DNA from: Desulfovibrio sp.
GTDB lineage: Bacteria; Desulfobacterota; Desulfovibrionia; Desulfovibrionales; Desulfovibrionaceae
Length of the DNA stretch: 34,171 nucleotides
NCBI GenBank assembly: GCA_031272405.1
Contig: JAISTW010000061.1
Location: 1 to 34,171, forward strand
Direction of reading: 5' to 3'
Every line of letters starts with the position of its first letter. Position 1 is the first letter of the stretch. Below the pieces are notes generated by a model. The model worked only from the letters and a program-made list of their open reading frames with translations, had not been told where the DNA came from and searched no databases. This document shows, one piece after another, positions 1-34,171 of this stretch. A program made the translations under genes and the position numbers.

Positions 1-1
1 C

Positions 2-100
2 CACTGGCTGACCTGGTATAATCAAAAACGCCCTCACCAGGCACTTGGCTATAAAAGCCCGGCGCAATTCAGGGCCCAACAACTTCAACTGGTGGCTTGA
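2..100 (+). CDS. IS3-family transposase, C-terminal end (partial)
   Basis: The reading frame enters from the left edge and ends at TGA 98-100. It encodes 32 residues that include WYNQKRPHQALGYKSP, the typical C-terminal end of the DDE integrase domain of IS3-family OrfB transposases. Only this tail is in the window, so it cannot be judged whether the element is intact. The frame is followed at once by a terminal-repeat-like sequence, which supports the assignment as the 3' end of an insertion sequence. Confidence 0.85.
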   Translation, partial: HWLTWYNQKRPHQALGYKSPAQFRAQQLQLVA

Positions 101-118
101 TTTTGTGGGGGCACTACA
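101..118 (+). mobile_element. Right terminal inverted repeat of the IS3-type element
   Basis: The sequence TTTTGTGGGGGCACTACA directly follows the transposase stop. Read on the other strand it begins TGTAGTGCCCCCAC, the TG...CA form of many IS3-family ends. The matching left end and any target duplication lie outside the window, so the exact boundary at 118 is inferred. Confidence 0.65.
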
Positions 119-121
119 CCC

Positions 122-154
122 GCGCATTGATGTACTCTCCCGAACATCATGCGC
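122..154. repeat. Imperfect inverted repeat (hairpin 1) next to the IS end
   Basis: GCGCATTGATGT at 122-133 pairs with ACATCATGCGC at 144-154, with one bulged T and a 10-nt loop. It starts only four bases after the predicted IS end, and a second hairpin follows two bases later. It may be the target site of the IS, or part of a larger repeated element. Confidence 0.6.
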
Positions 155-156
155 AC

Positions 157-188
157 GGGGAGACGGACGCGGCAAATTCCGTCTCCCC
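157..188 (+). terminator. Perfect 11-bp hairpin, possible terminator
   Basis: GGGGAGACGGA (157-167) and TCCGTCTCCCC (178-188) form a perfect 11-bp stem with a 10-nt loop. ACTTTATTTG follows on the plus strand, which is only a modest T-rich tract. It could stop transcription leaving the transposase, or be one unit of the tandem hairpin pair with 122-154. Confidence 0.45.
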
Positions 189-191
189 ACT

Positions 192-347
192 TTATTTGTC
201 CGGCAGTACCTGCATACCCTGTTTCAGCGGAAAAACCGGGCCGCAAAATCGCCCTGTGGGCGGGTTCCCTTTGGGTGACGCCTTCTCTTGCGCGAAGACC
301 ACGCAGCCTGTTTCCAGGGCTGGATTCAGGAAAACCCTCCGCCGCCG
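192..347 (-). other. Short open frame of 51 residues, possibly part of a dispersed repeat
   Basis: On the minus strand this stretch continues in the same frame immediately after the TAA of the truncated toxin. It reads NPALETGCVVF and later GRFCGPVFPLKQG before stopping at 192-194. It has no start codon or ribosome binding site of its own and does not resemble the missing part of a YafQ toxin. I read it as foreign sequence joined to the toxin gene near 350, perhaps a dispersed repeat. That is inference. Confidence 0.25.
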
Positions 348-452
348 TTACGTAAGTTCAATCAGAACACGCAGGTTATGCGTGGATTTACCGCGTTGCT
401 TGGCTTTCTTCACATCCCTCTTGAACTGACTGGAACGGATCGGAGCAAGCAC
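348..452 (-). pseudogene. YafQ/RelE-type mRNA interferase toxin, truncated
   Basis: A GTG start at 452-450 overlaps the antitoxin stop (TAGTG), the usual coupling of RelB/DinJ with its toxin. The 34-residue product contains SSQFKRDVKKAKQRGK, which matches the N-terminal region of YafQ-family toxins. Full-length members have about 90 residues with catalytic His residues in the C-terminal half. Here the frame stops at TAA 350-348, and the following sequence shows no toxin-like residues. The gene is therefore truncated, probably by the rearrangement that brought in the hairpins and the IS. The product should not be active. Confidence 0.65.
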
Positions 453-709
453 TATATCCCCAAGTCCTTAAACAGGGCATCGGCTGACTGGAAGCGTATT
501 CCCCGGCCTTCTTCAATTTCCCGCATCGCGGCCAAAGAAACCTCATTGGGTTCCTCCGTACCGAACGGCAGACGTTTTTCCACGGCAATCTTGGTCAGCA
601 TCATGCGGCAAGCATCGGAAACAGTCAGCCCCAAAGCGGCAAGCACACTCGCGGCCTCATTTTTTATCGCCGGGTCAATTCTGGCACGGACATATTCAGT
701 GGCGGGCAT
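452..709 (-). CDS. RelB/DinJ-family antitoxin
   Basis: This 85-residue protein has the RelB/DinJ signature. An N-terminal ribbon-helix-helix region (about residues 1-48, with VRARIDPAIKNEAASVLAALGLTVSDACRMML) binds operator DNA and dimerises. A C-terminal segment (about 50-85) would wrap the toxin. The ATG at 709 is preceded by AAGGAGAA. It is transcribed from its own sigma-70-like promoter just downstream of dxs. Its partner toxin is truncated, so it is either a remnant or an orphan antitoxin that could neutralise related toxins elsewhere. The family call is firm. The exact subfamily is not. Confidence 0.85.
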   Translation of the reverse strand: MPATEYVRARIDPAIKNEAASVLAALGLTVSDACRMMLTKIAVEKRLPFGTEEPNEVSLAAMREIEEGRGIRFQSADALFKDLGI

Positions 710-714
710 GGAAG

Positions 715-773
715 TTCTCCTTGTCTGCCTGCATTGTAGCCCAACTGGGCATCAAGTCAACCCACAAGGAGAA
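715..773. repeat. 10-bp inverted repeat flanking the antitoxin promoter
   Basis: TTCTCCTTGT at 715-724 and ACAAGGAGAA at 764-773 are perfect inverted copies 39 bp apart. They bracket the -10 and -35 elements of the antitoxin promoter. The copy at 715-724 also contains the antitoxin ribosome binding site. Paired operators are usual for RelB/DinJ autoregulation, so an operator role is plausible. A cruciform or mRNA role is also possible. Confidence 0.45.
733..760 (-). promoter_or_regulatory. Sigma-70-type promoter of the antitoxin gene
   Basis: On the minus strand TTGACT (760-755) is followed after 16 bp by TACAAT (738-733). These match the consensus at five of six positions each. Transcription would begin about 17 bases upstream of the antitoxin ATG, leaving room for the AAGGAG ribosome site. 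Confidence 0.65.
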
Positions 774-781
774 TCGCCATT

Positions 782-2686
782 TTATTTCGCGCCGCGCGCC
801 AGTTCCGCCACGGCGTCCGCTATGCTTCTGCTGCGCAACCCCGTCAGTTCCCGCAGCTGCATCTGCGAACCGTGCCCCACAAAACTGTCCGGCAGGCCAA
901 GGCGTTTCACCCGCACACCAGGCGACAGACCAACGTCGTTCAGAAATTCCAGCACGGCGGAAGAAAAACCGCAGGCCAGACTGCCCTCCTCCACTATCAG
1001 CATCTTGTCGAAACACCTGGCGATGTCCGCAAGCATCGCCTCGGGCAGGGGTTTGATCCAGACCGGATCAAAAACCAGCGGCCTGAACCCCAATTCCTCC
1101 TCGACAAAACGCGCGGCCTCCAGTGCAGGATGCGCCCTGTTGCCCACGGCCGCAATGGCCACGGCCTCACCATCCAGAAGAATCTCCCCTTGCGCCGGGG
1201 GCAATATGCGCAAAGATTCTTCCATCTTCACGCCGTAGCCGCTTCCGCGCGGATAGCGCAGGGCGCAGGGACCAGCCGAAGCCAGCGCCGTCGCAAGACA
1301 GTGGCGGAGCATGTTCTCGTCCCGTGGAGCGAGAATGCTCATGTTGGGGATATGCCGCAAATAGGGGATATCAAAGGCGCCGTGATGCGTGGCCCCGTCT
1401 TCCCCCACCAGGCCGGCGCGGTCGACGCAAAAGACGACCGGCAGATTTTGCAGGCAGACGTCATGGACGATCTGATCGTAGGCCCGTTGCAGAAAGGTGG
1501 AGTATATGGCCACCACGGGGCGGTACCCCCGGCTTGCGAGCCCCGCAGCGAAAGTCACGGCATGTTGTTCGCAAATGCCGGTGTCCACAAAACGCTCGGG
1601 GAAACGCTCCTTGAAAAATTCCGTACCGGTGCCTTCCGGCATGGCCGCCGTAATGGCGATGATTCTGTCGTCCTTTTCCGCCAGTCGCAGCAGCGTCTTT
1701 CCAAAAACAGACGTGAACGAGGGAACAGGGGAAAGCGTTGAAACAGGCAGACCCGTTTCCGGCGTGAAGTGCCCAACGCCGTGATAATGCGCCGGATTGG
1801 CCTCGGCCGGCGCATACCCCTTGCCCTTGTGCGTCCGCACGTGCAGGAGCACCGGGCCGTCTTCCACGGCGGCGGCCATTTTCAGGTGCCGTTTCAACTC
1901 GTTTGTGCTGTGGCCGTCCACCGGCCCGATATACGCGAAGCGGAAGGCTTCGAACAACATGCCCGGCGTGAAGAAGGATTTGAAACTCATCTCCCCGCGC
2001 TGGGCGTACAGGGCAAGATCCTGGCCGATCCGGGGGATGGCGCGCAAAAAACCGAGAACGTCCTTGCGGGCCTGCCGCACCCAGCGCCGCGACAGGGCGC
2101 TGCTCAAAAAACGCGAGAGCGCGCCCACATTGGGCGCTATGGACATCTCGTTGTCATTGAGCACGACTATAAGCCGTTTGCCCATGTGTCCGGCAAGGTT
2201 GAGGCCCTCGAAGGCTTCGCCGGCCGTCAGCGCGCCGTCGCCGATGACGGCCACGACATGATGCCGCTGCGCGGCCAGGTCGCGGGCCAGGGCCATGCCC
2301 AGGGCGGCGGAAATGGATGTGGATGAATGCCCCACGCCGAAATGGTCATACGGGCTTTCGGAAGGTTTCGGAAACCCGGAGATGCCCCCCAAAGTCCGCA
2401 GGGTGTGAAACGTCTCCGCCCGTCCGGTGAGAAGCTTGAAGGCGTAAGCCTGGTGGCCGACATCCCAGATCAGCCTGTCCTTTTCCAGATCAAAGACGGC
2501 CAGCAAGGCCAGAGTCAGCTCCACCACGCCCAGGGAAGGCGCCAAATGGCCGCCGTTGTGGGAGACGACGTCCACGATGCGCTCCCTGACCTCCCTGGCC
2601 AGTTGAAGCAGTTGCGCGTCCGAGAGCCCGGCCACCTGTGAAGGGGTTTTGATGTCTCGCAAAAGCGTGTTTTCAACGTGTGTCAT
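782..2686 (-). CDS. dxs: 1-deoxy-D-xylulose-5-phosphate synthase
   Basis: Dxs condenses pyruvate and glyceraldehyde 3-phosphate to 1-deoxy-D-xylulose 5-phosphate, the first and controlling step of the MEP isoprenoid pathway. The 634 residues match the family's usual length of about 620-640. Visible features are His47 in GGHLAP, His78 in DVGHQAY, the thiamine-diphosphate motif GDGALTAGE (149-157) with Asn177, and catalytic Glu373 in ICEQHAV of the pyrimidine-binding domain. A C-terminal transketolase-like domain follows. The ATG overlaps the ispA stop as ATGA, so the gene is translationally coupled and last in the ispG-proS-xseA-xseB-ispA-dxs operon. I see no clear terminator after it. Confidence 0.97.
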   Translation of the reverse strand: MTHVENTLLRDIKTPSQVAGLSDAQLLQLAREVRERIVDVVSHNGGHLAPSLGVVELTLALLAVFDLEKDRLIWDVGHQAYAFKLLTGRAETFHTLRTLGGISGFPKPSESPYDHFGVGHSSTSISAALGMALARDLAAQRHHVVAVIGDGALTAGEAFEGLNLAGHMGKRLIVVLNDNEMSIAPNVGALSRFLSSALSRRWVRQARKDVLGFLRAIPRIGQDLALYAQRGEMSFKSFFTPGMLFEAFRFAYIGPVDGHSTNELKRHLKMAAAVEDGPVLLHVRTHKGKGYAPAEANPAHYHGVGHFTPETGLPVSTLSPVPSFTSVFGKTLLRLAEKDDRIIAITAAMPEGTGTEFFKERFPERFVDTGICEQHAVTFAAGLASRGYRPVVAIYSTFLQRAYDQIVHDVCLQNLPVVFCVDRAGLVGEDGATHHGAFDIPYLRHIPNMSILAPRDENMLRHCLATALASAGPCALRYPRGSGYGVKMEESLRILPPAQGEILLDGEAVAIAAVGNRAHPALEAARFVEEELGFRPLVFDPVWIKPLPEAMLADIARCFDKMLIVEEGSLACGFSSAVLEFLNDVGLSPGVRVKRLGLPDSFVGHGSQMQLRELTGLRSRSIADAVAELARGAK

Positions 2687-3576
2687 GCTGTCCGTCGGCT
2701 GGTGTAGACTGCCAGAGATTTGAGAAAATCGGCCTCATTGCCGGAAAATGGGCGCAGGGCCTCGCAGGCGGCCGCGCTCTGCTCTTCGGCAAGTCTACGG
2801 CTCTCCGCAAGCCCCAGCAGCGCGGGATAGGTGTTTTTCCCCCTGGCAACGTCGCTCCCGACCGGTTTGCCCAGAGTGGCCGTGTCGGATGTGATGTCCA
2901 GAATGTCGTCGGAAATTTGAAAGGCCATGCCCAGGGCGGCGGCGAAAAGGCGGACAGCTTCTGTGGCGGCAAAGTCGGCCCCGGCCAGAATCGCGCCGCA
3001 CACGCAGGATGCCTGCATCAGGGCCCCTGTTTTCATGGAATGCATCTGCCGCAGTTGCTCAAGCGAAACGGCGGGCTTGCCCGTGTACAGCATGTCCAGT
3101 TCCTGGCCGCCGGCCATTCCGGCGGAGCCGGCCGCCGCCGCAAGCGTCGCCACGGCCTGGACAAGCCTGTCCGGGGGAGCTTTTGCGCCGCACATGACCA
3201 CAAATGCGTCCGTCAGCAAGGCGTCGCCGGCCAGAATCGCCGTGGCCTCGTCAAAGGCCTTGTGGTTTGAAGGTTTGCCGCGCCGCAGATCATCATTGTC
3301 CATGGCCGGCAAATCGTCATGAATCAGGGAATAGGTGTGCACCATCTCTATGGCGCAGGCAAAGGGCAAAACGGCCCTTTCCGTTCCTCCGCACAGACAG
3401 GCGCAACTCATGCACAAAACAGGCCGCAGGCGCTTTCCGCCCGCGCACAGGCTGTACAGCATGGCATCCTTGAGTCGTTGCGGGGCGCGAAAATCGTCAA
3501 GGCAGCGGGCAAGAAACGCCTCCACCGCCGCGGCGCGTTCCCGGAGCGCCGCCTTCATGGCATGTTCCGGCATCAT
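2683..3576 (-). CDS. ispA: Polyprenyl (farnesyl/geranylgeranyl) diphosphate synthase
   Basis: This 297-residue all-helical prenyltransferase joins isopentenyl diphosphate units to allylic diphosphates, using precursors from the MEP pathway. Both aspartate-rich motifs are present: DDLPAMDNDD (87-96, first motif) and DDILD (223-227, second motif), with the substrate-binding GGKRLRP at 46-52. The ATGATG start is chosen because it overlaps the xseB stop and gives the family's normal length. A longer frame upstream would run deep into xseB. The product chain length (C15 or C20) cannot be fixed from sequence alone. The xseB-ispA-dxs order is common in bacteria. Confidence 0.95.
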   Translation of the reverse strand: MMPEHAMKAALRERAAAVEAFLARCLDDFRAPQRLKDAMLYSLCAGGKRLRPVLCMSCACLCGGTERAVLPFACAIEMVHTYSLIHDDLPAMDNDDLRRGKPSNHKAFDEATAILAGDALLTDAFVVMCGAKAPPDRLVQAVATLAAAAGSAGMAGGQELDMLYTGKPAVSLEQLRQMHSMKTGALMQASCVCGAILAGADFAATEAVRLFAAALGMAFQISDDILDITSDTATLGKPVGSDVARGKNTYPALLGLAESRRLAEEQSAAACEALRPFSGNEADFLKSLAVYTSRRTA

Positions 3577-3845
3577 GAGGCTTCGTCCCCCGTTTCCGGC
3601 GTTCCCCCGGACTGCTCCCGACGCAGGGACAACGGCTTCATTTCTCCGTTTTGCCACAGGCTGAGCTCATGACGGGCCTTTTCCAGGCGTTCCTTGCAAA
3701 AAGCGGCGCAGTCCTGCCCTTCCCTGAAAAGAGACATGCTCTTCTCCAGGGGCAGATCCTCCGCTTCCAGAGCGTCCACTATTTCCTGCAGACGCGCCAT
3801 CTTGCGTTCAAACAGATCTTCCGTTTCTTTTGTTGTTTCGTCCAT
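3573..3845 (-). CDS. xseB: Exodeoxyribonuclease VII small subunit
   Basis: This 90-residue helical protein contains FERKMARLQEIVDALEAEDLPLE, split here as the two typical XseB helices, followed by a charged tail. XseB binds XseA to form the exonuclease that degrades single-stranded DNA from both ends into short oligonucleotides. The start at 3845 has GGAG six bases upstream. An alternative ATG at 3857 lies one base after the xseA stop and would add four residues. The end overlaps the ispA start. Confidence 0.92.
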   Translation of the reverse strand: MDETTKETEDLFERKMARLQEIVDALEAEDLPLEKSMSLFREGQDCAAFCKERLEKARHELSLWQNGEMKPLSLRREQSGGTPETGDEAS

Positions 3846-3858
3846 AAAACGCTCCATA

Positions 3859-5184
3859 TCACCCGGGATGGACGTTTGTCACAGTCGCCGCCAAACGTCC
3901 GTCGCCAAGGCGCACGACAATCTCCCGCCCCGGCGCTGTCTGACGCGCGGAACGCAGAATATCCCCTCCGGCCGTCAAAACCAGGGCGTACCCTCTTTTC
4001 AGCGGAGCCGCCGGGTCGGCGTTTTCCACCGACAAAGCCAGACGCCGCAGCATGTTCTCCCTGCGCTCCAGCGCGCGCAGCATATGCCCGCGCAGGGCGG
4101 CGCGCTGCTGTTCCAGGCGGCGCGCCGCGTCTCCAAGACGTCCGGGCAGGGACTTGTTCAGAATAAAAGCCAGACGTACAAGGCGTTCGCCGAGACGGGA
4201 CAAATGGCGCTCCGGAGAAAGCCACTGCAGATGTTTAGACCGCTCTCGGAGCAGGCGTTCGGCCTCTTCCAGACGATCCGCCATGCGTCCCAGCAACGCG
4301 CTGTGTGACTCGTCCAGGCGTTGCGCCAGTTCCTCCCGGGGGGGCCATAGCAACTGGGCCGCGTGGGAGGGCGTGGCGGCCCGCACGTCGGCCGTCATGT
4401 CCGCAAGGGTCACGTCCACCTCATGCCCCACTCCGGCCAACACCGGGATTTTTGAGCTGAAGACGGCCTGCGCGACGGCTTCTTCATTGAAAGGCCACAA
4501 ATCCTCCAGCGAGCCGCCGCCCCTGATCAACACAATCACCTCGGCCCAGGCCTGTTCGTTGACGCGTTGCAGCGCTTCGGCTATTTCCCGCGCGGCGGCG
4601 TTGCCCTGAACCAGAGAAGGGAAAAGGCATATATGCGCGCCGCTCCCCCGTGTCGCGGCCAGAGACAGAAAGTCGTGGATCGCCGCGCCGCTGGCCGAAG
4701 TTATCAGGGCGACCCGTTTGGCGTCCCGGGGCAAAGGGCGCTTGCGCTCCAGACTGAAATACCCCAGGGCGGCAAGTTCGCGCTTGCGCTCCTCAAAAGC
4801 CCTGGCAAGCTCCCCCTGCCCTTCATCCTGCACCAGGTCCACCACAAGCTGATATTGTCCGCGCAGGGCGTAAACGCTTATGCGCCCGGCGCAGAGCACT
4901 GTCGCCCCGTTACGCAATACGTCAACCGGCGCGGGACGCGGTTTTTCAAAGACTTCGCCGGTGAGCGGATCGAAGGATTGACGGCTCACGCGCTTCTGCT
5001 GCTGCAGAAACCACACGCACTGCAACTGGGCGCCCTGGTCCTTCAGGCTGAAGTACATGTGTCCGGAGTCCGGCCGCGTGAGATTCGACACCTCCCCCCG
5101 CACCCAGACAAAGGGGAAGCCAGCTTCCAGATTTTCGCGCAAACGCTCGGTGAGTTGACGTACCGTCAGTATGCTGTCCGACAA
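3859..5184 (-). CDS. xseA: Exodeoxyribonuclease VII large subunit
   Basis: XseA is the catalytic subunit of exonuclease VII. The roughly 441 residues begin with an OB-fold DNA-binding domain (about 1-105, containing FPFVWVRGEVSNL). The nuclease core follows, with the family block GGGSLEDLWPFNEE and GVGHEVDVTLAD. A long helical region comes next and would carry XseB. No ATG is suitably placed. The TTG at 5184 lies two bases after the proS stop with GGGA upstream and gives the usual SDSILTV start. GTG at 5199 is an alternative that overlaps proS. The adjacent xseB confirms the complex. Confidence 0.94.
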   Translation of the reverse strand: MSDSILTVRQLTERLRENLEAGFPFVWVRGEVSNLTRPDSGHMYFSLKDQGAQLQCVWFLQQQKRVSRQSFDPLTGEVFEKPRPAPVDVLRNGATVLCAGRISVYALRGQYQLVVDLVQDEGQGELARAFEERKRELAALGYFSLERKRPLPRDAKRVALITSASGAAIHDFLSLAATRGSGAHICLFPSLVQGNAAAREIAEALQRVNEQAWAEVIVLIRGGGSLEDLWPFNEEAVAQAVFSSKIPVLAGVGHEVDVTLADMTADVRAATPSHAAQLLWPPREELAQRLDESHSALLGRMADRLEEAERLLRERSKHLQWLSPERHLSRLGERLVRLAFILNKSLPGRLGDAARRLEQQRAALRGHMLRALERRENMLRRLALSVENADPAAPLKRGYALVLTAGGDILRSARQTAPGREIVVRLGDGRLAATVTNVHPG

Positions 5185-5186
5185 GG

Positions 5187-6482
5187 CTATTTCCCGCACG
5201 CTTCCGTTACATGCCCCCAACCTTCGCGCACGTTGTCGCGCCAGTTCAAAAACGCGGAGGCAAAGTCATCCAGGCTCAGCGCGCCCTTTTCACCGCTGTG
5301 GCGATCCTTGCATTCCACGACGCGGCCGGCGACACTCCTGGCGCCGAGCACAAGCTGCATGGGAGCGCCCAGCAGATCCGCGTCCTTGAATTTCACCCCC
5401 GGACGTTCTTCCCTGTCGTCGTACAACACATCCAACCCCATCCCGCGCAACGCCCCGTATAATTCTTCCGCTTTTTCCGTTACTGCGGCGTTGTGGGGAT
5501 CAAGGTTGAGCAATATGCAATCCATCGGCGCTATGGCCGGAGGAAAAACAATGCCGTCGGCGTCGTGGTTTTGCTCGATGGCCGCGGCGATGATGCGGGA
5601 AACGCCTATGCCGTAGCAGCCCATGATCATCAGGCGTTCGTGGCCGTTCTCATCCAGAAAGGCCGCGTGCATGGCTTCGCTGTATTTCAGACCCAGCATG
5701 AAAACGTGCCCCACTTCAATCCCCCGTTTCAGGGAAACATCCCCCCCGCAACGCGGGCAGCGGCCGGCATCCTGAACAAGTTCGACATTGGCGGCAAAAT
5801 CGCACTCATTGCAAAAAACGATCATGTCTTCGCCGGTATCCGCCAATACCATGAATTCGTGGGAAAAGCTTCCCCCAATGGAGCCGTTGTCGGCCTCCAC
5901 GGACTTGAAGGCGATGCCCAGACGCCGAAAAATTCTGTTGTAGGCCTCATGCATGACCTTGTAGCTGTGCTCCGCCCCGGCGGCGTCCGCGTCAAAGGAA
6001 TAGGCGTCTTTCATGATGAATTCGCGCCCGCGCATCAATCCGAAACGCGGTCGGATTTCGTCGCGGAATTTGGTCTGAATCTGGTAGAGACGCACGGGCA
6101 ATTGCCTGTAGGAACGCACTTCGCCGCGCACCATGTCCGTGATCACTTCCTCATGCGTCGGCCCCAGGCAGCATTCCCTGTCGTTGCGGTCCTTGAAGCG
6201 CAACAATTCTTTGCCGTAGTGTTCCCAGCGTCCGGATTCCTTCCACAGATCCGCCGGCTGCACCATGGGCATGAGAAGCTCCTGAAAACCGGCCGCGCGC
6301 ATTTCTTCCCGGATGACTTTTGAAACCTTGTCTATCGCTTTAAGGCCAAGGGGAAGATAGATATAGACGCCGGACGTCAGTCTGCGCATCATGCCGGCCC
6401 GCAACAGCAGCTTGTGACTGACGACCTCGGCCTCGGCCGGCGATTCCTTGAGTGTGGGAATATAACAGGAACTGAAACGCAT
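5187..6482 (-). CDS. proS: Prolyl-tRNA synthetase lacking the editing insertion
   Basis: This is a class II synthetase that charges tRNA-Pro with proline. Motif 2 (about 139-160, [17 protein letters not shown]) and motif 3 with GIGVSR (291-296) are present, as is the C-terminal anticodon-binding domain (about 320-431). The start at 6482 has GAAGGA upstream and gives the usual MRFS beginning. The protein has 431 residues, whereas bacterial-type ProRS usually has about 570. The missing part is the roughly 180-residue YbaK-like insertion that normally lies between ANVE (231-234) and CPRCGG (242-247) and removes mischarged Ala. Here only seven residues separate the two, and the frame is intact, so this looks like a genuine loss. 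The four cysteines at 224, 227, 242 and 245 could form a small metal site. Confidence 0.95.
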
Positions 6483-6514
6483 GGGGTTTTCCTTCGTTGA
6501 CTGGTTGAAATGCT

Positions 6515-7588
6515 TCATGCCGCCGGTTTTGACATCAACAGCGACTGCAACTCCTCCATGAACGCGGTCAGCAAGGCATCCTGCCCTCTGACCGAGCGCA
6601 CGACCGCGCCCTTGCGAAAAATGACGCCCTTGCCGCGTCCGCCGGCAAGCCCCAGATCGGCCTCCCGGGCTTCACCGGGGCCATTGACGACGCAACCCAT
6701 GACGGCCACCTTGACGGGAGCGGCAGAGCCGGCCAAACGCTCTTCCACGGCGCGCAACAGGGAAAAAACGTCTATCTCCGTCCGCCCGCAGGTGGGGCAG
6801 GAAATTATTTCCGGGCCGCGTCGGCGCAAACCGAGCGCCCGGAGTATTTCCCAGGCCGCCGTCACTTCGTGCGCGGGATCCGCCGTGAGCGAAACGCGCA
6901 CAGTGTCGCCGATGCCCTCGTTGAGCAGGATGCCCAGCCCGACAGCGGATTTGACGGCGCCGCGCAAAAGCCCTCCGGCCTCAGTGACGCCGATGTGCAG
7001 CGGATAATCGCAAGAAGACGACAGGCTGCGGTACGCGGCGATGGTGTCCTGCACGGAAGAGGATTTTATGGATGTCTTGATTTGTTCAAAACCGCGTGAC
7101 TCCAACAGACGGATTTGCGCCAGGGCGCTTTGCGTCAGGGCTTCCGGACATGGCCCGCCGTATTGACGCAGCAGACCTTTTTCCAGCGAACCGCTGTTGA
7201 CGCCGATGCGGATGGCGGCCTTGTGCATTTTCGCGGCGTCGACAATACGGAAAACATGTTCCCTTTTGCCCATATTGCCGGGATTTATGCGCAGGCCGTC
7301 CACTCCGGCCTCCAGCGCGGCAAGGGCCAGGCGGTGGTCAAAATGGATGTCGGCGATAAGCGGGAGGCTTGTTTGTCGCCGTATTTCCGCCAACGCCTGG
7401 GCGGCCGCCCGGTCGGGAACAGCCAGGCGCACGGCTTCGCAACCGCGCTCCTCAAGCCGCGCTATCTGGGCAAGCGTGGATTCAACATCACGCGTGTCGC
7501 TGTTGGTCATGCTCTGCACGACAACAGGCGCGTCGCCGCCTATGGTCAGGCGGCCCAAGCGTATGGGGCGCGTCTTTGCTCTGCTCAT
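6515..7588 (-). CDS. ispG: 4-hydroxy-3-methylbut-2-en-1-yl diphosphate synthase
   Basis: IspG converts methylerythritol cyclodiphosphate to HMBPP, the sixth of the seven MEP-pathway steps that begin with Dxs, using a [4Fe-4S] cluster. The 357 residues comprise a TIM barrel and a C-terminal reductase-like domain. Cluster ligands Cys264 and Cys267 (SCPTCGR) and Cys299 (GCVVNGPGE), plus Glu306, are visible. The ATG at 7588 has GGGAGG just upstream and matches the family start. The frame stays open to 8029, but that part crosses the divergent promoter region and start of the flgO-like gene. It is first in the operon, 32 bases ahead of proS. Confidence 0.96.
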
Positions 7589-7623
7589 GTCCTCCCGCCT
7601 TGCTGGCTGCATCGAATTTTTCG

Positions 7624-7652
7624 ACAATACGCCATAATCAGCCGCAAGCCAA
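7624..7652 (-). promoter_or_regulatory. Candidate sigma-70 promoter of the ispG operon
   Basis: On the minus strand TTGGCT (7652-7647) and TATTGT (7629-7624) are separated by 17 bp. They give a leader of about 30 bases before the ispG ATG. Each box matches four of six consensus positions, so this is plausible but not strong. The 217-base divergent gap holds no other gene. Confidence 0.35.
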
Positions 7653-7758
7653 GCCTCGACAAACCTTGAAACAGGATATACATTGGAACATTCCTTGCAG
7701 AGATTCATTGTCGCTGTTGAGCGCGGCAGAGCCTTCCGGACTTTTTCGCAAAAAAAGC

Positions 7759-7785
7759 TCAAGTTTTTGAAAACGGCGCCGATAG
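7759..7785 (+). promoter_or_regulatory. Sigma-28 (FliA) flagellar promoter
   Basis: TCAAGTTT (7759-7766), an 11-bp spacer and GCCGATAG (7778-7785) match the FliA consensus TAAAGTTT-N11-GCCGATAA at seven of eight positions in the -10 box and six of eight in the -35 box, with the exact spacing. The ATG of the FlgO-like lipoprotein gene lies 19 bases further on, after AGAGGA. Confidence 0.8.
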
Positions 7786-7804
7786 AATAAAAAAGAGGAT
7801 AGCC

Positions 7805-8530
7805 ATGTTCCGCAACATGTCCCGCAACGCGCGATTTTATATTTTGCCCTGCCTGCTCTGTCTGGCGCTCTGCGCCTGCGCCGGAAAGCCGAATACCGGT
7901 CGCGCCGACTACGTTGACGCGGTGGAACTCAAGCTGAAATGCCGCGAGTTGGCGGATCAAATGCTCGCGACCATGCCCAACGACGCCCTGCAGGGCTTTG
8001 TCGCCATGCCGGTCGCCTTTGTGGATCAAAACAATTCCTCGCGCAGTTCCCCTCTGGGCAGGCTGATTGCCGAATCCCTTTTTTATGAATTCAACCAGCG
8101 GGGTTTTCCCACGCGGGAATACCGTCTGTCAGGCGCCATTTCCGTGACGGGCGGCAGAGATGATCTGGCCCTCGTCTCCAACCAGATTGTCCCGACCCAG
8201 GGACAAAAATGGGCCGCTCTGATTGTCGGAACCTATTATGTGGAAAAAAACGCCACATTTGTCAATGCGCGGCTGGTGCGCGCCAGTGACGGGCTGGTCT
8301 TGCGCACCGGCCAGCTTGTGCTTGTCAACACGCCCGTTGTGGCCAGAATGGGAAAACCCGATGCTCCGGTCTCTTCAGGTTCATCCGCCGCGGGGCCGCT
8401 GGTCACGCAGAATTCCAAAAACGCCGGAAAAGCGACGAAACAGACCGAGACCGGGGGCCTGTATGCGCCCCTTTACACGCCGGCGGACATGATCTCAACG
8501 GGAAAACTGCGAATCATTCAGGGACGCTGA
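7805..8530 (+). CDS. FlgO-like outer-membrane lipoprotein
   Basis: The 241-residue product begins with a signal peptide ending in LALCACAG, so Cys25 (or Cys23) is probably lipidated and the protein anchored in the outer membrane. Residues about 45-185 resemble the FlgO domain. They include SSRSSPLGRLIAESLFYEFNQRG and later AALIVGTYYVEKNATFVNARLVRASDG. FlgO in Vibrio is an outer-membrane protein needed for normal flagella and motility. A sigma-28 promoter stands directly upstream, which fits that role. The protein is first of three closely packed exported proteins. The lipobox is not canonical, so the exact lipidated Cys is uncertain. The family assignment is by recognition, not search. Confidence 0.8.
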   Translation: MFRNMSRNARFYILPCLLCLALCACAGKPNTGRADYVDAVELKLKCRELADQMLATMPNDALQGFVAMPVAFVDQNNSSRSSPLGRLIAESLFYEFNQRGFPTREYRLSGAISVTGGRDDLALVSNQIVPTQGQKWAALIVGTYYVEKNATFVNARLVRASDGLVLRTGQLVLVNTPVVARMGKPDAPVSSGSSAAGPLVTQNSKNAGKATKQTETGGLYAPLYTPADMISTGKLRIIQGR

Positions 8531-8533
8531 ACC

Positions 8534-8836
8534 ATGAAGCCGCTTTTTGTAAAAATGACCCTCATCGTTGCGCTGTCCCTGTTTGTTCCCATTGCGGGCG
8601 GCAGTTTTGTTTCCACGCCTCTTGCGGGAGAAAGCCGGCTCCCGCCGCTCATTGACGGCCCCGACATCAGCGAGGCCTTTCTGGAACAGGCCCGTGAATA
8701 CCGGGACGCGGGACGTTATGAGCTGGCGCGCCAGGCCTATGCCCAGGCCCTTTCAACCTGCCGCTCCAATGAAAGACTGGCCGTCATCAGGTATGAAATG
8801 GGCGGGGTGGAACTGTTGTTGAGAACGATGCGTTAG
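8534..8836 (+). CDS. Small exported protein with a TPR-like helical pair
   Basis: This 100-residue protein has an N-terminal signal sequence (about 1-31). A C-terminal helical pair containing EQAREYRDAGRYELARQAYAQAL looks like a single tetratricopeptide unit. It starts four bases after the upstream FlgO-like stop, with AGGGA overlapping that gene's end. It probably shares the sigma-28 transcript. I do not recognise a named family. A periplasmic or envelope partner of the two FlgO-like proteins is the natural guess. Confidence 0.7.
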   Translation: MKPLFVKMTLIVALSLFVPIAGGSFVSTPLAGESRLPPLIDGPDISEAFLEQAREYRDAGRYELARQAYAQALSTCRSNERLAVIRYEMGGVELLLRTMR

Positions 8837-8846
8837 GATGGACGCC

Positions 8847-9464
8847 ATGAACAGATTTTTTTTCATCATTGTTCTGCTTCTGTCCGTCCTGCTCTTTCCT
8901 TTGGCGGCGGCGGGCTTTTTTGAAACCGGGACTGTCCCTGTGGCGGGGGCCAAAATAGCCGACGAAATTGATTCGCAGTTGATGATGCGCTATGCCGGCA
9001 AAAATCCGGACATGAAAAAACGCGACCGTGAAGCCTTGGCCCGGGCGCGCATCACAATCATGAGCACTACCGCCGTCAACCTCAACAATCTTGAAGAAAC
9101 ATCGCCCCTAGGCCGACAGATAACGGAAGAAGTCTGCCGCAACCTTATTGACGACGGGTACCGTTTCACCGAATTGCGTCAGGGGAAATACATACGCGTC
9201 AACAAGTCCGGCGAATTTTTCCTCACGCGGGACGTCAAGAAACTCGTGAGGACAACAGCCTACGCCCAGGCCATACTGGCCGGCACATACGTCGTCAGTC
9301 CGGAACAGGTGCGCATCAGCATGAAGCTCATCCACATCAACACCGGCGAAGTGCTGGCTATGGGCAACGCCACAGTCCCCATCACAGACGACCTCGTGCC
9401 CCTGCTGGAAGACGTGAAACCGGGCAGCGGCAAGACGCCGTCCGTGCGCACGCGTCTCAAATAA
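8847..9464 (+). CDS. Second FlgO-domain exported protein
   Basis: The 205 residues begin with a strongly hydrophobic signal segment (about 3-22, RFFFIIVLLLSVLLFPLA) without a lipobox. The region about 60-185 matches the FlgO pattern: NLEETSPLGRQITEEVCRNLIDDGY, then YAQAILAGTYVVSPEQVRISMKLIHINTGEVL. It is thus a divergent paralogue of the lipoprotein at 7805-8530. The ATG at 8847 has AGGA eight bases upstream. An in-frame ATG at 8838 lacks one. It closes the three-gene group, and no terminator is evident before ychF. Confidence 0.75.
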   Translation: MNRFFFIIVLLLSVLLFPLAAAGFFETGTVPVAGAKIADEIDSQLMMRYAGKNPDMKKRDREALARARITIMSTTAVNLNNLEETSPLGRQITEEVCRNLIDDGYRFTELRQGKYIRVNKSGEFFLTRDVKKLVRTTAYAQAILAGTYVVSPEQVRISMKLIHINTGEVLAMGNATVPITDDLVPLLEDVKPGSGKTPSVRTRLK

Positions 9465-9553
9465 TTTTCCGCCGCGCAATTTTTCTTGCCATTTTGAGAA
9501 CATGTGTTTACAAATCTGTCTACACTGTTCAGCATTTTTTCATCTGGGGCTTT

Positions 9554-10654
9554 ATGTCGCTCAGCATCGGCATCGTCGGTTTGCCCAATGTGGGCAAATC
9601 CACGCTTTTCAACGCGCTGACCAAGGCGCAGAACGCTCAGGCCGCCAATTATCCGTTCTGCACCATCGAGCCCAACAAGGCGGCGGTGGCTGTGCCGGAC
9701 GAGCGCGTGCTGGCCCTCTCGGCAAAAGTTTCCCCCAAAAAGACCATCTTTGCCGGCGTTGACTTTATCGACATAGCGGGCCTGGTGCGCGGGGCGAGCA
9801 AAGGGGAAGGGCTCGGCAACCAGTTTTTGGCCAACATTCGCGAATGCGCCGTCATTGCGCATGTGGTGCGCGCCTTTGAGGACGACAACATCGCGCACGT
9901 GGACGGCGGCGTTAACCCTTCGCGCGATGTTGACGCCGTCGAAACGGAATTGTTGCTGGCGGACATGCAGAGCGTTGAAAAGCGTCTGGAAAGACTCCGC
10001 AAGACGGCCAAGGGCGTCAAAGACGCCAAAACCGCGACCGACCATGCGGAAAGCCTGCTCGGCTGGCTGGATGGCGGAAAACCAGCCGCGTCCTTTATTT
10101 TGCCCGACAATGAACTTTTTTTGAACTGCTGGCGCGAGATGGGCCTGCTCACAGCAAAGCCGGTCATCTACTGCGCCAATGTGGATGAAGCCTCCCTGCC
10201 CGACGGCAACGCCCACTCGGCGGCACTGGAACAAATCGCCGCGCGGAGCAAGGCCGGCTTTACCCTTGTCTGCGCAAAACTTGAAGAAGAACTTCAAGGA
10301 TTGCCGGAAGACGAACAAAGGGAACTGCTGGCTTCCTACGGCATTGAGAAAAGCGGTCTTTCCCGCGTCATCAGGGCGGGATACGACACGCTGGGCCTGT
10401 GCAGCTATTTTACGGCCGGCCCGGACGAAGTGCGCGCCTGGACGATTCGCAGGGGCTGGAAAGCCCCCCAGGCCGCCGGGGTCATTCATACCGACTTCGA
10501 ACGCGGCTTCATCCGCGCCGAAGTCATCTCCTACGCCGATTACATGAGCCACGCCAATGAGGCCGCCTGCCGCGCGGCCGGCGCGTTGCGCACGGAAGGC
10601 AAGGACTATGTCGTGCAGGACGGCGACGTCATGCGCTTTCTGTTCAACGTCTGA
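9554..10654 (+). CDS. ychF: Ribosome-binding ATPase YchF
   Basis: YchF is a universally conserved OBG-family P-loop ATPase that binds ribosomes. The 366 residues match the family length. The P-loop GLPNVGKST is at the N terminus, DIAGLVRGASKGEGLGN forms the G3/switch region, and the G4 motif reads NVDE rather than NKxD, the change that gives YchF its ATP preference. A helical coiled-coil insertion (about 125-190) and a C-terminal TGS domain follow. The ATG at 9554 is preceded by GGGG and gives the standard MSLSIGIVGLPNVGKS start. The gene converges on pgm, with three bases between stop codons. Confidence 0.96.
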   Translation: MSLSIGIVGLPNVGKSTLFNALTKAQNAQAANYPFCTIEPNKAAVAVPDERVLALSAKVSPKKTIFAGVDFIDIAGLVRGASKGEGLGNQFLANIRECAVIAHVVRAFEDDNIAHVDGGVNPSRDVDAVETELLLADMQSVEKRLERLRKTAKGVKDAKTATDHAESLLGWLDGGKPAASFILPDNELFLNCWREMGLLTAKPVIYCANVDEASLPDGNAHSAALEQIAARSKAGFTLVCAKLEEELQGLPEDEQRELLASYGIEKSGLSRVIRAGYDTLGLCSYFTAGPDEVRAWTIRRGWKAPQAAGVIHTDFERGFIRAEVISYADYMSHANEAACRAAGALRTEGKDYVVQDGDVMRFLFNV

Positions 10655-10657
10655 ACT

Positions 10658-12301
10658 TCAGCGTTTCAGCAGTTCTTCCAGAAAATTGAGCGCGTCGCGC
10701 TGCAGGGCCGCAAGGTGTTCCTGCCCGCAAAAACTCTCCGTGTACACTTTGCACACGGCCTCCGTCCCCGAGGGACGCACGGCGAACCAGCCGTCGTCGC
10801 TGGTTATTTTCACGCCGCCGATAGGGGCCTGGTTGGCCGGCGCGCGCGTCAGAACATGCGTTACCGGAGCGCCGGCCAGAGTTCTCGGGACTGCTCCGTC
10901 GTCGGAAATGGAACTCAATACACTCCGGATATGGTCGTCGGCTGGCGCGTCAAGACGTTGATACAGCGGCTCGCCAAGCTCTTCGGTCAGTTTTTTGTAG
11001 ATGTCGCCTGGCGAACGCTGTTCCCTGGCCATAATTTCAGCGGCCAGAAGGCAGAGCAACGGGCCGTCCTTGTCCGTGCTCCAGGGGCTGCCGTCAAAAC
11101 AGAGGAACGAGGCTCCGGCGCTCTCCTCACAGGCGAAACCGCAGCGACCGGAATGCAGATACGCCACGAACCACTTGAACCCGACAGGCACTTCCAGCAC
11201 AGGGCGCGAAAGGGCCTGCCCCACCCTGTCCAGCATCGCGCTTGTGACCAGCGTTTTTCCGATGCCGCAATCGGCCGGCCAGTTCTTTCTCGTCCGGAAC
11301 AGATACCAGGCCGCGACGCTCAGGTAATGGTTGGGATTCATGAGCTCCCTGCCCGTGACGATGCCGTGGCGGTCGGCGTCCGGATCGCAGGCGAAGGCGA
11401 GGTCGAAATTTCCCCGCATCTCCAGCAGGCGATTCATGGCGTAGGGGGAGGAACAATCCATGCGGATTTTGCCGTCCTTGTCGCAGGGGACGAAGCGGAA
11501 AGTCGGATCCACCGTACTGTTGACTATGGAAAGGTTCAGGCGTTCGGTTTCGGCCAAACGCTCCCACAGCGGCAGACTGGAGCCGCCCAGCGGGTCAACG
11601 CCGAGTTTCAGGCCGGAACGGGCGATAAGGTCTATATCAAGCGCCTTGCGCAAATCATCCACATATGCGCCGATGAAATCATAGTCACGCACCAGGGAGG
11701 AATGAAGGGCCTCGGGCAGGGTCTTGAACCTGACCTTGCGATTGCCGTTTTCCAGATGCCCGTTGGCGGCGGATTCTATCCACTGGGTCGCCTCTGTTTC
11801 CGCCGGACCTCCGTGGGGAGGATTGTATTTGAAACCGCCGTCGCCGGGGGGATTGTGCGAAGGAGTGATGACGATGCCGTCAGCCGGGCATTCCGGATTT
11901 TTCCTGTTCCAGGTCAAAATCGCGTGGGAAACGGCCGGCGTGGGGGTATAGGCGTTGTCCCTGGCGGTGTGAATGGTCACGTCGTTGGCGGTCAGCACTT
12001 CCAGAGCGCTGCGAAACGCGGCCTCGGAGAGCGCGTGCGTGTCTCTCCCGATGAAAAGCGGACCAACGATGTTTTTTGCCGCGCGATAGTCGCAAACAGC
12101 TTGGGTGACGGCGTATACATGCTCCTCGTTGAATGTTTTCGCCTTTGAGGAGCCCCTGTGGCCGGAAGTGCCGAAAGCCACTCTCTGGGAGGGCATTTCG
12201 GGATTGGGAAATTCCGTGTAATAGGCGCACATCAGTTCGGGAATGTTTTCCAGTGATTCCACGGCGGGAAGTTTGCCGGCCTGCGGATGAACTACGGACA
12301 T
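10658..12301 (-). CDS. pgm: Phosphoglucomutase (alpha-D-glucose phosphate-specific)
   Basis: Pgm interconverts glucose 1-phosphate and glucose 6-phosphate, linking glycolysis with glycogen and nucleotide-sugar synthesis. The 547 residues match the E. coli-type enzyme. TPSHNPPGDGG holds the phosphorylated serine, DPDADRHG binds magnesium, CEESAG is the sugar-binding loop and RPSGTE the phosphate-binding loop, in the order of the four domains. The ATG at 12301 is preceded by AAGGGGG. A terminator for degP separates it from the upstream genes on the same strand, so it probably has its own promoter in the short gap or depends on read-through. Confidence 0.96.
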   Translation of the reverse strand: MSVVHPQAGKLPAVESLENIPELMCAYYTEFPNPEMPSQRVAFGTSGHRGSSKAKTFNEEHVYAVTQAVCDYRAAKNIVGPLFIGRDTHALSEAAFRSALEVLTANDVTIHTARDNAYTPTPAVSHAILTWNRKNPECPADGIVITPSHNPPGDGGFKYNPPHGGPAETEATQWIESAANGHLENGNRKVRFKTLPEALHSSLVRDYDFIGAYVDDLRKALDIDLIARSGLKLGVDPLGGSSLPLWERLAETERLNLSIVNSTVDPTFRFVPCDKDGKIRMDCSSPYAMNRLLEMRGNFDLAFACDPDADRHGIVTGRELMNPNHYLSVAAWYLFRTRKNWPADCGIGKTLVTSAMLDRVGQALSRPVLEVPVGFKWFVAYLHSGRCGFACEESAGASFLCFDGSPWSTDKDGPLLCLLAAEIMAREQRSPGDIYKKLTEELGEPLYQRLDAPADDHIRSVLSSISDDGAVPRTLAGAPVTHVLTRAPANQAPIGGVKITSDDGWFAVRPSGTEAVCKVYTESFCGQEHLAALQRDALNFLEELLKR

Positions 12302-12318
12302 ACACTGCCCCCTTGTCG

Positions 12319-12363
12319 TAAAAAATGAGCGCCGGGCCGATGCTCACGCGCCGACCCGGCGCT
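12319..12363 (-). terminator. Rho-independent terminator of degP
   Basis: On the minus strand AGCGCCGGG (12363-12355) pairs with CCCGGCGCT (12336-12328). CATTTTTT follows immediately. It lies seven bases beyond the degP stop and ends the cpoB-dprA-xerC-degP series. Confidence 0.85.
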
Positions 12364-12369
12364 GGCGCG

Positions 12370-13797
12370 TTATCTTTCCAAAGGCACCGTGCGGAAGAAA
12401 ACATCGTCACGGCGCGCCAGCTGCAGCATGACGGCGCCGCGCTTGACGCCTTCCTCCTTGACGATGCGCGAGAGCTCTTCCACGCTGTTCACGGACTTCA
12501 GATTCGCTTTCAGAATGACGTCGCCGGGGCGTATGTCCACCTGGGCGGCGGGTTTGTCAGGGGCGACATCCACAACCATGAGCCCCTCGTTTTTGTTGAT
12601 TTTCATATCCCGACGCTCTTCCATTTTCAACGGGCGCACCGAGAGTCCAAGCAATCCCTCGTCCATGCGGTTTTTGTCCTTGGGCGCTTGCGCGGCCGCC
12701 GCCGGTTTGCGCTCGCCCAGGGTGACTTTCACCTCTACGGAACCGCCGTCGCGCCACAGCGTCAGGGCCGTGACGCTGCCGGGAATTTTGTCGGCTATGG
12801 CGCGTATCAAAGCCGAAGAATTTTCAATCGGCTTGCCGTCCACCGCCGTTATCACATCGCCGTCCCTGACCCCGGCCGCGGCCGCGGGTTCGTTTTCCAT
12901 GACGTGTTCAACCAGAGCGCCGCCGGCCGATTTCATGCCGAGGGCCTTGGCCGTATTTTCGTCCACATCCTGGATGCCCACGCCCAGCCAGCCTCGACTC
13001 ATCTTTTTGCCGCTCTTGATCTGAGTTATGATCTTGGAGGCCATATTGCTGGGAATGGCAAAGCCGATTCCCTGCCCGCTGGCGATGATGGCGGTATTGA
13101 TGCCGACGACCTCGCCGTTGGTGTTCAGAAGCGGCCCGCCGCTGTTGCCGGGATTGATGGAGGCGTCGGTCTGGAGAAAATTGTCGAAGGGACCGGCATG
13201 GATATTGCGGCCTTTTGCCGACAGTATTCCGGCCGTAACCGTATTCTCAAGCCCGAAAGGATTGCCGATGGCCAGCAGCCATTCGCCGACTTTCAGGGCG
13301 TCGGAGTCGCCGAAACTCAGGTACGGCAGGGATTTTTTGGCCTCAAGTTTGAGCAGGGCCAAATCGGAATCTTCGTCGGAACCAACGAGTTTCGCGGAAA
13401 GAGTTTCCCCCTTGCCCGTTCCCGAATTCAGCGTGACGTGAATGGTGTCCGCGTTGGCGACCACATGGTTGTTGGTCACAATATAACCGTCTGCGGAAAT
13501 CAGAAAGCCCGAACCCAGGGATTTTTGTTTCTGCTGGGGGCGTTTGCCTTGCGGGCCCCTGTTGCCGAATTGCTCAAAAAATCTCTCGAAGCCGGGAGGC
13601 ATGTTCCGGAACATTTCGCCGAAGAAATCTTCCGGCCCCATGCTGTGCGTTTTGCGTTCCGTGCCGATGTTGACGACGGCGGCCCCGCATTGCTTGGCCA
13701 TCTCGCTGAAGTCGGGCAAATTGGCCGCGCCGGAAGCCCGCGGCGCCGCAAGCAGGGCCAGGCTCAGAACTGCGAGAAAAAACTTTTTTGCAGACAT
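12370..13797 (-). CDS. degP: DegP/HtrA-family periplasmic serine protease
   Basis: This is a periplasmic quality-control protease/chaperone that degrades misfolded envelope proteins. The 475 residues have a signal peptide (about 1-25), a trypsin-like domain with His111, Asp145 and Ser219 (GNSGGP), and two PDZ domains (about 280-370 and 395-475). The start at 13797 has GAGGAGGA at proper distance. The ATG six bases upstream is too close to it. The segment FFEQFGNRGPQGKRPQQKQ is the flexible LA-loop region typical of DegP/DegQ. The gene lies 34 bases after xerC and has its own terminator. Confidence 0.95.
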   Translation of the reverse strand: MSAKKFFLAVLSLALLAAPRASGAANLPDFSEMAKQCGAAVVNIGTERKTHSMGPEDFFGEMFRNMPPGFERFFEQFGNRGPQGKRPQQKQKSLGSGFLISADGYIVTNNHVVANADTIHVTLNSGTGKGETLSAKLVGSDEDSDLALLKLEAKKSLPYLSFGDSDALKVGEWLLAIGNPFGLENTVTAGILSAKGRNIHAGPFDNFLQTDASINPGNSGGPLLNTNGEVVGINTAIIASGQGIGFAIPSNMASKIITQIKSGKKMSRGWLGVGIQDVDENTAKALGMKSAGGALVEHVMENEPAAAAGVRDGDVITAVDGKPIENSSALIRAIADKIPGSVTALTLWRDGGSVEVKVTLGERKPAAAAQAPKDKNRMDEGLLGLSVRPLKMEERRDMKINKNEGLMVVDVAPDKPAAQVDIRPGDVILKANLKSVNSVEELSRIVKEEGVKRGAVMLQLARRDDVFFRTVPLER

Positions 13798-13831
13798 TAA
13801 CATATCCTCCTCATTGAATTGTCCTCCAATA

Positions 13832-14821
13832 TCACTTCGAACCATCGCTTTGCAGGCCGGATCTCGGATGCGCCTTGTCGTAGACCGTGACCAGGTGTTC
13901 CAGACTGACCTGGGTATAACGCTGTGTCGTCGTCAGGCGTTTGTGCCCCAGCAGCTCCTGGACGCTCCGCAGATCCGCGCCGGCGATCAACAGGTGCGTG
14001 GCGAAGGAATGTCTCAGGCTATGTGGCGAAATCGTGAAAGTCAAGCCCGCTCGACGGCACAATCCGCCGATGATCCTTGACGCCTCCCTGCGCTGGAGCC
14101 TTCCGCCGCGCGCGCCGACAAAAAAAGCCTGTTGCCGGACGTCCGCAAAATGTCCGCGAACCTCAAGCCAGGCGGACAATGCGGCCAACGATGCGTCGGA
14201 CAAGGGGGCCAACCGCTCGCGTCCCCCTTTGCCCTTTATGCGCAACACGTTGCCGCTGCCGGGAAAATCTTCCAGATTCAGGGCAAGGGCTTCGGAAATG
14301 CGCAAGCCGGAGCCATAAAGCAATTCCGCCAGAGCGAGATCGCGCGAACGCAGCCTTTCCGCCTTGCCGTCCGGGGCATCTCGGGGAGCGTGGACGTTCA
14401 GCAGAGCAAAGGTTTCATCCACATTCAAGGCGCGCGGATGCCGTCTGTCCTGGCGCGGATTGCGCACCTGCCGGGCGACGTTTTCCTTGAGCGCCCCGCT
14501 GTGCTGTAAAAACTTGAAAAAGGAGCGGATGGCCGCCAGTTTTCTGGCCATGCTGCTTTTTGCCCCGTTCAGGCGAAAAAGTTCGGCCAAAAAAGCCTGT
14601 ATGTCCTTGCGTCCGATATTTCGAAAATACGCGTCGGGCCTCTGCCTTTTTTCGACAAGAAAGGCCAGAAACTGCTCCAAATCGGAACGGTAGGCGTTTT
14701 GCGTCGCCACGGAGCAGTTTTTCTGAACCGCCAGCCAAACGAAAAATTTTTCCATCTCTTCATGGAGTATTTCGGGACGCTCCTGCCGTCCCGGGGAAAC
14801 ATCGGCGGGAGAGATGCTCAT
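13832..14821 (-). CDS. xerC: Tyrosine recombinase XerC
   Basis: XerC/XerD recombinases resolve chromosome dimers at dif. The 329 residues have an N-terminal SAM-like DNA-binding domain (about 20-110) and a catalytic domain with Arg174 (GSGLRISEAL), a Lys in KGKGGRERL, His267 and Arg270 (PHSLRHSFATHLL), His293 (LGHKRL) and nucleophile Tyr302 (TTTQRYTQV). All six catalytic positions are present. The ATG overlaps the dprA stop (ATGA). XerC rather than XerD is chosen from overall resemblance and the usual dprA or protease neighbours. The distinction is not certain. Confidence 0.9.
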   Translation of the reverse strand: MSISPADVSPGRQERPEILHEEMEKFFVWLAVQKNCSVATQNAYRSDLEQFLAFLVEKRQRPDAYFRNIGRKDIQAFLAELFRLNGAKSSMARKLAAIRSFFKFLQHSGALKENVARQVRNPRQDRRHPRALNVDETFALLNVHAPRDAPDGKAERLRSRDLALAELLYGSGLRISEALALNLEDFPGSGNVLRIKGKGGRERLAPLSDASLAALSAWLEVRGHFADVRQQAFFVGARGGRLQRREASRIIGGLCRRAGLTFTISPHSLRHSFATHLLIAGADLRSVQELLGHKRLTTTQRYTQVSLEHLVTVYDKAHPRSGLQSDGSK

Positions 14822-16032
14822 AACGCCCTGTATCGCGCGCCTGGAAGGCGTTTGATTTGTCCGGCCAATTCCAGGCTCACAAGCGTGGTTGAGAGACAGG
14901 CGGCCGTGATGTTCAGGGCGACGGCCAGAGCGTCGGCCTGCATGTCGCCGTTTCTGCGCAGACATTCCACAAGTTGTCGGGAGGCGGACAATTCGGGGGC
15001 GTTCACTGGAGACGCGGCTTCGGGGACAAGCGCTTCCTTTTTGCGCACGCCTTTGGCCGTATGCTTGTCCTCGCTTTTCGGCTTTTCAGGACCGAAGACC
15101 TCTGCGCTGACGCCGTATCCTCTGAGCTGATCCGCGAGATCCCGCAGTATGTCCTCCGCGCTGAAAACGGCGCGTGCCCCCTGACGGACAAGATCCTGAC
15201 AACCGATGCAGTGCGCGCTCAGAGCCGGCCCCGGCACGGCGAAGACATCACGATTCTGTTCAAGGGCCAAACGCGCCGTTATCAGACTGCCGGACCGACT
15301 CGCGGCCTCGACGACCAGCACCCCCAGCGCAAGCCCGCTGATGATGCGGTTGCGTATGGGGAAATGCGCGGCAAGAGGACTGGCGCCCGGGGGAAATTCG
15401 GAGAGCAGCAGGCCGTGTTTGCGCATCAAGGCGAACAGGGCTTCGTTTGCGCCGGGGTATACCTTGTCGATGCCCGTGCCCAGCACTCCGATGCTTTTGC
15501 CGGTTTGGCGCAGGGCGGACTCGTGAACCGCGGCGTCTATTCCCTGGGCCATTCCGGAAACGACGGCGATGCCGCAAGCGGCCAAGCGGGACGACATGTA
15601 GGCGGCGACGTCGCATCCGTGTCTGGTGGCGTGGCGCGAGCCGACTATGGCCACAACGGGCGAACGCAGGAGGGAAACATCGCCCAGACAGTACAAAAAC
15701 ACCGGCGCGTCCTGCAACTCTCTCAGGCGTTCCGGGTAGAAATTGGAAGTCCAGAGCAATATTCCGCAGTCAAGTTTTTGGGCCCGGTTCCACTCCTCCT
15801 GGGCGGTCGTCCGCCAGGATTCGTCCTCCACGGCCTTTATCTGCCGCTGCGAAAGGCCGGCCTGCACCCATGACCTCTTGTGCTGCAAGGCCTGAAAGGA
15901 AGAGCCGAATTTTTTCAGCAGTCGGGCGCGGGAACGCGCGCCCAGCCATTTGCTGTGCCGCAGGGCCAGAGAAGCCCAGAATTCCTTGCGGGCCTCCTCG
16001 TCCATGCCGGCCCAACCAGACATGTCATCCAT
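14818..16032 (-). CDS. dprA: DNA-processing protein DprA
   Basis: DprA binds incoming single-stranded DNA during transformation and loads RecA. It is also found in many bacteria not known to be competent. The 404 residues hold an N-terminal SAM-like region (about 15-85), the Rossmann-fold DprA domain (about 95-315) with VAIVGSRHATRHG, VSGMAQGIDAAVH, GTGIDKVYPGAN and SGLALGVLVVEA, and a C-terminal winged-helix domain (about 335-404). The start is the first ATG of the frame. A second ATG nine bases later is possible. It sits between cpoB (41 bases upstream) and xerC (overlapping). Confidence 0.94.
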   Translation of the reverse strand: MDDMSGWAGMDEEARKEFWASLALRHSKWLGARSRARLLKKFGSSFQALQHKRSWVQAGLSQRQIKAVEDESWRTTAQEEWNRAQKLDCGILLWTSNFYPERLRELQDAPVFLYCLGDVSLLRSPVVAIVGSRHATRHGCDVAAYMSSRLAACGIAVVSGMAQGIDAAVHESALRQTGKSIGVLGTGIDKVYPGANEALFALMRKHGLLLSEFPPGASPLAAHFPIRNRIISGLALGVLVVEAASRSGSLITARLALEQNRDVFAVPGPALSAHCIGCQDLVRQGARAVFSAEDILRDLADQLRGYGVSAEVFGPEKPKSEDKHTAKGVRKKEALVPEAASPVNAPELSASRQLVECLRRNGDMQADALAVALNITAACLSTTLVSLELAGQIKRLPGARYRAL

Positions 16033-16073
16033 CGGCGCGCTTCACAATGTGAAAATGCCCTTTCACCGGCGCG

Positions 16074-17369
16074 TCAACGCGCGGGGCCGAGATTGGGAAC
16101 CTTTCCGGCCGCCTCGGAGTTGGGGAATTGCGCCTTGAGCGCGCGGAATTTTTCCGCCGCTCCCTGCCTGTCCCCCAGTTTGTTCAGGGTCATCCCGGCC
16201 TTGAGCAGGGCATCGGCGTTTTTATGATGATTCGCGTACTGCGTGTTGACAAGCTGAAATTGTTCCAGAGCTTCCTTGTAGTTTTTCTGCGAGTACAGGC
16301 ATTCGCCGATCCAGTATTCCGCATTGGCCGCGTAACGTCCGTTGGGATATTGTTGCAGAAAACCGCGGAATTGATTGATGCCCTCGTTTGAACGACCCGA
16401 CATGGCGAACTTCAGGGCTTCCTTGTAGGCGGCTTCCTCGCCCTGGGCGGGTTTGGCCGACTGCTTCGGCGCGCTCTGGGGCTGTGCCGCCTGCGTGTTT
16501 TGAGGGGTTTCCGCTGGAGGAAAAGCGGACGAGATCGCTGAAAAGACGGGCTGCTTCGCCGGGGGAACAGCGGATGCGGCCTCGGGAACGCGCCCCTCCG
16601 CCGTCAGGGGGGGCGGCGCGGCTTGCGCGGGCTTCGGGGCAGTGGGAGCGCTTGCGTATTCGGGAGGCAGGGCGAAGTCCGTGGGCGGCAACGCGACTGC
16701 CGGCGCGGCATCGTTTGCCGCGACTGTCTGCCGGGGAGCGGTTTTGGCGGCCGGGGTCGCCCGCTGCGGCGTTTTCGCGGCGACGGCCGTCCCGGAAGAC
16801 GGGGCGGCGGGGACGGGTTGCGCCGCTCCCAGGCTGCCCGAAGGTCCGGCTACTCTTTGCGGACCGGAAACAGGCGGATTTTTGTCCTGTTTCGGCAAGG
16901 CGTCTGTTGTTGAGGTTTCCGGCCCATTCCGGGAAGCTTTCACGGAGGCTGTTTTTTTATCATCCGGCAACGGCAGCGGAGGCACGGACGGCTTCAGGAT
17001 AGGCGCTGTCGCCGTCGTTGTCGGGGCGGTTTCGAATTGCGGCTGGACAGGCGGCGTCTTCACGGCGGAATCCGGCCGCGCGACGGAGTTTTTTTCCGGA
17101 ACAGGCTGGGAAGCGGGCGCGGGAACAGCCTTCATCCCGGTTTTTCGCCCGTTGGCCGTCACAACCTGATAGGTGCGATTGTCGAGTTCCTTGACCTGCT
17201 TGTTCAAACCGGAAACGCCCTGCTCCAGGTTGATCAGACGGTGATCCGTTTCCTGCAGGATTCTCGCGTTCCGTTCGCTGGCGCTTTCAACCTGTTGGAA
17301 TTGCCCGGTCGAAGCGCATCCGCCGCCCAGGAAGACAAAGGCGATCGGGGCCAAAAGAATTTTTTTCAT
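16074..17369 (-). CDS. CpoB/YbgF-like TPR lipoprotein
   Basis: CpoB coordinates peptidoglycan synthesis and outer-membrane constriction with the Tol-Pal machine. The 431 residues begin with a lipoprotein-like signal ending FLGGGCAS. A heptad-rich segment follows (about 30-75, HRLINLEQGVSGLNKQVKEL), like the trimerising coiled coil of YbgF. Next comes an unusually long linker of about 230 residues rich in Pro, Ala and Thr. The C terminus (about 305-431) has three TPR units including YKEALKFAMSGR and NAEYWIGECLYSQKNYKEAL. The ATG at 17369 has GAGAGGA upstream. No tol or pal gene is in this window. The long linker is the main departure from the E. coli protein. Confidence 0.82.
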   Translation of the reverse strand: MKKILLAPIAFVFLGGGCASTGQFQQVESASERNARILQETDHRLINLEQGVSGLNKQVKELDNRTYQVVTANGRKTGMKAVPAPASQPVPEKNSVARPDSAVKTPPVQPQFETAPTTTATAPILKPSVPPLPLPDDKKTASVKASRNGPETSTTDALPKQDKNPPVSGPQRVAGPSGSLGAAQPVPAAPSSGTAVAAKTPQRATPAAKTAPRQTVAANDAAPAVALPPTDFALPPEYASAPTAPKPAQAAPPPLTAEGRVPEAASAVPPAKQPVFSAISSAFPPAETPQNTQAAQPQSAPKQSAKPAQGEEAAYKEALKFAMSGRSNEGINQFRGFLQQYPNGRYAANAEYWIGECLYSQKNYKEALEQFQLVNTQYANHHKNADALLKAGMTLNKLGDRQGAAEKFRALKAQFPNSEAAGKVPNLGPAR

Positions 17370-17418
17370 ACGTCCTCTCTGTCCATTATATTCGAATTTC
17401 AAGTCAAATCCGCCTTCA

Positions 17419-17438
17419 TGCAAAGTTCGTGCAAAGTT
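17419..17438. repeat. Direct repeat TGCAAAGTT upstream of cpoB
   Basis: Two perfect 9-bp copies (17419-17427 and 17430-17438) are separated by CG, a period of 11 bp or about one helical turn. They lie about 50 bases upstream of the cpoB ATG in the 206-base divergent gap, where a regulator could bind on one face of the DNA. Confidence 0.4.
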
Positions 17439-17504
17439 GAGGCGCGCCAAAGAGACTTGCGGCCGATTGAATTTTCAGGCACAAGACATAACAAAAAAGG
17501 CCGT

Positions 17505-17522
17505 CCGAATATATATGTTCGG
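17505..17522. promoter_or_regulatory. 18-bp near-palindrome, possible operator
   Basis: CCGAATATATATGTTCGG is symmetric at 16 of 18 positions and lies 54 bases before the ATG of the membrane-protein gene. Its AT-rich centre could also overlap a promoter. No regulator can be named. Confidence 0.35.
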
Positions 17523-17575
17523 CAGTCGTTATGCAAGGGGCGTAGGGTGAGAAGATTAAGCCGGGTTGTGTCGTC

Positions 17576-18556
17576 ATGAACGCCGCGCAAAATTTTTTGG
17601 AAGGCTGGCCGGCTGTTCAGGCAGTGCTTGATGCCGCCTCCGTGGCCTTGCCTCTGGCGGCGTTTTTGTCCTACTGCGGCCTCGGACTGATTTCCGCGCT
17701 GGCCAAAATTCTGTCCCATGCCCGCAAACGGGCATCTTTTGACAAATGCGCGCGCCAGCTTGCCTTATTGGGTTTTATTCTTGGCTGGATCATGCTGGTC
17801 GGCGTCAGGGTATGGTTGTTTTTGACGCCGACGGGCGGCGGGAAAGCCGTTCTCCTTGTCTGGCTGGCGGAAATATGCTGGCTGCTGCTGGCCGTCAGCG
17901 TTCTCCTCGCCAGTCTCTATTACGCGCTGTGGAAACACACGGCCAAATATCCCGCCCTCGGAATAAGTCTGGGTCTGTCTGGAGGGTTGGCGGCCTGCGC
18001 GGCGCTCTTTTGCGCCCTGGCCACAGCGCGTTTTACCGTCCTCGGCCTGACGGCCTCCGCGACGGATGCCAAAGCGGGAGAAATTTTCGCCGCCTTGTCG
18101 AAAATATTCGTCAACGCGGCGGACAGCCTGCCTCTCTGGAACATGCTCTGGTACACGCCGGCCCTGATTGTGGCCCTTGCCGGCGGCCTCGGCGCGCTTT
18201 GGCTCTTCGCGCGCCGCAACCATGACGATTTCGGACGGGATCACTACAACGCCATGATAGCTTGGTGCACGAGCCTTTCACGCAACGCCTGGCTTCTGCT
18301 CTGGTGTTTTCTTCTCATATTCTGCGTCAGGCAACTGGCCGCGAGCCTGAACCCGCAACTTGCCGGAACAGTCGAATTCTGGCAGGAAATCGCGACGGAA
18401 GCGGCCTATTTGCTCTACTGGGCCATCCCCGCCCTGCTCTGGACGTTCGTCGGCCGCAGCCAAACGCCCCTGCGCTGCAGCATTGCCGTACTGGCTGCCT
18501 TTGCTCTGGCGTGCACCTTCCTTGTCCCCTACTATCTGGAAATCTGCGCCGTGTAG
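17576..18556 (+). CDS. Polytopic membrane protein of unknown function
   Basis: The 326-residue protein has about eight predicted transmembrane segments, at roughly residues 20-42, 62-83, 91-115, 125-152, 190-213, 238-256, 275-293 and 300-320. A basic cytoplasmic loop (HARKRASFDKCARQ) follows the first. I recognise no catalytic or cofactor motif: there are no paired haem-ligand histidines, no transporter signature and no soluble domain. The ATG at 17576 is read divergently from cpoB. A short hairpin with a T6 run follows it. The layout suggests an inner-membrane protein of the lineage. Function is unknown. Confidence 0.75.
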   Translation: MNAAQNFLEGWPAVQAVLDAASVALPLAAFLSYCGLGLISALAKILSHARKRASFDKCARQLALLGFILGWIMLVGVRVWLFLTPTGGGKAVLLVWLAEICWLLLAVSVLLASLYYALWKHTAKYPALGISLGLSGGLAACAALFCALATARFTVLGLTASATDAKAGEIFAALSKIFVNAADSLPLWNMLWYTPALIVALAGGLGALWLFARRNHDDFGRDHYNAMIAWCTSLSRNAWLLLWCFLLIFCVRQLAASLNPQLAGTVEFWQEIATEAAYLLYWAIPALLWTFVGRSQTPLRCSIAVLAAFALACTFLVPYYLEICAV

Positions 18557-18561
18557 CGTCC

Positions 18562-18586
18562 GCGCGGCGGAAACGCGCCATTTTTT
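18562..18586 (+). terminator. Weak intrinsic terminator
   Basis: GCGCG (18562-18566) and CGCGC (18574-18578) form a 5-bp stem around GCGGAAA, followed by CA and six T. It lies six bases after the membrane-protein stop. The stem is short, so termination may be partial. Confidence 0.4.
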
Positions 18587-18627
18587 CCTCAACACGTTTA
18601 TCTTTTGTTCAAGGCGACAACACAGTG

Positions 18628-19122
18628 ATGAAAAATTTCGCGGCCATAGATTTTGAAACGGCCAACTTCAACCAGTCAAGCATTTGCAGCATTGGCGCGG
18701 TTATCGTCCGGAATGGAGAACTTGCCGAAAAGATATACCGTCTTGTCCGTCCAGAACCGGAATGGTACTCATATTTTAATATGCAAGTTCATGGACTTAC
18801 AGCAAAAGACACGCAACACGCCCCCTTTTTTCCGGAAGTCTGGACGGAAATCGCGCCGAAAATCGCCGACCTGCCGTTGGTTGCGCACAACAGCTCCTTT
18901 GATGAAACGTGTTTGCGGGCTGCGCATCGGGCGTATCGGATGGAGTATCCAAACCATCCCTTTTATTGCACCTGTCGGGCGTCGCGGAAAATATTCGGAA
19001 AAATATTGCCCAATCACCGCTTGCGGACAGTGGCGGCGCATTGCGGCTATGATTTGACCCGGCATCATCATGCTCTGGCGGATGCCGAGGCGTGCGCGGC
19101 GATAGCGATGAGGATATTGTAG
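18628..19122 (+). CDS. DnaQ-like 3'-5' exonuclease (DEDDh)
   Basis: This 164-residue single-domain protein has the DEDDh exonuclease layout. Asp8 and Glu10 lie in AAIDFETAN, the second block reads PLVAHNSSFDETCL, and the last block HHALADAEACAA supplies His and Asp. It is the size of the free-standing exonuclease domain of DNA polymerase III epsilon and lacks a C-terminal polymerase-binding tail, so it may act in repair or RNA turnover rather than in the replisome. The ATG at 18628 has only a weak AAGGCG upstream. Its neighbours do not suggest a pathway. Confidence 0.88.
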   Translation: MKNFAAIDFETANFNQSSICSIGAVIVRNGELAEKIYRLVRPEPEWYSYFNMQVHGLTAKDTQHAPFFPEVWTEIAPKIADLPLVAHNSSFDETCLRAAHRAYRMEYPNHPFYCTCRASRKIFGKILPNHRLRTVAAHCGYDLTRHHHALADAEACAAIAMRIL

Positions 19123-19213
19123 ATCCATGAAGGGGGTCGCCGCTTGTCGTTTCAAAGGGCATGAAGTATAGCTGATCAATGCATGCACACTTTTGCGTTT
19201 TTTTGGAGGCGGC

Positions 19214-19708
19214 GTGACGACGACAGACGATTTCACTCATATTGACGCCAAGGGCGGCGTGACCATGGTGGATGTAGGCGCGAAGCAGGCCAGCCGGCGC
19301 AGGGCGGTGGCCGAGGCCTGGGTGCATCTGAACTCGGCCACCATGGAGCTTCTCAGACAGGCGGCTCTCCCCAAGGGAGACGCGCTGACCTGCGCCAAAA
19401 TAGGCGGCATCATGGCGGCGAAACGTGTTGGAGAGCTGATTCCGCTCTGTCATCCGCTCAATTTGACTTTCGTGGACGTCAATTTTGAAATTCTGGACGA
19501 TCCGGCCCGGATACATGTTGTGGCCGAAGCCCGAACAACGGGCCTGACGGGCGTGGAGATGGAGGCCATAGTGGCCGCCCAAACGGCCGCCGCCGTCATT
19601 TACGACATGTGCAAGGCCGTGCAGCGCGACATCGTGATCAACGGCGTGCGCCTTCTGCACAAAAGCGGCGGCAAAAGCGGGGAGTTCAACGCTCGCGAAG
19701 CGTTTTGA
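19214..19708 (+). CDS. moaC: Cyclic pyranopterin monophosphate synthase
   Basis: MoaC converts the 3',8-cyclo-GTP made by MoaA into cyclic pyranopterin monophosphate in molybdenum/tungsten cofactor synthesis. That cofactor is needed, for example, by formate dehydrogenases common in sulfate reducers. The 164 residues match the family length. They contain [22 protein letters not shown], split over the N-terminal strand, and the active-site region [21 protein letters not shown], plus [10 protein letters not shown]. The GTG at 19214 is chosen because GGAGG lies directly upstream. No ATG fits. lgt follows nine bases later. Confidence 0.94.
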
Positions 19709-19717
19709 AAAAACCAT

Positions 19718-20497
19718 ATGAGTCTGCCGAATTTCCTCCCTGTCGACCCCGTGGCCTTTTCCCTGGGCAGCCTGCACATACGTTGGTATGGCCTGATGTA
19801 TCTTTTCGGCTTCGGGACGGGCTGGTTTCTGGGGCGCAGACGGGCGGCGCTCCCGAACTCCGGCTGGCAGGCGGCTTCCGTGGACGATATGCTGACTTGC
19901 GCCATGCTGGGAGTCATTCTGGGAGGGCGTTTCGGCTATGTGCTCTTTTACGATCTGGCAGCGTACGTTCGCGAGCCCTGGGAAATCCTGCGCATCTGGA
20001 ACGGGGGCATGTCCTTCCACGGAGGGCTTTTGGGCGTTATCGCCGCTCTGGCCATTTTCGCCCGCATGCGCGGCCTGTCTTTTCTGAAAGTGACGGATTT
20101 TGTGGCCCCCCTGGTTCCACCGGGTCTTTTTTTCGGACGTATCGGCAACTTCATCAACGGCGAGCTGTGGGGCAAGGTCAGCGATGTCCCCTGGGCCGTC
20201 GTTTTTCCCGGCGCGGGCTCCATGCCCAGGCACCCGTCACAGCTGTACGAGGCGGGGCTGGAAGGCCTGGTGCTGTTTGTTCTGGTCTGGACGTATTCCG
20301 CAAGGCCAAGAAAAAACGGGGCCGTATCCGGTCTTTTTGCCGCCGGGTATGGAGTGGCGCGCTTTTGCGTGGAGTTTGTCCGCGTGCCGGATTCCCAACT
20401 CGGCTATCTCGCCTTCGGCTGGCTGACCATGGGACAGGTTTTGTGCCTGCCGCTCATCGCCGTGGGCGCCTGTCTGCTCTGGCGCAAAACGCAATAA
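19718..20497 (+). CDS. lgt: Prolipoprotein diacylglyceryl transferase
   Basis: Lgt transfers diacylglyceryl from phosphatidylglycerol to the lipobox cysteine of prolipoproteins in the inner membrane, the first step of lipoprotein maturation. The 259 residues contain seven predicted membrane segments and the signature [15 protein letters not shown] with its essential Arg, Asn and Glu. HIRWYGLMY near the N terminus, SFHGGLLG, and RHPSQLYEA are further family blocks. It follows moaC closely and may be cotranscribed with it. Its substrates would include the lipoproteins at 7805 and 16074. Confidence 0.96.
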
Positions 20498-20541
20498 AGC
20501 GTACCTGCCCTCCTGAAACCAAGAAAAATTTTCACAGTCTA

Positions 20542-20570
20542 TTGACATAACGATTTTCGTGGTGTAGTTT
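20542..20570 (+). promoter_or_regulatory. Sigma-70 promoter of the ech operon
   Basis: A perfect TTGACA (20542-20547) is followed after exactly 17 bp by TAGTTT (20565-20570). Transcription should begin near 20577, giving a leader of about 105 bases before echA. A half-site TTTTCACA ends at 20536, just upstream of the -35 box. Confidence 0.75.
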
Positions 20571-20577
20571 GGCAGCA

Positions 20578-20615
20578 ACTACTCTTTTCTCTTGGAGGAG
20601 AGTGGTGTGTTTTTT
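20578..20615 (+). promoter_or_regulatory. Leader hairpin with T6 run (possible attenuator)
   Basis: ACTACTCT (20578-20585) pairs with AGAGTGGT (20599-20606), eight base pairs with one wobble. GTG and then six T follow, at 20610-20615. CAGCAAC (20573-20579) is also perfectly complementary to GTTGCTG (20620-20626), which would enclose or compete with this hairpin depending on the exact start of transcription. The structure lies at the very 5' end of the ech mRNA. Confidence 0.5.
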
Positions 20616-20641
20616 CTCTGTTGCTGAGGGCTGTATCATAG

Positions 20642-20655
20642 GTGAAATTTTTCAC
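20642..20655. promoter_or_regulatory. CRP/FNR-type palindrome in the ech leader
   Basis: GTGA-N6-TCAC, followed by AA, has the half-sites and spacing of CRP/FNR-family operators (for example the TTGTGA-N6-TCACAA type described for HcpR). The right half matches fully and the left half at four of six. It lies downstream of the predicted start, where binding would repress. The same bases can fold in RNA. Confidence 0.4.
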
Positions 20656-20676
20656 AACTCACTTTCTGTGAGGTGA
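20652..20676 (+). promoter_or_regulatory. Hairpin that covers the echA ribosome binding site
   Basis: TCAC (20652-20655) and CTCAC (20658-20662) can pair with GTGAG (20668-20672) and GTGA (20673-20676), around the loop TTTCT and a two-base bulge. The echA ribosome site AGGTG (20671-20675) lies inside this stem. The TCAC segment can instead pair with GTGA at 20642-20645, so two exclusive folds are possible. Confidence 0.45.
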
Positions 20677-20681
20677 CCATG

Positions 20682-22637
20682 ATGAATTTTCTTGTTTTCT
20701 GCTGTGTCGTTTTGCCGTTTATCGTCGGTCTTACGCTTTATTGCGTCCAGAACAGCTCTCTGCGGGCGATGCTGGTTCCGACGGCAGTGGTCGTCATGGC
20801 TCTTGCGGCAATAGGTCTTGGCGCCGGCGGGCCCTTCCACATGGAGGCGAGCCAACTGTTCGGACTGCCCACGGATGCGGTCTTCACGCTTCTGGATTTT
20901 CTCCTCTTGCTCTATATTCTGGTTCTCGGTTGGAATTTGCGCAGCCGGCTGGTCATGGGCATGACAGCTCTGCAGTTGATAGGCATGGCCTACCTGAAGA
21001 GCGTTCTCATGGCTCACGACATTCCGGTGACGGGCTTCGCCCCTGACGGTCTCTCGCTGATCATGGTCATAATCATCTGCGTGGTGGGCGGGCTTATCAC
21101 CATTTACGGCCTCGGGTATATGGATCTTCATGAGGAGCACCTGCATTTGCGCACCTCCCGGCAGCCGCGTTTCTTCGCCATCATCTTCTGCTTCCTGGGC
21201 GCGATGAACGGTCTGGTGCTCTGCAACAACATGTCCTGGATGTTTTTTTTCTGGGAGGTGACCACCCTCTGCTCCTTTTTCCTGATCGGTCACGACGGCA
21301 CGGAAGAAGCCAGCAAAAACGCCTTTCGTGCCCTGTGGATGAACGTGTTGGGCGGTCTGGCCTTTGTTTCGGCCATGCTCTTCATCCAGAAGAGCATGGG
21401 CACGCTTTCCACGGAGGTTATTCTGCAGAAAATGGCCGCCCTTGACATCAAGAGCACGGCCATGTTGTTGCCCTTCGCCTTTCTTTGTCTGGCCGCTTTC
21501 ACCAAATCGGCCCAGGTGCCCTTCGAAAGCTGGCTGTGCGGCGCCATGGTGGCGCCCACGCCGGTCTCCGCCCTGCTGCATTCGGCCACCATGGTCAAGG
21601 CCGGCACCTACCTTTTGTTGCGCATGGCCCCGGCCTTTGCCGGAACAACCATGTCCACCATAGTGGCCCTGTTCGGCGCCTTCACCTTTGTCGGCACCTG
21701 CATGCTGGCCGTCAGCCAAAGCAACGCCAAGAAGATACTCGCCTATTCCACCATAGCCAACCTCGGGCTGATCATCACCTGTGTGGGCATAAATACCGCG
21801 GCATCCATGGTGGCCGCCACCATGATCATCGTCTACCATTCGGTGTCCAAGGGGCTGTTGTTCATGTGCGTCGGCACCATTGAACAACGCATCGGCTCCC
21901 GCGACATAGAGGACATGCGCGGTCTGTACGGCGTGATGCCGCGCACGGCCACCATAACGGCCATCGGCATTTTCACCATGCTCTTGCCGCCCTTCGGCAT
22001 GCTCATCGGCAAGTGGATGGCCATTGAAGCCATTGCCCGCGCCGCCCAGGCCATGACCCCGATTCTGTTCTTCATCGCTCTGGGCTCGGCCTTTACGGTA
22101 TTCTTCTGGGCGCGTTGGGCCGGCATCCTGATTTCCTCGCCCAGCCTGTACGAGTATCCTGTCAAGGGCTTCCAGAAGCCCACGGTTATTTTCTCCCTGC
22201 GCATGCTGTGCTGCGTGGCCCTGCTCTTTTCTTTCATCTCTCCCGTGGTGCTCAAGGATTTTGTGGGCCCGTCCGTGGAGGGCGTGTATGCGCGCTTCAA
22301 TCTCCGGGTCGAGGGTTTTATCCCCGGAGCGAACTTCACCAGCGTGGAGGGCTACTCGTGGATATACCTGCTTTTCATCATGTTGGCCTTGGGCGTATGG
22401 TTTGCCTGGAGGATGAGCCGCAAGGTGCCTGAAAAGGCGCACGCGCTGCCCTATTTTTCCGGTCTGGCCGCAAGGGAAGGCGACGAGGTCGGTTTCAGGG
22501 GCCCCATGAACGTCTTTGAGCCGGCGCGCGTCTCCAACTATTACCTGACGCAGTACTTTGGCGAAGAAAAAGTGACTCACGCCATTGACGTGATTTCCAT
22601 AGCTTTTCTGATTGTTCTGGTAGGAGGTCTGTTGTGA
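20682..22637 (+). CDS. echA: Ech hydrogenase subunit A (NuoL/Mrp-type antiporter subunit)
   Basis: EchA is the large proton- or sodium-translocating membrane subunit of energy-converting hydrogenase, related to NuoL and MrpA. The 651 residues have many predicted membrane helices. The key charged residues of the antiporter family are present: Glu192 in FWEVTTLCSF, Lys275 in FTKSAQVPFESWL and Lys306 in HSATMVKAGTYLL. The ATG at 20682 has AGGTG at good spacing, and an ATG three bases earlier is also possible. It starts the six-gene echABCDEF operon. Its stop overlaps echB. Confidence 0.95.
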   Translation: MNFLVFCCVVLPFIVGLTLYCVQNSSLRAMLVPTAVVVMALAAIGLGAGGPFHMEASQLFGLPTDAVFTLLDFLLLLYILVLGWNLRSRLVMGMTALQLIGMAYLKSVLMAHDIPVTGFAPDGLSLIMVIIICVVGGLITIYGLGYMDLHEEHLHLRTSRQPRFFAIIFCFLGAMNGLVLCNNMSWMFFFWEVTTLCSFFLIGHDGTEEASKNAFRALWMNVLGGLAFVSAMLFIQKSMGTLSTEVILQKMAALDIKSTAMLLPFAFLCLAAFTKSAQVPFESWLCGAMVAPTPVSALLHSATMVKAGTYLLLRMAPAFAGTTMSTIVALFGAFTFVGTCMLAVSQSNAKKILAYSTIANLGLIITCVGINTAASMVAATMIIVYHSVSKGLLFMCVGTIEQRIGSRDIEDMRGLYGVMPRTATITAIGIFTMLLPPFGMLIGKWMAIEAIARAAQAMTPILFFIALGSAFTVFFWARWAGILISSPSLYEYPVKGFQKPTVIFSLRMLCCVALLFSFISPVVLKDFVGPSVEGVYARFNLRVEGFIPGANFTSVEGYSWIYLLFIMLALGVWFAWRMSRKVPEKAHALPYFSGLAAREGDEVGFRGPMNVFEPARVSNYYLTQYFGEEKVTHAIDVISIAFLIVLVGGLL

Positions 22638-23488
22638 TGCTCTCAATACTCGGCGCTCTCGGCGGAGTGATTCTCGCTCCCCTTGCGGGGGGGCTCCTGA
22701 GCGGCGTTGACCGCCGCCTGACGGCGCGGTTGCAATCCCGGATGGGGCCGCCGCTGCTTCAGCCCTTTTTCGACATATTCAAACTTTTCGGCAAAGCGCC
22801 CCAGGCCACCAATGCCTGGCTGGTGTTCAGCGCCTACATTTATCTGCTGGCATCGGCCTTCGCCCTGTTCATCTTTTTCATGGGCGGAGATCTGCTTCTG
22901 CTCTTCTTCGTGCTGACCATAGGCGCTGTCTTTCAGGTTGTCGGCGCCATCTGCGTGCCTTCGCCGTTCAGCCAGATCGGCGCGCAACGCGAGCTTATGC
23001 TCATGGTCGCCTACGAGCCCATTCTGATTTTGGTCTTTGTCGGCTTCGCCATGTGCACGGGCTCATTCTCCATAGCGGACGTCTTCAAACTGAATACGCC
23101 CTTGCTGCTCAAGATGCCTTTGCTCTTCCTGGCCCTGGGCTACGCCCTGACAATAAAGCTGCGCAAGTCCCCCTTCGACTTTTCCGCAAGTCATCACGGG
23201 CACCAGGAACTGGTTCGGGGAGTGCAGACGGAATACTCCGGCCCCTTTCTGGCTCTGATAGAAATCGGCCACTGGCTTGACCTTGTCCTCATCCTCGGTC
23301 TGTGCGCCCTGTTCTGGCACACCAGCGTCATCGGCATGGTGCTTCTGGTGGCGGCCTCGCTGTTTACGGAAATCCTCATTGACAACATCACCGCGCGCCT
23401 GACCTGGCAGTGGATGGTGCAGAAGCAGTCGCTTCTCGTCGGCATGGGGCTCGCTTTGGTAAACCTTTTGTGGCTGTATGTGGCCTAG
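22637..23488 (+). CDS. echB: Ech hydrogenase subunit B (NuoH-like)
   Basis: EchB is the NuoH/HyfC-like membrane subunit that links the hydrophilic arm to the ion-translocating arm. The 283 residues have about eight predicted membrane segments. SRMGPPLLQPFFDIFKLFGK near the N terminus is the NuoH-type quinone-cavity block, and QRELMLMVAYEP and KSPFDFSASHHGHQELVRG are conserved acidic/basic loops of the family. AGGAGG precedes the start. The ATG at 22637 overlaps the echA stop by one base (TGATG). A GTG three bases earlier is the alternative. Confidence 0.94.
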   Translation: MLSILGALGGVILAPLAGGLLSGVDRRLTARLQSRMGPPLLQPFFDIFKLFGKAPQATNAWLVFSAYIYLLASAFALFIFFMGGDLLLLFFVLTIGAVFQVVGAICVPSPFSQIGAQRELMLMVAYEPILILVFVGFAMCTGSFSIADVFKLNTPLLLKMPLLFLALGYALTIKLRKSPFDFSASHHGHQELVRGVQTEYSGPFLALIEIGHWLDLVLILGLCALFWHTSVIGMVLLVAASLFTEILIDNITARLTWQWMVQKQSLLVGMGLALVNLLWLYVA

Positions 23489-23496
23489 GAGGCCGT

Positions 23497-24006
23497 ATGG
23501 GATTTGTCGAAAACATGATCAAGAAAAGCCGTCTCAAGTCTCCGTGGATCGTCCATTTTGACTGCGGTTCCTGCAACGGCTGCGATATCGAGGTGCTGGC
23601 CTGTCTGACGCCCATGTACGATGTCGAGCGGTTCGGGGTCGTCAATACCGGCAACCCCAAGCACGCCGACGTGCTTTTGGTGACGGGCACGGTGAACCAC
23701 CGCAACCGGCATGTGCTCAAACAGATATACGAGCAGATGCCGGAGCCCAAGGCCGTCGTTTCCATAGGCGCCTGCAACCTCTCCGGCGGCGTCTTCAAGG
23801 ACAGCTACAACATCCTCAACGGCGCGCATACCGTGATCCCCGTGGATGTTTTTGTGCCGGGCTGTCCGCCCAAGCCGGAAGCCATCATTGACGGCGTCGT
23901 GACCGCACTGAACGCCCTTGCCGCTAAAATGGGCCTGGGCCCGGCGCCCGGGGCGGCCCTGATGCCCGGCGACGAGGACGCACCCAAAGCGGCGGCTGTC
24001 GGCTAA
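23497..24006 (+). CDS. echC: Ech hydrogenase subunit C (small subunit, NuoB-like)
   Basis: EchC is the [NiFe]-hydrogenase small subunit that carries the proximal [4Fe-4S] cluster next to the NiFe site. The 169 residues contain the ligand motifs CGSCNGCD (Cys23-Cys29), IGAC (Cys93) and PGCPPKPE (Cys123), as in NuoB. The ATG at 23497 has AGGAGG overlapping the echB stop. The last 30 residues are Ala- and Pro-rich and poorly conserved-looking, which is usual for this end. It lacks the extra C-terminal clusters of uptake hydrogenase small subunits. Confidence 0.95.
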   Translation: MGFVENMIKKSRLKSPWIVHFDCGSCNGCDIEVLACLTPMYDVERFGVVNTGNPKHADVLLVTGTVNHRNRHVLKQIYEQMPEPKAVVSIGACNLSGGVFKDSYNILNGAHTVIPVDVFVPGCPPKPEAIIDGVVTALNALAAKMGLGPAPGAALMPGDEDAPKAAAVG

Positions 24007-24051
24007 CGCGAGAACCGAAAACATTGCCAGCGGCAAAAAGGATAGAAAACC

Positions 24052-24492
24052 ATGTTTTTTGATGCCAAACCCGTCACGCCGGAAACGCTGCTCAGTGAAG
24101 CGCAGCGCATGGCCGACGAAAAATTCCGCTTTGTGACCATGTCGCAGACAGTGCTGGACGAACGCACGCTGCGTCTGTACTACCATTTCGACCAGAACAG
24201 AACCCTGTCCGACCTGCGGCGCTGCTGCTCCCTGGACAATGATTCCACCAACATGACCCACCTGCGCATGGATGTGGACAGGGACAAGCCCATCCCCAGC
24301 ATCAGCTCCATATATTTCTGCGCCCTGCTGGTTGAAAATGAAACCCAGGATCAGTTCGGCGTGCGCTTCGACGGACTGGCCCTGGATTATCAGGGGGCCA
24401 TGTATCTTGAGGGGGAAGTGACCCACGCGCCGTATTTCACCATGACGACTGTCAAGCGCGCGGCCGAGGGGGCCAAAGGAGGAGCGCAATGA
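24052..24492 (+). CDS. echD: Ech hydrogenase subunit D (NuoC-like)
   Basis: EchD is the hydrophilic subunit related to the NuoC 30-kDa domain and helps dock the large subunit. The 146 residues contain the mixed fold seen in NuoC, with YYHFDQNRTLSDLRRCCSLD and later VENETQDQFGVRFDGLALD, a form of the family's E-x-x-x-x-D-x-F-G motif. AAAGGA precedes the ATG. The 45-base gap after echC is the only real spacer in the operon. Its stop overlaps the echE start (ATGA). Confidence 0.92.
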   Translation: MFFDAKPVTPETLLSEAQRMADEKFRFVTMSQTVLDERTLRLYYHFDQNRTLSDLRRCCSLDNDSTNMTHLRMDVDRDKPIPSISSIYFCALLVENETQDQFGVRFDGLALDYQGAMYLEGEVTHAPYFTMTTVKRAAEGAKGGAQ

Positions 24493-25568
24493 ACCGTTCC
24501 ACTGTGATACCGTTCGGCCCGCAGCATCCGGTGCTGCCGGAACCGCTGCACATCAAGTTTGTGGTGGAGGACGAAACCGTGGTGCAGGCCGTTCCGCAGC
24601 TTGGTTTTGTGCACCGCGGTTTGGAAAGCCTTGTCCGCACCAAGGATTTCAACCAGATGGTTTTTGTGGTGGAGCGCATCTGCGGCATTTGTTCCTGCAT
24701 CCACGCCAACTGCTATTGCAACGCCATAGAGGACATGCTCGGAGTGACGGCCCCGCCGCGCGCCCAGTTTTTGCGCGTCATCTGGTCGGAGCTGCACCGC
24801 ATCCATTCCCATCTGCTCTGGCTGGGCCTGTTTGCCGACGCCTTCGGATTTGAGAGCGTATTCCACCAGTTCTGGCGCATCCGCGAACATGTGATGGATA
24901 TCTGCGAGGCCACGGCGGGCAACCGCGTCATCCTGTCCATCAACGTGGTGGGCGGCGTGCGCCGCGACCTGAATCTCGATCAGATCAACTGGATGCTGGG
25001 CGAACTTGACAAGATTGAAAACGGCATGCGCGAGCTGACCAGGACAATGCTTGATGATTACACCGTGCAGGAACGCACGCGCGGCATCGGCGTTTTGTCC
25101 AAGGACGACGCCCGTCTGCTCGGGGCCGTCGGCCCCACCCTGCGCGGCAGCGGCTGGGAGTGCGACGAGCGCATGCACGGTTACGCAGCCTACAAGGAAC
25201 TCAATTTCGTGCCTGTGGTGGAACATGACGGAGACTGCTATGCCCGCTGCAAGGTGCGCTTTAATGAAACGCTGCACGCCATAGAGCTTGTCCGGGAGGC
25301 ACTGAACCGTTTGCCCGAGTCGGAACTGACCGTCAAGCTGCCGGGCAATCCCGACGGCGAATCCGTCTTCCGCGTCGAGCAGCCGCGCGGCGAGCTGTTC
25401 TACTATGTGCGGGCCAACGGTTCCAAAATGCTGGAACGCATGCGCGTGCGCACGCCCACTTTCGCCAATATCCCCCCACTGCTCGCCATGCTGCCGGGTT
25501 GCAAACTTCCGGATGTTCCCGTGATCGTGCTGAGCATTGACCCGTGCATCTCCTGCACCGAGAGGTAG
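24489..25568 (+). CDS. echE: Ech hydrogenase subunit E (NiFe catalytic large subunit)
   Basis: EchE binds the NiFe(CN)2CO centre that makes or oxidises hydrogen, and is homologous to NuoD. The 359 residues carry both nickel-ligand pairs: RICGIC (Cys65 and Cys68) and DPCISCTER (Cys353 and Cys356). The protein ends exactly at that final Arg, so there is no C-terminal extension for a maturation endopeptidase to remove. This is known for other Ech-type large subunits. Both pairs are complete, so the site should be active. No hyp maturation gene is present in this window. Confidence 0.96.
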   Translation: MNRSTVIPFGPQHPVLPEPLHIKFVVEDETVVQAVPQLGFVHRGLESLVRTKDFNQMVFVVERICGICSCIHANCYCNAIEDMLGVTAPPRAQFLRVIWSELHRIHSHLLWLGLFADAFGFESVFHQFWRIREHVMDICEATAGNRVILSINVVGGVRRDLNLDQINWMLGELDKIENGMRELTRTMLDDYTVQERTRGIGVLSKDDARLLGAVGPTLRGSGWECDERMHGYAAYKELNFVPVVEHDGDCYARCKVRFNETLHAIELVREALNRLPESELTVKLPGNPDGESVFRVEQPRGELFYYVRANGSKMLERMRVRTPTFANIPPLLAMLPGCKLPDVPVIVLSIDPCISCTER

Positions 25569-25574
25569 ACGACA

Positions 25575-25967
25575 ATGTATATGCTCAAAAACGTCCTCGG
25601 CAATCTGTCCGGCAAACCGGCCACGCGTCTCTATCCTCTTGAGGAGCGCGAACCTTTTCCCGCCTATCGCGGACGCATACACAACAACGTGGAAGAATGC
25701 ATATTCTGCTCTTCCTGCGCGCGTCTGTGTCCAGCGGGCGCCATCACGGTGGACGCCAAGGCCGGCCGCTGGAACTATGATCCCTTTCTTTGCGTGTATT
25801 GCGCCGCCTGTGTGGAAAAGTGTCCGACAAAGTGTCTGAAACAGGAATGTACCCACCGCACGGCCTCGGTCGTCAAATTTCAGGTGACGAAAACCGGAAC
25901 GCCCCGCGTCAAAAAAAGCAAGGGTGAAAGCGCGGCCAAACCTGAAACGGTGCAAAAAGCCGAATAA
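25575..25967 (+). CDS. echF: Ech hydrogenase subunit F (two [4Fe-4S] ferredoxin-like)
   Basis: EchF is the NuoI-like electron-input subunit, passing electrons between ferredoxin and EchC. The 130 residues contain two full [4Fe-4S] motifs: CIFCSSCARLCP (Cys42, 45, 48, 52) and CVYCAACVEKCP (Cys73, 76, 79, 83). The Lys-rich C-terminal tail is variable. The ATG at 25575 follows the echE stop by six bases with GAGG upstream. A strong terminator follows. Confidence 0.95.
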   Translation: MYMLKNVLGNLSGKPATRLYPLEEREPFPAYRGRIHNNVEECIFCSSCARLCPAGAITVDAKAGRWNYDPFLCVYCAACVEKCPTKCLKQECTHRTASVVKFQVTKTGTPRVKKSKGESAAKPETVQKAE

Positions 25968-25972
25968 TCGCG

Positions 25973-26021
25973 ACAGCCTGAAAAACATTTCCTTTCGCGA
26001 AAGTTTTTCAGGCTGTTTTTT
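25973..26021 (+). terminator. Strong intrinsic terminator of the ech operon
   Basis: ACAGCCTGAAAAAC (25973-25986) and GTTTTTCAGGCTGT (26003-26016) form a perfect 14-bp stem followed by five more T. It starts five bases after the echF stop. Confidence 0.92.
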
Positions 26022-26073
26022 GTCAGACGCTACGCCGCCTCTCAACCCGATGCCCCTTTTGGGGCGAATCCTT

Positions 26074-27117
26074 TCAACAAAGGCTGACCGTTTCACCCTG
26101 CACAAAATTCACCGCGTCCGGCGTGAGGCCGAGGGCGGCCCAGGCCGGGCGCAGCTCGCCCCTGTGGCCCCAAAAGTAGCCGCGGCAGTTCTGGGGAACT
26201 TGCAGGGAGCGCAATTTCCCTCCCCTTGCTGCGCTTTCCACCGCGCGGTAGAGCGCGCGCGCCATGACGCGCGTGCCCAGGGCGGGATGATGCGGGCCTG
26301 CCGCGATGGCGGCTTCCAGAGATTTTTCCGGGGCCAGTCCCATACGGATGACCGGAACGCCGGCTTTCAGGGCCTTCAGCCACCCGTCGGCCAGCGTCTC
26401 AAGGCAGATGTCCAGCGGCATCGGCATGTACTTCCCGTCGCGCCAGGCAGCTTCCAGCTCTGTGCCGCGCAGCACGAGACAGGGATAAAACCGGAGCATG
26501 TCCGCCCCAGCCGCGGACAGAGCGATTTGCACGTCATTGACGAAATCCTCCGGGCTGGAACCGGGCAGGCCCGGCAGCAACTGCACCCCCAGGGCAAAGC
26601 CCGCTTCTTTGACCCTTGCGCAGGCGGCAAGAGCTTCACGTCCGCCGTACCCCCTGCGGCATGCGCGCAGGGCAACGTCGTCAAAACTTTGCACGCCGAG
26701 TTCCAGGGTGGCGCAGCCGGCCGCTTTCAGGCGGGCCAACGCGGCCCTGTCCACACAATCCGGCCTGGTGGAACACCGAAAGGAGCTGACAAGCCCCCTC
26801 TCTTTGAGGCCGGCTGCAAAGTCAAGGCAGAGCTTTTGTTCGCCGATCGGCATCGCCGTGAACGTGCCGCCGTAAAAAGCCAGTTCGGGAGCATCTTCGT
26901 GCTTTGCCGCCCGTTCTTCAAGCAACATTTTGAATTTGGGGAGAATGTTTTTGAGCGAAACGTCCTTTACGCCTGTTTGACTGTGCTGCGCGCAGAACAG
27001 GCAGCGCGTGGGGCAACCGTGAAACGGGAGAAAGACGGGAACGACGGCGGAACGCCGTTTGGGCGGCGCCCAGCGGAAAGCGTTTGCCCCGTGCTGAATG
27101 TCGTTGGCTTTGTCCAA
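26074..27117 (-). CDS. Radical SAM protein, Elp3/HemN-like
   Basis: The N-terminal region has GCPTRCLFCAQ, the CxxxCxxC motif that binds a [4Fe-4S] cluster and S-adenosylmethionine. ELAFYGGTFTAMP, STRPDCVD, LELGVQSFDD and GVQLLPGLPGSS follow in the order seen in the Elp3/MiaB-type radical SAM fold. The C-terminal third (MRFYPCLVLRGTELEAAW and later GYFWGHRGELRPAWAALGL) resembles the oxygen-independent coproporphyrinogen oxidase-like proteins that often carry C-terminal substrate domains. No histone-acetyltransferase domain is present. The start is uncertain. TTG at 27117, with AAGGA upstream, gives 347 residues, and the frame is open to 27279 but that would cross the divergent IHF gene. Substrate is unknown. 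Confidence 0.8.
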   Translation of the reverse strand: MDKANDIQHGANAFRWAPPKRRSAVVPVFLPFHGCPTRCLFCAQHSQTGVKDVSLKNILPKFKMLLEERAAKHEDAPELAFYGGTFTAMPIGEQKLCLDFAAGLKERGLVSSFRCSTRPDCVDRAALARLKAAGCATLELGVQSFDDVALRACRRGYGGREALAACARVKEAGFALGVQLLPGLPGSSPEDFVNDVQIALSAAGADMLRFYPCLVLRGTELEAAWRDGKYMPMPLDICLETLADGWLKALKAGVPVIRMGLAPEKSLEAAIAAGPHHPALGTRVMARALYRAVESAARGGKLRSLQVPQNCRGYFWGHRGELRPAWAALGLTPDAVNFVQGETVSLC

Positions 27118-27126
27118 AGAAAATCC

Positions 27127-27155
27127 TTGCGCCGGATTGCTGTCGCGTGTAAATA
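27127..27155 (+). promoter_or_regulatory. Candidate promoter of the IHF/HU gene
   Basis: TTGCGC (27127-27132), a 17-bp spacer and TAAATA (27150-27155) form a moderate sigma-70 match about 80 bases before the IHF/HU ATG. Confidence 0.35.
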
Positions 27156-27238
27156 TATCCGAGAGGGGGGATCGTGTGAAGCCGCTTTCGCCTGGTCCGC
27201 CCGCAGCGCTTTCTCTTTCAACTCCCGGAGATGTTTTG

Positions 27239-27526
27239 ATGAAGAAAACATTGACCAAAGCTGATATTGTTGAAGACATTTATGAAGAGACGGACAAAAA
27301 CCGCACTGACGTCAAAAATGTTGTGGAAAAGCTCCTTGACATCATGAAAAACGCCATCAAAAAAGATCGCGCCCTGCTCATCAGCGGCTTCGGCAAATTC
27401 GAGTGTTACGACAAGGACGCGCGCGTGGGCCGCAATCCGCAGACAGATGAAGCTATTACCCTTCCCCCGCGTCGGGTTGTGGTGTTTCGACTTTCCCGGA
27501 AATTCCGGTCCGAACTCAACCCCTAG
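27239..27526 (+). CDS. IHF/HU-family DNA-bending protein (IHF alpha-like)
   Basis: The 95-residue protein has the HU/IHF fold. MKKTLTKADIVEDIYEETD forms the helical N terminus, followed by DRALLISGFGKFECYDKDARVGRNPQTDE, with the beta-arm sequence GRNPQT whose Pro intercalates DNA, and a basic C terminus. It would bend DNA as a dimer and assist transcription, replication or recombination. It resembles IHF alpha more than HU, but the partner is not in this window. The ATG at 27239 has GGAG eight bases upstream. Confidence 0.9.
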   Translation: MKKTLTKADIVEDIYEETDKNRTDVKNVVEKLLDIMKNAIKKDRALLISGFGKFECYDKDARVGRNPQTDEAITLPPRRVVVFRLSRKFRSELNP

Positions 27527-27662
27527 CAGGGGTCAGCGTATGGCTGTTCGCATGGTCGCCGGGCGCAAACCCAGTTGACGCGCCCTTGCGCGGCGGCATT
27601 TTCAATCCTGCCGGTCCGCGAAAACCGTCGAACGCCCCCGGCAACCACCTCAGGAGCGCGTC

Positions 27663-29168
27663 GTGCTGTTCAATTCGTATCCGTTCCTTTTCTGTTTTTT
27701 GCCCTTGCTGCTGCTGCTGTGGCGGGTTGTCGGCAGCACGGCGGGCGGGGGCTGCCTGGCTTTTGTGCTGCTGGCTTTTTCGCTCGTTTTTTATGGGTTG
27801 TCGGGCGCGCCCTTTCTGTTGCTGCTGCTGACGCTCGTCGCCGTGAACTATGCCTTTGGACAGGTTCTGGCCGAACAGGACGAGGTTTTCGCTTCCCGCA
27901 GGCGGCGTCTGAGCCGCAGGAACCTGTTTGCTCTGGCCCTGACGGTCAACATCCTGCCCCTGTTGTGGTTTAAATATTCCGGATTCCTGGCGCAGAATCT
28001 GTCGCTGCTTTTCGGCGGCGACTTGCGGTTCATCCCCCCGGGGTTGCCTTTGGGCATTTCGTTTTACACCTTCATACAGGTGGCCTGGCTGCTCGGCGTT
28101 TACAAACGCCGTTTCACCCCGGAGGGATTTTTTCGGCACGCGCTTTTTTCCTCCTGCTTCCCCTATGTCATTTCCGGCCCCATCGTGCGTTATGAGCAGA
28201 TCGGCAGCCAGTTTGACTCCCTGACCCTGCCTGATGCCGAAAGCACCGCCAAGGGCTTGAGCCTGTTCAGCATTGGGCTGGCCAAGAAGGTGCTGCTGGC
28301 CGACAGCTTGGCCGTGTATGCCAACGCCGTCTTCAATGCCGCAGAAAGCCATTTTCCCCTGAGCGGGGGGGAGGCGTGGCTTGGCTCCCTGTGCTATACT
28401 TTCCAACTGTATTTCGATTTCTCCGGCTATACGGATATGGCCCTGGGCATCGGCATGATGCTCGGCCTGCGGCTGCCGGAAAATTTTGATTCTCCCTACA
28501 AATCCACCGGCATCGTGGATTTCTGGCGGCGCTGGCACATCACTCTCGGTGCCTGGCTCAGGGATTGCCTGTATATTCCCTTTGGAGGCAACAGAGCCGG
28601 CCGCCTCAAACAATACCGCAATCTTTTTCTCACCATGTTCATCGGCGGCATCTGGCACGGGGCAGGCTGGACCTTCGTCATCTGGGGCGCCCTGCACGGC
28701 CTGATGTTGTGCGTCAACCATTTCTTCAAGTCAAAAATCAAGGGCAGCCCGGCGGAGAGGGCGCTCAGTTCCCTGCCGTGCCGCATCTTTTTCATCCTGC
28801 TGACCTTTGTCTGCATCAACGCCTGCTGGGTAGTCTTTCGCTCTCTGACCGTGCACGGCGCCATGAGCATGTATGCCGCCATGCTCCACGGGCCTTTCGC
28901 CGTCTCCGGCGCAGAAGGATGTTTGGCTGCCCTGCTCCCAAACAACTATTTCCTCGGCTGGCAGCCCTTTGCCCTGCTCGCGCTCAGCTTTGTCCTGGTC
29001 TGGGCTTTCCCCAATTCGCGGGAACTGCTGCGTGGCAGGGCCGACGGCTCGTCGCCGTGGCTCAGATGGAGTCCCTCCGCTCTCTGGGCAGGCGGACTGG
29101 CCGCGCTGGTCTTTGTCTGTCTGATTTTGGCGTCGCGCAAGTCCACATTTCTTTATTTTCAGTTTTAG
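27663..29168 (+). CDS. MBOAT-family O-acyltransferase (AlgI-like)
   Basis: This 501-residue polytopic membrane protein belongs to the AlgI/DltB branch of MBOAT proteins, which pass acyl (usually acetyl) groups across the inner membrane for transfer to polysaccharides or teichoic acids. The family blocks are present: LPLGISFYTFIQVAWLLGVYK, FDFSGYTDMALGIG, VDFWRRWHITLGAWLRDCLYIP with His292, and GGIWHGAGWTFVIWGALHG with His332. The GTG at 27663 has AGGAG upstream. The SGNH-type gene follows eight bases later, as in alginate and other acetylation loci. Confidence 0.93.
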   Translation: MLFNSYPFLFCFLPLLLLLWRVVGSTAGGGCLAFVLLAFSLVFYGLSGAPFLLLLLTLVAVNYAFGQVLAEQDEVFASRRRRLSRRNLFALALTVNILPLLWFKYSGFLAQNLSLLFGGDLRFIPPGLPLGISFYTFIQVAWLLGVYKRRFTPEGFFRHALFSSCFPYVISGPIVRYEQIGSQFDSLTLPDAESTAKGLSLFSIGLAKKVLLADSLAVYANAVFNAAESHFPLSGGEAWLGSLCYTFQLYFDFSGYTDMALGIGMMLGLRLPENFDSPYKSTGIVDFWRRWHITLGAWLRDCLYIPFGGNRAGRLKQYRNLFLTMFIGGIWHGAGWTFVIWGALHGLMLCVNHFFKSKIKGSPAERALSSLPCRIFFILLTFVCINACWVVFRSLTVHGAMSMYAAMLHGPFAVSGAEGCLAALLPNNYFLGWQPFALLALSFVLVWAFPNSRELLRGRADGSSPWLRWSPSALWAGGLAALVFVCLILASRKSTFLYFQF

Positions 29169-29176
29169 GGGACGCC

Positions 29177-30388
29177 ATGACGACAACACCGCGAAACAAC
29201 GCCGTTTATATCCGGCTCTACCTGAAAACGCTGGCGGTTCTGATTGTGCTGGGAGCGATTCTGATCGTTCCCTACACCTGCTTTTGGCTGTACAAATCCG
29301 GCGACGTGGCTGCGGAGCGCGCCGTCGAAACACAGGCGGCCCAGAAATTCGTCCTGTTCGGCTCCGGCGTGTCCCAGGACTTTGTGGATTACAAGCTCAG
29401 GCTCTATGAAGCCGTTAAACCGGACATCGCCGTTGTGGGATCCTCGCGCGTCATGCAGCTGCGCGGATCCGCCTTTCGCCGCAGTTACGTCAATGTGGGA
29501 GGAACAGCCGGCAACCTGCCGGTTCTGCGTTCCACCCTGGATGCCATACTCCACCTTCACAAGCCTGCCGCCGTTATTTTGGGTCTGGATTTTTGGTGGT
29601 TCATGCCCCAGTGGAACAAGGACCCTTTTGAGAATGTGCCGCCGACCAGCGGTTCCTACAATTACGGATTCGACAGCCAGAAGAAACCTTGGGACTGGTT
29701 GCTGGACGGAAAAATTTCCCTTGCCGAGTTCGCCGCGCCGCTCTGGGGCGGCTTCCGGGACACGCGTTTGGGTATTATGGCCCAGCAGACCGACGACGGT
29801 TTCGGCCCGGACGGATCCTGGTACTACACCGGGGAAATCACAGGGCGTCGCCGCCCCTTCGACTTCCAGTTCAACGACACGCTCAAGCAGGTCAGTCACG
29901 GCATCAAGGCTTTCTTCCGGGCCGATTCGGGGCAGCAGGGGCCGGCCGCGGAGCATCTGGACGCTCTTTCCGAAATATATTGCCGCCTCAAGGCCCGCGG
30001 CGTCGCCGTTTTCGTCTTCATCGCGCCTCTGTCCGAGCGCGTGCTTGCGGCCATGCGCGAGAGGGAAGGCGGCTATCCCCATCTTTTCGGTTTGCGCCGC
30101 GCTTTGCTGGAGCGCGGCATAGACGCGCTGGATTTTACGGATCCCCAGATCATCGGCTCCAATGACTGTGAATTTGTGGACGGTTTTCACGGCGGAGAAG
30201 TGACCTATATGCGCATTCTGCGGGCCATGGCCGACCGTTGGCCGGCCCTGCTGGCCTATGTGAATATGGAACGTATAGACGCAGTCATCCGGGACTGGAA
30301 AGGCCATGCCCTCGTTGCGGACGAACGCTTGACGACGCTGCCCGAAACTGATTTCATGCGCTGGAACTGCCCCAAACGGCAACCGTAA
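29177..30388 (+). CDS. SGNH/AlgJ-like membrane-anchored acyl-transfer partner
   Basis: The 403-residue protein has one N-terminal membrane helix (about 16-37) and a periplasmic SGNH-hydrolase-like domain. VVGSSRVMQLRG (86-97) supplies the nucleophilic Ser, and VDGFHGGE places Asp335 and His338 as the DxxH pair. Such proteins (AlgJ, AlgX, DltD) take acyl groups from a partner MBOAT protein and place them on the glycan, which fits the gene directly upstream. The family has low sequence identity. The role is inferred from motifs and context. Confidence 0.8.
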   Translation: MTTTPRNNAVYIRLYLKTLAVLIVLGAILIVPYTCFWLYKSGDVAAERAVETQAAQKFVLFGSGVSQDFVDYKLRLYEAVKPDIAVVGSSRVMQLRGSAFRRSYVNVGGTAGNLPVLRSTLDAILHLHKPAAVILGLDFWWFMPQWNKDPFENVPPTSGSYNYGFDSQKKPWDWLLDGKISLAEFAAPLWGGFRDTRLGIMAQQTDDGFGPDGSWYYTGEITGRRRPFDFQFNDTLKQVSHGIKAFFRADSGQQGPAAEHLDALSEIYCRLKARGVAVFVFIAPLSERVLAAMREREGGYPHLFGLRRALLERGIDALDFTDPQIIGSNDCEFVDGFHGGEVTYMRILRAMADRWPALLAYVNMERIDAVIRDWKGHALVADERLTTLPETDFMRWNCPKRQP

Positions 30389-30394
30389 GTGACA

Positions 30395-31504
30395 ATGTTG
30401 ACATCTGTTTTGTTACGCCGGGTTTTCTCGGGTTTTCTCATCCTGTTTCTGGCCGCGTCCGCCTCCCCCGCGGCGACAAAGGACGCGCCGTCAAAAGCGC
30501 GCGGAACGGCCGCCGAAGCCCTGAGCGCCCATGAACGCGGGGATTTTGTCAAAGCCAGGGATATCTGGCAAAAATTGGCGGAAGCGGGCGACAGCCAGGC
30601 CATGAACAACCTCGGCGTGCTCTACGATCAGGGCAAGGGCCTGGAACAGGACACAGGCCGCGCCGTGTACTGGTTTGAAAAGGCGGCCCGCGCCGGCCAT
30701 TCCGCCGGCATGTGCAATTACGGGCGCATGCTGGAATCGGGCCGCGGCGTGGCCGAAAATCCGCAGGAGGCCGCCTTCTGGTTTGACAAGGCCGCCCGCG
30801 AAGGCCAGGCCGAGGCTCAGTACAATCTGGGGCGTTTGTACGAGCAGGGGCGCGGCGTCGAACAAGACGACAAGGCGGCGGCGGTCTGGTACAGCCGTGC
30901 GGCGGCCCAGCAGCAGGTGGAGGCTTTGGCGCGTTTGGGGCATATGCACCGGATGGGTCAGGGCGTGCCCAAAGACGTGTCCCGCGCCACGCTGCTCCTG
31001 TATGCCGCGGCCATGAACGGACATGCTCGAGCCATCCAGGAACTCGAAGAATTGTTCAAGGAGGGGGCAAAACGGCCGCCCGCCATGCTTTTTGGGCAAA
31101 AACTGGACGATACCGACCGTACCGCCATGCGGGCCGCCTTGCGCGCGGCCGGTCTGCCGGTGGTGCGTGAAGACGACGCCTTTATCTGCGATATCTACGA
31201 CGTGCGCCGTATGATCAGCGGCGCCGGGGAGATGGCAGCCTGCTACGCCCCCGGCAAGCCGTCCCCCCTGGGTTTTATAAAAATCGACTATGCCGCTTCA
31301 AAAGTCGGCGTGGCCAAAAACATCGTCCAGATGCTCAGTTCCCGTTTTGGGGAACCGTCCGCGGCAGAGGGCGGCGACGCGCACCTCTGGAATCTCGGCT
31401 CCGTTCTGGTCGCCACCCAGTATGTGCCCACGCACAAACTGTTGAGCCTTATGTACATGGTGCCTCGTACCTACTATTTGACCAGGCAGGAAGAGAGACC
31501 GTGA
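30395..31504 (+). CDS. Exported Sel1-repeat protein
   Basis: The 369 residues begin with a signal sequence (about 1-26). Four or five Sel1-type repeats of about 36 residues follow (about 40-205), for example AMNNLGVLYDQGKGLEQD and AQYNLGRLYEQGRGVEQD. A C-terminal domain of about 150 residues (YDVRRMISGAGEM and onwards) is not recognised. Sel1 repeats make a solenoid for protein contacts. AlgK, the alginate outer-membrane scaffold, is also Sel1-like, but AlgK is a lipoprotein and this protein has no lipobox. A GTG at 30389, directly after the upstream stop, is the alternative start. The stop overlaps the next GTG. Confidence 0.82.
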   Translation: MLTSVLLRRVFSGFLILFLAASASPAATKDAPSKARGTAAEALSAHERGDFVKARDIWQKLAEAGDSQAMNNLGVLYDQGKGLEQDTGRAVYWFEKAARAGHSAGMCNYGRMLESGRGVAENPQEAAFWFDKAAREGQAEAQYNLGRLYEQGRGVEQDDKAAAVWYSRAAAQQQVEALARLGHMHRMGQGVPKDVSRATLLLYAAAMNGHARAIQELEELFKEGAKRPPAMLFGQKLDDTDRTAMRAALRAAGLPVVREDDAFICDIYDVRRMISGAGEMAACYAPGKPSPLGFIKIDYAASKVGVAKNIVQMLSSRFGEPSAAEGGDAHLWNLGSVLVATQYVPTHKLLSLMYMVPRTYYLTRQEERP

Positions 31505-32898
31505 CTTCTGCCGACCGGCCCGCTTTCGCCGAACGCCTCGGATTTTCCCCGCGGGTTTTTGTGCTCTGCGTCGCTGACCTTCTCGCGCTCCTGTGCCCGG
31601 TCAGCCTGATTTTCGCGCTCAGAGCGGCATTCGGACAGGTCAGTCTGTCTCTGTATCTGCAGGTGTTCTCTTTGCTGCTGCTCGGCCCGTTGCTGGGCGC
31701 GCTCTCCGGCATTTACGGAACGGTTCCCCTGCCCCGTCCGCGTGAAATCAAGGCTCTTGTCATGTTGACCACGCTTTTGTACGGCATCATCCTGATGGTG
31801 CTTTTTCTTTCCCAGAGCGGGCAGGAGTATTCGCGTTTCATCATCGCCGGGGGATGGGCGACCACAATTTTCACCCTGCCGCTCCTGCGCGGAGCGGCCC
31901 GCCGTCTTTTTGCCCGAAAGCCCTGGTGGAGCCGGCCTCTGCTTATTCTGGACAAAAGCGACACAGGCCGCAACCTGTGGCATTACCTCAAACGCCATCC
32001 GGAATGCGGCCTTGCGCCGGTCAATATCCATTCTTTGCCGGATGACGCGGAGCAGGCGCGGGAACTGTTGGCCGCCGCCGCGGCAAGATATCCCGGCGCC
32101 ATTGCGCTGTTGCCGCACTGCCTCCCAAAACCGGACACCTCCGACCTCGTCAGGGAAGCCGGCCGCCTGTTCAGCGACATCATGGTGGCCCCGGCTCTTT
32201 GCGGCGGTTCTGATATGCATTGGCTCACCATATGCGATCTGGGGATCATGCCGACCCTCTGGATACGCCAGAATTTGAGCGACAAACGCCGGCTTTTCGT
32301 CAAACGGTGTATGGATGTCCTGATCTGCCTGCTCGGCCTGCCCGTGCTGTTGCCCATTGGCCTGGTACTCGCCTGCGCCATCAGATTGGACAGCCCCGGC
32401 CCGGCGCTGTACCGGCACAAACGTATCGGGCGCGGCGGCAGGGAAATCAGAATATACAAGTTTCGCACCATGGTGCTCAAAGCCGACGCCGCCCTCAGAG
32501 AATGCCTTGCCCGCGATGCGGCCCTGCGCGAAGAATGGAACAGTTTTCACAAGCTCAAGAACGACCCCCGTGTGACCAGGGTGGGCGCGTTTTTGCGCAA
32601 GACCAGTCTGGACGAGTTGCCGCAGCTCATCAATGTGCTGCAGGGGTCCATGAGCCTGGTAGGCCCACGGCCCATAGTGACGGCGGAAGTGAAAAAATAC
32701 GGCCCCGTGTATGAGGAGTACTGCCGGGTGCGTCCGGGCATAACCGGACTGTGGCAGGTGTCCGGGCGCAACGATACCAGCTATGCGGAACGCGTCGCCT
32801 ATGACGCCCACTATATCCGCAACTGGTCCGTATGGATGGATGTGTGGATTTTGGCAAGAACGGCGCCTGTGGCCCTTACCGGTTACGGCGCCTATTGA
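31501..32898 (+). CDS. WbaP-type polyprenyl-phosphate sugar-1-phosphate transferase
   Basis: WbaP-like enzymes start surface-glycan synthesis by moving a hexose 1-phosphate from a UDP-sugar to undecaprenyl phosphate. The 465 residues have four or five N-terminal membrane segments (about 18-125), a central Rossmann-like region, a further membrane helix (about 270-290), and the C-terminal catalytic bacterial-sugar-transferase domain. That domain contains [28 protein letters not shown] and [13 protein letters not shown]. The start is GTG, overlapping the Sel1 stop (GTGA). The sugar donor (galactose or glucose type) is not determined from sequence. Confidence 0.92.
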
Positions 32899-32922
32899 CC
32901 CCCGATCGGGGCGGAGGAACAT

Positions 32923-33432
32923 ATGACGAAAATGACGAAATTGCTGTTTCAATCTCTTCTTGTGTGCGCGTTCGCTTTCCTGGTCTTCGTCGGCAGCGCC
33001 GTCGCGGCCCAGCAGACTGTGCAGCCGCCGGCCCCGACGGTGAAGCCCGTCCCGGACAAGCCGGAAAAAGGCACGGACCGCGTCACGCTGGTGAGCGTGC
33101 AGCTGGAGGGGACAGACGGTTTGGGAGCGCGTTTGGGCACGCAACTGAAGGATCGTTTCAACCGCAGCAGCCTCTTCACGCTTACCGCCGAGGAAAAGGA
33201 CGCGCCGAAGCTGTTGCTGTTGCTCAGCACAACCCCCGAATTTCCGAGTCGTCCGGGCATAGGCTCCGTCTATTCCATTTGCTGGGTCTTCAGCCAGGGC
33301 AAGGGCTATCTCGGCTATCTGCTTGCCCGGGACTTGGGCACAGTGACGCCTGAAGACGTTGACGCCCTGACCGACAAGCTTGTGGAGCGTACGGACGGCG
33401 TGGCCGCCAAGTATGAGAATTTGTGGAGATAG
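32923..33432 (+). CDS. Exported protein of unknown function
   Basis: The 169-residue product has a signal peptide (about 6-28, ending GSAVAA) and a Pro-rich stretch (about 30-48). A domain of about 110 residues follows, including VSVQLEGTDGLGARLGTQLKDRFNRSS and LLLLLSTTPEFP. No family is recognised. The ATG has GGAGG upstream. It is the last gene of the glycan operon before a GC-rich hairpin. It may be periplasmic. The mature domain pairs a nucleotide-free mixed fold with one Cys, so no disulfide is expected. Confidence 0.7.
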   Translation: MTKMTKLLFQSLLVCAFAFLVFVGSAVAAQQTVQPPAPTVKPVPDKPEKGTDRVTLVSVQLEGTDGLGARLGTQLKDRFNRSSLFTLTAEEKDAPKLLLLLSTTPEFPSRPGIGSVYSICWVFSQGKGYLGYLLARDLGTVTPEDVDALTDKLVERTDGVAAKYENLWR

Positions 33433-33443
33433 GTTCAACGGGC

Positions 33444-33469
33444 CGCCCGGAGGACATGCCCTCCGGGCG
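33444..33469 (+). terminator. GC-rich hairpin after the exported-protein gene
   Basis: CGCCCGGAGG (33444-33453) and CCTCCGGGCG (33460-33469) form a perfect 10-bp stem around ACATGC. No T run follows, so it may be a weak terminator, a bidirectional mRNA-end structure or a protective hairpin. The following 120 bases are AT-richer and hold no other clear element. Confidence 0.45.
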
Positions 33470-33591
33470 CTCCCCCAACCCGGATGGAAATGTCGCGGAT
33501 AAAAAAATGTTCGCCATGCCCAGATATGGCGCTTTGTCATAGAAACTACACCTGTTCGTTGCTTCCATACAAAAAAACAGAAAATAACGCC

Positions 33592-33696
33592 ATGAAAGTC
33601 TTCCAGCGCTCCACCGCGCAAGCACATGCTGACCGTCTTATGAACGGCACGGCCTTGGCGCGTTCCATTTTCTACCTACCCCCCCCCGCAAAGTAG
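33592..33696 (+). other. Leader open frame ending at the C9 tract
   Basis: ATG 33592 opens a 34-codon frame (MKVFQRSTAQ...FYLPPPAK) that stops at TAG 33694-33696, just after the C9 run. The frame that encodes the FAD protein lies one base away. It has no strong ribosome site. An inner ATG at 33640 is also in frame. With one more C (or two fewer) this frame would read straight into [11 protein letters not shown]. Confidence 0.45.
33679..33687. repeat. Homopolymeric C9 tract
   Basis: Nine consecutive C (33679-33687) sit immediately before the first coding strand of the FAD-dependent gene. This is the longest G or C run in the window. The others reach seven, and lie inside frames that are intact. 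Confidence 0.85.
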
Positions 33697-33698
33697 GC

Positions 33699-34171
33699 GT
33701 GATCGGGGCCGGCCCTGCCGGGCTGACCGCCGCTTATATACTTCTCCAAAAAGGCCATGACGTTGTCCTGTTCGAGAAGAGCGATGCCGTCGGCGGCATG
33801 GCCAGGACCATTGAACTCTGGGGACAGCTGGTGGACCTGGGGCCGCACCGCTTTTTCAGCAGCGATCCGAGAGTCAACACAATCTGGCTGGAGGCCATCG
33901 GCAACGACTACAAGATGGTTTCAAGGCTCACGCGCATCTACTACAGAAAAACCTTCTTCGACTATCCGCTCAAGGCCTTCAACGCCCTCAGGGGCTTGGG
34001 CGTTTGGGAAGCCTCGCGCTGCATGCTCAGCTATCTGCATGCGAAACTCTTTCCGCAAAAGGACGAATCCTCTTTTGAAGCATGGGTGACAAACCGCTTC
34101 GGCGCGCGTTTGTTCTCCATCTTTTTCAAATCCTACAGTGAAAAACTCTGGGGCATTTCCTGCAGGGAACT
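33699..34171 (+). CDS. FAD-dependent amine oxidase / UDP-galactopyranose mutase-like protein, partial, N terminus out of frame
   Basis: The sequence to the window end encodes the dinucleotide-binding motif [15 protein letters not shown], then [29 protein letters not shown] and [13 protein letters not shown]. This is typical of the protoporphyrinogen-oxidase/UDP-galactopyranose-mutase-like FAD enzymes found in glycan loci. The first strand KVGVIGAG begins at 33690. No start codon exists in this frame between the upstream stop (33630-33632) and GTG 33699, which would cut off part of that strand. The frame is restored to ATG 33592 by one added C at the C9 tract. The 3' end lies outside the window. 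Confidence 0.7.

Follow-up and report, generated by a model that had tools for sequence, protein, structure and literature searches.

Slipped-strand mispairing in homopolymeric tracts drives phase variation in Campylobacter and Neisseria, and switching of this kind is best known from host-adapted pathogens. The mga gene of group A Streptococcus is reportedly subject to poly-cytidine phase variation by slippage as well, according to a title cited in PMC11868660. The locus described here resembles mga in the poly-C tract and, as proposed, in slippage; in contrast, the mga tract lies inside a regulator gene, whereas the present one is carried by a repeat and precedes the gene of a biosynthetic enzyme. 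Homopolymer-tract phase variation of inlA in Listeria and swrA in Bacillus is described in excerpts of PMC2831843, according to which an inlA allele with a broken run (A2GA4) is stable and in frame. The locus shares with these genes, and with those of Campylobacter and Neisseria, a pure homopolymer near a gene start and a frame break at the tract. Unlike them, it has the tract on a leader found in three copies, in place of a native start codon, and it is a candidate only. No homopolymer switching in Desulfovibrio appeared among the matches listed in our literature searches, whose scope mostly excluded subscription papers; in the excerpts of one Desulfovibrio phase-variation match (PMC12579266) the terms homopolymer and slipped are absent.

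The window analysed is the whole of contig C60 (34171 bp). Near its end, an uninterrupted run of nine C on the forward strand (33679-33687) lies at or before a gene start, and the reading frames differ on its two sides. The frame of ATG 33592 crosses the tract as CCC CCC CCC GCA AAG and ends at TAG 33694. The frame of an FAD-dependent enzyme, encoding [11 protein letters not shown], begins after a stop some 46 nt 5′ of the tract, has no ATG, GTG or TTG 5′ of GTG 33699, its first possible in-frame start, and runs to the contig end. Frame reading thus confirmed two claims of the original prediction, that the C run ends the upstream frame at TAG 33694 and that the FAD frame has no start of its own before GTG 33699. 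A third, that one C more or two fewer would join ATG 33592 or ATG 33640 to the FAD frame, holds as frame logic, a start in the leader being putative: no Shine-Dalgarno sequence or other ribosome site was found before either codon, and ATG 33640 is CTG in both other leader copies (contigs C47 and C49). The small leader ORF gave no Pfam match. Coordinates of the features are collected in Table 1.

Table 1. Features of the window on either side of the C tract
Feature	Coordinates	Strand	Basis
MBOAT O-acyltransferase	27663..29168	+	PF03062, E 8.8e-27
Sel1-repeat protein, perhaps AlgK-like	30389..31504	+	PF08238, E 1.9e-37
WbaP-type undecaprenyl-phosphate sugar transferase	31501..32898	+	TIGR03022, 450.7 bits, cut-off 403 exceeded
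ORF between wbaP-like gene and leader, no family matched	32923..33432	+	family searches without match
Inverted repeat with 13-nt arms, 5′ of leader	33444..33469	.	repeat search
Leader repeat (three genomic copies), C tract at 3′ end	33497..33692	+	identity to C47 and C49 copies
Small leader ORF, ATG to TAG	33592..33696	+	frame reading
Invariant 3′ leader block, ends in C tract and GCAAA	33641..33692	+	C60 versus C47 comparison
FAD-dependent oxidoreductase frame, PRK07208-like, cut by contig end	33690..34171	+	family match from 33690

A run of this length is unremarkable by itself. It is the only C or G run of at least nine in the window, and 49% of 200 first-order Markov imitations contained one or more. 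The genome has 20 C tracts of at least nine (19 in a second count, as one lies at a contig end), which falls within the range of 0 to 45 obtained with the identical pattern across the genus; an excess of C tracts in this genome was accordingly rejected. What stands out on sequence comparison is the position, at the start codon of close relatives.

The enzyme is PRK07208-like by its family matches. With its 157 aa, which cover roughly one third of the NF005548 model from its start, the FAD frame scored E 9e-65 and 219.1 bits, below the cut-off of 389 that applies to the whole protein; NAD_binding_8 was matched with E 1.5e-17; the best named homologue is 76% identical. The frame stays open over all 157 codons to the contig end, and a search for the FAD family in the same genome did not find the remainder of the gene in the assembly. 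In two Desulfovibrio relatives (L067, L068) the enzyme begins MKVGIIGAG where the tract ends here, and in two others (L065, L066) it begins a few residues earlier. Since the tract occupies the position of the start codon in close relatives, the simplest reading is a replacement of the enzyme's native start codon by the leader.

The original prediction had treated the tract as a feature of the FAD gene, and this part did not stand. The longest C or G run between −150 and +30 was at most 7 in 48/48 named homologues, so that none of the 48 had a run of eight or more, and 44 of them had an in-frame start within 12 codons; among the four closest genus homologues (L065-L068), 0/4 had a C or G run of at least eight within 300 nt. 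The tract belongs instead to the three-copy leader. Relatives that start without a C tract had been named in advance as the outcome that would speak against a switch, and such relatives are what we found; yet a tract borne by the leader explains its absence from them. Among 12 genus homologues read, one distant FAD homologue (L070, 40% identical) has a run of nine C about 99 nt upstream (G201:C1, ~183015-183024); this run precedes an in-frame stop and therefore cannot act through the reading frame.

We compared the three leader copies. The window copy is 82.7% identical over 202 bp to G000:C47:31219-31420 and 80.1% identical over 191 bp to G000:C49:1-191(-), and the C47 and C49 copies are 97.9% identical to each other over 192 bp. 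The tract has nine C in C60 and nine in C47; in C49 nine C extend up to the first base of the contig, giving a length of at least nine. Within the small ORF, C60 and C47 differ at 12 positions in the first 49 nt and at 0 in the next 47 nt, to the tract end, and from this uneven distribution the 3′ block appears to have been conserved or homogenised. All codon differences between these copies are nonsynonymous (8/8), which gives no indication that the small peptide is maintained as such, nor, from the same comparison, any sign of protein-level constraint on the leader ORF.

The copies differ in what surrounds them. At C49 the leader lies directly 3′ of a sugar-nucleotide dehydratase gene, which we read as rfbB-like, and its tract is cut by the contig end. 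Two of the three copies lie in glycan loci, on the wbaP side at C60 and on the rfbB-like side at C49. Behind the C47 copy come a short frame, a terminator-like hairpin and then a truncated ORF whose helix-turn-helix matches fall just short of the Pfam cut-offs; no long frame is fused to the tract of this copy. One leader frame at C47 (L042:11408-11664) crosses the hairpin, which resembles an intrinsic terminator, to the start of the next ORF, an attenuator-like arrangement.

The glycan setting claimed for the window was borne out, WbaP-type, MBOAT and Sel1-repeat genes adjoining the candidate gene (Table 1). The likeness of the Sel1-repeat protein to AlgK is to be read with the scores: NF038194 was matched with E 5.8e-12 but with 45 bits against a cut-off of 700.

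Searches beyond this genome returned no further leader copy. With the C47 copy as query and two candidates scored per genome, 287 other genomes of the family gave only matches of 25 bp and 21 bp, in a search of limited reach that did not list the C60 copy of this genome either. With the window copy as query and four candidates scored, 198 other family genomes gave none, and the same search listed all three copies of this genome. No copy was found in phage and plasmid records, nor by exact patterns of 21 bases in viral contigs and of 24 bases in contigs of species-representative genomes. A match in G203 with three mismatches to the leader pattern turned out to be unrelated and has no C tract. 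A mobile, MITE-like element was rejected for the C60 and C47 copies, the two tested: their ends do not form an inverted-repeat pair, and there are no target duplications. We also set aside a genus-wide CnGCAA motif, which occurs 5 times against 0 in the control in this genome but 23 times against 27 in the other 78 genomes, and a site with eleven C in G237, similar in look, that appeared unrelated. Outside long frames, this genome has a run of 13 C (L046, G000:C4:59607-59619) and one of 10 C (L059, G000:C46:1241-1250) with the common flanks TAC(n)GCAATT and a nearby GCAACT.

Other C runs of the genome provide the closest comparison. Contexts were read for 26 of its 31 C tracts of at least eight; those left out are runs of eight C at contigs C40, C43 and C62 and two at C69. 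Beside the window, two tracts, both in adhesin-like genes, are at most ten codons away from a start that has a ribosome site, and a long frame out of register follows each of them. The gene on contig C8 (L047, G000:C8:28000-33000) has a pure run of nine C and that on contig C17 (L206, G000:C17:1-1500) a pure run of eight, with only an internal ATG; each is out of frame. A further start-proximal tract, on contig C27, is a pure run of ten C in a gene cut by the contig end. The adhesin-like genes, which we take to resemble LapA, gave no Pfam match. Their likeness to the FAD locus lies in the pure run of eight or nine C near the start and the broken frame; in contrast to it, those on C8 and C17 have clear GGAG ribosome sites and carry the tract in their own N terminus. 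The leader had no significant match to their upstream regions.

We searched for the adhesin N terminus in 79 genomes of the genus and obtained a match in 47. The distance from ATG to the first family residue is 27 nt at 29/29 loci of relatives (one per genome, 29 genomes) and 26 nt on contig C8. The downstream frame there reaches 1971 aa in the search listing, which argues against long decay of the gene. Among nine adhesin N termini of this genome, those with a pure run of at least eight are in frame from the conserved ATG in 0/2 cases and those with no pure run in 7/7 (Fisher p 0.028, for a comparison chosen after the data were seen); of the seven, the frame on C52 has only 139 aa and in another the in-frame start is a TTG or else an ATG farther away. 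In the C17 subfamily, the members on C26, C80 and C52 have a 10-nt run broken by a T and are in frame, as is the A2GA4 allele of Listeria inlA in the excerpts of PMC2831843. Tract lengths of eight, nine and ten among the adhesin genes, together with the T-broken runs of paralogues, suggest that pure C runs by gene starts have changed length here, and on this sequence evidence slippage of such runs appears to have happened in this lineage. By our reading, the frame shift needed at C17 is of the opposite sense to that at contigs C8 and C60, as random slippage would give.

Across the genus, a Shine-Dalgarno sequence followed by ATG and a run of eight C is commoner than in a reversed control, a control that ignores the co-occurrence of ribosome sites and ATG, and we use the pattern for its three sites in this genome only. 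These are on contigs C8, C17 and C27; lacking such a ribosome site, the window locus does not fit the pattern. Elsewhere in the genus, near-identical gene starts carry eight C in G114 (L222) and nine C in G213 (L223) shortly 3′ of the ATG, and G214, G215, G216, G218, G258 and G259 (including L226 and L227) share a near-identical gene start that runs into eight C.

The mechanism proposed for the FAD gene has a leader of about 190 bp in front of it, with the C tract in place of the relatives' start codon. Slipped-strand mispairing in the run would bring the leader ORF and the enzyme into or out of a common frame; at nine C the two frames do not meet, and the assembled state would be OFF. Translation would start in the leader, the length of the tract would vary in the population, and the enzyme would alter a surface polysaccharide. 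We put the chances at about even that the FAD gene, a candidate simple-sequence-repeat phase-variation locus, is controlled by slippage. The anatomy of the locus and the parallel with this genome's adhesin-like genes make a good case for this reading. Three things weaken it: the complete copies have tracts of equal length, the leader lacks a ribosome site, and the C47 copy stands alone. The phase variability originally predicted is partly supported, with the frames, the glycan neighbours and the adhesin frame breaks on its side, and the tract-free homologues and the lack of a ribosome site against it. Free slippage should scatter lengths, so the values of nine, nine and at least nine in the leader copies count against it, as does the failure to find a sigma-70-like promoter near the tract. 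The truncated tract at C49 and the upstream run in G201 weigh in opposite directions and leave our estimate unchanged. We regard a further step as possible but rather unlikely, namely that the leader is a portable phase-variation unit, made up of 5′ flank, start and C tract, whose copies, on reaching new sites, bring the recipient gene under slippage control.

The competing explanation that survives best is possible, if less than probable: the leader would be a dispersed repeat with a static end of nine C, spread by duplication or gene conversion, whose arrival removed the start and left the gene disrupted or weakly expressed from GTG 33699. The nine C in both complete copies together with the identical 3′ block fit this account, as do the small ORF without a ribosome site and the C47 copy, which stands alone before its terminator-like hairpin and truncated ORF with weak helix-turn-helix matches. 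A long-dead gene would, however, not be expected to keep 157 codons free of stops and a good family match, and two other genes of the genome have their frames broken at pure C runs.

A base-calling or assembly error in the homopolymer, which would produce a false frame break, is unlikely. The assembly is in 80 contigs (2.2 Mb, 80.65% complete), homopolymers attract errors, and on contigs C27, C33 and C49 a C tract lies no more than two bases from a contig end. The excerpts of PMC8808543 estimate the share of genes with homopolymer errors in one metagenomic data set at up to 1%, but place spurious Illumina indels especially above 14 bp. Against an error, the separate contigs C60 and C47 both have nine C and C49 at least nine, and the run on C17 is two shorter than in its subfamily. 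A mistaken run length can explain neither an enzyme without its own start codon nor why 7/7 adhesin paralogues that have no pure run keep their frame. Contig ends at C tracts were not counted as a sign of mixed lengths, as C49 and C27 also lie in repeats.

It is also quite improbable that the frames are joined during expression, by RNA polymerase or ribosome slippage on the C run, with the gene partly on at nine C. Slippage is plausible on a sequence of the type CCC CCC CCC, and the small ORF ends right 3′ of it. However, the shift required differs in sense among the three frame-broken genes, so that no single programmed shift can serve them all, and the RNA has no unusual structure. A structured RNA at the leader was rejected with a fold z-score of 0.03 and no Rfam family above its gathering score, the only match being one of 12.3 bits on the other strand against a gathering score of 37. 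An action of the tract on transcription or attenuation, through promoter spacing, as known for C tracts of Bordetella fim genes, or through the terminator behind the C47 copy, rather than through the frame, is very improbable: the C47 leader frame that crosses its hairpin and the G201 run upstream of an in-frame stop, for which only such a role is open, speak for it, but no promoter-like pair was found near the tract and the two terminator-like sites found lie 5′ of it, not 3′. Even jointly, slippage during expression and a transcriptional role are not likely.

If slippage does control these genes, homopolymer switching at several Desulfovibrio surface genes would extend this mechanism to a broader range of bacteria. 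If the leader has moved between loci, switches could be gained by copying a ready-made leader, as opposed to a tract grown in place.

Further repeats were noted in the course of the analysis. Contig C33 carries two tandem flagellin-like genes (L057:2601-4730, G000:C33) that are 84.5% identical over 950 bp, of which only the first was checked against Pfam. In G241:C29 (L105, L117), runs of 9-10 G and C face each other at the centre of an inverted repeat. On contig C52, a run of 12 C (L060, G000:C52:55832-55843) lies at the 3′ end of a long frame with at least 852 aa upstream, whose end looks response-regulator-like by eye.
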